From Candidatus Cloacimonadota bacterium (GTDB lineage: Bacteria; Cloacimonadota; Cloacimonadia; Cloacimonadales; JAIOQZ01), in contig JAIOQZ010000032.1 in NCBI GenBank assembly GCA_021108395.1, positions 62,001-126,000 on the forward strand: a stretch of DNA of 64,000 nucleotides. Direction: 5' to 3'. Every line of letters begins with the position of its first letter. The stretch's first letter is position 1. The notes beneath the pieces were generated by a model. The model did not search any database, was not told where the DNA came from, and saw only the letters and a program-made list of their open reading frames with translations. Shown in pieces: positions 1 through 64,000 of the stretch. The translations under genes were made by a program, and so were the position numbers.

Positions 1-2
1 AA

Positions 3-1646
3 GAGGGCGTGACCATCGAGCAGGCCAACCAGACGCTGGCCACCATCACCTTGCAGAACTTTTTTCGCATGTACGACAAGCTGGCCGGCATGACCGGCAC
101 CGCCGTGACCGAAGAGGGCGAGTTCGCCGAAATATACAAGTTGCCGGTGATGGTTATTCCCACCAACGCACCCATCACTCGCATCGACTATGACGACATG
201 ATCTATCTCACCAAGCTCGAGAAATACCGCGCCATCATCGACGAGATTGCCTGGTGGCATGAGCTTGGCAAGCCGGTGCTGGTGGGCACGGTGTCGGTCG
301 AGGTGTCGGAGACGCTGGCGCGTCTGTTGCGGCGTCGCGGCATTCCGCACAATGTGTTGAACGCCAAATACCACGAGCAGGAAGCCGAGATAATCAAGAA
401 CGCCGGCGCACCGGGGGCGGTCACCATCGCCACCAACATGGCCGGCCGCGGCACCGACATCAAGCTGGGCAGGGGCGTTGTCGCCGCCGAACAGGAGACA
501 TACCGCGCCATGAGCAAATCGATAAACGAGGAGACCCCGCACGGCATCCCGCTGGACGGGCTTCACGTCATTGGCACCGAGCGCCACGAAAGTCGCCGCA
601 TCGACCGTCAGTTGCGCGGGCGCAGCGGACGCCAGGGCGACCCCGGCACCAGCCGCTTCTACCTCAGCCTCGAAGACAACCTCATGCGGCTGTTCGGCTC
701 CGACCGCATTGCCGGCATGATGAAGAAGCTGGGCGTAAAAGAGAACGACGCCATCACCCATCCCTGGATGACCGGCGCTGTGGAAAAGGCGCAGAAGCGC
801 GTTGAAGGCCACAACTTCGAGATTCGCAAGCGCCTGCTGCAATATGACGAAGTAATGAACCAGCAGCGTGAGGTGATATACAAGTTCCGTCGCAACGTGC
901 TCAAGGGATACGACCTGCGCATCGAGATCCTCGACATGGTGAAGGACACGATTGCCAACGTCGTCGCGGACAACATCGGCGACAGCGACTTCGAGGAAGA
1001 ATTCCAGGTAGAGCGCGTGTTGCAGTGGTTCCGGCACAACCTCAGCGTCAATATCCCCGAAAGCGCGATTCAGGGCGAGGGCCTTAACGTCGCCGACATC
1101 ACCGACCAGATCGAGGCGCTGCTGCTGAAGGCTTACGAGCGCAAGGAAGAGGCTGTGGGCGAGGAGACCATGCGCGAGATCGAGCGGCGGGCGTTGCTTA
1201 CCGTGGTCGATGAAAACTGGCGCGACCACCTGCACGAACTCGACCTGCTCAAAGAGGCCATCGGACTGCGCGCCTATGCGAACAAAGACCCGCTCATCGA
1301 GTTCAAGCGCGAGAGCTTCGAGCTGTTCCAGCGGCTCATCGCCGCCATCTACGAGCAGGTGACGAAAAAGGTTTACACCACCTATATCATCAGTCGCGAC
1401 ATGACCCGCGAGCAGGTGGAGCAGATGCTGCGCAACTCCAGCCTGCGCCACGAGGACATCTCCGCCTTCACCGGCGACGCCCCGCAACCGGCTTCGGGCG
1501 AGGCCATGCAGCAACCCCGGCATCCGGCGCCGGCGCCAAAGAAGCTGCGTCCGCGTCACGTCGATGAGAAGGTGGGGCGCAACGACCCCTGTCCCTGTGG
1601 AAGTGGCAGGAAGTATAAAAGATGTTGCGGAAAAATCAGCGATTGA
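3..1646 (+). CDS. secA: Preprotein translocase subunit SecA, C-terminal part (truncated at window start)
   Basis: GVTIEQANQTLATITLQNFFRMYDKLAGMTGTA, NMAGRGTDIKLG, RRIDRQLRGRSGRQGDPG and C-terminal SEC-C zinc motif GRNDPCPCGSGRKYKRCCG. Confidence 0.98.
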   Translation, partial: EGVTIEQANQTLATITLQNFFRMYDKLAGMTGTAVTEEGEFAEIYKLPVMVIPTNAPITRIDYDDMIYLTKLEKYRAIIDEIAWWHELGKPVLVGTVSVEVSETLARLLRRRGIPHNVLNAKYHEQEAEIIKNAGAPGAVTIATNMAGRGTDIKLGRGVVAAEQETYRAMSKSINEETPHGIPLDGLHVIGTERHESRRIDRQLRGRSGRQGDPGTSRFYLSLEDNLMRLFGSDRIAGMMKKLGVKENDAITHPWMTGAVEKAQKRVEGHNFEIRKRLLQYDEVMNQQREVIYKFRRNVLKGYDLRIEILDMVKDTIANVVADNIGDSDFEEEFQVERVLQWFRHNLSVNIPESAIQGEGLNVADITDQIEALLLKAYERKEEAVGEETMREIERRALLTVVDENWRDHLHELDLLKEAIGLRAYANKDPLIEFKRESFELFQRLIAAIYEQVTKKVYTTYIISRDMTREQVEQMLRNSSLRHEDISAFTGDAPQPASGEAMQQPRHPAPAPKKLRPRHVDEKVGRNDPCPCGSGRKYKRCCGKISD

Positions 1647-1698
1647 TAATTTGTCAAGACGGGCTGTCTGGAATTATCCGTGAGCGCCCGGGAGAATC

Positions 1699-2127
1699 AT
1701 GAAACACGCAAAAGAATGGCAGGAACTGTTCCGCACTATGCTGGCCGAAAAGCTGGCGAATGCCGAGACGAGCGACAGCGAGGAAGACCTCGAAGAGCTC
1801 GTCGAGCAGATGCTGTCGGAAACAAACGTCGAGGCATACTACAGCCGCCTGCTGGGCGCCGAAGAGCGACGAGCCATATCCAACGACGCCTTTGGCTATC
1901 TGCTGCAACTCTATGCCCTGGACACTATCGACAGTATTGCCTTTGAAAAGATAATGACCCTGTGCATGCACCTGGTGGTTTTTATGCAGCAGCGCATCGA
2001 TCTTCCGATGATCGAGCAGCTGGTGAACCTGGTGCTGTTTTCGGCGGGGGACGCGGTATCCATCAAGGAGATAGTCGAAATCTTTCTCAAGGGCGAGATG
2101 CCGCAGACGACAGCTGTTATTCATTAG
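1699..2127 (+). CDS. Smg/DUF494-like protein
   Basis: 142 aa; pattern GAEERRAISNDAFGYLLQLYALDTIDSIAFEKIM...IDLPMIEQLVNLVLF resembles Smg family; located directly upstream of topA, as smg often is. Confidence 0.6.
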   Translation: MKHAKEWQELFRTMLAEKLANAETSDSEEDLEELVEQMLSETNVEAYYSRLLGAEERRAISNDAFGYLLQLYALDTIDSIAFEKIMTLCMHLVVFMQQRIDLPMIEQLVNLVLFSAGDAVSIKEIVEIFLKGEMPQTTAVIH

Positions 2128-2209
2128 ACAGACCCGGCCATCAGCCGGGCCTGCGCTATATTCCATAATAAACACGCCGGAAGGCAAAAACTGAATTGAA
2201 AGGCATTAC

Positions 2210-4429
2210 ATGAGTCAGTCTCTCATCATCGTCGAATCACCGGCCAAAGCACGAACCCTGAGTAAATTTCTTGGTAATCAGTATGTAATCAAGGCCTCGA
2301 TGGGCCATGTGCGCGATTTGCCCAAAAGCGATATAGGCGTGGACATCGAGAACGGCTTCAAGCCAAAATATGTGGTTCCCCGCACCAAGCGCGACCAGAA
2401 AGTCGTGAAAGACCTGCGCGAAGCGGCAAAGTCTGCCGAGGCCATCTATCTCGCTTCCGACCACGACCGCGAGGGCGAGGCCATCGCGTGGCACCTGGCC
2501 AATGTTCTCAAGAAAGAGATTGGCGACAAACCGCTTTACCGCATCGTGTTCAACGAGATAACCCGCCAGGCCATCGTTCACGCGCTCGAAGAGCCGGGGA
2601 AAATCGACCAGGACAAGGTGGACGCCCAGCAGGCTCGCCGCATCCTCGACCGCCTCGTCGGCTACAAGATTAGCCCGATCCTGTGGCGTGTCATCACCAC
2701 CAAGCTTTCGGCAGGCCGTGTGCAGTCGGTGGCGCTGCGGCTCATCTGTGAGCGCGAGGACATTATTGACGCCTTCGTGCCGGAGGAATACTGGACCATC
2801 GATACGGTGCTGCACAAGGGCAAGCTGCCGTCATTCAAAGCCGGCCTCAAGAAGTGGGACGGCGAGAACATCCGTCCGGGCGATAAAGCCGCCGCCGCAG
2901 CTCTCGTGAGCGAGCTTGAAGGCGCCGACTTCTCGATCACCGACCTCAAGCGCACCACCAGAACCATTCAGCCTTCGCCGCCATACATCACCAGCACCCT
3001 CCAGCAGGAGGCCTCGCGAGTGCTGGGATTCAGCGCCAAGCGCACGATGGCCGTTGCACAGCAGCTCTATGAAGGCATCGACATCGGGGGCGACACCGTC
3101 GGCCTCATCACCTACATGCGTACCGACTCGCTTCGCATTGCAAACGAGGCGCTGGAAACCTGTCGCCAACTCGTGCAGGAGCGGTTTGGCGCAGATGAGT
3201 TACACGACAACCCCCGCGTCTATAAGAACAAGTCGTCGGCGCAGGATGCCCACGAGGCTATCCGCCCCACCGATTCCTTCCGTACGCCGGAGCGCATGAA
3301 GTCTGTTCTCAGCGCCGAGCAGATAAAGCTATATACGCTCATCTGGCAGCGTTTCGTGGCCACGCAGATGCGTCCGGCCAAGCTACAGAACCTCGCACTC
3401 ACCATCCAGGCGGGGCGCGGAAGCTTTGCTGCTCAGGGCAGCACCATCACTCAGCAGGGGTTCATCAAGGCTTTCCCGCACACCATCCTCGTACTGGGCG
3501 AGAACATCGACGCCGCATACGCGAAGGGCGATGCCCTCGAGGTGGACGAACTAACCCCGAACCAGCACTTCACCAAGCCGCCGGCGCGCTACTCCGAGGC
3601 CTCGCTCATCCGCGAGCTCGAAGCCAAAGGCATCGGGCGCCCCAGCACATACGCGCAGATCACCAACACCATTGTCGAGCGCACCTATGTGGAGCTGCTG
3701 AAGAAGCGGTTTCATCCCACGATACTCGGACGGGCGGTCAATCGCTTTCTCGTGGGTCACTTCGACAAGCTGTTCAATGTCAGCTTCACCGCCGAACTCG
3801 AGAACAAGCTCGATGAAGTGGAGTATGGCAGGCAGGAATGGCACAAGCTGCTCGAAGACTACTGGGGCGGTATTGGCGAGCAGATGGACAGTGTTGACCT
3901 CAAAGAGGCGAAGAAGCAGCTCGAAGAACCGACAGAACTGGTTTGCGAGAAGTGTGGCAGCCCCATGATAATCAAGTGGAGCAAGAATGGCCAGATACTG
4001 GCGTGCTCCAATTTCCCCGAATGCAGCAATATCAAAAACTTCACGCGAGATGCAGAAGGCAAGGTGACAGTGAAAGAAGATGAATTAATTGGCGAGAAGT
4101 GCCCCAAGTGCGGTGAAGAACTCGTGCTCAAGAGCGGCAAGTTTGGTGAGTTCATCAGTTGCTCGAACTACCCCAAGTGCAAGTACACCCGCAACATCAC
4201 CACAGGCATCAAGTGCCCTGAATGTGGCGAGGGCGAACTGGCCAAACGCATGAACAAACGCGGCAAGCCGTTCTGGGGCTGCGACCGCTATCCCAAGTGC
4301 AAGTACATCAGCGGGCAGGAGCCGGTAGATAAAGTCTGCCCCAACTGCGGATTCGGCATCATGCAGCGTCGCGGCAAAAAGGGCGGCGAAACGCTGGTGT
4401 GCCCGGAATGTAAGCACGAGGAGAGTTGA
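2210..4429 (+). CDS. topA: DNA topoisomerase I
   Basis: N-term SLIIVESPAKARTLSKFLG, active-site region GLITYMRTDS, C-terminal zinc-ribbon repeats CEKCGSPM...CSNFPEC. Confidence 0.98.
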   Translation: MSQSLIIVESPAKARTLSKFLGNQYVIKASMGHVRDLPKSDIGVDIENGFKPKYVVPRTKRDQKVVKDLREAAKSAEAIYLASDHDREGEAIAWHLANVLKKEIGDKPLYRIVFNEITRQAIVHALEEPGKIDQDKVDAQQARRILDRLVGYKISPILWRVITTKLSAGRVQSVALRLICEREDIIDAFVPEEYWTIDTVLHKGKLPSFKAGLKKWDGENIRPGDKAAAAALVSELEGADFSITDLKRTTRTIQPSPPYITSTLQQEASRVLGFSAKRTMAVAQQLYEGIDIGGDTVGLITYMRTDSLRIANEALETCRQLVQERFGADELHDNPRVYKNKSSAQDAHEAIRPTDSFRTPERMKSVLSAEQIKLYTLIWQRFVATQMRPAKLQNLALTIQAGRGSFAAQGSTITQQGFIKAFPHTILVLGENIDAAYAKGDALEVDELTPNQHFTKPPARYSEASLIRELEAKGIGRPSTYAQITNTIVERTYVELLKKRFHPTILGRAVNRFLVGHFDKLFNVSFTAELENKLDEVEYGRQEWHKLLEDYWGGIGEQMDSVDLKEAKKQLEEPTELVCEKCGSPMIIKWSKNGQILACSNFPECSNIKNFTRDAEGKVTVKEDELIGEKCPKCGEELVLKSGKFGEFISCSNYPKCKYTRNITTGIKCPECGEGELAKRMNKRGKPFWGCDRYPKCKYISGQEPVDKVCPNCGFGIMQRRGKKGGETLVCPECKHEES

Positions 4430-5733
4430 TGCACCTTTCCGATAGCGTTCGCAGCAGCCTGCACAGCATCTTCAGTCACAAGATGCGCTCGGCGCTGACG
4501 CTCATCGGCATCACCATCGGCGTTTTTGCCGTTGTCACGATGTTTTCCACCATGCAGGGCGCCAAGCTCATGATACAGGACATGATGGGCGACCTCGGCT
4601 GGAACAACTCGATAATCATCATACCATCCAGCGGCGACGATCATGTGCGCACGCGCCGCCGTCGCTGGCAACGATTCATGCGGGTCAACTGGCGGGCGCG
4701 GCCATTTTCTTACAGCGATTTCGAGGCAGTGCGCGCCGCCTGCGACAGCAAGACAATCTACGGCTGGACCGAGTCGTGGTTCAATACAAATGCGCTCATC
4801 GGCGATGACGGCGCTCCCCTTGCCAACTCCGAATACGACTGGGTTCGTTTCATCGCCACCAACAACGATTTCTTTGCCAACAAGACATATCCGCTACGTT
4901 ACGGGCGTTACTTCAATGACTTCGAGGAGAAGAACGCGGTCAAGGTGTTGGTGCTGGGCGCTCTGTTCGCCGAGAAGTATTTCCCCGGCGATGACCCCAG
5001 CGGCGAGATGTTGACAATCGGCCCACACCGTTGCAGGATTATCGGCGTACTCGACAGCGACCAGCTGAATAAGCGGAATGGCATGAACATGAACCCGTGG
5101 GAGCGGCGTCGAGAGCTGGAGGCGGTGTATGTGCCGCTGTCAACTGGCGCACGCTACTTTGGTAGCAATAACGAGATACAGTCCATTTTTCTCCAGTCGC
5201 ACGGCGATGATGACTTTGCCCTGATGAAAAACACCGCCTGGCAGACAATGCTGCGCGAGCACAAGATGTCGCACGACTTCCGTTTCGAGGACGTGGGCGC
5301 CATGATGCTAACCATCAGCGATGAAATCGACAAGCAGATGAACACCTGGAACATGACGCTGTCCGCCATCGCTTCCATCTCGCTGCTTGTGGGTGGCATC
5401 GGATTGTTCAGCACGCTGCTCATTTCCATCAACGAAAAGATGACTGAAATAGGGGTGCGCAAGAGCGTGGGCGCCACCGAGCGCGACATTTTCTTCTATT
5501 TCCTCATCGAGTCGGTCACGCTGGCCATGATGAGCGCGGTGGTGGGCGTTACGCTGTCTGTGGCCATCATCACCATCACTACCAAAGTCGCCGGTTTCAC
5601 CTTTCCGCTGCCCGTCGAGGGCATCCTGCTCGGCCTCGGCTTCGCCGCCTTCATCGGCGTGCTCTCCGGCTTCTATCCCGCCTGGAAAGCCTCGAAGGTC
5701 GACCCTATCCAGGCGATATTCTACTTCGAGTAA
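4429..5733 (+). CDS. ABC transporter permease, MacB/FtsX family
   Basis: N-term SLHSIFSHKMRSALTLIGITIGVFAVVTM, C-term EIGVRKSVGATERDI...GFYPAWKASKVDPIQAI; ATG overlaps topA stop (TGATG). Confidence 0.9.
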   Translation: MHLSDSVRSSLHSIFSHKMRSALTLIGITIGVFAVVTMFSTMQGAKLMIQDMMGDLGWNNSIIIIPSSGDDHVRTRRRRWQRFMRVNWRARPFSYSDFEAVRAACDSKTIYGWTESWFNTNALIGDDGAPLANSEYDWVRFIATNNDFFANKTYPLRYGRYFNDFEEKNAVKVLVLGALFAEKYFPGDDPSGEMLTIGPHRCRIIGVLDSDQLNKRNGMNMNPWERRRELEAVYVPLSTGARYFGSNNEIQSIFLQSHGDDDFALMKNTAWQTMLREHKMSHDFRFEDVGAMMLTISDEIDKQMNTWNMTLSAIASISLLVGGIGLFSTLLISINEKMTEIGVRKSVGATERDIFFYFLIESVTLAMMSAVVGVTLSVAIITITTKVAGFTFPLPVEGILLGLGFAAFIGVLSGFYPAWKASKVDPIQAIFYFE

Positions 5734-5795
5734 AGAGGCAGGGACGCTGCTCCTGACATCCTTAGAAGGCTCACTCCGCTTCGCTACGCGACAAG

Positions 5796-5985
5796 CTCAC
5801 CTTTTTCGAGAAAAAGGTGAGACCAAAAACTTCTAACGGATGCTAACGCATCCTTGTTCACTTCACCACTCCGTTATATATCACCAGTAACTGTTGGTTA
5901 TTTGTACATAGGAAACGCAGTTTCCGCCAGAAGTTTTTGATTCCACTTTTTACAAAAAGTGGATGGGGTTCAGGGGCAAAGCCCC
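5796..5985. repeat. Composite intergenic inverted-repeat element (multiple nested hairpins)
   Basis: CTCACCTTTTT-CGAG-AAAAAGGTGAG (5796-5821), GGATGC-TAAC-GCATCC, GGAAAC-GCA-GTTTCC, TCCACTTTTT-AC-AAAAAGTGGA (5942-5963), GGGGC-AAA-GCCCC; outer CAAAAACTTCT / AGAAGTTTTTG inverted pair. Confidence 0.75.
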
Positions 5986-5992
5986 TGTCTTC

Positions 5993-7090
5993 TCAATCTC
6001 CCAGGCACATGCCCAGTCCGCGTGCTGTGCGGATGATGTCCGAATCCAGCTCAATGAGATTGTATCTGCTGATGGCGTCCTTGATGGGTACGCTGACGAT
6101 ACGACGTCCCTGCAACGCCACCATGTGTCCCCATTTCTGCTCGAGCGCCAGCTCGAAGGCTTTCACGCCGAACTCGGTGGCCAGTACGCGGTCGAAGGCG
6201 CAGGGCGTGCCGCCGCGTTGCAGATGTCCCAGAATGGAGACGCGCATGTCGATGTCGAGGCCATGCTCTTTCAGCTCGGCCATTAGCCGCATACCGGCGC
6301 CGCCCAGCTTCAGGTTCTGGTAGCCGACTTCCTCGGCTTTCTGGGCCACCACTTCACCCCCGCGAGGCTTGGCGCCCTCGGCGATGACGATATTGACGAA
6401 ACCTCGCCCCTGGTCGTAGCGGGCGCGGATTTTCTCGGCGACGCCGCCGATGTCATAGGGGATTTCGGGGATAAGGCATATCTCGGCGCCGCCGGCGATG
6501 GCCGCGTAGATAGCGATCCAGCCGGCGTATCGTCCCATCACCTCGAGTATCATGGTGCGGTTGTGGCTTTCGGCGGTGGTGACGAGCTTGTTGACGGCGT
6601 CGGCGGCAATCTCGGTGGCGGTCTGGAACCCAAATGTGTAGTCGGTGGCCAGGAGGTCGTTGTCGATGGTCTTGGGTACGCCGATGATGTTCAGTCCCTT
6701 CTCGAACAGGCGCTGGCTGATGTCCTGCGAGCCGTCGCCGCCGATGCTGATGACAGCTTCGACGCCCTGAATCTGCAACTTGCGAATGAGCTCGTCGGAG
6801 CGATCGACGGTGGTCCAGTTGCCGTCGGCGCCTTTGATAGGCCAGGCGAAGGGGCCGCCCTTATTGGTCGTGCGCAAGATGGTGCCGCCTCTGGCGTGCA
6901 GGCCGCCAACGGCCTTCTTGTCGAGGCGAACGATTTCCTGCGGTTCCCACAACACGCCGTTGTAGGCCTCGACGCTGCCGATGCACTCCCAGTCGCGTTC
7001 GAGAGACGCTCGCTTGACGATGCCGCGAATGACGGCGTTCAGTCCGGGGCAGTCGCCGCCGCCAGTTGTGATGAGCACGCGCTTCTGCAT
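5993..7090 (-). CDS. pfkA: 6-phosphofructokinase
   Basis: GGGDCPGLNAVIRGIVKR, ISIGGDGSQDISQ, GVPKTIDNDL, EVMGRYAGWIA. Confidence 0.95.
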   Translation of the reverse strand: MQKRVLITTGGGDCPGLNAVIRGIVKRASLERDWECIGSVEAYNGVLWEPQEIVRLDKKAVGGLHARGGTILRTTNKGGPFAWPIKGADGNWTTVDRSDELIRKLQIQGVEAVISIGGDGSQDISQRLFEKGLNIIGVPKTIDNDLLATDYTFGFQTATEIAADAVNKLVTTAESHNRTMILEVMGRYAGWIAIYAAIAGGAEICLIPEIPYDIGGVAEKIRARYDQGRGFVNIVIAEGAKPRGGEVVAQKAEEVGYQNLKLGGAGMRLMAELKEHGLDIDMRVSILGHLQRGGTPCAFDRVLATEFGVKAFELALEQKWGHMVALQGRRIVSVPIKDAISRYNLIELDSDIIRTARGLGMCLGD

Positions 7091-7230
7091 AGAATCCCTC
7101 CTTACGCTTCCAGTTGTTAGTAGTCAGTCTATACAGCAATTTGCAACTGGCAAGAACATTTTCGTTGGGACAGCGATGAATCACTTGACGCCGAGGCGGT
7201 TTCGCGGCAATGGAGTACACCAGAGGTGCT

Positions 7231-9150
7231 ATGGCGGAAAATCTGGTGTCGGTGGAGAATCTGGCCAAACAGATGGCCGGCAAGACGCTGTTTACAGCTT
7301 CGAGCTTTGGCATCGAGCGCGGCGACAAGATTGGCCTGCTGGGCGTAAACGGCTGCGGAAAATCGACCTTCCTGCGCATCCTCGCCGGCGAAGAGACGCC
7401 CGACGATGGCCGCGTCACTCTGCGTGGCGGAGTGCGGTTGCACTGGCTGCCGCAGCAGCCGCGTCTGGACGAAAAGCTCACCATTATCGAGCAGGTCTAT
7501 GCCGGCGACAGCGAAGACTTTCGCTTGCTGCGCCGCTATCACCAGATCACCGCCCGACTCGAGTACGACATCAGCCTGGCCGATGAGCATCAGAAGCTGC
7601 TCGCCACTCTCAGCGCTCGCGACTCCTGGCAGGCCGAAGTGCGCGCTCGCAGCATCCTGTCGCGGCTGGGGCACACCGATCTCGACCGCGTTATCGGCAC
7701 ACTGTCGGGGGGCGAAAAGCGCCGCCTCGACCTCGCCCGCGTGCTACAGGACAGCCCCGACATCCTCTTGCTCGACGAACCCACCAACCACCTCGACATC
7801 GAGACAATCGAGTGGCTGCAAGACACTATCGCCGCCTACAATGGCACGGTGGTGTTCGTCACCCACGACCGCTATTTTCTCGATGTCGCCGTCACCCGCA
7901 TCATGGAGATCGACGGCGGCCCGCTACGGTTCTTCGAGAGCAACTATAGCTCCTACCTGAGACAGAAAGAGCTGCAATTGATTGACACGGAGCGCAAGGA
8001 GACCAGGCGCAGAGCGCAACTGCAAAAGGAACTGAAGTGGCTCAGTCGCGGCGCAAAAGCTCGCACCAGCAAGCCCAAGGATCATGTAGCGCGGGTGAAG
8101 CAACTGATTGACAAGAGCTATATGGACCCGACCCGTGAGATGGAGATTAGTTTCCAGTCGCATCGCCTGGGCAAGACCATTCTCGAAATGAACGCGGTGA
8201 GCAAGGCTTACGACAAGCCGTTGTTCACCGATTTCACCCATACCTTCCAGGCTCGGGAACGCATCGGCATAGTTGGCCCCAACGGCTGCGGCAAGACCAC
8301 GCTGGTGCGTCTGATGACCGGCATCGAGTCGCCGGACGACGGCAAGGTCAAGGTCGGCGTCAACACGCGCTTCGCCTGGTTTCGCCAGGAAACGTCCGAC
8401 TTCGAGCGCGCCGACATGACCGTGCTCGACTACATCCGCGAGCAGGCCGACAACGTGCGCACCGCCGACGGCGAACTGCACGACGCCGCCGTCATGCTCG
8501 AACGGTTCCTGTTCACCCGCCGCGAGCAGCGCAGCAAGCTGTGCTCTCTTTCCGGCGGTGAACGCAAGCGTTTGTTTCTGCTGAAGTCACTCATATTCGG
8601 CAGCAACTTCCTCATTCTCGACGAACCCACCAACGACCTCGACATCCGCACCCTCGAAGTGCTCGAAGATTACCTCGACGCCTACCGCGGCTGCCTGGTC
8701 GTCGTCTCGCACGACCGCTACTTTCTCGACCGTATCGTGGATATGCTGTGGGTGTTCGAGGAGGATGGCATCCGCAAGTTCCCCGGCAACTATGCCGACT
8801 GGCTGCTTGTGCGCCGCTGGCGCGAGGCAGAGCGGGCAGGAGGCGGCAACCAGAAGCCTGCGATTGCACGGCGAGAGCGTGGGGCGCGGCTGGGGCTGTC
8901 ATATCACGAGGTGCGTAAGCTGGCAGAAACCGAAAAAATGATTGACGAATTGGATGAGCAAAAGAAAAAGTTAAACACTTTGCTGGAAACGAAGTCGCAT
9001 ACACTCACACCCGATGATTTCCGTCGCTTATCGGCGGAACTGACTGCGCTCGATTTGCGGCTCGACGAGATGATGAACATGTGGGAATCGCTCGAGTCGA
9101 AGCGGCTCGCCGGCGAATCCTCAAATACGAGTAAAAAGGAAGGATTATGA
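7231..9150 (+). CDS. ABC-F family ATP-binding protein (Uup/EttA-type)
   Basis: Two Walker A ([18 protein letters not shown]), two signature motifs ([16 protein letters not shown]), no TM region, C-terminal coiled coil; ATG at 7231 preferred over 7210. Confidence 0.93.
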
Positions 9151-9602
9151 GCAACCTCGAACTGGACAGGATCATCAGCAGCTATGAGGGCAAAAAGGGC
9201 GTCCTCATTCCATTGTTGCAGGATGCGCAGAAGCTCGAAGGTTATCTTTCCAAAGAGATCATGCGCTATGTGGCCGAGCATTCCGACATCCGCCTGGCCG
9301 ACATCTACGGCGTGGCCACCTTCTACACTATGTTCCGCCTCAAGCCGCAGGGCAAGCACATCATCCGCGTTTGCAAGGGCACGGCGTGCCATGTTTCCGA
9401 TGCCGGCGCTCTGCTCGACTCACTGCGCGACGAACTGGGCCTTACCGAAGGCGAAGACACCACTGCTGACGGCAACTTCACCGTGATGGAAGTGGCCTGT
9501 CTGGGTTGCTGCAGCCTCGCGCCGGTCATCATGGTGGATGCCACGACCTACGGCAAGCTCACGGTTAACAAAGTGGCCGGAATTCTGAAGAATTATAAAT
9601 AA
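9147..9602 (+). CDS. NuoE/HydC-like [2Fe-2S] subunit (thioredoxin-like)
   Basis: VATFYTMFRLKPQGKHIIRVCKGTACHVSDA...VACLGCCSLAPVIMV; Cx4C...Cx3C. Confidence 0.93.
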   Translation: MSNLELDRIISSYEGKKGVLIPLLQDAQKLEGYLSKEIMRYVAEHSDIRLADIYGVATFYTMFRLKPQGKHIIRVCKGTACHVSDAGALLDSLRDELGLTEGEDTTADGNFTVMEVACLGCCSLAPVIMVDATTYGKLTVNKVAGILKNYK

Positions 9603-9659
9603 AACATAGTGGTTACTTCTGTTTCTCGTAGAGGTATTGCAGAAGCAAGGGAGGACATC

Positions 9660-11417
9660 TTGAGTCACATTCGCATCAAGGTGGGCATGGCGAGCTGCGG
9701 CGTCGCTGCCGGGGCCGCCGAGGTTTACCAGGCCATACAGGAGCGCCTCGCCGCCGGCGGCATCGAAGCGAAGCTCGAAAAAACGGGCTGCGTGGGCATG
9801 TGCTCATGGGAGCCGCTGATCGAGATTACGCCACCGGGCGCAGAAACCGTCACCTATGGCAATGTCGATCCAAAGGAAGTCGCCGGTCTGCTCGACCGTG
9901 TCGCCGCCGGCGAGCTGCCGCGTGAGGGCTACACCATCGTTCCGCGCCAGGAAACACTGGCTGACCAGGTTCGCATCGTGCTGCGTAATACCGGCATCAT
10001 CGACCCCGTTTCCATCGACGACTACATTGCCGCCGATGGCTACAAGGCGCTCGCAAAAGTTCTCGATGATATGACCCGCGAGGCTGTGATCGACGAGATC
10101 AAAGAGTCGGGTTTGCGTGGCCGTGGCGGCGCTGGTTTTCCCACCGGGCTCAAATGGCAGTTCGCTTACAATGAGCAGAAACCCAAGAAATATGTTATCT
10201 GCAACGCCGACGAGGGCGACCCCGGCGCATTCATGGACCGCAGCGTCCTCGAGGGCGACCCGCACAGCATCATCGAAGGCATGATAATCTGCGCCTACGC
10301 TATCGGCGCCGACGAGGGCTATCTGTATGTCCGCGCCGAGTATCCGATGGCCATCGACCATCTTCGCAAGGCTCTTGCCGACGCCGAAGCGCGTGGTTAT
10401 CTGGGTAAGAGCATCATGGGCAGCGAGTTCAACTTCGACCTGCACATCAAGGAAGGCGCCGGCGCTTTTGTGTGCGGCGAGGAGACCGCGCTCATGGCCT
10501 CCATCGAAGGCGAGCGCGGAATGCCCAAGATTCGCCCGCCGTTTCCGGCGCAGTCCGGCCTCTGGAAGTACCCAACCAACATCAACAACGTAGAGACCTT
10601 CGCCAACATCGCCTGGATCATCAATAACGGCGCTGCCGCCTATAACGCACACGGTACCGAGCGCTCGAAGGGCACCAAGGTGTTTGCGCTGGCCGGCAAG
10701 ATAAAGCACAGCGGCCTGGTGGAAGTGCCTATGGGCACCCCGCTGCGCGATGTGATATACAAGGTCGGTGGCGGTATGCCCACCGAGAAGCCGTTCAAGG
10801 CGGTGCAGCTTGGCGGCCCGTCTGGTGGCTGTGTTCCCGCCTCGCTGTTAGACACGCTGGTTGACTACGACAGCATCACCAAGACAGGCGCCATCATGGG
10901 TTCGGGCGGCATGGTCGTCATGGACACCGGTACCTGCATGGTCGATGTGGCCAAGTTCTTCCTCAATTTCACTCAGAACGAGAGTTGCGGCAAGTGCACC
11001 TTCTGTCGCGTGGGCACCAAACGTATGCTCGAAATCCTCGAGCGCATCTGTGCGGGTGAAGGTCGCATGAGTGACATCGACACCCTGTATGACCTGGCCG
11101 AGAACATCGCCAAGGGGTCGCTGTGCGGCCTGGGACAGACAGCGCCCAACCCTGTGCTCACCACGCTGCGCTACTTCCGCGACGAGTATGAAGCGCACAT
11201 CAGGAACAAGCGCTGCCCCGCCGGTGTTTGCAACGCGCTCGTATCCTTCACCATCGATGCCGACAAGTGCGTGGGCTGCACCCTGTGCGCCCGCAAGTGT
11301 CCCACAGACGCCATTACGGGCGAGGTGAAGAAGCTCCATGTCATCAACCAGGAACTCTGCATCAAGTGCGGCGCCTGCATGACCGCCTGCCGATTTGGCG
11401 CTGTCATTAAAGCTTAA
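9660..11417 (+). CDS. NuoF/HydB-like NADH-binding FMN/Fe-S subunit with N-terminal 2Fe-2S and C-terminal 2x[4Fe-4S]
   Basis: GLRGRGGAGFPTGLKW, CNADEGDPGAFMDR, ESCGKCTFCRVGTKRM, C-terminal CVGCTLCARKCPTDAI and CIKCGACMTACRFGAV; TTG start at 9660 preceded by GGAGG. Confidence 0.92.
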   Translation: MSHIRIKVGMASCGVAAGAAEVYQAIQERLAAGGIEAKLEKTGCVGMCSWEPLIEITPPGAETVTYGNVDPKEVAGLLDRVAAGELPREGYTIVPRQETLADQVRIVLRNTGIIDPVSIDDYIAADGYKALAKVLDDMTREAVIDEIKESGLRGRGGAGFPTGLKWQFAYNEQKPKKYVICNADEGDPGAFMDRSVLEGDPHSIIEGMIICAYAIGADEGYLYVRAEYPMAIDHLRKALADAEARGYLGKSIMGSEFNFDLHIKEGAGAFVCGEETALMASIEGERGMPKIRPPFPAQSGLWKYPTNINNVETFANIAWIINNGAAAYNAHGTERSKGTKVFALAGKIKHSGLVEVPMGTPLRDVIYKVGGGMPTEKPFKAVQLGGPSGGCVPASLLDTLVDYDSITKTGAIMGSGGMVVMDTGTCMVDVAKFFLNFTQNESCGKCTFCRVGTKRMLEILERICAGEGRMSDIDTLYDLAENIAKGSLCGLGQTAPNPVLTTLRYFRDEYEAHIRNKRCPAGVCNALVSFTIDADKCVGCTLCARKCPTDAITGEVKKLHVINQELCIKCGACMTACRFGAVIKA

Positions 11418-11430
11418 GAGGGATAACCCA

Positions 11431-14400
11431 ATGATTAGAGTGAAGCTCAACGGAAAAGACGTTTTTGCACAGCCGGGACGCACCATCCTCGACGTGTGCC
11501 AGACCAACGGAGTGCACGTTCCCACCCTGTGCCACGACCCCGAACTGCAACCGTATGGTAGCTGCTGGGTGTGCGCGGTCGAGGTGAAGGGCGCGCGGGG
11601 GTTTGTCACTGCCTGCGGCACCAAAGTGATGGACGGCATGGAGATAATCACAGATTCGACAGGTGTTCACATTGCCCGCAAGATGGCGCTGGAACTGCTG
11701 TTGAGCGACCACTACGCCGACTGCGAAGCGCCCTGCAAGGTTGCCTGCCCGGCCAGCGTGGATGTGCAGGCCTATGTGGCCTATGTGGCCAACGGCCAGT
11801 ACCACGAAGCTACCCGCACCATCAAGCAGACGCTGCCTATGCCGCTGTCCATTGGCCGTGTATGCCCGGCGTTCTGCGAGCATGAATGCCGCCGCAACAT
11901 CGTCGATGACCCCATCGCCATTCGTCACCTCAAGCGGCACTGCTCCGACTTCGACCTCAACGATGAGTGGCAGTGGGAGCCGGAGCGCAAGCCACACACC
12001 GGCAAGCGCATAGCCATCGTCGGCGGCGGCCCCAGCGGACTCACCGCCGGTTACTACCTCAGCTACGAGGGCCACGAAGTGACTGTGTTCGAGAGCGCCC
12101 CCAAGGCCGGTGGCTGGCTGCGCTATGGCATTCCCGAATACCGCCTGCCAAAGGACATCCTCGACCGCGAAATCGAGATTATGTGTCGTGGCGGCATGGA
12201 GATAAAGACAGGCGCCCCCGTTGGCGACGACATCACGATAGTGCAGCTTTGCGCCGACTATGACGCTGTGTACCTCGCTATGGGTGCACAGAAAGCCGTG
12301 CCTATGCGCGTGCAGGGCGCAGAGCTTGACGGCGTGCTGCTGGGCGTCGATTTTCTGCGAGACCATGCTCTGGGCAACAAGCCCGAGGTGGGCGCTCGCC
12401 TCGCCATCATCGGCGGTGGCAACACAGCGGTGGACTGCGCCCGCACCGGCAAACGCCTCGGCGCCGACGTGACCATCGTATATCGTCGCACCCGCGCCGA
12501 GATGCCCGCCGAGGAATTCGAGGTGGACGCCTCGGATGAAGAGGGAATCCGTTTCTACATGCTCACCAACCCGGTCGAGTTCATGGGCGAGAGCGGCAAG
12601 CTGACAAAGGTTCGCTTCGAGAAGATGGAGCTGGGCGAGCCGGACAGCAGCGGCCGTCGCCGTCCCATGCCCACCGGAGAATACTTCGAGGAAGAATTCG
12701 ACACGGTCATCGCCGCAATCAGTCAGGCGCCCGACGTCGAATTCCTCAGCCGCGAAGAGAATCACATCGCTGGCGCTGCGCTCCCGCTCACCCGCTGGGA
12801 CACCGCCGACGTGGACGAGAACACCATGTACAGCGGAATGGGCAACGTGTTCGCCGGTGGTGACTTCCGCCGCGGCCCCGCCACGGCTGTCGAGGCCATC
12901 GCCGACGGCGCTCGCGCCTTCTACACCATCGACCGCTTTCTGCGCGGCTTGCCGGTCGAGGCGCCCGCCAGGCGTTTCGACTCCAAGAAAGAAGCCAAGC
13001 TGAAGGACATCTCGCCCGAGGAATTTGCGCAATATGTGAAGGAAGCCCAGCACAAGATGCCGGAGCTCGATGCGAAAATCCGCATGCACAATTTCGAGGA
13101 AGTGGAAACCGGCTACGCCGACGCCGATGCCCGTGCCGAAGCCCAGCGCTGCATCGAATGCGGCTGCCAGGACAACGAACACTGCGCCCTGCGCGACTAT
13201 GGCACCCAGTACGACGTCAACCTCGAACAACTGGCCGGCGAGCGCAACAAGCATCCCATCGACCACACACATCCCTTTATCCAGCGCGACGCTAACCGCT
13301 GCATCAACTGCGGCCGTTGCGTTCGCATCTGCGCCGAAACGCAGGGGCCGGGTGTTCTGGGCTACATTTTCCGCGGTTTCCAGGCCGTGGTGGCGCCGGA
13401 GTTCGGCGAGAGCCTGACGCTTACCGCCTGTGAAAGCTGCGGTAAATGCGTGGCCGTGTGCCCGGTGGGCGCTCTTACCGAGAAGCAGCATCACTACAAG
13501 CTGTCCCCGCTTGGCGGCGAGAAGTTTGTGCAGAATTGCGGCCTGTGCGGTACCGGTTGCGCTGTCGAAATCGAGACGCAGAGCGACCGTGTCAGCATCA
13601 TCCGCACACCGGAGCCAGAAGACTTCAACCTGCGCAACCTCTGTTTCAAGGGGCGTTTTGGCTGGCAGACATTTGACGACGAAGACCGCCTCACTTCGCC
13701 TCTGGTGAAGCGTGACGGCGCCTGGGTTGCCATCGAGTGGAACGAAGCGGCGGAGATGCTGAAGCAGAAGATTGCCGAGGCCGGCAAGAAGCGTTTCAGC
13801 GTGTCGGCAGACTCGACCAACGAGGAGATATTGCTGGTGCGCGAGGCCGCCGCCAATGCCCACGCAGAGTTGAGCAGCCTTTCATTGCAGCCGTCGTTCG
13901 TCGATGCTTTGAGCTACTCGCCCAAGTCATTTGATGAACTGGCACAGGCAGAGGCGATCGTTATCGTCGGCGGCATCAGCCACACGCTACGCACTCTGGC
14001 GCGGCATCACCAGCGCAACGGCGCTCGCCTCATCGTCATCGACAGCGAAGAGACGGCGTTCAACCAGTTCGCCGACCGCCTGCTGAACGACTCCGACTAC
14101 CATTCTACACTCGAAAGGCTGCGCAAACATCATTGCAACAGTGACATCTGCGAGTGCGATTGTGGGGACATCGAAGCTCTGCCCATCGACCTGCCAAACC
14201 GTACGCTGTTCCTCTACAGCCGCAATTTCGTGGGCGAGCAGACTGCCCGTGACATTTGGCTGCTGGCCACTGTCGTGTGCGACTTCGTCTCTGGTTCCGG
14301 CGTGATGCCCACCAGCGAGTGGAGCAACCTGAGCGGTCTCGTGCGGGCCGGCGTTTGCGCCGGAGACCCCGCGCCAGCCGACTTCACGCTCGTATGGGGC

Positions 14401-14823
14401 GAGTCGCCGCAACCTGCGCAGGTGAAGGACAGCGGTTTCGTGGTGGCTGTGCAAACTCACCTCGACCCAGGCAGCCTTGCCAACCTGCTGTTGCCGCAAC
14501 CCACATACCTCGAAATCGACGGCTCGGCATTCACCGACGACGGACGCTTCGTGCCCTATCGCAACGTTCGTGGCTCGGCGTTGTTCGACAGCCTGATCGA
14601 GATGCTGTCCCAGGCCGGCCTGCTTTCGTGCGCTCAATACGAGGTGGCCTACTGGCAGGGCATGGCGCGCTCGTTGCAGCCGGCAACACCGGTTTGCTCG
14701 GTTAATCCGCAGGCGTTGCAGAAGTTGCTGGACACCCTCGATCCAGCCGACGACAAACCGATGCAGATGAATGCGCAGAAAACCGAGCGCCTCGACAAGC
14801 TCAAGGAATTGACAAAGAAATAA
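11431..14823 (+). CDS. Multidomain flavo-iron-sulfur oxidoreductase: 2Fe-2S ferredoxin + GltD/NfnB-like NAD(P)H module + 2x[4Fe-4S] + NuoG/MopB-like C-terminus
   Basis: TLCHDPELQPYGSCWVCAVEV (2Fe-2S), PCKVACPASVDVQAYV...IGRVCPAFCEHECRR and GKRIAIVGGGPSGLTAGYYL (GltD-like), RCINCGRCVRICAET / ACESCGKCVAVCPVGA, NCGLCGTGCAVEIE...NLCFKGRFGW (MopB 4Fe-4S). Confidence 0.9.
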   Translation: MIRVKLNGKDVFAQPGRTILDVCQTNGVHVPTLCHDPELQPYGSCWVCAVEVKGARGFVTACGTKVMDGMEIITDSTGVHIARKMALELLLSDHYADCEAPCKVACPASVDVQAYVAYVANGQYHEATRTIKQTLPMPLSIGRVCPAFCEHECRRNIVDDPIAIRHLKRHCSDFDLNDEWQWEPERKPHTGKRIAIVGGGPSGLTAGYYLSYEGHEVTVFESAPKAGGWLRYGIPEYRLPKDILDREIEIMCRGGMEIKTGAPVGDDITIVQLCADYDAVYLAMGAQKAVPMRVQGAELDGVLLGVDFLRDHALGNKPEVGARLAIIGGGNTAVDCARTGKRLGADVTIVYRRTRAEMPAEEFEVDASDEEGIRFYMLTNPVEFMGESGKLTKVRFEKMELGEPDSSGRRRPMPTGEYFEEEFDTVIAAISQAPDVEFLSREENHIAGAALPLTRWDTADVDENTMYSGMGNVFAGGDFRRGPATAVEAIADGARAFYTIDRFLRGLPVEAPARRFDSKKEAKLKDISPEEFAQYVKEAQHKMPELDAKIRMHNFEEVETGYADADARAEAQRCIECGCQDNEHCALRDYGTQYDVNLEQLAGERNKHPIDHTHPFIQRDANRCINCGRCVRICAETQGPGVLGYIFRGFQAVVAPEFGESLTLTACESCGKCVAVCPVGALTEKQHHYKLSPLGGEKFVQNCGLCGTGCAVEIETQSDRVSIIRTPEPEDFNLRNLCFKGRFGWQTFDDEDRLTSPLVKRDGAWVAIEWNEAAEMLKQKIAEAGKKRFSVSADSTNEEILLVREAAANAHAELSSLSLQPSFVDALSYSPKSFDELAQAEAIVIVGGISHTLRTLARHHQRNGARLIVIDSEETAFNQFADRLLNDSDYHSTLERLRKHHCNSDICECDCGDIEALPIDLPNRTLFLYSRNFVGEQTARDIWLLATVVCDFVSGSGVMPTSEWSNLSGLVRAGVCAGDPAPADFTLVWGESPQPAQVKDSGFVVAVQTHLDPGSLANLLLPQPTYLEIDGSAFTDDGRFVPYRNVRGSALFDSLIEMLSQAGLLSCAQYEVAYWQGMARSLQPATPVCSVNPQALQKLLDTLDPADDKPMQMNAQKTERLDKLKELTKK

Positions 14824-14840
14824 GTTGAACCTGAACTGAT

Positions 14841-14871
14841 GCAAAGGCCGGAGACATTCTCCGGCCTTTGC
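14841..14871 (+). terminator. Rho-independent-like terminator hairpin after the oxidoreductase operon
   Basis: GCAAAGGCCGGAGA-CAT-TCTCCGGCCTTTGC, perfect 14-bp stem. Confidence 0.8.
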
Positions 14872-14943
14872 TCTCTCAAATCCATTTTGGGAACGTATAA
14901 TGCATATAAAACGCATGAATAATCATCATTCACAGGGGGAAAC

Positions 14944-17847
14944 ATGAAAACGCGTATCCTGACACTACTCTGTTTATCGGTAATTTTCAGCTTTCTTGTC
15001 GCCGTGCCGGTCTGGGAGGAGGAACTTCCTGTTCGTCTCGGCAAGAACATCGAATGGTGGTCTAGAAGCGTGTATCCCTCTCGTGATGGCAACAGCCTGC
15101 TGCTGTGGTCCACCACCGAGTCAGGGCAGCGCGACATTAAAATCGCCAAACTGAACGTCCAGGGCGAACATCAGTGGACCGAAGGCTCACGTACCTTGTT
15201 CAGCCACGAACCGGCCGTCTGGATAGATAACCTTATACAGCGCACAGACGACGGATACGCTCTGTTATGGACCCATATGCCCAACAAGAACGCCACCCCG
15301 GAGCCATTCCTGAGCCTTCTGTCTGAAGAGGGCGAATTGATTGGCGAGACAGGTGTGCCCCTGGCGCAGAACGCCAGCATGTGGACACACAAAACGCGGG
15401 TGCTGTCGCTGCCGGACAACCGCACGGGTGTTATGTCTTCGCAGGACGCTCCTGGAACGTATTGGGATCTGTATTTCTTTCTGATCGAGGCTGACGGCAG
15501 CTTCACAATGAGCGAAGTCGTGTTTCCCGACAGTATAGATGCACGATTCCGTAATGCTGTCAATATCGGCGACAACATCTACATCATCTACGGAGATGAC
15601 AACCAGAACTACTTCCAGCTCTATCAACCCGGTACAGGCCTCGTGTGGGATGAAGGCATACCCTGCCCGGCAAGCGGGTATGTCTATGACAAAGAGTTCT
15701 TCGCGGCGGACGACGCTATCTACCTGGTCGATACTGACGACGACATCACGCTGCATCGCTTCGATTTGGCCTGCCAGAGCGAGTGGTCAACACTGGTCGC
15801 GGACGATTATGCGCAATTCATGGGGGCGTTCGCCTCTGATGACGGCTCGGTGGTGCTGGGCGGTTTTATCAACAGCGCTGTGGATGAGACTACGGTCTAT
15901 CGCTATCTGGCGGACGGCTCGGCAGCTTGGAGCAATCCGGTTGTCGCCCTTCTCATGGAGACGCCTATCCCGTACATTGTCCCTGACGGCGAAGGCGGCT
16001 GCTACATCTATACGATAGACTGGGTTGATGACAGCTTCGAGAGTTACCTTCAGCATGTTACGGTCGATGGCTCGCTCGACTATCCGACGACCGGTTTTTT
16101 CCTCGGATCAGTTGGTTCATCGTATGGATCAGGAGTACCCTGCGGAATTGCCGTTGACGGACATTTCGGCGCATATTTCGTTACTTATGAAGAGAATAAT
16201 GACCGGTCGCTGTGTATGCAGTCATGGCAGGGCGATCAGCAGTGTGTGCCCGACGATAACCGCGTGGTCGATTTCGGCCCGACCGGCTGGGCATGGCCCG
16301 CCGGCGGCGGCAGCCTGGGCGACACGGGGCTGTACTACTCCGTCTGGCACGAAGACCGCAACTACGACGGCACCGTTGAACTCTACATGCAGACGTTCGA
16401 TGTTGACGGCAACGTCATGTTAGAGGAGAATGGTCGGCTGTTGTGCGTCATTTCCCAATCCTATGGTTTCTACGCGCAGGCATTCTGCAACTCCAACGGC
16501 ACTGTCTTCATTGCCCAGAGAGAGGATTCCGATGACGTAGTGTCGGTGGTTGTCCGCCTGTTCACTTCTGAGGGCCTGCCACATCCCACAACGCCGGTCG
16601 TTGAGCTTTTCACTACGCCGTCATATCCTCACGGCACCAGCTACAGCATGGATAACGACATCCTGACCGTTTGCCTTGACATTCACGGTTCGGGCCAGGC
16701 AGGCTTCATGAAGATGCAGCAGGTCAACGAGGACGGAGCGCTCTGGGCACAGCCCTACGTCAACGGCGTTCCCTCGAACTACTATGTATATCTGCAGGCG
16801 TCCGGGTCATATATCCTGTGGCGGCAGAACGACTACACCGCGGACGAATACACGGTGAGATTGATTCGCGTCGAGAATGGCCAGTCCGCCCCCGGTTGGC
16901 CGGACAGCGGTCTGGTGCTGGTGGAAGATGACAACTACAGCTCGGTGTCAATTATCGGCATGGAGATCATCGACGAGGATGTCTATTTCGTCCTCAGGAG
17001 ACCCGACCTGGACAACCCTCCGATCTACAACAACTACCTCTACAAGGTTTCAGCCGATGGCGATCTGCTGTTCGGTGAAGACGGCATGTTTGTCGGTATC
17101 AGTGAAAGCTACTACTACGGTTCGCTGGTGACGACAGACGCCGCCTATGTAGCGCTGTGCGACAATGATACGATCAGCGTTCACAAGGTGACAACCAACG
17201 GGGCGCGTCCCTGGGGCAATGAAGGCGTCACTCTGGCGACATTGCCCGAGAGCGGCTACATCGAGCGGCTGGCTGCCATCGATCGGACTAACTTCGTATG
17301 CACCTGGATTCACTGTGAACCCTGGAACAATGATTTATACTTCGTGGCCTTCGACAGCGAGGGCGACCTATATACCCCTCTCGAGGGCGACCTGCTCGCG
17401 GACGGACGGGGCGCGCAGCGCACTGCCCTGTTCGGCTCTGCGCCAGACGGCTTCGTCGCCATCTGGTCAGACGAAAGAACAAGCAACCTGGTTGACTATG
17501 GCGACTACTGCGAGGTGTTCGCGCAACGCTTCGACGTGGGTTTCGTCGGTGTCGAGGAAAACAGCGCAGTTCCCGCCAGCGTCCTCAGCATCGCGCCCAA
17601 CCCCTTCAATCCGACCACGACGATAGCGTTCAGCCTGGCGGAACCCTCTCACACCACACTGTGTGTGTACAACGTGCGCGGCCAGTTGGTGAAACGGGTG
17701 GTGAATGAGCCGCTGGAGGCCGGGGTGCACAGCGTGGTCTGGGATGGCCGCAACAGTGCCTCGCAGCCTTGCGCCAGTGGCGTGTATTTCTGTCGTCTGC
17801 AAAGCGGAGGCATGACTGAAACGTGCAAGATGCTGCTGTTGAAGTAG
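14944..17847 (+). CDS. Secreted protein with C-terminal FlgD-like/Por secretion sorting domain
   Basis: N-terminal signal peptide; C-term LSIAPNPFNPTTTIAFSL...VYNVRGQLVKRV...GVYFCRLQSGGMTETCKMLLLK. Confidence 0.8.
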   Translation: MKTRILTLLCLSVIFSFLVAVPVWEEELPVRLGKNIEWWSRSVYPSRDGNSLLLWSTTESGQRDIKIAKLNVQGEHQWTEGSRTLFSHEPAVWIDNLIQRTDDGYALLWTHMPNKNATPEPFLSLLSEEGELIGETGVPLAQNASMWTHKTRVLSLPDNRTGVMSSQDAPGTYWDLYFFLIEADGSFTMSEVVFPDSIDARFRNAVNIGDNIYIIYGDDNQNYFQLYQPGTGLVWDEGIPCPASGYVYDKEFFAADDAIYLVDTDDDITLHRFDLACQSEWSTLVADDYAQFMGAFASDDGSVVLGGFINSAVDETTVYRYLADGSAAWSNPVVALLMETPIPYIVPDGEGGCYIYTIDWVDDSFESYLQHVTVDGSLDYPTTGFFLGSVGSSYGSGVPCGIAVDGHFGAYFVTYEENNDRSLCMQSWQGDQQCVPDDNRVVDFGPTGWAWPAGGGSLGDTGLYYSVWHEDRNYDGTVELYMQTFDVDGNVMLEENGRLLCVISQSYGFYAQAFCNSNGTVFIAQREDSDDVVSVVVRLFTSEGLPHPTTPVVELFTTPSYPHGTSYSMDNDILTVCLDIHGSGQAGFMKMQQVNEDGALWAQPYVNGVPSNYYVYLQASGSYILWRQNDYTADEYTVRLIRVENGQSAPGWPDSGLVLVEDDNYSSVSIIGMEIIDEDVYFVLRRPDLDNPPIYNNYLYKVSADGDLLFGEDGMFVGISESYYYGSLVTTDAAYVALCDNDTISVHKVTTNGARPWGNEGVTLATLPESGYIERLAAIDRTNFVCTWIHCEPWNNDLYFVAFDSEGDLYTPLEGDLLADGRGAQRTALFGSAPDGFVAIWSDERTSNLVDYGDYCEVFAQRFDVGFVGVEENSAVPASVLSIAPNPFNPTTTIAFSLAEPSHTTLCVYNVRGQLVKRVVNEPLEAGVHSVVWDGRNSASQPCASGVYFCRLQSGGMTETCKMLLLK

Positions 17848-18025
17848 TTTCGTTTTTTCGCGTAACGAAAAACGAAACCATCGAACGAAAGGGTATGTAG
17901 CGTAGCGAATACCCGAAAGTGGAGTGAGACAGCTTTGCAGCGCCAACTCTGGTAACAGAGTTGGCGCTGCATGGCGTGAGTGGAGAATAAAGAATTGGCG
18001 GAGGCAGTGTTTCCCTGCTTCCGCC
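17847..18025. repeat. Array of four consecutive hairpins between convergent genes
   Basis: 17847-17878 GTTTCGTTTTTTCG/CGAAAAACGAAAC; 17891-17914 GGGTAT/ATACCC; 17937-17970 GCAGCGCCAACTCT-GGTAAC-AGAGTTGGCGCTGC; 17997-18025 GGCGGAGGCAG/CTGCTTCCGCC. Confidence 0.8.
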
Positions 18026-18068
18026 ATTACTGTGAGTGTACTATTGGTGCGTCAGGCGCACTCAAATG

Positions 18069-18404
18069 TCAGATTTTGCCTTCCTTGCGCTTTTCTTCCT
18101 TGAACTTCTCCAGTCCGATCTCGCGGATACGGCGCAGGCTTTCCATCTTGTCTGTGCGAAAAACGAAGCCGAACAGCTTCGATACCACACCATTGAGTTT
18201 CTTGCACACTTTCAGATCAGTGAAGTCGCTGCAATCGGCGCAAGTGATATAGCCGTGTTCAATTGCACACGCTTTCATCTTGCAGTTTCGATACATGGGC
18301 TTGTCGCTGTGGCAGCCGGCGCACTTTTCTTTCAGATATGCCCCGCAGTTACTGCACACAAGGCCGCAATAGGCGACAATGACATCACTGGGTTTCTTTT
18401 CCAT
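18069..18404 (-). CDS. Cysteine-rich DUF3795-like protein
   Basis: YCGLVCSNCGAYLKEKCAGCHSDKPMYRNCKMKACAIEHGYITCADCSDF; ATG at 18404 preferred over the longer ORF. Confidence 0.6.
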   Translation of the reverse strand: MEKKPSDVIVAYCGLVCSNCGAYLKEKCAGCHSDKPMYRNCKMKACAIEHGYITCADCSDFTDLKVCKKLNGVVSKLFGFVFRTDKMESLRRIREIGLEKFKEEKRKEGKI

Positions 18405-18462
18405 CACTTCTCTCCTCATACTGTCGGGATTTAACAGGCATGGCGAGCCAGGCATATCGGCT

Positions 18463-21400
18463 CTATTTACCGTCTATACCCTCCATGATGGTCTCGATGC
18501 TGCTGATGAGCTTCATCGTGGGAATGGGCTTGATGATGAGCTCTCGGATGCCTGCTTCTTTGAACTTGTCGCAGTCAACGTTTTCGGAATAGCCACTGCA
18601 AAGGATTACCGGCAGTCCCGGCATTACCTGTTGCATCTGCGTGGCCAGCGTGATGCCCGTCATCTTTGGCATGGTGAGGTCTGTGACGACGATATTATAG
18701 GCGCTTGGTTTGCGTTTGAGCAAGCGCAACGCCTCCGCCGCCGATGTTGCCGGGGTGACATTGTGGCCAAAGCTCTCCAGCACTTTCGTGTATAGCTCGG
18801 TCAGTGATTTCTCGTCATCGACGAACAGGATATTTGCGGTGGTCACATCCTCGATCTCGAGTACTTCGTCGCTGGAGATTTCTTCAGCTTCGTCCACCAC
18901 AGGGAAGTAGATGTCAAAGGTGGTGCCCTGTCCCAGCTTGCTGCTGACCTCAATGTGGCCATCATGGCTGTTGACGATACCGTGGATGATTGCCAGGCCC
19001 AGTCCGGTGCCTTCGCTTTTGCCCTTGGTGGTGAAGTATGGTTCGAAGATACGATTGATAATCTCCGGCGGAATGCCGTGTCCTGTGTCGGAAACCGTCA
19101 CTTTCAGATATTTCAATGTCTGCTGTTGGTTGTCGTTGCTGCGCAGGTGTCTGCGCGTGACATCAGTCAGGTGGATGTGCAGAGTACCGCCCTCGTCACG
19201 CATGGCGTGGTAGGCATTGGTGCACAGGTTCATCACAATCTGATGAATCTGTGTCGGGTCGGCGCTGATGATGCTCTCGCTTTGCAGATCCTGCTTGATC
19301 TGGATGGTGGCCGGAAGCGAACTGCGCAGCATTTTCAGGGCTTCTTTCACGATTAGGTGCACTTGCACGGGTTTCTTTTGCTGCTCGCTCTGGCGACTGA
19401 ACGCCAGAATCTGTTGCACAAGGTCTTTGGCACGATTGCCGGCCTGTGTCACCTCGGTGAGACTGTCGAATATTTTTGTGTTCTTGGCGCTCAGTTTCAT
19501 TGCCAGCTCGGTGTAACCGAGGATGAGCGACAGAATGTTGTTGAAATCGTGGGCAATGCCGCCGGCCAGCGTACCGATGGCTTCCATTTTCTGCGACTGC
19601 ATGAGCTGTGCTTCGAGCCGCCGCTCTTCAGTCATGTCGCGCTTCACTGCCACGAAATTGGTGATAACGCCATTCTCGTTGCGAATGGGGGAGATGGTCG
19701 CTTCTTCGTCGTAGTAGGTACCATCTTTGTGTTTGTTCACAAATTGCCCGCTCCAGATATTGCCGGAGAGTATGGTTTTCCACATTTTGCTATAGAAAGA
19801 AACGTCGTGTTTGCCGCTTTTGAGAAATGACGGTCTCTTACCGGTTACTTCATCGACATCGTAGCCTGTCACTTGCTCGAAGGCAGGATTGACATACTCG
19901 ATTTTACCCTCGCGGTCGGTGATGATAACCGCCTCTGCGGCCTGCTCGATGGCGGTGGCCAGCCGCATGCGTTCTGCCTCGGTGCGTCTGCGCTCACTGA
20001 TGTCGGTGCTGACGCCGACCATACCTTTGGGCTGGTCGTTTTCATCGAAAATGAGCCAGGTGCGGCTGTCGAGGTGCTTGAGTTCGCCATCACGGGTAAC
20101 GTTGACCGCCGTGCCGCGCCAAAAACCGTGTTCGATGGTATGCTCGATGATGGTCTGTTGGCTTACGCCTTCTTCATTTTCTTCCCCCAGGATATGCACA
20201 GACTGCCCGACGAGTTCCTCTTGCGAGTACCCCATCATTTTGTGGACGGCCTTGTTGACATAGGTAATCTTGCCACTGAGATCGGTGGCGATAACCTCGT
20301 CGCGGATGTTGTCGAGCAGCTTGGCGTGGAACTTCAGTTCCTCTTCGTGATGCTTGCGCTCGATGGAAAGGGCCACCTGAAAGCTGACGAACTGGAGCAG
20401 CTCGAGGTCTTCTTCTTTGTACATCGACTCGTCGGTATAGCTTTGCACGGCGATGACGCCGATTACTTCGTCGCCACTCATCATCGGTACGCCCAGCCAT
20501 ATCTTGGCCGGTTCGCCCAACAGAATGAGATCGCCGTCGCGCATCATTTTCTCGAGCATCTCGGTGTTGGCCAATATCGGCTTCTTGCTTTTAATAACCA
20601 TAGAGGTCATCGTCTTGTGTGCCGGAAAGCTGCTGATATTGTCTTTGTTGTCAACATGCAGAGGCAGGTTGATCATGTCGGTCTGTTTGTCGTAGAGCGC
20701 GATGTAGAAGTTGGTTGTATCAATGAGCTGGCTCAGTGAAATTTTGATGAGCGCATACATCTCGTCGATGCTGTCTGCCTCGCGCACCGCGTTGGCGATG
20801 TCGGACAGCACAGACTGGATTTTCTGCATCTTGGTGCGATAGAGATCAACCTCACGGCTTTTCCTTTCGCTCTCATATCGGCCACTTAGCTCGGCGAGAT
20901 GAGAAATTGTTTTCTCGTCGTAAAGCTCGTCCTTCAAAGCGATAAGCCGCTTGAGATACTCCAGCGATTTCACATGATCGCCACGCTTTTCATAGTATGT
21001 GCCGTAAAGCGTGTAGGTTTCTTGCAAACGATCCCTGGCCTTGGCCGACTTCGCGAAAGCTTCGCCTTCCTGAATGAACGGCAACGCTTCATCGAGCTGA
21101 TCGAGCTGAAGGTGGCAGTTGGCGATGTTGTGGGCAGAGTTGGAGATGCCGACGAGGTCTTGTAGTTTCTTCTTGGATTTCAGCGATTTCTTATAGTGTT
21201 TCAGCGCGTCATGTGGGTTGCCCTTCAGACGATAGATATCGCCGATGTTGTTGAGCGCATTGGCCTCGCCTCGTGTGTCATTGATCCTGCGCTTCAGCTT
21301 CAGTGAACGTGACAGGAAGTCGAGAGCTTTATCATACTGGCCGAGATCACTATAGACAGTGCCGATGTTGTTGAGTGAGTGGCTGATGCCAGGCTCGTCG

Positions 21401-22050
21401 CCCAGCTTCTTGCGTAGAGCAAGTGCCCTCGTGTGCGACTCGAGAGACTTGTCGAATTGACGCAGATGGTACTGCACCAGGCCAATCGTATTAAGCGAAG
21501 CGGCGATGCCTTTCTCGTTGCCAAGCTCTTCATGCATTGTCAGTGCCTCGAAGATTGGCGCGAGCGCCTTGCGAAACTGCCCCTGACTTCTGTATGACAG
21601 GCCGATGTTGTTGAGCGCCGATGCCACGCCGGCCTGATTGCCGCAGCGTTTGCGGCTGTCGAGCAGACGCAGATTGTACTTGAGCGAGTTTTCGTAGTCG
21701 CAAAGATACCAGCATGTATTGCCCAGGCCGTTGATTGCCTTGTCAATCAGTTCCTCGTCGCTGAGTTCTTCGGCGATGGCGAGAGCGCTGTCAAACGCCG
21801 TGGACGCATGCTGATAGTCGGCAACCTTTATGAGGGCGCGTCCTTTATTGATAAGGGCGTTCGCTTGAGCCTCGGCATCTTGCAGCGCCTGCGCCAACTC
21901 GAGCGCTCGCTCGGCGTATTTGATACTCGCCTCGGGTTCTGCCAGTAGATGCAGATCGGCGAGCTTGCTTAAAGTTTGCAGCAGCTCATCACCTTCGATA
22001 TGATCGAGCCGTTTCTTCAATGTATCCACGAAATTCATAGAGTGTTTCAT
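18463..22050 (-). CDS. Hybrid sensor histidine kinase: TPR repeats-GAF-PAS-PAS-HisKA-HATPase-receiver
   Basis: 40-aa spaced TPRs (ALNNIG...), GAF-like region, two PAS/PAC, GGIAHDFNNILSLILGYTEL, DTGHGIPPEIINRIFEPYFTTK, REC NILFVDDEKSLTEL...VVTDLTMPKMTG. Confidence 0.93.
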   Translation of the reverse strand: MKHSMNFVDTLKKRLDHIEGDELLQTLSKLADLHLLAEPEASIKYAERALELAQALQDAEAQANALINKGRALIKVADYQHASTAFDSALAIAEELSDEELIDKAINGLGNTCWYLCDYENSLKYNLRLLDSRKRCGNQAGVASALNNIGLSYRSQGQFRKALAPIFEALTMHEELGNEKGIAASLNTIGLVQYHLRQFDKSLESHTRALALRKKLGDEPGISHSLNNIGTVYSDLGQYDKALDFLSRSLKLKRRINDTRGEANALNNIGDIYRLKGNPHDALKHYKKSLKSKKKLQDLVGISNSAHNIANCHLQLDQLDEALPFIQEGEAFAKSAKARDRLQETYTLYGTYYEKRGDHVKSLEYLKRLIALKDELYDEKTISHLAELSGRYESERKSREVDLYRTKMQKIQSVLSDIANAVREADSIDEMYALIKISLSQLIDTTNFYIALYDKQTDMINLPLHVDNKDNISSFPAHKTMTSMVIKSKKPILANTEMLEKMMRDGDLILLGEPAKIWLGVPMMSGDEVIGVIAVQSYTDESMYKEEDLELLQFVSFQVALSIERKHHEEELKFHAKLLDNIRDEVIATDLSGKITYVNKAVHKMMGYSQEELVGQSVHILGEENEEGVSQQTIIEHTIEHGFWRGTAVNVTRDGELKHLDSRTWLIFDENDQPKGMVGVSTDISERRRTEAERMRLATAIEQAAEAVIITDREGKIEYVNPAFEQVTGYDVDEVTGKRPSFLKSGKHDVSFYSKMWKTILSGNIWSGQFVNKHKDGTYYDEEATISPIRNENGVITNFVAVKRDMTEERRLEAQLMQSQKMEAIGTLAGGIAHDFNNILSLILGYTELAMKLSAKNTKIFDSLTEVTQAGNRAKDLVQQILAFSRQSEQQKKPVQVHLIVKEALKMLRSSLPATIQIKQDLQSESIISADPTQIHQIVMNLCTNAYHAMRDEGGTLHIHLTDVTRRHLRSNDNQQQTLKYLKVTVSDTGHGIPPEIINRIFEPYFTTKGKSEGTGLGLAIIHGIVNSHDGHIEVSSKLGQGTTFDIYFPVVDEAEEISSDEVLEIEDVTTANILFVDDEKSLTELYTKVLESFGHNVTPATSAAEALRLLKRKPSAYNIVVTDLTMPKMTGITLATQMQQVMPGLPVILCSGYSENVDCDKFKEAGIRELIIKPIPTMKLISSIETIMEGIDGK

Positions 22051-22404
22051 CCTTCAATCAAGTATTATATGCACAAAATTTCCAGGGGCATTTCCCCGTC
22101 AACGCATTTCTGAATGAAGACTCATTTATTTTGTGCCCTCAGGAATGAAAACATGCAAGATGAATGCCAATCCTGATATATTATCGGCAAATGTATCGCG
22201 TTACATGAGGTGAACATATGGCAATAACTACCTCCGTGGTTTCGCGCTATTACCGACTGAAATGGCAGGTGAAATGTAGCCGATGGCTTCATAGTCAATC
22301 CTGTCGGTCGGCTTGGCGCGATGGCTGTCTGTTTTTCTTCATGGTCATCTCCGGCTGCGATGCTGAGCATGGCAAAACATTGCTCCACAGGGAGATAGGC
22401 GGAT

Positions 22405-22447
22405 AACAATCACCATCCGCCAGCAGGATACGCCTTCCTGGCTGTTT
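22405..22447 (-). pseudogene. Truncated remnant of a response-regulator N-terminus paralogous to the REC-GGDEF gene
   Basis: Minus-strand GTG-initiated VKQPGRRILLADGDCY matches VKQPKKRILLVDDDCN at the start of the intact gene (23610); no REC continuation downstream. Confidence 0.6.
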
Positions 22448-22586
22448 CACAATACTTCTTCTCAGCTTTATGTTCGTACAAACAAGATAGCGTGTAAATT
22501 CAATAAAGTCAAGAAGAAACCGTCGCGGCGACGAAATAAAAAACCGACCGGAGACAAACGCTCAGGCCGGTTGTTGCAGAAGTCAC

Positions 22587-22660
22587 GATTACTGTTCGTC
22601 GGGTGAGAGGATGCAGGACACGGGGCAAACCTGCCGGCAGCGCCGCAGTTCTTGCATTTT
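22587..22660 (-). pseudogene. Frameshifted 3' remnant of a ferredoxin gene paralogous to 23748..23930
   Basis: About 47 nt (GATTACTGTTCGTCGGGTGAGAGGATGCAGGACACGGGGCAAACCTGC) identical to 23745 onward; upstream TGCAAGAACTGCGGCGC-TGCCGGCAG lacks one base relative to the intact gene. Confidence 0.7.
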
Positions 22661-22734
22661 TCTTTATGATTTTGTATATGGGCTATATCGTCACATTCAT
22701 TCGATGCACTCATGAACGTGGCAGTAGAACATCG

Positions 22735-23610
22735 CTAAACCTCGACGCGATTGCGACCGGCGTCCTTGGCTTTATAGAGCAACAAGTCGGCGGCATGCAC
22801 CAACTCGGCGCAGCTCTGGCCATCGTACTGGCTGATCCCGCCACTGAGAGTGAGGTGCAGGTCGGTCTGCTCAAATACAGTATTTTCGAGTTCGACGCGG
22901 ATGCGCTCGGCCAATACCTGTGCCTGTTCGAGCGCGGTGTCGGGCAGCAGCAACAGGAATTCCTCACCGCCGTAGCGTCCGCAGATGTCGGTCTCTCTCG
23001 CATGCTCCATCATCACTTCGGAAGTGCGACGCAGCACTTTGTCACCCGCTATGTGACCCCAGGTATCGTTGATGCGCTTGAAGTGGTCGAGGTCGAACAG
23101 GGCAACCGACAGCGAGTGGCTGTAACGCTGCGCTCGCTGCACCTCTTCATACAGTCGCTGCATGATGGTGCCGCGGTTGAGCAGACCGCTGAGGGCGTCG
23201 GTGGTGGATCGGTGCTGCAGGCATTGTATTTCATCGTGGCGGGCGACAGCCTCGGCGATGGTGGCGCGTAGCTGGTCTATTTTCGAAGGCTTGAGTAGAA
23301 AGCGAAAAATGTTTCCTCGGTTCACTGCCTCAAGGGCCATGTTCAGGTCGGCGTGGCCGGTGAGCATGATGCGAACGGTGTCAGGCGCCAGTTGTTGTAT
23401 CTGCTCAAAAAAACTGATGCCGTCGATGAAGGGCATCTGATAATCAGACACGATAACGCTGAACGATTCGCCCTGCTCGACAAGCTTAATCGCTTCGCGG
23501 GGGTCGTTCCTGCTGGTGATGTCGTACTCGGTCAAGAGATTGCGTCGCAACGAGCAGAGCACATTGCAGTCGTCATCCACCAGCAGGATTCGTTTTTTTG
23601 GCTGTTTCAC
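22735..23610 (-). CDS. Response regulator with GGDEF output (diguanylate cyclase)
   Basis: REC KRILLVDDDCNVL...VIVSDYQMPFIDG; GGDEF domain RETDICGRYGGEEFLLLLP with RxxD I-site five residues before GGEEF; GTG start at 23610. Confidence 0.92.
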   Translation of the reverse strand: MKQPKKRILLVDDDCNVLCSLRRNLLTEYDITSRNDPREAIKLVEQGESFSVIVSDYQMPFIDGISFFEQIQQLAPDTVRIMLTGHADLNMALEAVNRGNIFRFLLKPSKIDQLRATIAEAVARHDEIQCLQHRSTTDALSGLLNRGTIMQRLYEEVQRAQRYSHSLSVALFDLDHFKRINDTWGHIAGDKVLRRTSEVMMEHARETDICGRYGGEEFLLLLPDTALEQAQVLAERIRVELENTVFEQTDLHLTLSGGISQYDGQSCAELVHAADLLLYKAKDAGRNRVEV

Positions 23611-23700
23611 AGTTCCTCTTTCAGCATTGCATTTGTGAAGACAATATAGAATACACTCGTGCAATTGCAAGAGAAAACCGGATTATCGCCGATATGTATA

Positions 23701-23731
23701 AAAAGGCCGGAGCGCTTATCTCCGGCCTTTT
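23701..23731 (-). terminator. Terminator hairpin downstream of ferredoxin gene
   Basis: AAAAGGCCGGAG-CGCTTAT-CTCCGGCCTTTT. Confidence 0.75.
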
Positions 23732-23747
23732 GTCGCAGATGGAGTGA

Positions 23748-23930
23748 TTACTGTTCGTCGGGTGAGAGGATGCAGGACACGGGGCAAACCTGCTGACAGG
23801 CGCCGCAGTCAATGCAGGTGTCGGGGTCGATGTAACGCTTTTCATCTACCTCGCTGATAGCGCTGACGGGGCAGACATCCTCGCAGGCAGCGCAGTTTAT
23901 GCAGTCTTCTTTGACGATTTTACGGGCCAT
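23748..23930 (-). CDS. 2[4Fe-4S] ferredoxin
   Basis: CINCAACEDVCPVSAI...CIDCGACQQVCPVSCI. Confidence 0.95.
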   Translation of the reverse strand: MARKIVKEDCINCAACEDVCPVSAISEVDEKRYIDPDTCIDCGACQQVCPVSCILSPDEQ

Positions 23931-23939
23931 GTTGCCTCC

Positions 23940-25565
23940 CTATTCGCCTTTCATCATGGCGGCCACGTCTTCGGCGGCGTCACCGGTGGGTTTGATGTCG
24001 AAGTTCTCGACCAGTACTTTGACGACGTTGGGTGAGAGGAAGGCTGGCAGTGTCGGTCCCAGGCGGATGTTTTTGAAGCCCAGCGCCAGCAATGCCAGCA
24101 GGACGGTCACGGCTTTCTGCTCGTACCAGGCAATGTCGAAGCTCAACGGCAGGTCGTTTACGTCGTCAAGCCCGAAGACTTCCTTGAGCTTGAGCGCGAT
24201 GACCGCCAGTGAGTAGGAGTCGTTGCACTGTCCGGCGTCCAGCACCCGCGGGATGCCGCCGATGTCGCCCAGTTGCAGCTTGTTATAGCGGTATTTGGCG
24301 CAGCCGGCGGTGAGGATGATGGTGTCCTTCGGCAACTCCCGGGCCACGTCGGTGAAGTAGTTACGGGTCTTGTGGCGTCCGTCACAGCCCGCCATGACCA
24401 CGAAGCGCTTGATAGCACCGCTCTTGACGGCGTCCACTACCTTGTCGGCCAGAGCTATGACCTGGTTGTGCGCAAAACCGCCGACGATCTTGCCGGTCTC
24501 GATTTCTGTGGGCGGGGGGCAGGTTTTGGCCAGCTCGATGATGGCCGAGAAGTCTTTCTGCGCGTTCGCTTTGCGATCGGAGATGTGCTTCACGCCAGGC
24601 CAGCCGACGACACCGGTGGTGAACAAGCGGTCTTTGTAGCCGTCCTTCACCGGCACCAGACAGTTGGTGGTGAGTAGGATGGCGCCGTTGAAGCTGGCGA
24701 ACTCGGTGTTCTGGAGAAACCAGGCGCCACCATAGTTGCCCACGAGGTGGTCGTATTTCTTCAACTCGGGGTAGTAATGCGCCGGCAGCATTTCGCCGTG
24801 TGTGTAGATGTCGATTCCAGCGCCCTTGCTTTGTTCGAGCAGCTCCTGTAGGTCACGCAGGTCGTGGCCGGAGACGAGAATGCCCGGGCGGCTGCCCACG
24901 CCGATGTTCACTTCGGTCACTTCGGGGTGGCCGTAGGTCTCGGTGTTTGCCTTATCCAGCAGAGCCATTGTCTGAGCGCTCACTGCGCCGGTTTCGAGCG
25001 TGAGAGCGACCAGCTCATCGACGCTGAGGTCTTTGAGGGTCGATGCCAGCGCTTTGTAGATGAAAGCGTAGATGGTCGGGTCTTCAAAGCCCAGTTGCTC
25101 GGCGTGGTGCGCATAGGCGCACATGCCCTTCACTCCGTAGATGATTAGCTCACGCAGCGAGCGCACATCTTCGTTTTCGGTGGCCAAAACGCCCACCTCT
25201 TCCGCCTTATTGCGGAAGTCAGCCTCGCTGCTGCCCTGCCATGTAGCGGCCTCGGGAAGCGGCTCGGCGATGGGGAAGGCCGCGGCTATCTCGTGCCGCA
25301 GCTTCATTGCCTGGTGAATGAACGCGAGCAGGCGCTCATCGTCGAAGTTTGCGTTGGTGATGGTGGCGAAGAACGCCTCGGTGATGAAACGGCCATACTT
25401 CGCGTCCACAGGTTGTTTCTCGGCGTAGATGGCAATGCCCTTACTCAGCCAGAGCATCATGTCCATTAGATTCGAGGTGTGGTCGGGTTTGCCGCACACG
25501 CCCTTTGTGAAGCGGCAACCCTGGTTGCCGGCGTTTTCCTGGCACTGATAACAGAACATACTCAC
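23940..25565 (-). CDS. hcp: Hydroxylamine reductase / hybrid cluster protein
   Basis: [79 protein letters not shown]. Confidence 0.97.
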
Positions 25566-25647
25566 TTGTCCCTCCTTACTTACTTGCAGTTTATGGTCTG
25601 GTTTTCGTACAGATTATCGAGTTCGGATTTCATGGTTTATCTCACCT

Positions 25648-26469
25648 TCAGATGATGTCGCCCTGGATCGAGATGACGTTGAGCTTGATCATGAGGCTTT
25701 TGCCGGCCTTGTCCATAGCTCGCTGCACTATGGTCTCAATGCCGCCGCAACAGGGCACTTCCATGCGAGCCAGGGTAATCGAGCGGATTTCCTGCTCGGC
25801 GAAGATGGTAGCCAGCTTGTCAATGTAGCGGTCGATGCCCTGGTCGAGCTTGGGACACAATGTGATGGCGACGCGCCCCTTGATGAAACGCTGGTGGAAA
25901 TCGGGGAAGGAAAAGGGAACGCAGTCGGCGCAGATGAGCAGGTCTGCGTGGTGCAGGTATATTGCCGTTGGGTTCAGCAGGTGCAACTGAACCGGCCAGT
26001 TGCGCAGCTCGGACACAACGGGAATCTGCGTCGCTGTAGTGGACGCCTGTGGCTCGTTCTGCTCAATGGTAACGGGATTGCCACTCTGGCAACCGCCGCT
26101 GCTGCACCCGCAGTCCAGTTCTGGAACCGGAATGTCGTGAGCCTGTAGCCAATCCATCGCCTGGACGAGCAGTTCTTTCTCGCCGTGATCGGTGAGATGC
26201 TGTAGGTGGGCGCGGATGGTGTTTTCGCCTTTGGCGGCGATGTTTTGCATCACGCGGGCTTCATCATACGGCTCGGCTTCGCGCTCCTCGACCTCGATTG
26301 CGCCACGGGGACAGTCGCCAATGCAGGCGCCGAGGCCGTCGCAGAAGAGGTCGCTGACCAGCCGCGCTTTGCCGTCGATGATTTGCAGGGCGCCTTCGGG
26401 GCAACCGGGGATGCATTTCCCGCAGCCATCGCATTGGGATTCATCGATTCGGATAATCGATCGTTTCAT
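25648..26469 (-). CDS. 4Fe-4S ferredoxin-domain protein of the hcp cluster
   Basis: CDGCGKCIPGCPEGALQIIDGKARLVSDLFCDGLGACIGDCPRGAIEV; central cysteine-rich CGCSSGGCQSG. Confidence 0.85.
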   Translation of the reverse strand: MKRSIIRIDESQCDGCGKCIPGCPEGALQIIDGKARLVSDLFCDGLGACIGDCPRGAIEVEEREAEPYDEARVMQNIAAKGENTIRAHLQHLTDHGEKELLVQAMDWLQAHDIPVPELDCGCSSGGCQSGNPVTIEQNEPQASTTATQIPVVSELRNWPVQLHLLNPTAIYLHHADLLICADCVPFSFPDFHQRFIKGRVAITLCPKLDQGIDRYIDKLATIFAEQEIRSITLARMEVPCCGGIETIVQRAMDKAGKSLMIKLNVISIQGDII

Positions 26470-26484
26470 GTCGTCTCCTATTCA

Positions 26485-26506
26485 TTAGTTATTTATCACA
26501 AACATA
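26485..26506 (-). promoter_or_regulatory. Copy 1 of a 22-bp motif shared between two promoters of the hcp cluster
   Basis: TTAGTTATTTATCACAAACATA; 20/22 identical to 27101..27122; 16-37 nt upstream of the 4Fe-4S gene start. Confidence 0.6.
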
Positions 26507-26510
26507 TTGA

Positions 26511-27092
26511 TTATGGATGCAGCAGCTTCCGTTGTGACTCCCACAGCGCTTTGCCCTCTTGCTCGAGGTCAAACGCGAAACCACTGAGACACCAGCGAGA
26601 TACAAGCAGGCGGACAGGGCCTATGAGGATGTGAAACAGGTGAGTCATCGGGATATCGCCTTGCACCTGGCCGCTGCGCTGGGCTTCGGCAAGCGCTTCG
26701 GCGAACGCGGCGCGGTGACTGTGGATGACATTGAGCACACGACCGGCCATCTCCTTGTCGTACTGGAAATGAGCCTCGGTGAGCATGACTCTGGTCAATG
26801 CGGGATTGGCGGCGAACATGCTGTAGCGGTTGCGCAGCAGAGCGCTCAAACGTGATAGCCCCCGCAGGCTTTCGTCAACTTGCGTCACTTTTGTGGTGAT
26901 GTCGTCAAACAACTGGATGATTGTTTCGAGGATAGCGCGTTTGCTCTTGAAGTGACGATAGAGCGCCGGCTCGGTAATCCCGACTCTTGCCGCCAGACGA
27001 TTCATGGTGAGAGCCTGAATGCCGGCATCCGCTATGATCAGCGTGGCCTGGTCAACGATTTGCCGTTGTCTCTTTGTCAATTCCATCGTCAC
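26511..27092 (-). CDS. TetR family transcriptional regulator
   Basis: N-terminal HTH: KRQRQIVDQATLIIADAGIQALTMNRLAARVGITEPALYRHFKSKRAILE. Confidence 0.93.
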   Translation of the reverse strand: MTMELTKRQRQIVDQATLIIADAGIQALTMNRLAARVGITEPALYRHFKSKRAILETIIQLFDDITTKVTQVDESLRGLSRLSALLRNRYSMFAANPALTRVMLTEAHFQYDKEMAGRVLNVIHSHRAAFAEALAEAQRSGQVQGDIPMTHLFHILIGPVRLLVSRWCLSGFAFDLEQEGKALWESQRKLLHP

Positions 27093-27100
27093 CGCCTAAG

Positions 27101-27122
27101 TTAGTTATTAGTCACAAACATA
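27101..27122 (-). promoter_or_regulatory. Copy 2 of the shared 22-bp motif, upstream of the tetR gene
   Basis: TTAGTTATTAGTCACAAACATA; 9-30 nt upstream of the TetR start. Confidence 0.6.
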
Positions 27123-27389
27123 AAATGCGCAGTCCCGCCAACTTGGCAAGCAAAAAATGCACAAACTGAGTGTTGATTGTCGATGGTAATCTCTAACACC
27201 CTGCTATGCAGGGAAATGGAATGCAGGAGAATTTCTGCGACAGAATTCACAGGATTGAAGATATTTGCAGGATAATGCAAGAAAGAACGGGCAAGCTTCT
27301 TATCTCTTATTACCTAAGCCTGTTAATATCCATAGAAGGCTGACTGAGTACAGTCACAAATCCTGAAAATCCTGATGCCGAATAAGCTT

Positions 27390-27419
27390 GCGAGGCGCCC
27401 CCGCCTGGGAGCGCCTCGC
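27390..27419 (-). terminator. Hairpin downstream of large repeat protein gene
   Basis: GCGAGGCGC...GCGCCTCGC, 9-bp stem just 3' of the minus-strand gene ending at 27437. Confidence 0.5.
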
Positions 27420-27436
27420 TATTGCCGAAAGCAGCG

Positions 27437-30400
27437 TCAATTGACCGATTTGACGCGGTAATATCCTGTGTCCGTGCCGGGATTGGCGATGAACCAGGTG
27501 ACAGTGCCGTCGCCCGGCGTCGGGTCGATGATGACCGGTTCGAGCACGATGAAGACGCCATCGGGCGCGTCGGAAGTTTCGAGAATGTAGCTGGTGGCGT
27601 CGGCCACTTCATCCCACACGAGCGTGATGCCGCTGTCATCGCAACTGATGAGCAGGTTCTGAGGCGTCTCGAGCGAGGAGGATATCAGGTTAATGTTGCG
27701 AGTCCAGTTACCCCCGCTCTCGCCGTTATAGACCCCCAGGACTCCCATGTCGATGGCGGTCAGCGTGATGTAGTTGCCTACGGGCCCCAGCGGAGCGCCG
27801 TTATAGTACCAAGTGACCGAGCCGATGTCGGAGTAGATGCGCGTCTCAGTGTTTATCGGCGCAACCGCGTCTATATGCACCGTCTGCTCGGCAGCACCCT
27901 GAATGTCGATGCGGTTGATGTCGATGGTGCCAGTGTTCACGAGGTTGCCCAGCAGGTCAATGTAGAAGTTATAGGCTGGCGCGTGGATGACTCCATGATT
28001 GGCGCAGTCGCCCTCGAAGACAACGGTATAGCTGCCGATGGGATCGTTGCGCAGAGTGTCTGAGATAACGGCGTCGCGCAGGACTACGTCGCTACGCACA
28101 CACGTCTCGCCGTAGAACGTGAACCCCTCGAAGGTGGAAAGGTAAAGATAGGCTCCCCCGCCCATCGTGAAGTCGCCGCTGCCGCTCATCGTGACTTCCC
28201 GTATGTAACCGCTCTGCAACGAAAAGTCAACACCCTCGTCCAGAATAACCGTGTCGCCGTTGAAGTCCATCGCCGGGCCGACAAAATGCATGTCGCCGTT
28301 CCACCAGAGCGTGTCGGCGGTATTGTGGCTGGTGAACTGGCTCAGTGTGAACCAGGTACCCGCAAACGTGTCGAACGTTTGGGGTGTATCGCCTTCGCAC
28401 TCGAGGCGATAAATATCGACGATACCGTTGTTCTCGAAGTCGCCATACAGTTCGACATAGAGGTTGTAGCCGGCGGGATTGTTCTGGAATGTGCCGTTGT
28501 TGACGGTGTCTCCGTGTAGCTCGATGGTGTAATTACCGTTGCTGTAGTTCTGCACCACGCCTTCATTAGTCAGATATTGAAACTCGACGCCATTCTGACA
28601 GTCCACCGTGCCGTACAGCGTCAAATCGAAGATATCGACATAGCTGAGGCGAGTGGGGCTCAGGTTGTGCATCTCGACGCCCGGGCCACCGAAGACAATC
28701 GCGTCGTCTATATGGCAGTTGTTCAATGTCAGGTCGTAGCTGAAACGGTTGAGGGGGTAATAGAGAACGAAAACGGCGCCGTTGAAATCGAAGCTGGTGT
28801 TCTGGAAGGAGAGATCAGACAAGGCGAAAACGTCGCTGCTGGCGTCTTCGTCGATGAGGTCGTCCATCACTAACGTTGAATCGGGCGATGTAATTGCCTG
28901 CACCTGGGCGCCATTGAGATAGAGGTTGTCGATGTTCCAGACGCCGTAATTTGAGATGTCTCCGTCGGTGCGGATGCTGAAGTTATATCCAGCCGGGTTG
29001 TTACGAATAGCGCCATGATTGGCCAGGTCGCCATGCACGGTAAGCGTGTAATTGGTGTTTGTGGCGTTTTGCAGGATGCCGTTGTTGACGATGTCGGTCA
29101 GCTCGACACTGCTCCTGAAGTTGATGATGCCGTCGAGGGTGAGGTCGCTGCCCTGCACGATATACCAGTAGTTGTCGTGGCCGGTAACGACAGTGCCGGC
29201 GCCGCCTGGAACAATCGTCTCTATCAAGTTGGCGTCGATGTCGAGGCTGTAACCGGCGGTGAAGTCGAATGTGCGGTTGTTAAAATCGACGGTGGCGCCG
29301 ACAATGGCGATGTCTGAACCGGCGATAACGCCGCCGGTGTTGTTACAGTTGAGGTAGGTTAAATTGAGCGGCTGGCGCGTCGAGCTACTGAGCGTCTGCA
29401 CCGCAGCGCCCAGCAGGTTGAGTCTGTAGATGTTCCAGGTTCCGTTGTTGATGACGTCGCCGTAGGCATTAATGGTGAGATTGTAACCGCCGGGGTCATT
29501 CCTCACGGCGCCATTGTTGACCAGATCGCCATCTATGGTGAGAGTGACAGCGCCCGTGCTTACACCTTGCAGGATACCAGCCACTTCGATATAGCCGGTG
29601 AAGGTCACACTGCTGGCGACTGTGATTGTGCCGTCGAGGATGACGTCGTTGGCGTCGCTGTTGTTGATGAACGAACCAGTTTCACCGACCAGGCGGCTGC
29701 CGGTGGCGCAGACGAGGTTGACTTCAGTCAGCCCGCCATTCCATGTGAGGTCGTATGGACCGTCGGCAAGGTCGAGCGTGTGGCCGTTAAAATCGATGCC
29801 GGAGCCTATGATTTCGAGGTCGGAGTCGGCGATAACGCCGCCGGTATTGCTGCATGTGAAGTTGGTGATATAGAGCGGCTCGTTCGCAGCGCTACTGAGT
29901 ATTTGCGCCGAAGCGCCCAGCATGTAGAGCCTGTAGGTGTCCCAGGTTCCGTTGTTGATGACGTCGCCGTAGGCGTTGATGGTGAGATTGTAACCACTGG
30001 GGTCATTCCTCACGGCGCCATTGTTGACCAGGTCGCCATCTACGGTGAAGCTGACGTGGCCAGTGTTTATGCCCTGTAGAATACCAGCCACAACGATAGG
30101 GCCGGTGAAGGTCACGCTGTTGGAGACCGAGATTGTGCCGTCGAGGATGACGTCGTTGGCGTCGCTGTTGTTGATAAACGAACCAGCCTCGCCGACCAGG
30201 CGGCTGCCGGTGGCGCAGACGAGGTTGACTTCGGACAGCCCGCCATTCCATGTGAGGTCGTAAGGGCCGCCGGCAAGGTCGAGCGTATAGCCGTTGAAAT
30301 CGATGCCGGTTCCGATGATTTCGAGGTCGGAGCCGGCAACTGCGCCGCTGGTGTTGTTGCAGGTGAAGTAAGTGATATAGAGCGGCTGGCGCGTCGGGCT

Positions 30401-31807
30401 ACTGAGAGTTTGCGCCGCAGCGCCCTGCAGATAGAGCCTGTAGGTGTCCCAGGTTCCGTTGTTGATTACGTCGCCGTAGGCGTTGATGGTGAGATTGTAA
30501 CCACTGGGGTCATTCCTCACGGCGCCATTGTTGACCAGGTCGCCATCTACGGTGAAGCTGACGTGGCCAGTGTTTATGCCCTGTAGAATACCAGCCACAA
30601 CGATAGGGCCGGTGAAGGTCACGCTGTTGGAGACCGAGATTGTGCCGTCGAGGATGACGTCGTTGGCGTCGCTGTTGTTGATAAACGAACCAGCCTCGCC
30701 GACCAGGCGGCTGCCGGTGGCGCAGACGAGGTTGACTTCGGACAGCCCGCCATTCCATGTGAGGTCGTAAGGGCCGCCGGCAAGGTCGAGCGTATAGCCG
30801 TTGAAATCGATGCCGGTTCCGATGATTTCGAGGTCGGAGCCGGCAACTGCGCCGCTGGTGTTGTTGCAGGTGAAGTAGTTAACTTCAAACGGCTGGCCCG
30901 CCGGGCAACTGAGTGTCTGCGCCGAAGCGCCCAGCAGATAGAGCCTGTAGATGTCCCAGGTTCCGTTGTTGATGACGTCGCCGTAGGCGTTGATGGTGAG
31001 CAGATAACCGCTGGGGTCATTTCTCACGGCACCGTTGTTGACCAGGTCGCCATCTACGGTGAAGCTGACGTGGCCAGTGTTTATGCCCTGTAGAATACCA
31101 GCCACAACGATAGAGCCGGTGAAGGTCACGCTGCTGGAGGCCGAAACTGTACCGTCAATGGTGACGTCGCTTACGGTGGCGTTGTCGATGTACGAATCTG
31201 GCAAACCAACGAGGGTGGCGCCTGCGCCGATGATATCGATATCGACCAGCCGGCTGGCCCATGTGAAATCATGACCCGAAAGATCGAGCGCACGTCCGTT
31301 GAAGTCCACCTCGTAGCCATAGAACTCGAGGCCGGAGCCGGCGACTGCGCCGCCGGTGTTGCTGCAAACGAAGTAGTTTGGCTCATACGGCTGGTCTGGC
31401 GAGCTGCTGACTGTCTGCGCCGATGAGCCGACCAGAGTGATTTTGTGGTTGGTGATTGTGCCGTTGTTGGTTATGTCGCCGTTGACGTCGAGGTAGAGAT
31501 TTGTACCGTTGTTCTGGATAGCGCCATTGTTCCCCATGTCACCGTTGACGGTGAAGGTATAGCTGGAGCTACTGATGGGTTGCAGCACTCCATCCGCTGT
31601 GATGGCGATGTCGTTGCAGGCTTGGTAAAGGCCGTTCACAGAAACAGGGCCCTGAATAACGACATTGCTGCCAGCCGTGGGAACAACACCTCCCATCCAT
31701 GTGAGAGGGTCGTCCCAAACGCCGCCGCCGAGTGTGGAGTATATCTGGGCGTGAATCGCTGTCGAGGCGAAAAGAATAATGAAAAGCGCGATAATAGTAA
31801 GCCGCAT
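27437..31807 (-). CDS. Large secreted repeat protein (beta-rich, internal ~169-aa repeats, C-terminal FN3-like region)
   Basis: Signal peptide MRLTIIALFIILFASTAIHAQ; repeated DLVNNGAVRNDPSGYNLTINAYGDVINNGTWD...; C-term ITLVWDEVADATSYILETSDAPDG...YYRVKSVN. Confidence 0.8.
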   Translation of the reverse strand: MRLTIIALFIILFASTAIHAQIYSTLGGGVWDDPLTWMGGVVPTAGSNVVIQGPVSVNGLYQACNDIAITADGVLQPISSSSYTFTVNGDMGNNGAIQNNGTNLYLDVNGDITNNGTITNHKITLVGSSAQTVSSSPDQPYEPNYFVCSNTGGAVAGSGLEFYGYEVDFNGRALDLSGHDFTWASRLVDIDIIGAGATLVGLPDSYIDNATVSDVTIDGTVSASSSVTFTGSIVVAGILQGINTGHVSFTVDGDLVNNGAVRNDPSGYLLTINAYGDVINNGTWDIYRLYLLGASAQTLSCPAGQPFEVNYFTCNNTSGAVAGSDLEIIGTGIDFNGYTLDLAGGPYDLTWNGGLSEVNLVCATGSRLVGEAGSFINNSDANDVILDGTISVSNSVTFTGPIVVAGILQGINTGHVSFTVDGDLVNNGAVRNDPSGYNLTINAYGDVINNGTWDTYRLYLQGAAAQTLSSPTRQPLYITYFTCNNTSGAVAGSDLEIIGTGIDFNGYTLDLAGGPYDLTWNGGLSEVNLVCATGSRLVGEAGSFINNSDANDVILDGTISVSNSVTFTGPIVVAGILQGINTGHVSFTVDGDLVNNGAVRNDPSGYNLTINAYGDVINNGTWDTYRLYMLGASAQILSSAANEPLYITNFTCSNTGGVIADSDLEIIGSGIDFNGHTLDLADGPYDLTWNGGLTEVNLVCATGSRLVGETGSFINNSDANDVILDGTITVASSVTFTGYIEVAGILQGVSTGAVTLTIDGDLVNNGAVRNDPGGYNLTINAYGDVINNGTWNIYRLNLLGAAVQTLSSSTRQPLNLTYLNCNNTGGVIAGSDIAIVGATVDFNNRTFDFTAGYSLDIDANLIETIVPGGAGTVVTGHDNYWYIVQGSDLTLDGIINFRSSVELTDIVNNGILQNATNTNYTLTVHGDLANHGAIRNNPAGYNFSIRTDGDISNYGVWNIDNLYLNGAQVQAITSPDSTLVMDDLIDEDASSDVFALSDLSFQNTSFDFNGAVFVLYYPLNRFSYDLTLNNCHIDDAIVFGGPGVEMHNLSPTRLSYVDIFDLTLYGTVDCQNGVEFQYLTNEGVVQNYSNGNYTIELHGDTVNNGTFQNNPAGYNLYVELYGDFENNGIVDIYRLECEGDTPQTFDTFAGTWFTLSQFTSHNTADTLWWNGDMHFVGPAMDFNGDTVILDEGVDFSLQSGYIREVTMSGSGDFTMGGGAYLYLSTFEGFTFYGETCVRSDVVLRDAVISDTLRNDPIGSYTVVFEGDCANHGVIHAPAYNFYIDLLGNLVNTGTIDINRIDIQGAAEQTVHIDAVAPINTETRIYSDIGSVTWYYNGAPLGPVGNYITLTAIDMGVLGVYNGESGGNWTRNINLISSSLETPQNLLISCDDSGITLVWDEVADATSYILETSDAPDGVFIVLEPVIIDPTPGDGTVTWFIANPGTDTGYYRVKSVN
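29961..30877. repeat. Near-perfect direct repeat inside the 1.4-kaa gene (period 507 bp)
   Basis: 29961..30370 and 30468..30877 read as identical over ~410 bp; antisense ORFs 30003..30251 and 30510..30758 give identical 82-aa translations. Confidence 0.9.
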
Positions 31808-31940
31808 AAGCGCCTCCAGAGTGTGATTTGCTTTAATTGAGAGCAAACAGATTCGATTCTGTCCAGCTTTTTTTTCTCGGAATCACACCAAGGCGCTGGG
31901 TGTCACCAGCCCGAAGACACTGTGTGTCTGTGTATGTGGG

Positions 31941-32252
31941 TCATGGCTCCCCGTCCCAGCCATAGCGAGACAGAGATACGCGGCCTGCTTTGCTCACCTT
32001 AATGCCCTCGGCCCGCAGCCGGGCGCATTGCTCCTCCAGTCCGCCGCCAGGGGGTAAACTGACGTTGCCCTTACTGTTGATGACGCGGTGCCAGGGCAAT
32101 CCGAGCTTACGGGACGATCCAGCCAGCAGGCGCGACACCTGACGCGCTCCTCGCGGGTTGCCGGCCAGCCTGGCAATCTGGCCATAGGTGGCCACTTTGC
32201 CCGCTGGGATGGCGCGAATAATCTCCGCCAGTTCGTCGGTGAACATCGGCAT
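31941..32252 (-). CDS. Alkyltransferase-like protein (MGMT-fold DNA-binding domain, Trp in place of catalytic Cys)
   Basis: IPAGKVATYGQIARLAGNPRGARQVSRLL...GLPWHRVINSKGNVS; PWHRV instead of PCHRV. Confidence 0.9.
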   Translation of the reverse strand: MPMFTDELAEIIRAIPAGKVATYGQIARLAGNPRGARQVSRLLAGSSRKLGLPWHRVINSKGNVSLPPGGGLEEQCARLRAEGIKVSKAGRVSLSRYGWDGEP

Positions 32253-32317
32253 AACGTCCTCCAGTATCGACAGTACCTGTTGGCTCTCTCATACAGGCGT
32301 CACAGCCCGACAGAAAA

Positions 32318-32344
32318 CGAGCCGGACCCCGATGGCCCGGCTCG
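32318..32344 (-). terminator. Terminator-like hairpin downstream of C25 peptidase gene
   Basis: CGAGCCGG...CCGGCTCG 8-bp stem followed on the minus strand by a T-containing tract. Confidence 0.5.
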
Positions 32345-32365
32345 AATCATTTTATTACACCGGTT

Positions 32366-35300
32366 CTACTTGAGCAACAACATCTTGCGGACTGTGTTCC
32401 TGCCGGCGGTGGTCATGCGGGTGAAATAGACGCCCGAACCAACCGGCCTGCTGTTGTTGTCGGCGCCGCGCCAGACAATCTGGTGCTCGCCTTCGGGCAT
32501 GCGGCCGTCCAGTAATGTCTTTACGAGCTGGCCGCGAACGTTGTAGATTTTTATGCTCACCGGTGACTGCGCATCAGCCGCCGAGAGCGAGAACACGATG
32601 TTGGTTACGGGGTTGAACGGATTGGGGAAGTTTGCCCGCAGCGCGGTGGTGAACTCCGGTATTTCATCATCACCGGCGTCGAGGATGGTGGCTGTGTTGC
32701 CGTCGCGCCAGATATTGCCACGGAAGGTGCGCCAGACGTTGAGCCAGCCACGAACGTATTTGATGTCGAACACGGCGATGCCGCCGGTGGTGCCAACGGC
32801 GAGTTCTGCTGTGGCGTCCATGGTGAAGTCGTCAATGCACATTGTGCTGCCGTCGGTGGCGAGACCGCTGACGAGCGGGAAGCTCGGCAGATAGTCGCCT
32901 GCGCAACTCCAGGCATGCAGGGTACCTACGTTGTCATCGATGATGTAGTCGGCGGTGCCGTCGGCATCGAGGTCGGCGGCGATGGGCGAGGCGACGCTCG
33001 AGTTGTTCAGCGCGATGGGCCAGCCATCGAGGATGGCGCCGTCTGTCTCGATGATGTACTGGGCGCCGTTTGTGAGCGCGAACCCGATTTCATAGACGTT
33101 ATCGCCGTCGAAGTCGGCGGCGATTTGCGTTTTGGACACGCTGCCCGGCAGGCTGAGGTCGGTAATCACGCTGCCGTTGTTGACGATGTAGAGATGGTTG
33201 TCTGAACTGGAAACGGCGATCATGCCGTCGCCGAAGATGCATGTCGAGTTGTGAATCTGACCGCTGAGAGCGACGGGATAGCCGGCGGTGACGCTGCCGT
33301 TCGCCTCGACCGCATAGAGGTTGCCGTCGAAGCAGCCGAACACCATCTCTTTGGCGCCGTCGTTGTCGATGTCGCCAACCGAAACGCCCGACAGAATCTT
33401 TTCGGGCATGGCAACGGGGAATCCGGCCAGCGGGTTGCCGGAGCCGTCAACGACGTGCAGATCGAAGTTCATGTCACCCACGATCACCTCGCACACGCCG
33501 TCGCCGTTGATGTCGGCCATAGTGGGCGTGTCCATGAAGATGCCGTAGCTCGAGCCAGTGTAGAGAATTGAGCCGTCGTCATCGACGATGCACAGAACGC
33601 GGTTGAAGCCGCACAGGGCAAACTCATAGGCGTCGTCGCCATCTACGTTGCCCATAGCCAGGCTGCCACGAACATTCACGCCGGTGTCCACCGGGAAGCC
33701 GGGCAAAGCGTTGCCTGCTGTATCCAGTCCGTAGAGCATGCCTTCGGAGCTGACATTGAACAGTTCCTTGCTGCCGTTGCCGTCATAATCGACAATGATG
33801 GGTGCGCTCTTGAAGCTGGCGCCGGTTTCAAAGGGATAGCCGGCGAGGTAAAGCTCGACATCTATGGTGAGATAGAAGTGTTTGGCGTAATAGAAGCTGG
33901 TGCCTTCGTTGGCCCGTATCTCGAGCCCCACTTCGATCTGACCTACGGGGCAGTCATCGGCGAGCTGGATAATGAAGGGATTGTCGGTGTTGGAATACAT
34001 GTCTCCGGGGTTGAGGCTCCCCAAGCTCATCTCTCCGCTGACGATGGTGATGTTGTCATCCAGCGGGAAGACCGAAGCCACCACGCTGAGGGCGGGGCCG
34101 TCGCCGGGCAGGCACATAAGGCATACCGTCAACTCGGCTTGCTCGCCGGGATTGAGCACGCCGTCGCCATCACCCTGGCCCTCTTCCACATCCAGCGAGA
34201 GGATGTCGAGGTCGGGCATGAGGCCTTCGCCGTTGATGATGGGCACCTGCGGGTCGCCAAACAGGTTGAGGCAATAGTAAATCCAGCGATAGGTGCCGTT
34301 ACCGGTGTTGATGTAACTGGCCAGCGCTTCTTTGCTGTAGCTGAGGCAATCGCCCATGTTGCGTATATCCTGGTCGAACAGGCCGGTGAAGTACTGCTTG
34401 TCGTAACGCTGTGAAGTGCCGTTGGTGCTGCTGTGAGTGTACCAGCCATAGCGGCTGTTGCCCACAAAAGCGAACATGCAGCCATCGGCGAACATGAAGT
34501 GCTCGCCGATGCACTCGGTATCGCCAGAAGTTTGTTGATCCCACGCTATGGCGTAGCAGCCCTGCGAATAGAGGAATGGAAACTCTGTATTGGAAAGCTG
34601 GTCGGCGGAAGAAGCCACATAGCCCATGGCGACGTTGTAGTCGCAATGGCCCATGTGGTTGATGAGGCCGGCATCATCGTTCTCGATAACCGTTGTGAGC
34701 GCTACGGGATTGTTCTCGTTGTAAGTGCCGTCACGTTCATAGAGCGTGAGAACGTCATAGTAACTGGGCAGCCTGTCGTTGGCCACGACATCGTCTTTGT
34801 AGTCGCCGCCCCAGGTGGGGTCGTCGTCGAGCTGCGAGCCGACGAGGGTGCAGTTGTCGGTCGCGGCGGTGGGATAGTCGAGATACATCTGCGTCTTGAA
34901 GATCATGTTCTCGAAGTCCTGCGCGTTGTCGCCTGGGAAGCGGCCAATGTGAACCTCGGCATAGAGGTCGGGGTTATCGCTCTGCTCGCCATAGTATTGA
35001 TCGCCATCGGCGTTCCAACTGCCATCGAGGCAGCCATAATACATGTCGGCGGGAATGTTCGGGTCAACCTCGTTTACGTTGCCATACACACCGCGAATGG
35101 GGATGATTTCATCGTCGCCGGCCAGCAGCACCCACTGTAGCGGGTGGGCAGTGCCTGACCAGGTGGTGTAGGCGTCAATGACGAACTCGCGCAGCTTGTT
35201 CTGCGCGGTGCCAGGGTAGGTGTTTAGAATCTCATTGATGGTAAACACGCCGGCGTGCACGTCATGCTCTTCCTTCCAGGCGGCGTATTCCGTGAACATG

Positions 35301-35989
35301 TCAACGTAGTCGGCGCCGCAGACGATGACGAAGTCGTAGGGATCGTCGACGTCAACCATGCGTGAAGGCAGCGATGTGTTTTGCGTGGGATAGGTGGCCA
35401 GCATGTCGGCGTTGCGCACCAGGCGCTCGATGCGCTGCTCGATGTGCGGCGCGCTGCAGATCATCTCGCTCTGCGCGGCGGCCACTGCGGCGTCACGCTC
35501 GGTGTCGATGGTCAGTTCGATGCGGCAGAAACCCCCAAACACACCTGACAGCGGGTAGTATTTGTACGGATAGACATTGATGATGGCGATATCGACACCG
35601 GCGAGGCGCTGCACGGTTACCAGCTCGATGTCGGCGGTAGGGAAGGCTTCGTCCGAGCCGTATATGGCGGCATCACGCGGAGTGTGCGGAACGGCCGTCA
35701 TGTGGGTGTTCATCGGCTGTGTGTAGTGCGGGATGTCGAAGCGGCCCGACACTGTGACGAAATCTGAAAGCTCTACCTGCACGTCGGCTACGCGAGCGCC
35801 GTGCGGCAGCACAAACTGGTAGCTCTCGAAGGGTACTTGCGGGGCGCCGATTTCGGAAACGATGAAATCATGGTCGCTGAACTCGCCATTGCGATTGACT
35901 GCGGGAATGTCGATTACCTCGGTGTAGTGCACGGCCTGCGCCCCAAGCGCCACAGGTATCAACAAAAGCATTAACAGGAAGTTTTTCAT
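32366..35989 (-). CDS. Gingipain-like C25 family cysteine peptidase with FG-GAP/VCBS-like repeats and Por-type C-terminal sorting domain
   Basis: Propeptide-like N-terminus, DYVDMFTEYAAWKEEHD, GHCDYNVAMG...LYSQGCYA (His/Cys dyad), DxDGDG-type repeats, C-term NFPNPFNPVTNIVFSL...YNVRGQLVKTL...GVYFTRMTTAGRNTVRKMLLLK. Confidence 0.88.
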   Translation of the reverse strand: MKNFLLMLLLIPVALGAQAVHYTEVIDIPAVNRNGEFSDHDFIVSEIGAPQVPFESYQFVLPHGARVADVQVELSDFVTVSGRFDIPHYTQPMNTHMTAVPHTPRDAAIYGSDEAFPTADIELVTVQRLAGVDIAIINVYPYKYYPLSGVFGGFCRIELTIDTERDAAVAAAQSEMICSAPHIEQRIERLVRNADMLATYPTQNTSLPSRMVDVDDPYDFVIVCGADYVDMFTEYAAWKEEHDVHAGVFTINEILNTYPGTAQNKLREFVIDAYTTWSGTAHPLQWVLLAGDDEIIPIRGVYGNVNEVDPNIPADMYYGCLDGSWNADGDQYYGEQSDNPDLYAEVHIGRFPGDNAQDFENMIFKTQMYLDYPTAATDNCTLVGSQLDDDPTWGGDYKDDVVANDRLPSYYDVLTLYERDGTYNENNPVALTTVIENDDAGLINHMGHCDYNVAMGYVASSADQLSNTEFPFLYSQGCYAIAWDQQTSGDTECIGEHFMFADGCMFAFVGNSRYGWYTHSSTNGTSQRYDKQYFTGLFDQDIRNMGDCLSYSKEALASYINTGNGTYRWIYYCLNLFGDPQVPIINGEGLMPDLDILSLDVEEGQGDGDGVLNPGEQAELTVCLMCLPGDGPALSVVASVFPLDDNITIVSGEMSLGSLNPGDMYSNTDNPFIIQLADDCPVGQIEVGLEIRANEGTSFYYAKHFYLTIDVELYLAGYPFETGASFKSAPIIVDYDGNGSKELFNVSSEGMLYGLDTAGNALPGFPVDTGVNVRGSLAMGNVDGDDAYEFALCGFNRVLCIVDDDGSILYTGSSYGIFMDTPTMADINGDGVCEVIVGDMNFDLHVVDGSGNPLAGFPVAMPEKILSGVSVGDIDNDGAKEMVFGCFDGNLYAVEANGSVTAGYPVALSGQIHNSTCIFGDGMIAVSSSDNHLYIVNNGSVITDLSLPGSVSKTQIAADFDGDNVYEIGFALTNGAQYIIETDGAILDGWPIALNNSSVASPIAADLDADGTADYIIDDNVGTLHAWSCAGDYLPSFPLVSGLATDGSTMCIDDFTMDATAELAVGTTGGIAVFDIKYVRGWLNVWRTFRGNIWRDGNTATILDAGDDEIPEFTTALRANFPNPFNPVTNIVFSLSAADAQSPVSIKIYNVRGQLVKTLLDGRMPEGEHQIVWRGADNNSRPVGSGVYFTRMTTAGRNTVRKMLLLK

Positions 35990-36007
35990 AACTTTCTCCT
36001 TATTTGG

Positions 36008-36805
36008 TTATCGTTCATAAAGTTCTGGTCGTCTGTCGTTAAGCACATGATTGCGCTCTGTGATATTTTTGTTGGTTGCCCTGTCGGGGTCGATGGTGAC
36101 GATGAAGAGGCGCTCGTCTTGCTCTGGAGCACGGCCCATCACCTCGCCATCGGGCGCCGTTACCTGGCTCTGGCCGGTGAAGGTGAGGCTCTTGCCGCCG
36201 CCGGTCTCGGCCCCGTAGCGGTTGGCGGTGATGGCGAACACGCGGTTCTCGATGCAGCGGGTTATCATGGCCTGCTGGCACCAGGGGAGGACGAGGTTGG
36301 CCGGATGGCAGAGAATGTGTGCGCCGCGCTGCATCAGGGTTCGCGCCGACTCGGGGAATATCCAGTCGAAGCAGACCATGAGGCCAACCGGCACGCCGCC
36401 TTTGGCCTCGAACACGCGGAAACCAGAATCACCGGGTGCGAACCATGATTTTTCGTCGGCAAAGAGGTGGGTCTTGCGATAGACATATACGCTGCCATCT
36501 GGATTGACCAGCATGGCGCTGTTGAAGATATTGTCGCCTTCGCGCTCGGCGAACCCAGCCACCAGGCTCACATCTCGTGAGGCTGCCAGACGGCGCAGTG
36601 TGGTTGCTGTGGGGCCATCCTGAGCGGATTCGGCCATTCGCTCGACCTCATCGCGGGAGGAGAAAAGGTATCCGGAAGCGGCCAACTCCGGCAACACCAG
36701 CAGGTCTGCCTCGACCGACGCCAGCGCCGCCTCGATGACAGCGAGGTTTCGTTCCGGTTCGAGCAGGTGTGGCTTGAACTGGTAGTAGCCTACCTTATAC
36801 TTCAT
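36008..36805 (-). CDS. Carbon-nitrogen hydrolase (nitrilase superfamily)
   Basis: LLVLPELAASGY (Glu), YRKTHLFADEKSWF (Lys), GLMVCFDWIFPESAR (Cys). Confidence 0.93.
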   Translation of the reverse strand: MKYKVGYYQFKPHLLEPERNLAVIEAALASVEADLLVLPELAASGYLFSSRDEVERMAESAQDGPTATTLRRLAASRDVSLVAGFAEREGDNIFNSAMLVNPDGSVYVYRKTHLFADEKSWFAPGDSGFRVFEAKGGVPVGLMVCFDWIFPESARTLMQRGAHILCHPANLVLPWCQQAMITRCIENRVFAITANRYGAETGGGKSLTFTGQSQVTAPDGEVMGRAPEQDERLFIVTIDPDRATNKNITERNHVLNDRRPELYER

Positions 36806-36958
36806 CCTTTCCCCCTGCGAAAGTTATGCAATTTTCATTCCTCGATTACTCCATGCCCCGCTCAAAGCGCCTTCCGAATTCCACCCGTTGCCCCCCGACA
36901 GAAGAAAGCCGGAATAGCGCATGCAAGTCACAATGAGTCTTTTTCACGAACTATTCGC

Positions 36959-36988
36959 ATTATGAGGCTTGAAGGTTTCGGTTGTCAA
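36959..36988 (-). promoter_or_regulatory. Sigma70-like promoter upstream of nitrilase gene
   Basis: Minus strand TTGACA (36983-36988), 18-nt spacer, CATAAT (36959-36964), preceded by an A-rich tract. Confidence 0.5.
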
Positions 36989-37007
36989 CTTTTTTCCGCG
37001 TTTTTTC

Positions 37008-40000
37008 TCAGAACTCGGCTCGCACGTCCATCTGCATCCGGTGTGTTGTTTTCTCATGCGGGAAGCTGTCGCCGCTGTAGGTAGTGGTCAGATTGGTCCA
37101 GGCGTTCAGGCGATAATTCAGGCTGGCGCTCCACTCGATGTGATCGCCGGCGCGTTTGCCAGGCAGTGTAGTGAGATAGCTTGAGCCGTTGCGTGACAGA
37201 CGGCGATACTCGATTCGCCCAAACACCCGCAGGCTCGTTCCGGCGAAATAAGTGGCCAGCTCGCTCAAGCCGAGGCCTGTCAGGCCATACGACTCGTCCG
37301 CCCCCTCGTGGTCGCCCTGCTCAACCATGTATTCGACACCGCTCTGCAACAACCACGCTCCACTGGGACGCGACACCAGTTCAACACGCGCCTCCTGAAC
37401 CATTATCTTCGAATCATAGCGCGAGTCCTCCTCGCGGCGGCGTTCGTAGGCCAGTTCGATGTCGTGCACTCCCAGCCGCTGCCACAACAGCGAAGCCTCC
37501 CACCAGCCGCTACGAAATCGCTCGGCCTCCTGGTAACGCTGGTCGAGGGTTCTATCGAAGCGGCCAGAGAGCTTGGCCAGCACGCGGCGGCGCACGAGGT
37601 CATACCAGAATGTCTGGCGCAGGCTCTGGCGACCGTATATTGTGCTGCTGTTGTCTATAAGCGCCGCTGGATTGAGCAGATAGACATCCCACCTGCTACC
37701 GCTACGCGAATTCTCGAACACCACCAGATTGGTCTCGCTCTGCAGGCGGGTCAGCGGCGAGGTTGAGCCTTCCGGCAGCAGCAACCGCGGAAACAGCGAC
37801 ACCGTGAGACTGGCGTCCACCTCGATGGTAAGCTCGCTCTGCCCCGTGTGCACATATGTCCAGTCATACTCGCCATCCTCTTCATACACGCCGGTGCTGT
37901 CATAGAGTCCCTCGGCGCCCACCCAGACAAGCTCGCGCACACGCGGGTAGAACGACACGTTCTTCAGCGCATAGCGCCCATTGAACACCAGTCCCTCGCC
38001 CCAGGGACGGCTCTGCACCGCCAGCCCCGCCTGGTCGTATGTTTCGTCGCCGGTAGCGCCGACGCTGCTTACCTCGCGGTGGGCATACTGCGCCTGCAAT
38101 CCGAGGCGTTCCCGCTCTATCATGGTCTCGCCGGAGGCAGTCCATGCGCTCCGTTGCTTGCTCCAGTCGCCATCGAGTATGTCGTTGCGCTCGTCTTCCC
38201 AGCCCAGCCGCCCAGCAAGCTGCTGCGTCTCTACCGTTTCGAGCCAGGTTTCACGGGTGATGAGACGAGAGCCGGTTATTGCAGTGGCAGGGCGCTCGGT
38301 TTTGTTCTCCGAACGCCGCCAGTGGCCACCCAAACGAGCCTGCCAGCGTGTGTATGTTGACTGCGCATCAAGAATGCGGTTGAGATAGGTGACGGGGTCG
38401 CCGCCGCGCCAGTCCTGCTCGGCGCGAGAAGCAGAGGCCGAGAACCACGGCGTCCAGTTTGTCTGCAAAGCGCGCAGACCGGCCATCAGTCGGCGATACA
38501 AGGCCTCGCCGGCGGCGTCCCTGTACTCGAAGCCGACCAGTGGCGTAAGCGTTCGCCACAGTTCGAGCGAGGCGTCTGCCCGCAGCTCGCGGCGGCGCAG
38601 GCTGTCCATCGAGGCGAACCCTGCGGTTTCGTAGCTGTCATAGGGGTCTGCCAGCTCGGCAAAGGTAAACAGGTCTGCGCCTATATCGCGGTAGCGCAGG
38701 TCGAGGCGGGGACGCAGGCGGTCCCAGTCAGGGTACAAAGCCCCCTCGGCCTGCCAGGCGAGAACATCGTTGTCGTCATCGTCAAGGCTCGATAAGGTGT
38801 TGCGGTCATGCTGGGCAAAGAGGGCTTCGGCGGCCAGACGCCAGCCGTCGTCCTCCCAGGCGGCACAGAGGCCATAGTTGGCGCGAAACTGTGGGGCAGG
38901 CAAGCGGCGCTGTGGCGTGTAGCTGCCCAGTCCCTCGCCCACCCAGGCGTATGACGACGGCGTGATGGGTTCGTAGTCGCCCAGGCCGTAGCCCACAAAG
39001 GTGAAGCTCACCTGCCATGTTCCGGTCGAATCATAGCCGACGTATTCGTAGTGCGGTGGGTCGCCGGTGAGAGTGTAGGCGCCCTCGCCCTGCTCGACCT
39101 CGATAGCGCTCTCGCCCCATACTGCGCTGTCTCCGGCGGCGCGCAGCAATGCCTTGTCGTCGTCAGAGAAGGCGGCCTGCAACGGGTTATCGCGGTCATC
39201 GTTCTGTACAGCCAGGCGAACGCCCAGCCGCAAGCGCTCACCCACCGGCACAAGCGCCTCGGAGAGGTACATGTTCTTGCGATAATCTTCGTCGGCATAC
39301 TGAAACACCGCCAGCACGCGGCTGTTCTCGCTGATGAAATGACGCTCGGTAAAGGTGATGCTGCCGGCAGCGTAATCGATAGTGTAGTCACTGCCGCGCC
39401 GCATGGCCACGCCATCGAGATAGATTGTCTCGGAACCGGCCACCACCTGCACGTTGTCGGCGTCGATGACCAGATAGTATGGCCCTTGCTTCGCCTCGAC
39501 GCCCCCGAATTCCAGCGTGGCGCTCTGCGCCCGCGACACCGCCAGAGCTCCCCGCGCCTCGACACCGCCAAACCAGCCGGCGCGCAGGCCTTCATACTGG
39601 GGGTTCCAGTTCATGAACGCTGACGGAGTGAAGGGAAAATCGAGATCGCCGAACGCGATTTCGTAGGGGTCGCCGTAGAGACGGATGAAGACCTGGTCGA
39701 GGCTGGAAAGCTCGCGGCTGTCGCCTTCGGGTGTAACCGGCGTGTAGCTGTCGGAAAGCTGCGCCTCGACAAACACGTTCGTGCCCAATTCACCGTCCAT
39801 GCGCACAAACAGCGACTGGTCGATGCTCATGTCCTTGCCACTGCCAACAGACAGCGTCACGCTCTTGCTGCCACTGATGTTGAGCTTGGTTCCCTCGCCC
39901 CACTGCACACGGCGCGGAGCGCTCGTTTCTGGCACATGCAGCGTGTCATCCACAGGCGTGAACAGCCAGAATCGTGCGGTCAGGCCGACGGGATATATGA

Positions 40001-40289
40001 GATAGGAAACGGCAGCGTGGGTGTACTGCACAGGCCGCGTATGCAATATCAGCCTGCCTGTCGGCCAGTGCAGCCGATAGTCCCTGCCCTCGGCCAGGTG
40101 CAGCGTGTCGCCGGGCGCGGTGAGCCAGACGGTCTGGCTGCCCTTCAGCACGTTGCGATGGGCCAACTGCAGCGTGTCGCCTTCGGCGGCGAGATTGAAA
40201 AAGTCGGTGCGATCGAGCGGCGAGACGACAGTGGCGGCAAACAACCCCACAGCCAGCAGCCACACGGCCAGCGCCAGCGCAGGCTTCAT
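37008..40289 (-). CDS. Large exported protein, probable outer-membrane beta-barrel
   Basis: Signal peptide MKPALALAVWLLAVGLFAATVV, alternating amphipathic strands, C-terminal Phe (MQMDVRAEF); ATG at 40289 used because the longer ORF overlaps tsaE. Confidence 0.65.
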   Translation of the reverse strand: MKPALALAVWLLAVGLFAATVVSPLDRTDFFNLAAEGDTLQLAHRNVLKGSQTVWLTAPGDTLHLAEGRDYRLHWPTGRLILHTRPVQYTHAAVSYLIYPVGLTARFWLFTPVDDTLHVPETSAPRRVQWGEGTKLNISGSKSVTLSVGSGKDMSIDQSLFVRMDGELGTNVFVEAQLSDSYTPVTPEGDSRELSSLDQVFIRLYGDPYEIAFGDLDFPFTPSAFMNWNPQYEGLRAGWFGGVEARGALAVSRAQSATLEFGGVEAKQGPYYLVIDADNVQVVAGSETIYLDGVAMRRGSDYTIDYAAGSITFTERHFISENSRVLAVFQYADEDYRKNMYLSEALVPVGERLRLGVRLAVQNDDRDNPLQAAFSDDDKALLRAAGDSAVWGESAIEVEQGEGAYTLTGDPPHYEYVGYDSTGTWQVSFTFVGYGLGDYEPITPSSYAWVGEGLGSYTPQRRLPAPQFRANYGLCAAWEDDGWRLAAEALFAQHDRNTLSSLDDDDNDVLAWQAEGALYPDWDRLRPRLDLRYRDIGADLFTFAELADPYDSYETAGFASMDSLRRRELRADASLELWRTLTPLVGFEYRDAAGEALYRRLMAGLRALQTNWTPWFSASASRAEQDWRGGDPVTYLNRILDAQSTYTRWQARLGGHWRRSENKTERPATAITGSRLITRETWLETVETQQLAGRLGWEDERNDILDGDWSKQRSAWTASGETMIERERLGLQAQYAHREVSSVGATGDETYDQAGLAVQSRPWGEGLVFNGRYALKNVSFYPRVRELVWVGAEGLYDSTGVYEEDGEYDWTYVHTGQSELTIEVDASLTVSLFPRLLLPEGSTSPLTRLQSETNLVVFENSRSGSRWDVYLLNPAALIDNSSTIYGRQSLRQTFWYDLVRRRVLAKLSGRFDRTLDQRYQEAERFRSGWWEASLLWQRLGVHDIELAYERRREEDSRYDSKIMVQEARVELVSRPSGAWLLQSGVEYMVEQGDHEGADESYGLTGLGLSELATYFAGTSLRVFGRIEYRRLSRNGSSYLTTLPGKRAGDHIEWSASLNYRLNAWTNLTTTYSGDSFPHEKTTHRMQMDVRAEF

Positions 40290-40783
40290 GGCAGCTCGCG
40301 CCAAGCCGCCTCCAGCCTGGCCAGCCAATCCACCGGGCCGTTCAGGCGCAGCTCGCGGCCGCTGTCGTGATAGTCGAGGTGAAGGTGAAAGGAGCCGGTC
40401 GGCAGCATGTCTCGCGCCAATTCCGGCCACTCGATGAGAACAAGCCCCTGGCCAAACACCTCGCGCAGGCCAAGCTCCCACACCTCTTCCTCGCTTTGCA
40501 GCCGATAGAGGTCGAAGTGATGAACGGGGAAGTCGGGCGCGCTGTATTCGTGCAGCAAGGCGTAGCTGGGACTGGATACGTTGTCGGTGACACCCAGCGC
40601 CAGGCAGAGGTGACGGACAAGACAGGTCTTGCCTGCGCCCAGCGGCCCGCTCAGGGCGATTGTCTCGTTCCCCCGCAACGTGGTGGCCAGGCAATGGGCA
40701 AACCTTTGTGTGTCGATGGGTCGTGGCAGGCTCAGTCGCAGCAACGCAAACTCCTCGGTAAGTATCGAATGCGCCTCATGCAA
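40286..40783 (-). CDS. tsaE: tRNA threonylcarbamoyladenosine biosynthesis ATPase TsaE
   Basis: LSGPLGAGKTCLVRHLCLALGV, VSSPSYALLHEY, VHHFDLYRL, LIEWPE. Confidence 0.95.
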   Translation of the reverse strand: MHEAHSILTEEFALLRLSLPRPIDTQRFAHCLATTLRGNETIALSGPLGAGKTCLVRHLCLALGVTDNVSSPSYALLHEYSAPDFPVHHFDLYRLQSEEEVWELGLREVFGQGLVLIEWPELARDMLPTGSFHLHLDYHDSGRELRLNGPVDWLARLEAAWRELP

Positions 40784-40801
40784 CGCCTGCGTGAGGGTTT
40801 G

Positions 40802-41593
40802 TCAAACAGAAATTGGCGGCGCGTCGCGTTTCAGCCAGGACAGAACGCCCGGCACAGTGCCGGCAAGAGCCCGGCGAAGCTTCAAGCGCGTGGCGCGGTT
40901 CAGCTCGCCGCTCCATTCGTCCATGAATATCTTCTTGAACTCGACCGACACGCAAGCCACGCGGCCCCTGTAGGTGGAGTGCAGCCACCTGGGAAAGTGC
41001 CCGCCGGTGAACTTCACATCGACGCGGACATCGAGGGCGCGGCCACCGAAATCGAAGGCGAGCAGGTCGCCCTGTATGTGTTCGACAAGTGGCCTCATGG
41101 CATCGGGCATGTTCGAGGCGCCCAGGATAATCTCGGGGTTGAGGGCGGGATCGTCGGGTGTCGCCTTTGGGCCGCCGCGACGGTGGTTGTAGCTGTGGAT
41201 GTCGAAGACAAACACCCGCGGGAATACGCGCAGCAGTTCGTCAATCATCAGTCGGGTACGACGATAGAAAGAGTCATAGATGATTCGAGCGTCAACCTGC
41301 ATGGCGCGGGACACTGGCTGCCGGCGGACGGGCAGGCCCCAGGCGTCTTCCGGTTTGCGATACACCGCGTCGCGCCAGGGACGGTTCAGATCGACCACGA
41401 AGCGGCTGCAACGGCCTGTGATGCGATTGGGCGCGACAAAGGTGAAGAACTCTGTGTGTGGGTCTTCTTCGCGCAGTTGCGTTTGTTCGTCTATGCCCAA
41501 CGAGCCCGCGAAGTCGCCAGGCAGATTGTGGCCGTTGTGAATGGCTGTGGCGACGAGCGGCTTATCGAATCGAAAAATGAAATCGGCAACCAT
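40802..41593 (-). CDS. N-formylglutamate amidohydrolase family protein
   Basis: ATAIHNGHNLP, FVVDLNRPWRDAVY, VFVFDIHSYNHRR. Confidence 0.85.
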   Translation of the reverse strand: MVADFIFRFDKPLVATAIHNGHNLPGDFAGSLGIDEQTQLREEDPHTEFFTFVAPNRITGRCSRFVVDLNRPWRDAVYRKPEDAWGLPVRRQPVSRAMQVDARIIYDSFYRRTRLMIDELLRVFPRVFVFDIHSYNHRRGGPKATPDDPALNPEIILGASNMPDAMRPLVEHIQGDLLAFDFGGRALDVRVDVKFTGGHFPRWLHSTYRGRVACVSVEFKKIFMDEWSGELNRATRLKLRRALAGTVPGVLSWLKRDAPPISV

Positions 41594-41740
41594 GAGCCCT
41601 CCCAAAACATTTCACTGTCATATTACAGCAAACTCGTGTCGTGTCCAGAAAAAATTGGCAATAGCGGCGTTATTTTCTTGACACAACATCGCTTATATTT
41701 CATAGGTTGAAATGATGGAATCACGTTTATGAGAGGCTAA

Positions 41741-42736
41741 ATGACGACTATCGCGGCAGTTGACATCGGCATCGCACGCGTCAAGGTTCTTGTGGGCCAC
41801 ACCAACAGATGGGGCACCAAGATCGAATCGTGGCGCTGCATCGACTACATTCATCCCGCCAGGCAGGCCAGCGCCTTCGACCCTGACGGCGCCGACCACT
41901 ACCGGCAGGGGCATGACGCGCTCGTCGATGTTCTGTGCGACCTGCGCTCCGAACTGCCCTCTCGCGTGCAGTGGCGAATCGGGTTCAGCAGCCTGTACGC
42001 CCGGCTCTATCCCATGCGCCTTCATGCCGCTAAGTGCAAACGGCTGCGCATTGCCGCCCAGATATACCGCGACAAGCTCTCGGTTGAGCAGTGGGACGCC
42101 GATTATCGCATTCTGTCCTACGACCGGCGAATGGGCGAGGGCGAGGTTCTGCTGTGGGCATGGCGACAGAAACCGCTGAACGACCTGCTGGATATACTCG
42201 AAGACGCGGCCATCGCTCCCAGCGTCGTCGAGTTCGACGCGCTGTGCCTGGCCGGCGCTCTCGAATGCCTCGACTCCACCGAGCCGCTGCGGTTGCTCAT
42301 CGACCTGGGGTTCAGCAAAACGCTGCTGTTGCTCATGCGGGGCGATACCCTGCTACAGTGCCGCGTGGTTCCGCGAGGCGTGGCCAGCGTCTGCGAGCGC
42401 CTGGGACAGCGGCTCAATCTGCCGCTTTGCGAGGTCGAGACACGCCTGGCCGAGCCATCGAACGAATGGTCTGCCTGGACTGAGCTAACCGTGCAGGAGC
42501 TGTTCGAGCCATTCCTGCTGCAATTGCACCGCGAAATCGAGTTCACCTGTGACGGGCAGGAGCCTGGTGAAATATACGTCTGCGGCGGGCTGTCCGGCCA
42601 CGCCGGTTTTTTCTCGCTGCTCCAGGACGGGCTGTCACCGCGCCTGAGCCTGTTCAACCCGTTGCCCGCAGATGAATCGGTGCCTGCGGAGCTGCACAGC
42701 GCCTTCTGTACTGCATATGGACTACTGACGAGGTAA
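41741..42736 (+). CDS. PilM-like actin-fold protein (type IV pilus/type II secretion associated)
   Basis: TTIAAVDIGIARVKVLV; LLIDLGFSKTLLLLMRGDTLLQCRVVPRGV; EIYVCGGLSGHAGF. Confidence 0.7.
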   Translation: MTTIAAVDIGIARVKVLVGHTNRWGTKIESWRCIDYIHPARQASAFDPDGADHYRQGHDALVDVLCDLRSELPSRVQWRIGFSSLYARLYPMRLHAAKCKRLRIAAQIYRDKLSVEQWDADYRILSYDRRMGEGEVLLWAWRQKPLNDLLDILEDAAIAPSVVEFDALCLAGALECLDSTEPLRLLIDLGFSKTLLLLMRGDTLLQCRVVPRGVASVCERLGQRLNLPLCEVETRLAEPSNEWSAWTELTVQELFEPFLLQLHREIEFTCDGQEPGEIYVCGGLSGHAGFFSLLQDGLSPRLSLFNPLPADESVPAELHSAFCTAYGLLTR

Positions 42737-42738
42737 GT

Positions 42739-43263
42739 ATGGCAAAATACAAATCGCATCTGCTCGACCGCCTCGAAGGCCTGAGCGACCTGGTAAAATG
42801 GATTGTTGTCGGCATAGCGACGGTGGCTGCCGTTCTTGTGGCCGTGCTTGGCGTTAGCGGCGCCAACACCGCCCTGCACCTGGCGCCAGGCGAAGCCGAT
42901 GCCGCGCCGCCGACCCCGGACGCGCCGGCGCTCGTGCAACCGGAAACCACAGAGCAACCTGAGCCGCAGCCAGAGCCACAGGCGCAGCAGGAACAACACC
43001 GCCCTGCCACGCAGCGGCGGCAGCCTCCCGCCCAGCCCACCGACACCACCCGCTATTTGTCGGAGTTCGAGGGTTACTCCATCAATGGCATCATGCTGTT
43101 GGAGGGCGCTCCACCCGAAGCGCTGCTGAAAAAGGACGGCGACATCCGCTCGGTGCGCGAGGGTGACACCGTCAGCGGCTACACAGTCAAGTCAATTCAC
43201 CGCCACCACATCATTCTCGAACGAGGGGCAAGCCGCATTCACCTCAATCGAGTGCAGTTCTGA
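42739..43263 (+). CDS. GspC/PilP-like periplasmic linker protein
   Basis: One N-terminal TM, Pro/Gln/Glu-rich linker, C-terminal YSINGIML...IRSVREGDTVSGYTVKSIHRHHIILERGASRIHLNRVQF. Confidence 0.7.
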   Translation: MAKYKSHLLDRLEGLSDLVKWIVVGIATVAAVLVAVLGVSGANTALHLAPGEADAAPPTPDAPALVQPETTEQPEPQPEPQAQQEQHRPATQRRQPPAQPTDTTRYLSEFEGYSINGIMLLEGAPPEALLKKDGDIRSVREGDTVSGYTVKSIHRHHIILERGASRIHLNRVQF

Positions 43264-43265
43264 CA

Positions 43266-44759
43266 ATGCGCCGCTCTCTCGCCGTGCTCTTTGCCGTCAT
43301 CATGGCGGCGGCTTTGTGGTCGCAGAGCGAGGTGACAGACATCCGCGTCGGCTCGTTTTGCGAAGATGAACTGCTGCCCCCCGGACGCAGCGGCGCCGAC
43401 CACACCCGCCTCATCATCGAGATGAACAGCCTGGCCGCCTACTCGGAACAGGTGCAGGGCAACGGCCTGAGCCTGGTGCTCGAACAAACCCGCTGCTGCG
43501 ACGACCGCCGCACATTCGAGGTGAACAACGGGCTGGTGGCTCGCGTCGAGATGGAACAGCAGGGCGACTCCGCCTTGTTCCGGCTCGTGCTTGACGGCCG
43601 CTATGAGTCACACGAGGTGCGTTCGTTCGGCAATCCGCCACGACTAATCGTGGATGTGCGCGGAACGCCTGCCGAGGCTTTGAGCCAACCGCCGTCCACC
43701 CACGCCGGCGGCGGCCCTGTCATCGAGCGTTTGAATGGCGCCAGGCCGACTGTGCGCAAGCTCGACCCGAACGAGCTTCGCGGGTTTTTCCCCAGCGACT
43801 CCCCCCTCTATCTCGACCTTTTAGAGGTACCCATTGTCAACATCCTGCGCTGGTTCTCGCAGAGCAGCACCTACGACATCATCGCCGCGCCAGACGTGAG
43901 CGGAACTGTCAGCCTCACACTGCAAAACCAGACGCTGGCGGACGCATTCGCCCTGCTGCTGCGCAGCCAGGGGCTTGCCTATATCATCAATGGCAACTCG
44001 CTCATGGTCACCCACGCCGCCGCCACCGCCGATGAGCGCCAGCGCCATACTATCTATGTGCAGCACATCGACTGCCTCGACATGAAAAGCATCTTGCTGG
44101 CGCATCTGCCCGACAACGTCCTGATGTTGCAGGATCGGCGACTGGGGCGGCTCGATATGCTCGTGCCGCCAGAATCGATTGCCACCATCGACTCGCTCGT
44201 GGCCGCCTGTGACACCCCGCCGCCAACATATTCCTTTGCCGTTCGCCCGCTGCTGCTGCCCAGATCGGTTGCGGCAAGCCTGCCCTGGCGGCAGAATGGC
44301 AGCCTCGTTCTGAGCGCAAGCGACTGGCCGGCGCTCGAATCTTCGATTCTGCATGAAGGCGAAAGCCGCACAATTGTCACAGCCTCGCGCCAGGAAGCCG
44401 GAGTGTCGGGGGTATATACCAAGAGCTTCAAGACCGGCCTGCCGATACTCTCCAGCAGCCGTGTCGCCTTGCCGTCGGGGTACGAACTGAACCTGACGCC
44501 GCACATCGCGCCTGGCCACCCCATCAAGCTGGCCTACTGTGTCCGCTGGCATCGGGTCAGCCGCAGGCTCGTTTCTACCATGCACACCGTTTCAGGCGAG
44601 ATCCCCCTCAACGTCGAAGAGATTGTGCTGCTGTCCGACACCGGCGCCTCGCAACGCTTTGACGACTGGACACGCCCGCAGCCGGCATGGGCCGATGGCG
44701 GCGAGGTCGTGCCCGTGCTGCTGCTGCTCCCCCGACTCGACCATATCTTTCTCGACTGA
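43266..44759 (+). CDS. PilQ-like protein: AMIN, secretin N-domains and a divergent short secretin-like region
   Basis: FRLVLDGRYESHEVRSFGNPPRLIVDVRG (AMIN); VPIVNILRWFSQSSTYDIIAAPDVSGTVSLTLQNQTLADAFALLLRSQGLAYIINGNSLMVT (STN); YELNLTPHIAPGHPIKLAYCV. Confidence 0.75.
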   Translation: MRRSLAVLFAVIMAAALWSQSEVTDIRVGSFCEDELLPPGRSGADHTRLIIEMNSLAAYSEQVQGNGLSLVLEQTRCCDDRRTFEVNNGLVARVEMEQQGDSALFRLVLDGRYESHEVRSFGNPPRLIVDVRGTPAEALSQPPSTHAGGGPVIERLNGARPTVRKLDPNELRGFFPSDSPLYLDLLEVPIVNILRWFSQSSTYDIIAAPDVSGTVSLTLQNQTLADAFALLLRSQGLAYIINGNSLMVTHAAATADERQRHTIYVQHIDCLDMKSILLAHLPDNVLMLQDRRLGRLDMLVPPESIATIDSLVAACDTPPPTYSFAVRPLLLPRSVAASLPWRQNGSLVLSASDWPALESSILHEGESRTIVTASRQEAGVSGVYTKSFKTGLPILSSSRVALPSGYELNLTPHIAPGHPIKLAYCVRWHRVSRRLVSTMHTVSGEIPLNVEEIVLLSDTGASQRFDDWTRPQPAWADGGEVVPVLLLLPRLDHIFLD

Positions 44760-45385
44760 TGCCCGCCATCACCAGCCTGTTCGATGCCTTGCTGAATGCC
44801 TACGGCCCGCAGCGCTGGTGGCCCGGCGAAACCCGCGACGAGATTATCATCGGGGCTGTGCTGACGCAGAACACGAACTGGGGCAACGTCGAGCGCGCCA
44901 TCGACAACCTGAAGCGCGAGGGACTGTGCTCGCTGGCCGCCTTGCGGCATGTGGAGCAGGAGCGGCTTGCCGCGCTCATTCACTCCAGCGGCTACTATAA
45001 CCAGAAGGCCGAGCGCCTGCGCCTGCTGGCATCGAACCTGGGCGACCTCGCGTCGATGAGCACGGCGGCGGCGCGAAAGCGCCTGCTGGCGCAGAAGGGC
45101 GTGGGGCCGGAGACCGCCGATTCGATACTGCTGTATGCGCTGGGGCGGCCTGTGTTTGTCATCGACGCCTACACGCGGCGCATCGGGGCGAGGTTGGGGC
45201 TGCAACCAGAGGCAGATACCTACAGCGGCTGGCAACGGCTGTTCGTCAGCGCATTACCTGCGGATGTGAGCCTGTTCAATGAATACCACGCACTGCTGGT
45301 GCGACACGGCAAGCACACTTGTAGGCCGACGCCGCGCTGCGAGGGCTGTTGCCTGTCAACTGTGTGCAAGGGAGCGACACTATGA
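44759..45385 (+). CDS. Endonuclease III-related HhH-GPD DNA glycosylase with [4Fe-4S] loop
   Basis: [73 protein letters not shown]. Confidence 0.88.
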
Positions 45386-45819
45386 AGGTGGTGGTGCAAC
45401 GCGTGAGCCGCGCCGCTGTGCGTGTAAACGGCGACGTGACCGGCGCTATCGGTAAAGGGCTGTTACTGCTGCTGGGCGTTGGCAAAGACGACGACGGCAG
45501 CGAAGTGGACTGGCTGGCGCGTAAATGTTGCGAGCTGCGCATCTTCCCCGACGACGAGGGCAAAATGAGCCGTTCGGTCGAGGACATCGGTGGCGGCGTA
45601 CTGGTGGTGTCGCAGTTCACGCTGTATGGGCGGGTCAATCGTGGCCGGCGGCCCGACTTTACCCATGCCGCGCCGCCAGAGCTTGCCGAGCGGCTCTACG
45701 ATGCCTTTGTGGCGGCGATTCGGGCGCGGGGCGTGAACGTAGAGACAGGCGTCTTTGGCGCGATGATGGACGTCGAGCTGGTCAACGACGGCCCGGTGAC
45801 CATCCTCCTCGAACGCTGA
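45382..45819 (+). CDS. dtd: D-aminoacyl-tRNA deacylase
   Basis: [77 protein letters not shown]. Confidence 0.97.
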
Positions 45820-46509
45820 TCAGATACCCTGGCCGCGATAGCCAGTCGTCTCCCAGGGCTTGCGCAGGAAGTAGCTCAACACCATCTTCTTCACACCACC
45901 TATCTCGTCGGGTACCTTGTCGGCGTAAGCGTCGAGCACGAGGAACTGGCTGAACGGCAGGTTGTGTTCATCCGCCGCCTGCCGCACGATGCGCACCCCT
46001 TCTTCCACAACAGCGGCGTCGGTGTGCTCCATCAGGTTGGTGTTGCACACCAGTTCGCTCACTTTGAGGCCAGAGACCTTCTGCAACATGTGCAGCATCT
46101 CGCCAATGCCGCCTGCGTCCGCAGTGAACGGTCGCCGCGTGTTGACGACCAGCGTCATGTTGTAGCCGCGCTCGCGGATGGACTGCGTGAACCTCGCCAG
46201 CGCACGGCACCCGTTCGGGTCACCGCCCACGTCGAGAATGACGGGGCGGTCACGGTCGATGACGGCGCTACGAATGCGCGGCGAAATCATTGGCAGGTCG
46301 GCGTGAGAATATGCGCCCTCTGGCGCGATGACGTCGATGCCGTCAGCGGCGAACAGCTCGCGCACATCGCGGCTGCGAAAGTATGGATTGACCACGTCGA
46401 GATCGACGAGGAAGGGTTGCTCGGCGCGGCGGCTCCAGGCCAGGTTGATGGCGTATTCGCTCTTGCCGCTACCAAACGCCCCGATGACGACGATTAGATC
46501 GTTTGCCAT
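45820..46509 (-). CDS. P-loop ATPase (MinD/CobQ-like fold)
   Basis: LIVVIGAFGSGKSEYAINLA, FLVDLDVVNPYFRSRD, RPVILDVGGDPNG, CNTNLMEHTD. Confidence 0.75.
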   Translation of the reverse strand: MANDLIVVIGAFGSGKSEYAINLAWSRRAEQPFLVDLDVVNPYFRSRDVRELFAADGIDVIAPEGAYSHADLPMISPRIRSAVIDRDRPVILDVGGDPNGCRALARFTQSIRERGYNMTLVVNTRRPFTADAGGIGEMLHMLQKVSGLKVSELVCNTNLMEHTDAAVVEEGVRIVRQAADEHNLPFSQFLVLDAYADKVPDEIGGVKKMVLSYFLRKPWETTGYRGQGI

Positions 46510-46517
46510 TGTGTGCC

Positions 46518-48068
46518 TCAACGCATCTCAGCGGGGATGCTCACCTCGATGCGGCCGGCCCACAGGGCGCGGCGGTCGAGGTTTCGCTCGAAGTTGGCGC
46601 GCATGTAGCCGCGGTTGTAGCTAGGGCGACCCGCCCACACCTTCGCGCCGTTCACCCACACCTCAACCGGACTGGTCATGTCCACCATCTGCGGGTGCAG
46701 CTTCAGCTCGACGGCGGCGACGCACGAGGTTTCCAAGTCGAAACGGTTGTCGGCGTAACGGGCGTTTACCCGCCCGGAGACATGGTCGTCATAGAGGAAC
46801 ACGGGGTGACGTTTGGGTGGTGGAAAGACGCCTTCGAGCGTCAGCTTTTCACCATCGCGGCTGACGGTAATGGTGAAGCTGTCCCCGCGCTTGCAGGAGC
46901 TCTTGATGTCGTTAATGTTGTCCAACGACGAGATCATCCTGCCGTTTATCTGGATAATCACGTCACCGGCCTGCAAGCCGGCCGCTCGTACGGGTGAGTC
47001 TCCACTCACGAGCGAATCGACATAAATGCCCATAGCGGCGACATTCTCATTTGGAAAAAACCCGAAGCTGATGCGGGTATCGACGAGGCTGTCCTGATAA
47101 ACCTTGTGCCACGACCTGGCGGCCAGCGTGGTATCCAGCGCGGTGACGGCCAGCCAGTCAACGCCGCCGCCCACTCCGCGCGCGTCGCATTCCCAGACGA
47201 GTTCGGGCTGGAGGGGGTCACGGACGCGGGTGGCCAGGAAATTCGTCTGCGCGGCCTCCTCATCGGGCCAGTAGTTCATGTCGTGGCCAAAGCCGTAGCT
47301 GGCATAGGCGATCTCGGCGCCGGCGGCGCGCATTGCGCTCACCTGCACAGAGGCGTTTCTCGCCGGATACAGCCTGTCGAATTCGTTGTTGACCGCGCGC
47401 AACGGGCGGTTGCACAGGTTGACCGGGTAGGTCGTCGTCTGCGTCATGCTGGCACCCACGCTCACCATGCCGATGTGCGGCAGAAAGGCGGCAAAGGCGT
47501 CGGGACGAACCTGCGCCAGGTGGTAGCTGCCCGAGCCGCCGTCAGAACCGCCGCTGATGAACACGCGGTCGTCATCCACGCGCAGGTGATCCTTCACATA
47601 GCGAATCTGCCAGAGGATGTTGTCCATACCCGGTGTGTCCCACCACATGCAGTCGTGCCGCGCCAGCGGGTATAGGTGAATGTACCGGCCCAGGCTGTCG
47701 GCGGCCATGAAGTAGTCGTCAGGCGGGCGCTTCTCCAACATCTCCAGCATGTATTCATCGAAGAAGTCGGGCGTACTCACGCCGCCGTGCAGCCACACCA
47801 GCAGCGGCCAGTCGCGGCTGCCGTCATAGTCGGGCGGGACGACCAGAAAGAAAGGCGCCTGCACGGTGTCGAGGATGGTGTGCTCGAAGGACAGCGCCTC
47901 GCCGCGTGGCAGGTCTTCGCCGTAGCTGGCCAACGCGCTGAGGCGGCTGTGCAGTTCCGTCCCACCCAGGCCGGCGTCGTCAAACAAATCTGTGGCAGCC
48001 TGACTGAGAGTGGCGGCCAGCGTCAGGGAAAGCGCAAGTATCAGGAACAACATCACATAGCGTTTCAT
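46518..48068 (-). CDS. Exported alpha/beta-hydrolase (esterase-like) with PDZ domain
   Basis: PPDYDGSRDWPLLVWLHGG, VDDDRVFISGGSDGGSGSYHLA, PDZ GIYVDSLVSGDSPVRAAGLQAGDVIIQINGRMISSLDNIN. Confidence 0.8.
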   Translation of the reverse strand: MKRYVMLFLILALSLTLAATLSQAATDLFDDAGLGGTELHSRLSALASYGEDLPRGEALSFEHTILDTVQAPFFLVVPPDYDGSRDWPLLVWLHGGVSTPDFFDEYMLEMLEKRPPDDYFMAADSLGRYIHLYPLARHDCMWWDTPGMDNILWQIRYVKDHLRVDDDRVFISGGSDGGSGSYHLAQVRPDAFAAFLPHIGMVSVGASMTQTTTYPVNLCNRPLRAVNNEFDRLYPARNASVQVSAMRAAGAEIAYASYGFGHDMNYWPDEEAAQTNFLATRVRDPLQPELVWECDARGVGGGVDWLAVTALDTTLAARSWHKVYQDSLVDTRISFGFFPNENVAAMGIYVDSLVSGDSPVRAAGLQAGDVIIQINGRMISSLDNINDIKSSCKRGDSFTITVSRDGEKLTLEGVFPPPKRHPVFLYDDHVSGRVNARYADNRFDLETSCVAAVELKLHPQMVDMTSPVEVWVNGAKVWAGRPSYNRGYMRANFERNLDRRALWAGRIEVSIPAEMR

Positions 48069-48092
48069 TTTTTCCGCCTGTTTGGTTCTGTG

Positions 48093-49097
48093 TCAGTTAA
48101 TCACCAAGACCTTTCTTGCGACATGAAAGCTGTTACTATCGGTCACCTTGCAGAAGTAAATACCCGAAGCCACAAGGTGGCCACTGGCGTCTCGTCGATC
48201 CCATACGGCGGTTCCACGCTCATCGACCTGGATGCTTGTCACTTTCCGCCCACGAATATCGTAGATGTTAATTGCTTGCACATGTATATCTTGAGGGGCG
48301 CTCAGAGCGAATCTGGCTTCATTGCGGGTGGGATTGGGCGCGACGTTGATCGATATTCGGTTTGGAGCAGGCAATTCATTGTCAGCAACCGAGGTGGAAT
48401 CACGCCAGTAAACAAGCAATGCGTAACCATAAACAGGATCCCACCCGCCTGAAAAATTGACTTGATCGTACAAATCATCATAGTCCGTATCGATATCGTA
48501 CTTGATGCGGAACTGAATCACATCCCTCGGATGATTCATCGTGTACAGGAAGGCCTCTGTGACGTCGGAATAGGTTGTGATTGGAACTGAGGTAATACCG
48601 TCGAAATTGACATGATGCACGCGGCTCAGTAACGTCTGCGGATTACCCTGATCACCCGCCGTCCAGTCGCCCACGTCGAGTTGGCCTCCATAATCGATCA
48701 GATCTATAGAAAGCTTCACGGTATCGCCGTTTGTTACATTCCAAATTGGAAGATCGTTCCAAATGTCGTTCCCAAAAGAAGACGCCACAAATAAACGGAG
48801 TTTAACCGAATCGATTATGGCAGGTTTGCTGAACTCAATCAAATCGAAAGTCATATACGAACGATGAGTATCATTCGGGCTAATCGGTGGAATATAGCCG
48901 ATACCTGTATCTCCCGCATCATACCCGCCGGTACTGACCCGAATGATACCATATGGATACGTTGTGAGTGCATATGCATATCCTGGCACTGTGTACAGTG
49001 TGTCCACATATGCGGCAAGCGAACCTGCCTGGAGAAGAAGAACAAAGAACAGCAGAACCAAGCGGTGTTTCTGGTTGGAGAGCGTTTTTTGCGTCAT
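48093..49097 (-). CDS. Secreted protein with Por-type C-terminal sorting domain
   Basis: Signal peptide; C-term ISINVAPNPTRNEARFALSAPQDIHVQAINIYDIRGRKVTSI...GIYFCKVTDSNSFHVARKVLVIN. Confidence 0.75.
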   Translation of the reverse strand: MTQKTLSNQKHRLVLLFFVLLLQAGSLAAYVDTLYTVPGYAYALTTYPYGIIRVSTGGYDAGDTGIGYIPPISPNDTHRSYMTFDLIEFSKPAIIDSVKLRLFVASSFGNDIWNDLPIWNVTNGDTVKLSIDLIDYGGQLDVGDWTAGDQGNPQTLLSRVHHVNFDGITSVPITTYSDVTEAFLYTMNHPRDVIQFRIKYDIDTDYDDLYDQVNFSGGWDPVYGYALLVYWRDSTSVADNELPAPNRISINVAPNPTRNEARFALSAPQDIHVQAINIYDIRGRKVTSIQVDERGTAVWDRRDASGHLVASGIYFCKVTDSNSFHVARKVLVIN

Positions 49098-49376
49098 GGG
49101 GCATGCTCCTTTGAAACCGGTGAATACATGACGACGTTTACCCAATCATATTGTTGCAGCTTGTCAACTTTTTCCACTTCTTGTCGCTGAATCATCCAAT
49201 CTTTCATAACCAGACAGATTTCTGTTGACGCCATACATCCCGCAATGCATGATTATGGCAAAACTGGACGGCGAGGTAGATTGAAGGCTATATGAACGCT
49301 ATCGTACGCTATACTGACGGCAAAGCAACCAGGCGGCGGATCGCCAGTGACGCCCCGCAGGGCATCGCTGTGAGGA

Positions 49377-52300
49377 GTGAGTATGCCTGAGGACAGCCCC
49401 ACCAGGAACAGGCAGGAGCAAGGCGGCACCAGGCTGCGCAGCAACCGCCACGCTCTCCCCGACCTCGCCCCGAACACCCTCCTGAACGATCGCTACGAGA
49501 TTATCGAGCGCATCGGCGGGGGCGCCTATGCCGCCGTTTACCTGGCGTGGGATCACAAGCTGGAGATGCAGAAGGCGCTCAAGGTGTACCCCGAGGGGCT
49601 GCCGTCTTCCGAACGTGACGCCCTGCGCGAAGAAGCCAGGGTGCAGGCGCGGCTCAATCATCCGTCCGTGGCGCGGCTTTTCGATTTCGACGACACAGGG
49701 TTCTATCCGCTGCTCGATATGGAATATGTGGAAGGCGAAAACCTGTGCCAGGCGCTGGAGCATCGGCGGTTCTCGCGGCGACGCGCCCTGCGAATGGGCT
49801 TACAGATAGCCGAGGGGTTGCACGCCGCACATGCCGAGGAGATCATCCATCGTGACATCAAACCCGCAAATGTGCTGCTGGGTCCCAAGGGCCGCGTCTG
49901 TCTCACCGACTTCGGCATCGCCGATGACCTGCGCCGAGGTACGGCCACGCCGGCCAGCATCGGCACAGACGCATACATGGCGCCTGAGGTGATCGAGGGG
50001 TTCCCGCCCGATGCCCTCGCCGACATCTTCGCGTTCGGGGTCACTTTCTATGAAACGCTCTACGGCAAACACCCATTCCCCGAAGATGAAGCAGGCCACC
50101 GCGTTTACAGCCTGCCACCGCAACTTATAAGCAGCCGCAAGCCCGAAGACCGCGTGTTGCGCCTATGCCTGTCACCCGCGCCGGAGCAGCGCTACGAGTC
50201 ATCCGCCGAGTTGGTCGCCGATCTGCGCGAGGTGCATGCCCGGGCAGAAAAGACCCCCATGCGAACGCTTGTTCACACCGTCTATATGATTAACCCGCTG
50301 CGCTATGTTCCTCAGGATATCCGCAAGGAAATACGGGCGCTGCTGGCGCTGCTGATATTGCTGGGGGTCATTGCCCCGCTCTATATGCGCTCTGTGCAGC
50401 GTGAAGCACTACCGGAACGGGAAATCACCTTCGAGAACGCGCCGTTGGCCGTGTTTGTCAACCTGGGACGCCGCAACCCGGCGCGTCTTGCCGACCTGCA
50501 ATCCGGCGACCACCTTCAGTTCCGCGATTTCTACGGTAATCACATATTCGACTATATCTATCAGGGCGAGAGTCCCTTCCATCTCAGACTCGCGTCCGAC
50601 AGTGTCTTCATCGGCGGAAAGTTGGTGGGACGCCACATTCGCTCCCGCGATGACCTGCCGCTCGAACCGGGGCTCGCTTATGTGGCCACCGATATTTCGT
50701 TGAGCGCAGAGGATTGGGACGGGCAGGATTATCCACATCTCGCCATACATCTGGGACACATGGTACCCAGCCGCGCCTGGGACGGCCTCCCTCCGCAGAC
50801 CGCCTTTCTCAACATCAGCGGCAATCGCACCCTGAGCAGCTTGTCGGGGATAGGCCGCCTGCAAAGCCTTCGCGGCGTTGACGCCTCCCGCATCAACGGT
50901 CTGATTCCTCAGGGGCTAGAGGACAACGACAGCCTGCGTCTGCTCGACGTGTCCGGTACGCGGCTGCATTCTTCGCAACTGCTGCTGCAACTCGGCCAGC
51001 TTCAGCATCTCGACATATCGAACAATCGACTCGGCGGACTGGCTGGGCTGTCCAACCTGAAAGAACTGCGGAGCCTGGCTATCAACAGTAACCGTGGCGA
51101 GTTGCACTCTGTCGAGCCGCTCTTCAACCTACCGAATCTGGTGTCGATTTCGCGCACAGGCACGCAGCTTGCCGACTCTGCGCAGGAGCGGCGTCTCGAT
51201 GATCTCGAAAAGCAGCTCGAAGCTTTAAACCCGACGGGGCGACGCACGGTGGAGAGACGGATATACCGAAAGCGCAGCAATATCGACAAATTCGTCTATG
51301 GGCTGGCTACCGTGTTGCTGCTGGCTGTGCTTTTTCTTCTGGGGCGCATTTTGATGCTGCGTCTGCCTCGTCCCAGCAAGGAGCAGGAGGCAATCGAACA
51401 CGCCGGTTTGGGCAAAGAAATCAAGGCCATCGGCAAACTGCTGAGTCAGGACAACATATCCAGTCCACCCGGAGAAAACGCTGCCGAAGCTATCCGTGAC
51501 CTCCAACTCGAACACCCGCATCATCCCGAATTGCAACGCGCCCAGGATAAACTCGTGCGCACAGTGGCCGCCAAAGCCCGCCGTCACACTCGTCAGGGCG
51601 AGATAGAACCGGCCTGGCTGGCAGCCCAGGAAGCCGCCGCCTTTCTTGACGACAGCCGCCTGCATGTGCTCGAACGCCGTATGCGCGGCAAGCTCGAACT
51701 GAACGATGACCTGTCCTATGTCCGCATCGCCGGTGGCAGCTTTCAGATGGGCGACTTCGCCGAGGGTTCGATGACGACGGCGCTGCCGGTGCACAGGGTC
51801 GAACTGAGCCCCTTTCAGCTCAGTCGCGTCGCCGTGTCCAATGCCCAGTTCTGCCGTTTCCTCAACTCAGTTGGCCGCCACAGCGACGGCCTTGTCGAAT
51901 GGATAAATCTCGGCAGTCCATATTGCCGCGTCCAGCAGCGCGAAGGCCGCTATGTCATCCCCAAGCCATACGGCGCGTTCCCGGTCATCGAGGTGAGCTG
52001 GCATGGCGCTCAGAAGTTCTGTGATTGGAATAAGTGCCGCCTGCCCACCGAGGCAGAGTGGGAATACGCCGCCCGCAGCCTGGGGCGCAAGGCGCTGTAC
52101 TCCGCAGGCAACCGTGCCAGCAAGCGCACCGCCAACTTCCTGCTCGACGCTGACGATGGCCGCTGGCATTCCATCGTACCGGTGCGCTCGTTCAAACCTA
52201 ACCGGCTGGGACTGTACGAGATGTCCGGCAACGTGCTCGAATGGTGCGCCGACTGGTTTGACCCGCAGGCATACGCCGATGATACCACCCTTGACCCGCA

Positions 52301-52439
52301 CGGCCCAGAACAGGGTACGCTCAAGGTGGTGCGCGGTGGCGGCTGGTGCTTCCCGGCACGACGCATGCGCACCTACTACCGAGGCTCGGCCAAGCCCACC
52401 TCGCGCACCAACTTCATCGGCTTCCGCGTGGCGCGGTGA
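49377..52439 (+). CDS. Fusion: Ser/Thr protein kinase - TM - LRR-like region - TM - formylglycine-generating-enzyme/sulfatase-modifying-factor domain
   Basis: Kinase IGGGAYAAVYLAW, ALKVY, HRDIKPANVLL, LTDFGIADDL; TM ALLALLILLGVIAPLYM; LRR-like LLDVSGTRLHSSQLLLQLGQLQHLDISNNRLGGLAGLSNLKELRSLAI; TM; FGE MGDF...WHGAQKFCDWNKCRLPTEAEWEYAAR...NVLEWCADWF...RVVRGGGW-type ending KVVRGGGW...FIGFRVAR. Confidence 0.92.
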   Translation: MSMPEDSPTRNRQEQGGTRLRSNRHALPDLAPNTLLNDRYEIIERIGGGAYAAVYLAWDHKLEMQKALKVYPEGLPSSERDALREEARVQARLNHPSVARLFDFDDTGFYPLLDMEYVEGENLCQALEHRRFSRRRALRMGLQIAEGLHAAHAEEIIHRDIKPANVLLGPKGRVCLTDFGIADDLRRGTATPASIGTDAYMAPEVIEGFPPDALADIFAFGVTFYETLYGKHPFPEDEAGHRVYSLPPQLISSRKPEDRVLRLCLSPAPEQRYESSAELVADLREVHARAEKTPMRTLVHTVYMINPLRYVPQDIRKEIRALLALLILLGVIAPLYMRSVQREALPEREITFENAPLAVFVNLGRRNPARLADLQSGDHLQFRDFYGNHIFDYIYQGESPFHLRLASDSVFIGGKLVGRHIRSRDDLPLEPGLAYVATDISLSAEDWDGQDYPHLAIHLGHMVPSRAWDGLPPQTAFLNISGNRTLSSLSGIGRLQSLRGVDASRINGLIPQGLEDNDSLRLLDVSGTRLHSSQLLLQLGQLQHLDISNNRLGGLAGLSNLKELRSLAINSNRGELHSVEPLFNLPNLVSISRTGTQLADSAQERRLDDLEKQLEALNPTGRRTVERRIYRKRSNIDKFVYGLATVLLLAVLFLLGRILMLRLPRPSKEQEAIEHAGLGKEIKAIGKLLSQDNISSPPGENAAEAIRDLQLEHPHHPELQRAQDKLVRTVAAKARRHTRQGEIEPAWLAAQEAAAFLDDSRLHVLERRMRGKLELNDDLSYVRIAGGSFQMGDFAEGSMTTALPVHRVELSPFQLSRVAVSNAQFCRFLNSVGRHSDGLVEWINLGSPYCRVQQREGRYVIPKPYGAFPVIEVSWHGAQKFCDWNKCRLPTEAEWEYAARSLGRKALYSAGNRASKRTANFLLDADDGRWHSIVPVRSFKPNRLGLYEMSGNVLEWCADWFDPQAYADDTTLDPHGPEQGTLKVVRGGGWCFPARRMRTYYRGSAKPTSRTNFIGFRVAR

Positions 52440-52598
52440 CGCCAGGAGGTGTCTTCGGGTGGCCGCGAAGCGACAGGCAGGTGTCGCGGTAGCGTTGCGG
52501 ATGCCTTCTCACGGCTGAACGCGATTTTTTTCTTTGACAAGCTGCGTCTTTGTGGCAATGTTGCCATAACTGAAGAAAAGTAAAGAGGTTGGTGCAGC

Positions 52599-53885
52599 AT
52601 GAGTGAAAAATACAAACCTTTGCTTCTTGCGGCTATCCCGCTGGCGGCCATAATATTATCTGTCGTCATGCTGGCCGGGCGCGCCCAAGCCGATGACAAC
52701 GACACGCCGGCCGAGCAGCAGGAAGAATCCCGAGAGTACCTGGTGCGGGTCATTCCACCGGGCGGCAGCATCTATCAGGCGATGCAGGACATGGGCGCCA
52801 CCTTCGACGACATCGCCCGCTACAGCTACTTCATGGGTCAGCACGTAGATGTCTCGAAGATACAGATTGGCGATACGCTCAAGATTGCCTTCGCCCTGCC
52901 CGACTCCGCCGACAGCACATCCAGCGTCCCCCGTGTGCAGGAGGTGGTCTATCGCCCCGACCTCATCACCTTCCACATCTTCACCGACACCGGCGATAGC
53001 CTTGCCTACCACCGCGAAAAGCTCCCCTTCGAGACGCGGCTCCGTCTCCTCGACGGCTATGTCGAGCAGGGGTGGTCGCTGGACTACGCGCTCGAACAAA
53101 AGGGCTTGCCCGCCAGGGTTCGCCAGCAGATCATCAAGCCGCTTGAATCCAAGATAGCCTTCCGCAGCTATGCCCAACCCGGCGACTACTATCGCGTTAT
53201 GCTCGAAGAATATTTCTTTGAAGGCCTACAGTTGCCCGGCACCGCGGTTTACTATGTGTCCTACGAGGGCAGGCGTATCAGCCGGAAAGAAGCCTTCCGC
53301 TACCGTGAGGACGCCGACGATTCAGCCTTTAATGGCATGTATAACCCTGAAGGCGAAGCGCTTATGTCGAACGCTGTGCGCTCCCCGCTCGACTACATGC
53401 ACGTCACCTCGCCGTTTGGCGCCCGCATTCACCCCATTTCCCGCACCCGCCGTATGCACAACGGCGTGGACTATCGCGGTCGCACCGGCACCCCCGTGTA
53501 TGCCGTCGCCAGCGGGCGTGTCATTTCCGCCGGCGTCAATGGCGGCTATGGCCGGGAAGTGCAGATCGCTCACCAGGAATATACTACGCAGTACGCCCAT
53601 CTCAGCAAAATCCATGTGAGACGGGGACAGGCCGTGCACAAGGGCCAGCTCATCGGACGGGTGGGCAATACCGGCTATAGCACAGGCCCGCACCTGCACT
53701 TTGGCGTACGACGCGGCAGACGCTGGGTGAACCCGATTTCCAACCTGAACATGGTTGGCGCGGTGAAGCTGAAAGATGACAGACTGGGCGCTTTCAAGAC
53801 GCAGATGGAACAGATTCGCCTCGAACTGGAGAAGCTGGAGCGGCAGTGGCTGACGCCGACGACGGAAACAGCCGACGCAGACTGA
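52599..53885 (+). CDS. M23 family metallopeptidase (OapA/LysM-like N-terminus)
   Basis: VTSPFGARIHPISRTRRMHNGVDYRGRTGTPVYAVASGRV...TQYAHLSKIHVRRGQAV...GNTGYSTGPHLHFGV. Confidence 0.95.
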   Translation: MSEKYKPLLLAAIPLAAIILSVVMLAGRAQADDNDTPAEQQEESREYLVRVIPPGGSIYQAMQDMGATFDDIARYSYFMGQHVDVSKIQIGDTLKIAFALPDSADSTSSVPRVQEVVYRPDLITFHIFTDTGDSLAYHREKLPFETRLRLLDGYVEQGWSLDYALEQKGLPARVRQQIIKPLESKIAFRSYAQPGDYYRVMLEEYFFEGLQLPGTAVYYVSYEGRRISRKEAFRYREDADDSAFNGMYNPEGEALMSNAVRSPLDYMHVTSPFGARIHPISRTRRMHNGVDYRGRTGTPVYAVASGRVISAGVNGGYGREVQIAHQEYTTQYAHLSKIHVRRGQAVHKGQLIGRVGNTGYSTGPHLHFGVRRGRRWVNPISNLNMVGAVKLKDDRLGAFKTQMEQIRLELEKLERQWLTPTTETADAD

Positions 53886-54914
53886 TTATTTCTTTGCGAG
53901 CAGGAACTGAATGCGATCCGCGACCTTGTCGAGCGGTTCGACGTAATCGGCGGCGCCCACGTCGATAGCAGCCTTGGGCATTCCCCACACAACCGAGGTC
54001 GCCTCGTCCTGGCAGATGGTATGCGCCTTTGCGTCGTGCATCAGCTTGAGGCCTTCGGCGCCGTCTTTGCCCATACCGGTGAGCACCACGCCCACGGCGT
54101 TGCGACTGGCGAATTCGGCCACTGACTTGAACAGAACATCCACCGCCGGGCGTTGATGTTGAATACGCGGGCCTTTCTTCACGCGGACGAAGTATCTCGC
54201 GCCGTCACGGCGCAGCACCATATGAAAATCTCCGGGGGCGAGCAGTGCTATGCCTGGTCGCAAAGCGTCGCCGTCTTTGGCCTCGCGCACTTCCATGTCA
54301 CAGATACCATTGAGCCGCTCGGCGTAGGCCGCGGTGAACACAGGCGGCATGTGCTGCACGATGACTGTGCCTGGCGTGTTGGATGGCAAACGCACCATCA
54401 CGTTTTTCAGCGCCTCTGTTCCGCCGGTGGACGCACCGATGGCCAATATCTTGTTGGTGGTGGTGATGTGGATGCGCCGAGGCGGTTTGTCGGGTGTGCG
54501 CGGACCAAGCTGGCGTATATTGGCGCGTGCCGCCGAGCGAATCGAGTGCAGCAGCACCGGCTCGATTGACTCGATGGAATAGGCTTCGCTGGGCTTGGGT
54601 ATCACGTTCATAGCACCCAGCTCGAGCGCTTTCATCGAGGTGCGGCAGCCCTTTTTGGTCACGGAACTGATGATGAGGGTGGGGATGGGGAAGTAGTGCA
54701 TCACCTTGGAAAGAAAGGTGATGCCGTCCATGCGCGGCATCTCGATGTCGAGAGTCATAACGTCTGGCTTGAGCTGAACGATTTTGTCACGCGCAACGAA
54801 GGGGTCGGGCGCGGTGGCCACCACCTCCATGTCAGGTTCAGCGGATATCAGCTTGCTCAACGTTTGGCGCACAACGGCGCTGTCGTCAACAATGATGACG
54901 CGAATCTTTTTCAT
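53886..54914 (-). CDS. cheB: Chemotaxis response regulator protein-glutamate methylesterase/deamidase
   Basis: REC IIVDDSAVVRQTLSKL...MTLDIEMPRMDG; AIGASTGGTEAL, VQHMPPVFTAAYAERL, GVVLTGMGKDGAEGL. Confidence 0.97.
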   Translation of the reverse strand: MKKIRVIIVDDSAVVRQTLSKLISAEPDMEVVATAPDPFVARDKIVQLKPDVMTLDIEMPRMDGITFLSKVMHYFPIPTLIISSVTKKGCRTSMKALELGAMNVIPKPSEAYSIESIEPVLLHSIRSAARANIRQLGPRTPDKPPRRIHITTTNKILAIGASTGGTEALKNVMVRLPSNTPGTVIVQHMPPVFTAAYAERLNGICDMEVREAKDGDALRPGIALLAPGDFHMVLRRDGARYFVRVKKGPRIQHQRPAVDVLFKSVAEFASRNAVGVVLTGMGKDGAEGLKLMHDAKAHTICQDEATSVVWGMPKAAIDVGAADYVEPLDKVADRIQFLLAKK

Positions 54915-55330
54915 TTGTGCGCTTTGAAGAATACGGCCAGCGGACGCTCTCGGTAGAAGATCAGGTCTTTCTCGTGAGCGTCGTCGGGCAGAATGCCATC
55001 AAAGCGGGCAGCCCTGGGGAAGGGCAGCAGCCTGTCGTGCTCTGGGTAAACGGCGCCGACGAAGTTTCCCGCCATCATGTTGACAACCTCCTGGAGGCAG
55101 TCCAATATATCCTCTTCGGTTGGCGTCTCTGGTATGCCCAGGAAGTTCTCGGTAATCTCGGTTGCCAGGCTGGCGTTCATCAACAGCGTGGCATCGAACA
55201 GATCATCTTCGATGCGGGTGATATAATCGAACTTCTCTACGATAACGTCGGGAGGCGTTTCTTCTATAAGGAAGAACATTTCCTCGAGGACGTTAGAAAT
55301 CGAATCCCTCAAGCTCTTCTTCATCTCCAT
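54911..55330 (-). CDS. CheX/FliY-like chemotaxis phosphatase-domain protein
   Basis: MEMKKSLRDSISNVLEEMFF...EDILDCLQEVVNMMAGNFVGAV (E..N-like helix). Confidence 0.7.
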   Translation of the reverse strand: MEMKKSLRDSISNVLEEMFFLIEETPPDVIVEKFDYITRIEDDLFDATLLMNASLATEITENFLGIPETPTEEDILDCLQEVVNMMAGNFVGAVYPEHDRLLPFPRAARFDGILPDDAHEKDLIFYRERPLAVFFKAHK

Positions 55331-55718
55331 CGGTAGAATCCTCCAGGTGCAGCAGGGTTGTGAGGCGTTCCTTGATTGTCTCTGGTCGGAACGGTTTGAC
55401 CAGAACTCCAGAGATTTTCCCTTCGAGCGCTTGTTGCAACGCCTCGATACGGGTTTCGGAGGTGATAACGAGGATGGGCGTCTGCGCAAAGACATCGTTC
55501 TTGCGCACCTCCTCGATGAATGTGTAGCCGTCCATCCTGGGCATATTGATGTCCGAGAAGATGATGTCAACCCAATGGTCTTTCAGCACATCGAGAGCTT
55601 CGATGCCGTCGCCGGCCTCATAGAAGGTGGCCTCGCCGATGTGGCACATGCGGATGGTCTTCATGAGCACTTTTCGCAACGATCGGGAATCGTCCACGAT
55701 GAGCAGATTGTATGGCAT
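55293..55718 (-). CDS. cheY: CheY-type response regulator
   Basis: LLIVDDSRSLRKVLMKTI...DIIFSDINMPRMDGYTFIEEVR...LVITSET...GVLVKPF. Confidence 0.93.
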   Translation of the reverse strand: MPYNLLIVDDSRSLRKVLMKTIRMCHIGEATFYEAGDGIEALDVLKDHWVDIIFSDINMPRMDGYTFIEEVRKNDVFAQTPILVITSETRIEALQQALEGKISGVLVKPFRPETIKERLTTLLHLEDSTDGDEEELEGFDF

Positions 55719-55763
55719 CGCCTCTATCTCCTGCGTAACCGGTCGGGAAGCATTATGTTCCCC

Positions 55764-56603
55764 TTACGCTTTCAGGTTTTCCACCAGGTCGCGGATGCGA
55801 TCGGTGGCTACGGTGATTGTTTCTTCCAGCTCGCGACTCTTGATGTTATATTTCATCAGCAGGCGGGCGTAGCCGGAATAGGCCAGGGCATCTTTCTGAG
55901 ATACCTTGCCGATGAGAAACGAGATGAAGTCGGCCAGGGCGGTCAGGTCAACATATGGGTTGTCAACATGCTCCGGTGACTGGTGATACTTTGCCACATC
56001 GGTGATGGTGCGGCCAAAATTCCATTTCTTGAGGATGGCCGAGCCGACCGCCGGGTGAGTGAACCCGATTATTTTGCGCTCGGCGGTGGTGAAATCGATA
56101 TCTTTATCGCTGATGAGCTGCACGATCTGCTCGAACTCTGCCGACACGTATTGCGACAGGACTATCTTGCCGATGTCGTGCAGCAGGGCGGCGGTGAACA
56201 AAACCGATTCGTCCACTTCGGGGGCATAGCGGCGGAGTTCCACCGCGATGACGGCCACCGAGAGTGAATGCTCCCAGAGTTCGCCCTGATAGAATTCGTA
56301 ACCATCGAGATGCTTATCGAAATACTTCTTGGCGGCGGACATCATGATGATCGAGGTCATCTGGGTCGCGCCAAGAAGGCTCATCGCGGTCTTCAGGTCA
56401 TTGATCTCACGTGTAGTGACAAAGGCGGCCGAGTTCACCACCTTGAGTATGTTGGCGGTGAGAGCGGGATCATAGCGAATCAGCTCGGTCATATCGTTCA
56501 TGCTGAAATCTTCCTGCCTGATGACCGTGAGCGCCTTCTGCGCCACTTTGCTGAACGGCGGCAGGAATTCGATGTCAGCGATGATGTCGGACATTTTAAT
56601 CAT
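55764..56603 (-). CDS. HDOD domain protein
   Basis: LTVIRQEDFSMNDMTELIRYDPALTANILKVVNSAAF...LHDIGKIVLSQYV. Confidence 0.92.
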   Translation of the reverse strand: MIKMSDIIADIEFLPPFSKVAQKALTVIRQEDFSMNDMTELIRYDPALTANILKVVNSAAFVTTREINDLKTAMSLLGATQMTSIIMMSAAKKYFDKHLDGYEFYQGELWEHSLSVAVIAVELRRYAPEVDESVLFTAALLHDIGKIVLSQYVSAEFEQIVQLISDKDIDFTTAERKIIGFTHPAVGSAILKKWNFGRTITDVAKYHQSPEHVDNPYVDLTALADFISFLIGKVSQKDALAYSGYARLLMKYNIKSRELEETITVATDRIRDLVENLKA

Positions 56604-56613
56604 TGGTCCCCCG

Positions 56614-57096
56614 CTAAATCTCGTAGTTTTCCTGGGAGTTGGAAACGAAAACCTTGCCGGTGTCCATGAAAAGCTTCACAGTTCGGCTTTTGGTTCCGCC
56701 AATATCTTCTCCCGTTATCATGATGTTGTTGCGCCACAATATCTTGCGAACTGCAGTGTGGTTGCGCTCGCCGATATTGAAATACCTGTTCTTGTCCATG
56801 ACGTTGCTGCCACCGGCGACCCTGGTCTCAATCCGGTTACGCTTTGCGCCCAGCGCGAACATCTTCTTGAAAAGCATGGGGACAGCGGTGTCAACGTACT
56901 TGAGCGGCACCATGCGATCAGGGTTCTTCTCGATACTGGAATCGGGCAACATGATATGAATCATGCCCCCGATTTTGGCAACGGGGTCGTATAGAACCAG
57001 TGCGATGCACGAACCCAGTGAATAGGTGATGATAGTATCGCTTGGTTTTTGGGACACTTTCATATCGGCAATGTTTACCACAACAAACTTAGACAT
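56614..57096 (-). CDS. cheD: Chemoreceptor glutamine deamidase CheD (catalytic Cys and His retained)
   Basis: TIITYSLGSCIALVLYDPVAKIGGMIHIMLPDSS...VAGGSNVM...IGERNHTAVRKIL...DIGGTKSR. Confidence 0.92.
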   Translation of the reverse strand: MSKFVVVNIADMKVSQKPSDTIITYSLGSCIALVLYDPVAKIGGMIHIMLPDSSIEKNPDRMVPLKYVDTAVPMLFKKMFALGAKRNRIETRVAGGSNVMDKNRYFNIGERNHTAVRKILWRNNIMITGEDIGGTKSRTVKLFMDTGKVFVSNSQENYEI

Positions 57097-57100
57097 AGTT

Positions 57101-57640
57101 TTATCCTGGTTCCCCGGTGGAACGCCCACCGGATTCCGTCTCCTCTTGCTTACTGTAAGGGTACCAGTCTTCCTGGCGCAACTTGTGCACCTTCATGACG
57201 ACATTCTCACCGGTCTCGGAATTGTAAATGAATTTTCTTCCAAGAGGTCCGCCGGTGTCTTCGGAAAGCACCTCAATCTGGTGTTCGTCAAGGATTTCAA
57301 ACGCCACGTTTCTGTTGCGTTCGCCATAGCGATTGCTGTCTGCCACACTGCCGCCGATAACATGCGCCCGCAGATTGTCAGTTTGCGAACCTATGCGGTG
57401 CATACTGCTGATGAGATGGGGCAGCGCCACGTCGCCGGTATTGACAGTGCGATTGCCGGCATAGCTGGAGCGAGGATGTTGAAAGCAGCAGCAACCGGAG
57501 TACCGCCGTGCGTGATCCCACAGAGACACGAATACGCTTGAACCCACCACACCAGACACTATCGTAGAGCTGCGCGGGATAACGAGGTAGCCCGGATTCA
57601 AGTAATACTCCGTTGGTGGCATCGGCTCGGTCATTGTCAT
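57101..57640 (-). CDS. Divergent CheD paralogue lacking canonical catalytic residues
   Basis: TIVSGVVGSSVFVSLWDHARRYSGCCCFQHPRSS...RAHVIGGSVADSNRYGERNRNVAFEILDEHQIEVLSEDTGGPLGRKFIYNSETGE. Confidence 0.85.
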   Translation of the reverse strand: MTMTEPMPPTEYYLNPGYLVIPRSSTIVSGVVGSSVFVSLWDHARRYSGCCCFQHPRSSYAGNRTVNTGDVALPHLISSMHRIGSQTDNLRAHVIGGSVADSNRYGERNRNVAFEILDEHQIEVLSEDTGGPLGRKFIYNSETGENVVMKVHKLRQEDWYPYSKQEETESGGRSTGEPG

Positions 57641-58449
57641 TGCTTTCGGTAGATGGCCGGGGCGATGTACTGTAAGCTGTGCTCCAGGCCATTGAGCGTT
57701 TCTGAGTGGCCGATGAAAAGCGTGCCACCAGGTTTGAGATGTCTCTGCAACCGACTGATGATGCCGTTTTTCACCGGGGTGTCGAAGTAGATCATCACGT
57801 TGCGGCAGACGATGAGATCGAATTTTTTTTGAAAGGGGAAATCTTTGATGAGATTCACCACGCGAAAGCTGACGCGATCGCGCAGTTCCTTTTTTACCCG
57901 CGCATAGCCTTCCGATTTTCCGGCGCCCTTCTGAAAGTACTTGTGTAACCGATGTTTGGGAATCATTTTCAGTTTTTCCATTGTATATACACCGCGTTCG
58001 GCGGTGTTGAGGACGCGGGTGGAAATATCGGAGCCGAGGATTGTGTATGGGCGGCCCTTCAGTATCTCGGCCAGCTCGATGGCCAGGGAATAAGGCTCCT
58101 CGCCGGAGGAGCTGGCGGCGCTCCAGACCTCGACCGTGTCGCCCTCTCCGGCCATCTCGGTGGCCCAGGGGTCACGCAGGTATTCAAAATGCTTTTCTTC
58201 GCGAAAGAAATGCGTGACGTTGGTCGAGATAAGGTTGATGAAGCCGATAAGTTCGGTTTCGCTTTTATCGGCTGTGATGAGGCTGTAATACTCTTTGTAA
58301 CTGTTGATACCGCGTTTGCGCAGAACTTTGTTCACCCTGCCCTGCAAAAGCGATTTCTTTCCCAGGTTGAGGTTGATGCCTGTCCTGTCATAAACAAGAG
58401 TTGCGAATTTTTTGAATTCTCTGTCTGAAAGCGTCAATGCTCCATTCAT
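57637..58449 (-). CDS. cheR: Chemotaxis protein methyltransferase
   Basis: REFKKFATLVYDRTGINLNLGKKSLLQGRV; THFFREEKHFEYL; VEVWSAASSSGEEPYSLAI; FDLIVCRNVMIYFD. Confidence 0.96.
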   Translation of the reverse strand: MNGALTLSDREFKKFATLVYDRTGINLNLGKKSLLQGRVNKVLRKRGINSYKEYYSLITADKSETELIGFINLISTNVTHFFREEKHFEYLRDPWATEMAGEGDTVEVWSAASSSGEEPYSLAIELAEILKGRPYTILGSDISTRVLNTAERGVYTMEKLKMIPKHRLHKYFQKGAGKSEGYARVKKELRDRVSFRVVNLIKDFPFQKKFDLIVCRNVMIYFDTPVKNGIISRLQRHLKPGGTLFIGHSETLNGLEHSLQYIAPAIYRKQ

Positions 58450-58450
58450 A

Positions 58451-60262
58451 TCAGGTTCCTGTTGGCACAAGCGAGCCGATGTCGAGGATGAGGCCCACCG
58501 AGCCATCACCCATGATGGTGGCGCCGGAAACGCCTTTGAGGTTTTTGAATTTTTCGCCTAACGTTTTGATAACGACATCCTGAATGCAGACAAGTTCGTC
58601 CACCTGTAGTCCGAATTCGCGGCTGTCGCCGACGGACACGATGATGAGGATTGTTTCTTCCCATTTATCGCGGGCGTTGTCAATGTGAAAGAGTTTGTGC
58701 AGCTTGGCGATGGGGATGAGGTGGTCGCCCAGGTCGTAGCTTTCTCCATGCCCGGCGATTTTGTTCACATTCGCGCTTTGGGGTTTCAACGTTCGCTTCA
58801 CATTCACTACCGGCAAGATAAAGAGGTCGCCTCCCACACGCACCGTCATGCCCTCGATGATGGCCAGTGTGAGCGGCAGGAGGATGCCGAAAGTGCTGCC
58901 TTCGCCAGCCCTGGAGTCGATCTCGATACGGCCGCCAAGATTCTTTAGCGCCTGAGATACGACGTCCATGCCCACGCCGCGGCCAGAGACGTTTGTAACC
59001 TTTACGGCAGTGGAGAACCCAGCCTCCATGACGAAACTGAAGATTTGCTTGTCTGTGTATTTCTCGTCTTTCTTTGCGAGTCCGCGCTCGACAGCCTTTT
59101 CATATATCCGCTCGCGGTCAAGGCCTTTGCCATCGTCCCTGACGTCAATGACGATGTTGCTGCCTTTGTGGTATGCGTGCAGCGTAATCGTGCCCCTGGC
59201 CGGTTTTCCTGCCGCCTTGCGGGTCTCTGCATCTTCGATGCCGTGGTCGCAGGAGTTGCGAATCATGTGAACAAGCGGATCATAGAGGTTCTCGACGATG
59301 TTTCGGTCGATCTCGGTGTCCTCACCTATTAACACCAGTTCGATTTCCTTGCGCGTTTTCTGAGAATAATCGCGCACCACACGTTTCATCTTGGTGAAGA
59401 TCGCGCCGACTGGAACCATGCGCATGGCCATTGAGGCCGCCTGAAGCTCAGAGACGGTGCGGTTGAGCTGACCCAGCTTCTTGCGGAATTCCTGGTCGAA
59501 TATGCTGTTGACATTGTCGTCTTGGCCAACCAGATTCGAGTTGATGACCAGCTCGCCGACCATATCGATCAAATAGTCCAATTTCTCGGTGCGCACTTTG
59601 ACAATTTTTTCTTTCGTTTTCCTTGCTGTTTCCTGGCGAGTATCATCAAATTCTGTCAGGCTTTCGAGGCTCGTCTCTGGCACGGCGGCTATCGGTGTTT
59701 CGGTGGCCAGGGTGCGCAGGTGCACTATCAATTGGTCAACGCGTTCCTGCGGAATATCTTCGGTGCGGTGTGCGGGGTCCAGTTGCGAGATGATGAATTT
59801 GATCGTGTCGATTGAGGCAAGGACACCCTGGATAATCGTCTCGTCGATTAACAGCTTGTCGTTTCTAACCATATCCAGGAGGCTCTCTGTCTCGTGGCAA
59901 ATTTTGTTGAGCTTCTTGAGGCCCATGAATCCTGAGACGCCCTTGAGCGTGTGGAACGGACGGAACACGTTGTTGATGATCTCTTTGTTGGTTGGCGAGT
60001 TCTCCAGCTCGATCACTTCGGTCTCGAGTTCCTCGATATACTCGTTGGCCTCCTGCAAAAAGTCGAGAAAGATGTCGTCGTCCTCGTCATCCTCGACAGT
60101 CGATTGCAAATCGTCTTCCAGCAGGTCGCTCACATATGACTTCTCGCCCTTGTCGTCATCGGCGAACAGCTCGGCGTCTGTGTCGGGTTCCACCGGAGCC
60201 TGTTCAGTGTTGACATACATGGGTGCCAGTTCTTCAAATGCCTGCTTCTGTATTTCAGACAT
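58451..60262 (-). CDS. cheA: Chemotaxis histidine kinase
   Basis: HPt FRPFHTLKGVSGFMGL; MVGELVINSNLV; LVHMIRNSCDHGIED; DDGKGLDRERI; GRGVGMDVV; C-terminal CheW-like domain. Confidence 0.97.
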   Translation of the reverse strand: MSEIQKQAFEELAPMYVNTEQAPVEPDTDAELFADDDKGEKSYVSDLLEDDLQSTVEDDEDDDIFLDFLQEANEYIEELETEVIELENSPTNKEIINNVFRPFHTLKGVSGFMGLKKLNKICHETESLLDMVRNDKLLIDETIIQGVLASIDTIKFIISQLDPAHRTEDIPQERVDQLIVHLRTLATETPIAAVPETSLESLTEFDDTRQETARKTKEKIVKVRTEKLDYLIDMVGELVINSNLVGQDDNVNSIFDQEFRKKLGQLNRTVSELQAASMAMRMVPVGAIFTKMKRVVRDYSQKTRKEIELVLIGEDTEIDRNIVENLYDPLVHMIRNSCDHGIEDAETRKAAGKPARGTITLHAYHKGSNIVIDVRDDGKGLDRERIYEKAVERGLAKKDEKYTDKQIFSFVMEAGFSTAVKVTNVSGRGVGMDVVSQALKNLGGRIEIDSRAGEGSTFGILLPLTLAIIEGMTVRVGGDLFILPVVNVKRTLKPQSANVNKIAGHGESYDLGDHLIPIAKLHKLFHIDNARDKWEETILIIVSVGDSREFGLQVDELVCIQDVVIKTLGEKFKNLKGVSGATIMGDGSVGLILDIGSLVPTGT

Positions 60263-60575
60263 AAATCCTCGTCTATTCGCTCTGTTGTGAGGCGACGCTT
60301 TCTGCGGAATATTGGTACCTGTCTATCGTGTTGATATAGTAAACCCCAAATCGTAAATGCCAATGAATATCTTCTTTCACAGCGCATTTTGCCATGAATA
60401 ATTTCTCTTGCCACATCTGATGCTCGTCCTCAGTGGATTGAAATCTATTCGTAGCGGGGTGTTGAACAGAAACTTTCGTGAACAACACGAGTACGTTACG
60501 CTGTTGCCGTTATTCCGCCGGTTTCTTGGAACAAAAAATGTATGGTACTATGTCAGCACTCAGCAAGGACAACAA

Positions 60576-62009
60576 GTGAAAACAACAGAGATTTATCCTC
60601 GGCCAGACGATTCTCAGGTTCCTGGGAATCGAATCAGCGCCTGCTGTCACGCATTGCTCGACAACACGCAGGAATGCATCTGGATTCTCGATGAGCTGGG
60701 CAGGTTCCAGTATATGAACAAAACTGCGCGCCAGTTGCTGGGCTATTCCCTCGATCAATGGCTGGGCATCGCATTCACGCAGTTCGTGCCCAAAGACGAG
60801 CACGAAGCTGTGCTGGCCATGCTGCGAGCAGTGCAGCAGGGCGAAACGCGCAGCTTCGAGATGGAGATTGTCGATGACGGTGGCCGCATATGCACCCTGG
60901 CATGCAAGGTCGCGCCCTGGCATGATGGAGACCGGCGCACCGGAGTGATCAATTACGCCATGGACATCACCCCGCAACGGACGGTCGAGCTGGCGCTCGA
61001 ACTGAGTGAAAACCGCTACCGCAGCATCGTTGACGAGGGACGCGAGGTGCATCTGCGCTTCAAGCCTGACGGCACTCTCACGTTTATCAATCAACACTGG
61101 TTCGAGTCGCAGACGCCGGCTCATACCGATATGCTTGGCAACAGCTACCTCGAAATTATTCCCATCGAGCACCGCGAACGAGTGCATCTGCTCACCCAGC
61201 GGCTCAGTCCAGAAGCTCCCCGCGAGACAATAAATGTTCAGCTTACGGGGCAGGATGGGCTGTCGGCCTACTTCACCTGGACGCTTCAGGCCATCTATTC
61301 ACGCATCGAGAGCGTGCCCCGCCTGCTCGAATTCCAGATCATCGGGCGGGACGAGACACCACTGCGCGAAGCCGAGCAGGAGAGCCAGCAGGCCAACGCC
61401 CGTTTGCGCAAGGCCGCCATTCAGACCATTCAGTCACTGTTCATCACTGTCGAGAAGAAAGACCCCTACACCGCCGACCACCAGCGCCGCACCGCCTTTT
61501 TGGCCGCAGAGATCGCCTATGCGCTCGAACTGCCTCGCGAGACTGTGCAGGGCATCTACTTCGGCGCGCTCATTCACGACATCGGCAAACTTTTCATTCC
61601 AGGAGACATCCTCAACCGCCCCGGCCGCATCACCGATATCGAATTCTCGCTCATCAAGACGCATCCGCAGGTGGGCTACGAGATTATCCGCGACATCGAC
61701 CTGCCGTGGAACCTGGGTGATATGATATTGCAACACCACGAGCATCTCGATGGATCGGGTTATCCTAACGGGCTGCACGGCGACCAGATATGCCAGGAAG
61801 CGCGCATCATCACCGTGGCCGATGTGGTGGAATCCATCGCCTCGAACCGGCCATATCGTCCCAAGCTCGAACTCATCAACGCCCTTGACGAAATTACCCG
61901 CTTTCGTGGCAGCTACTACGATCCAGAAATCGTCGATATCTGCCTGCATCTGATTCAGAGCCGTCGCATCAACATCAACCGGATGGAGTCGAACAGCGCC
62001 TTCAATTGA
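60576..62009 (+). CDS. PAS-PAS-HD-GYP protein (putative c-di-GMP phosphodiesterase)
   Basis: Two PAS regions; HD-GYP VEKKDPYTADHQRRTAFLA...LIHDIGKLFIPGDIL...ILQHHEHLDGSGYPNGL; GTG start at 60576 with AAGGA upstream (ORF extends to 60408). Confidence 0.93.
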   Translation: MKTTEIYPRPDDSQVPGNRISACCHALLDNTQECIWILDELGRFQYMNKTARQLLGYSLDQWLGIAFTQFVPKDEHEAVLAMLRAVQQGETRSFEMEIVDDGGRICTLACKVAPWHDGDRRTGVINYAMDITPQRTVELALELSENRYRSIVDEGREVHLRFKPDGTLTFINQHWFESQTPAHTDMLGNSYLEIIPIEHRERVHLLTQRLSPEAPRETINVQLTGQDGLSAYFTWTLQAIYSRIESVPRLLEFQIIGRDETPLREAEQESQQANARLRKAAIQTIQSLFITVEKKDPYTADHQRRTAFLAAEIAYALELPRETVQGIYFGALIHDIGKLFIPGDILNRPGRITDIEFSLIKTHPQVGYEIIRDIDLPWNLGDMILQHHEHLDGSGYPNGLHGDQICQEARIITVADVVESIASNRPYRPKLELINALDEITRFRGSYYDPEIVDICLHLIQSRRININRMESNSAFN

Positions 62010-63066
62010 CCTGCGGCTCCCACACCACTGCCGCCACGTTGTGCATGCCACTGCGAGTGCGGAACGCAATGCGGCCGCCGGAGCGCTCTGCAAGCGGTTC
62101 CGGCAGTAAGGCAACCACCTTCACGCCATGCCTGCACAACCGGCGCAACCGTTCCCAGTCATCCTGGCTCGTTTTCAACCGTATTCCCCAGGGCGGATTG
62201 GTGACCACCGTCATGCCAGGCTCTGTTTTGAAGGCGGCGAATGGCGCCTGCTGGAATTCCAGGCAATCGCCAATATCCAGCGCCGTAGCGTTGTGCCGGG
62301 CTACTTCCACAGCCCCCGGGTCGATGTCGGCGGCCATGACGCGAAAAGGCGCGGGGTCGGGCGCTGGGAGTTCCGTCACTGCCTTGCGCCACAGATCGGG
62401 GCGAAAGCAGGGCCACGACTGAAAAGCGAAACTGCGGTTGCGGTGCGGTGAAAGCCCCAGACGCATGGCGCAGGCTTCGAGCGGTATGGTACCCGACCCG
62501 CAGAACGGATCGGCCAGCAGCGCGCCCGACTGGTGCCAGCCGGCCACCCGCAGCAGGGCGGCGGCGATTGTTTCACGCAGGGGTGCCTCACCGCGCCAGG
62601 CGCTCCAGCCGCGTTTGTGCAGATGGTCGCCGCTGCTGTCGATGCTCACGCGCACAACGTCCTGCTGTAGGGTGACGATGACAAGCTGCTCTACAGTGCC
62701 GCGTGGATTGTGCGGCACAACCTGGCGCACACGTTCGGCCACGGCCGTTTCGTGGTAAAGCGCCGAGCGATAGCAGTTCACACGCAAGCGAAGCTTCTGC
62801 TGACCCAGGAACGGTGACCAGTCAATGGCGGCCAGGCCTTTTTGCAGATCACGGAATCCATGTGCGGGAAAGGAAGCAGCCTCGACGAGAAGGCGGCTGG
62901 TGAGCCGCAGCCTCAGGTTCAACCGCATGAGGGTTGTGAGGTGGCCGGGGAACGCGAAGCCGCCAGGTTGGAGCCTCGCGTACGTCGTCCCAGCTTCGGC
63001 AAGCTCATCGTTGGCGAGGGATTCGATGCCCTTCTGTACAACGGCAAATAACTGAAACGGTTTCAC
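62002..63066 (-). CDS. THUMP-domain RNA methyltransferase (RlmL/Trm14-like)
   Basis: FQLFAVVQKGIESLANDELAEAG; DPFCGSGTIPLEACAMRLGLSPHRNRSFAFQSWPCF; VVTNPPWGIRL; GTG start at 63066 fits the family N-terminus. Confidence 0.85.
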   Translation of the reverse strand: MKPFQLFAVVQKGIESLANDELAEAGTTYARLQPGGFAFPGHLTTLMRLNLRLRLTSRLLVEAASFPAHGFRDLQKGLAAIDWSPFLGQQKLRLRVNCYRSALYHETAVAERVRQVVPHNPRGTVEQLVIVTLQQDVVRVSIDSSGDHLHKRGWSAWRGEAPLRETIAAALLRVAGWHQSGALLADPFCGSGTIPLEACAMRLGLSPHRNRSFAFQSWPCFRPDLWRKAVTELPAPDPAPFRVMAADIDPGAVEVARHNATALDIGDCLEFQQAPFAAFKTEPGMTVVTNPPWGIRLKTSQDDWERLRRLCRHGVKVVALLPEPLAERSGGRIAFRTRSGMHNVAAVVWEPQVN

Positions 63067-63299
63067 TTGGCGGCCTCCATCACTGGCGGGCGCGACTGAA
63101 ATCTGAGAAAATGCTTGCGCGCCTGGCTCTGTGTGCGTTGTATCGTCAGATACTTTGGGGGAACTCGAACCCCCGATAACATCATTGAACCGGATTGAAA
63201 ACTTGTAAAGAGAATCACAAGGAAACACGTTTGTTTTTTTCACGAGAAAAGAATGCGTCCCCCGTCCCGTTCACAGCTATCATTGAGGCCAGGAGCGCA

Positions 63300-64000
63300 G
63301 TGCACCTTGTTTTGCCGGTTGCTCCCGATGAGGCCTACCGCGTTCTGGGGGCTGTTCGCAAGTGGCCGTCGCTGTTCAAAAAGATGCAGATCATCGGCAA
63401 CGAGTGGGATATGCCTTTGTACCGGTGTGTCGTTCTCGAGGGTGAGGCGTCTTGGGCGGTTTTCAACAGCCGAGTCAAGTGGGCGGACGACTCGCTGGTC
63501 ATCGACCTGAACCGTCAGCGGCCCAAGGCCTTGCCACCCTACCCGTCAAAGGCGGCCGTGGTGCGCATGGGCGAGGGCAGCAATCTTGACCTCGAACCAG
63601 CGCCCACCAGCGCCGGGCAACTGCTGCACGAACTGGCCCGTCTCACCGGCCTGCCATTCGACCGCACCGACCCTGTGGCGACGATGCCCGAACGTGCGCT
63701 CGAAACCGCCAGGCGACAACTGCGCCCCAGCGGCAAACACCACTTCATCATCCATGCCGGTCATAAGCCGCGCAAGAAACCTGTGTTGGCTGCGGCAAGA
63801 TTTCTGAAGCAATCTTTCTCCGCCGCCGTTTACATTTCCGGTACCCCGAGTTGGAAGCACGATATTCCCGATGTGCATTATGTGCGCCCTGCCAATCTGC
63901 TCGATTTGCTGGCGCTGGCCCGGGTGTGTGACGCCGCCGTGATGGGCGACAGCAGGCTCGGCTCGCTGCCGCGCAAGCTCGTGCCCTCCACTCTGGCGCT
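63300..64000 (+). CDS. Glycosyltransferase family 9 (heptosyltransferase)-like protein, truncated at window end
   Basis: Hand translation from GTG 63300: VHLVLPVAPDEAYRVLGAVRKWPSLFKK...VIDLNRQRPKALPPYPSKAAVVRMG...FIIHAGHKPRKKPVLAAARFLKQ...ANLLDLLALARVCDAAVMGDSRLGSLPRKL. Confidence 0.5.
   Translation, partial: MHLVLPVAPDEAYRVLGAVRKWPSLFKKMQIIGNEWDMPLYRCVVLEGEASWAVFNSRVKWADDSLVIDLNRQRPKALPPYPSKAAVVRMGEGSNLDLEPAPTSAGQLLHELARLTGLPFDRTDPVATMPERALETARRQLRPSGKHHFIIHAGHKPRKKPVLAAARFLKQSFSAAVYISGTPSWKHDIPDVHYVRPANLLDLLALARVCDAAVMGDSRLGSLPRKLVPSTLA

What the first reader, a model, noticed from the sequence alone, without database searches (positions are those of the whole stretch)
57101..57640. CheD paralogue with substitutions at both catalytic positions, adjacent to an intact CheD
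The cluster encodes two tandem CheD-family proteins. The downstream one keeps LGSC...GGMIHIMLP. The upstream one reads VGSS...SGCCCFQHP, so by alignment the catalytic Cys is Ser and the catalytic His position is occupied by Cys, in an unusual CCC run. The rest of the fold (HVIGGS, ERNRNVAFEIL, EDTGGPLGRKF) is kept. Inference: a pseudo-deamidase acting as a regulator, for example binding CheX-like phosphatase or the other CheD, or an enzyme with rewired chemistry.
Basis: partly seen in the sequence, partly recalled or inferred. Interest (0 to 1): 0.62.

Follow-up and report, generated by a model that had tools for sequence, protein, structure and literature searches.

The report
Catalytically dead CheD in tandem pair
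Next to a normal copy of the chemotaxis enzyme CheD, this bacterium has a second copy that has lost all three catalytic residues but is conserved in relatives, with two new cysteines and a histidine fixed in the same protein, so it probably works as a binding or regulatory protein rather than as an enzyme.

Summary
ORF 57101-57640 (-) is a CheD-fold protein (Pfam CheD 3.9e-15; AlphaFold model pLDDT 90.8, best PDB match T. maritima CheD 2F9Z). All three catalytic positions differ from the intact neighbour CheD1: Thr21 is Ser29, Cys27 is Ser35, His44 is Cys52. It is not a sequencing error. Nine copies in seven genomes of the host's phylum (125 genomes held) form one clade, all with Gly/Ser for Cys and Ser/Cys/Leu/Tyr for His. 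What is conserved is not the CCC run but its first two cysteines (C50, C51), plus G30, F37, Y47, S48 and H93, all clade-specific. The clade sits inside a larger CheD2 family (tail R..DW[YF]PY) found in Desulfobacterota. There, orphan copies mostly keep Ser-Cys-His. Copies within 5 kb of an intact CheD do not: 0 of 20 keep the triad, against 14 of 20 others. CheD1 is intact in all 24 cases. Shared ancestry means this association is not statistically proven. Best reading: a non-catalytic CheD-fold binding regulator of the receptor/CheX/CheD1 module. A remodelled Cys/His (metal or redox) site is possible but untested.

The parts
57101..57640 (-). CheD2: non-catalytic CheD-family protein, 179 aa
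   Evidence: Pfam CheD 3.9e-15; AlphaFold model pLDDT 90.8, best PDB match 2f9z_C E 2.8e-12, TM 0.75/0.86
57554..57556 (-). Codon of Ser29, at the position of catalytic Thr21 of T. maritima CheD
   Evidence: alignment to 2F9Z chain C; Y or N in the orthologues
57536..57538 (-). Codon of Ser35, at the position of catalytic Cys27
   Evidence: G in the other eight clade members
57488..57493 (-). Codons of Cys50-Cys51, invariant and specific to this clade
   Evidence: 9 of 9 in the clade; mostly Met/Ile/Val and Asn/Ser/Leu elsewhere
57485..57487 (-). Codon of Cys52, at the position of catalytic His44; variable in the clade (S, C, L, Y)
57362..57364 (-). Codon of His93, invariant and clade-specific (Gln in other CheD2, mostly Lys in CheD1)
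57155..57178 (-). C-terminal motif RQEDWYPY (R155-Y162), hallmark of the wider CheD2 family, absent from CheD1
   Evidence: alignments
56614..57096 (-). CheD1: canonical CheD with intact Thr-Cys-His
   Evidence: Pfam 1.9e-31; 2F9Z E 1.4e-29
57637..58452 (-). cheR, overlaps cheD2 by 4 bases
   Evidence: Pfam CheR 4.5e-57; spacing
58451..60262 (-). cheA
   Evidence: Pfam Hpt, H-kinase_dim, HATPase_c, CheW
55764..56603 (-). HDOD-domain protein
   Evidence: Pfam HDOD 5e-52
55293..55718 (-). cheY-like receiver
   Evidence: Pfam Response_reg 7.3e-25
54911..55324 (-). CheX-like phosphatase (start codon approximate)
   Evidence: Pfam CheX 27.7 bits against a cut-off of 27
53886..54914 (-). cheB
   Evidence: Pfam CheB_methylest 5.4e-63

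Best explanation
CheD2 is a conserved pseudo-deamidase. It keeps the CheD fold but lacks the Cys-His-Thr triad, so it should not deamidate receptors; the neighbouring CheD1 does that. It most likely works by binding, as B. subtilis CheD largely does: it would bind the receptor signalling domain and/or the CheX-like phosphatase (or CheD1) and so tune CheA activity or CheD1 access in step with CheY-P. Shown here: fold by prediction, loss of the triad in all orthologues, clade-wide conservation, operon membership, intact CheD1 partner. Inferred: loss of activity, the binding role, and which partner is bound.
For: All three triad positions changed in 9 of 9 orthologues while the rest of the fold is kept. 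The clade is strongly supported, 100/99. Tight operon cheA-cheR-cheD2-cheD1-HDOD-cheY-cheX-cheB with overlapping or nearly touching genes; adjacent cheD2-cheD1 in six genomes of the phylum. CheD1 intact in all 24 members of its clade. In the wider CheD2 family, copies within 5 kb of an intact CheD never keep the full triad (0 of 20), others do in 14 of 20. In Desulfobacterota cheX lies directly upstream of cheD2 in many clusters. Precedent: CheD deamidase activity is minor and CheC/receptor binding major in B. subtilis (PMC3513319). The genomes with this clade have flagellar FliG and MCPs.
Against: No assay or interaction data. The host has no CheC, and the B. subtilis binding model was worked out for CheC, not CheX. 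Paired and unpaired status is clustered on the tree: the independent-pairs test had only 3 pairs and no power. With a 10 kb limit, three or so further CheD2 genes in broader che neighbourhoods keep the triad. Three CheD2 genes near an intact CheD keep Cys and His and have only Tyr at the Thr position, so they may still be active.
Confidence: 0.6

Rival explanations
1. CheD2 carries a new active or metal/redox site: C50, C51 and H93 (with residues around the old pocket) bind a metal, or form a redox switch that couples cell redox state to chemotaxis.
For: C50, C51 and H93 are invariant in nine sequences averaging 46% identity and absent or rare elsewhere, whereas the former His and Thr positions drift. 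C50-C51 lie in predicted strand 47-53 and H93 in strand 90-96. A relative in the same fold superfamily, YfiH, has a zinc ion coordinated at its active site (PMC7022378), and YfiH structures appear among weak fold matches.
Against: Distances between C50, C51 and H93 are unknown (no coordinates available). About a fifth of all columns are invariant in the clade, so fixation alone is weak evidence of a site. No fourth invariant ligand was identified.
Confidence: 0.18
2. CheD2 forms a heterodimer or competes with CheD1 and acts only as a local modulator of CheD1 activity (pseudoenzyme-enzyme pair).
For: Genes are 4 bases apart in the window and adjacent in six genomes of the phylum. Another, independently composed tandem pair (L117, L129) also has one intact CheD and one that lost Cys.
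Against: In Desulfobacterota cheD1 and cheD2 are usually separated by HDOD, cheY and cheX genes, and CheD2-family members exist as orphans far from CheD1. No known CheD-CheD complex was found in the searches made.
Confidence: 0.15
3. A decaying paralogue without function (relic), or an assembly/sequencing artefact.
For: It evolves faster than CheD1: mean identity 46% in the clade against 64% for CheD1 of the same phylum.
Against: Intact frame in nine copies of seven genomes, 34 invariant columns, conserved operon position, and a second dispersed copy in two genomes.
Confidence: 0.03

Closest known systems
CheD receptor glutamine deamidase (T. maritima 2F9Z, B. subtilis CheD; Pfam PF03975)
   Same: Predicted fold (TM 0.86 on the target length), conserved structural glycines, G.[RK]N and [DE]D.GG motifs, location in a che operon
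   Different: No Thr-Cys-His triad; extra C-terminal R..DW[YF]PY tail; clade-specific C50, C51, H93; no CheC in the host
CheC/CheD/CheY-P adaptation of B. subtilis (PMC3513319)
   Same: A CheD acting mainly by binding rather than by catalysis; a CheC/CheX-family phosphatase in the same system
   Different: B. subtilis CheD is still an active enzyme and single-copy, and its partner is CheC; here catalysis is split off to CheD1 and the phosphatase is CheX-like
CNF1/YfiH-like cysteine hydrolases (NTAN1, YfiH)
   Same: Same fold superfamily; NTAN1 and YfiH are the next PDB matches
   Different: Weak similarity only; YfiH's zinc site has not been shown here
Wider CheD2 family of Desulfobacterota (described here)
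   Same: Same tail, same clade in the tree, often the same operon with CheD1, HDOD, CheY, CheX, CheB
   Different: Many members, mostly orphans, keep Ser-Cys-His; none of those aligned has the Cys50-Cys51 pair or His93

Membership tests
CheD family (PF03975), fold and homology | Pfam gathering score reached | tested here: met
   56.4 bits against 25
CheD family (PF03975), fold and homology | CheD fold | tested here: met
   AlphaFold model pLDDT 90.8; 2f9z_C E 2.8e-12
CheD glutamine deamidase (enzyme) | Catalytic Cys (Cys27 of T. maritima) | tested here: not met
   Ser35 here, Gly in the other eight clade members
CheD glutamine deamidase (enzyme) | Catalytic His (His44) | tested here: not met
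   Cys52 here; S, L or Y in orthologues
CheD glutamine deamidase (enzyme) | Thr21 or Ser equivalent | tested here: inconclusive
   Ser29 in the window copy could serve (NTAN1 has Ser, PMC7022378); Tyr or Asn in all orthologues
CheD glutamine deamidase (enzyme) | Deamidates MCP glutamines | not testable with these tools
   needs a biochemical assay
CheD glutamine deamidase (enzyme) | NCBIfam equivalog cut-off | tested here: not met
   best 63.7 bits against 223; CheD1 also falls short, 135.5 against 240 for its best, so this test does not discriminate
CheC-binding adaptation-type CheD | CheC present in the genome | tested here: not met
   no PF04509 match in G000; a CheX-like protein is in the operon instead
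CheC-binding adaptation-type CheD | Met-Phe at the CheC interface after the GG motif | tested here: not met
   GGSVADSN in CheD2 against GG-x-x-MF reported for CheC-bearing species (PMC3513319)
YfiH-type metal site | Metal bound by Cys/His at the active site | not testable with these tools
   no coordinates and no metal analysis

The most novel reading that the evidence does not exclude
In this phylum one CheD paralogue has traded its deamidase triad for a new Cys50-Cys51-His93 site that binds a metal or responds to redox state, turning a receptor-modifying enzyme into a sensor or switch that feeds cell redox or metal status into chemotactic adaptation.
Probability: 0.15. Interest if true: 0.75.

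Novelty: new variant of a known kind. Interest (0 to 1): 0.48.

Why it matters
CheD has two jobs in the model system, deamidating receptors and binding receptors/CheC, and the B. subtilis work argues that binding matters more. A lineage in which the two jobs look split between an always intact CheD1 and a triad-less CheD2 in one operon is a natural test of that claim. It also means that automatic annotation of such genes as receptor deamidases is probably wrong. No description of catalytically dead CheD paralogues was found in the searched library, which covers open-licence papers only.

Tried and rejected
Sequencing error or pseudogene: rejected, nine intact orthologous copies share the losses. 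His55 in FQHP as a shifted catalytic His: rejected, that position is L, Y or H in orthologues. The CCC run as the key feature: rejected, only the first two Cys are conserved. Strict rule 'CheD2 loses its Cys whenever CheD1 is in the same cluster': too strong, 17 of 20 within 5 kb lost Cys, and with a wider limit several intact ones are included; the independent-pairs test has no power. Search of plasmids for relatives: no match. Direct genome-contig scan with the single sequence gave only two deltaproteobacterial relatives. Geometry of C50/C51/H93 could not be measured because model coordinates are not exposed. Papers on two CheDs: mostly unrelated uses of the abbreviation CHED; Shewanella CheD1/CheD2 belong to two separate che loci.

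Full report
Observation. The window holds a compact minus-strand operon cheA-cheR-cheD2-cheD1-HDOD-cheY-cheX-cheB (60262 down to 53886); most genes overlap or lie within 10 bases, the largest gap being 45 bases. The finding's ORF, 57101-57640, is the first of two CheD genes. Aligned to T. maritima CheD, the catalytic Cys27 and His44 are replaced by Ser35 and Cys52, and Thr21 by Ser29; CheD1, just downstream, has Thr, Cys and His. The triad Cys27/His44/Thr21 is given in PMC7022378, which also notes that Ser stands in for Thr in NTAN1, so Ser29 alone would be tolerable; the Cys and His changes would not, on known chemistry.

Not an error. Searching the host's family, order, class and phylum (125 genomes held) found nine CheD2 copies in seven genomes: one in the operon-type context in each, and a second, dispersed copy in the host (G000:C37, beside ftsZ) and in its family member G001. 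In G060 the che cluster is split over contigs. All nine have Gly or Ser for the catalytic Cys and Ser, Cys, Leu or Tyr for the catalytic His. Their average identity is 46%, so conservation is informative. Thirty-four columns are invariant. Among residues found in this clade but rare in 31 other CheD2 and 12 CheD1 sequences are G30, F37, Y47, S48, C50, C51 and H93.

Fold. The AlphaFold model from a 60-sequence alignment has mean pLDDT 90.8. Foldseek against the PDB gives T. maritima CheD first (E 2.8e-12, TM 0.75/0.86), then NTAN1 and, weakly, YfiH. C50-C52 lie in predicted strand 47-53 and H93 in strand 90-96.

Wider family. A profile of the nine copies finds relatives in Desulfobacterota (phylum of the Eth-SRB2 genome), recognisable by the same C-terminal R..DW[YF]PY tail. 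In a maximum-likelihood tree built without the catalytic columns, CheD1 and CheD2 are separate groups, the nine copies form one clade (100/99) and lie among the 42 CheD2 rows. Many Desulfobacterota CheD2 keep Ser-Cys-His. Others carry Ala, Ser or Gly at the Cys position, and some Tyr or Ser at the His position. The fewest state changes at Cys on that tree is six. CheD1 keeps the triad in all 24 members of its clade.

Context. Scored within 5 kb, 20 CheD2 genes have an intact CheD nearby and none of these has the full triad (17 lost Cys; three keep Cys and His but have Tyr at the Thr position). Of 20 without one, 14 have it; two ambiguous rows (contig edges) were left out. This table is suggestive but not a proof: pairing follows clades, the independent-pairs test had only three pairs, some orphan contigs are short, and in four further loci CheD1 lies 7-9 kb away, three of them with intact CheD2. 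In many Desulfobacterota clusters cheX is directly upstream of cheD2 and cheB directly downstream.

System. The host, 98% complete, has a single MCP, with HAMP and signalling domains, no CheC, and FliG. CheD2-bearing genomes of the phylum all have MCPs and FliG; two relatives without CheD (G002, G013) have neither. So the operon belongs to flagellar chemotaxis, with the CheX-like protein as the likely CheY-P phosphatase. The host's name is not given; proteins with type IX-like C-terminal sorting domains and the small phylum suggest an FCB-group phylum such as Cloacimonadota. That is a guess, not a result.

Mechanism. In B. subtilis CheD works mainly by binding receptors and CheC, the latter strengthened by CheY-P, and its deamidase activity is minor (PMC3513319). 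The most economical reading is that here the two roles are split: CheD1 deamidates, CheD2 binds. Steps shown: loss of triad, kept fold, conservation, operon. Steps inferred: lack of activity, binding role, and the partner. A remodelled Cys/His site remains open, at lower probability. Novelty: a new variant of a known kind, a conserved pseudoenzyme paralogue of CheD.

Noticed in passing
L147:11131-11616 (+) in G000:C37, and L139:3791-4276 (-) in G001: Dispersed second copies of the Cys-Cys CheD2 far from any che gene. In the tree the host's operon copy groups with G001's dispersed copy and vice versa (97/88 and 99/87), as if an ancestral duplication was followed by a swap or differential loss.
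   Followed up: partly
L177:7051-9630 (-): The only MCP found in the host genome, ending in an acidic/aromatic tail (..DDDFKDF) similar to that of the G001 receptor (..EGDFENF), although the host has one canonical CheD and two CheD2 copies.
   Followed up: partly
L100, L107, L110, L113 (Desulfobacterota CheD2): CheD2 proteins in or near che clusters that keep Cys and His but have Tyr at the catalytic Thr/Ser position; activity is unclear.
   Followed up: no
L117 and L129: An independently composed tandem pair: an intact CheD of another clade directly followed by a CheD2 whose Cys is Ala or Ser.
   Followed up: partly
window 49377-52439 (+): One protein joining a Ser/Thr protein kinase domain, leucine-rich repeats and a C-terminal FGE-sulfatase (formylglycine-generating-like) domain.
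   Followed up: no
window 60408-62009 (+): PAS plus HD-GYP-like protein divergently transcribed from cheA.
   Followed up: no
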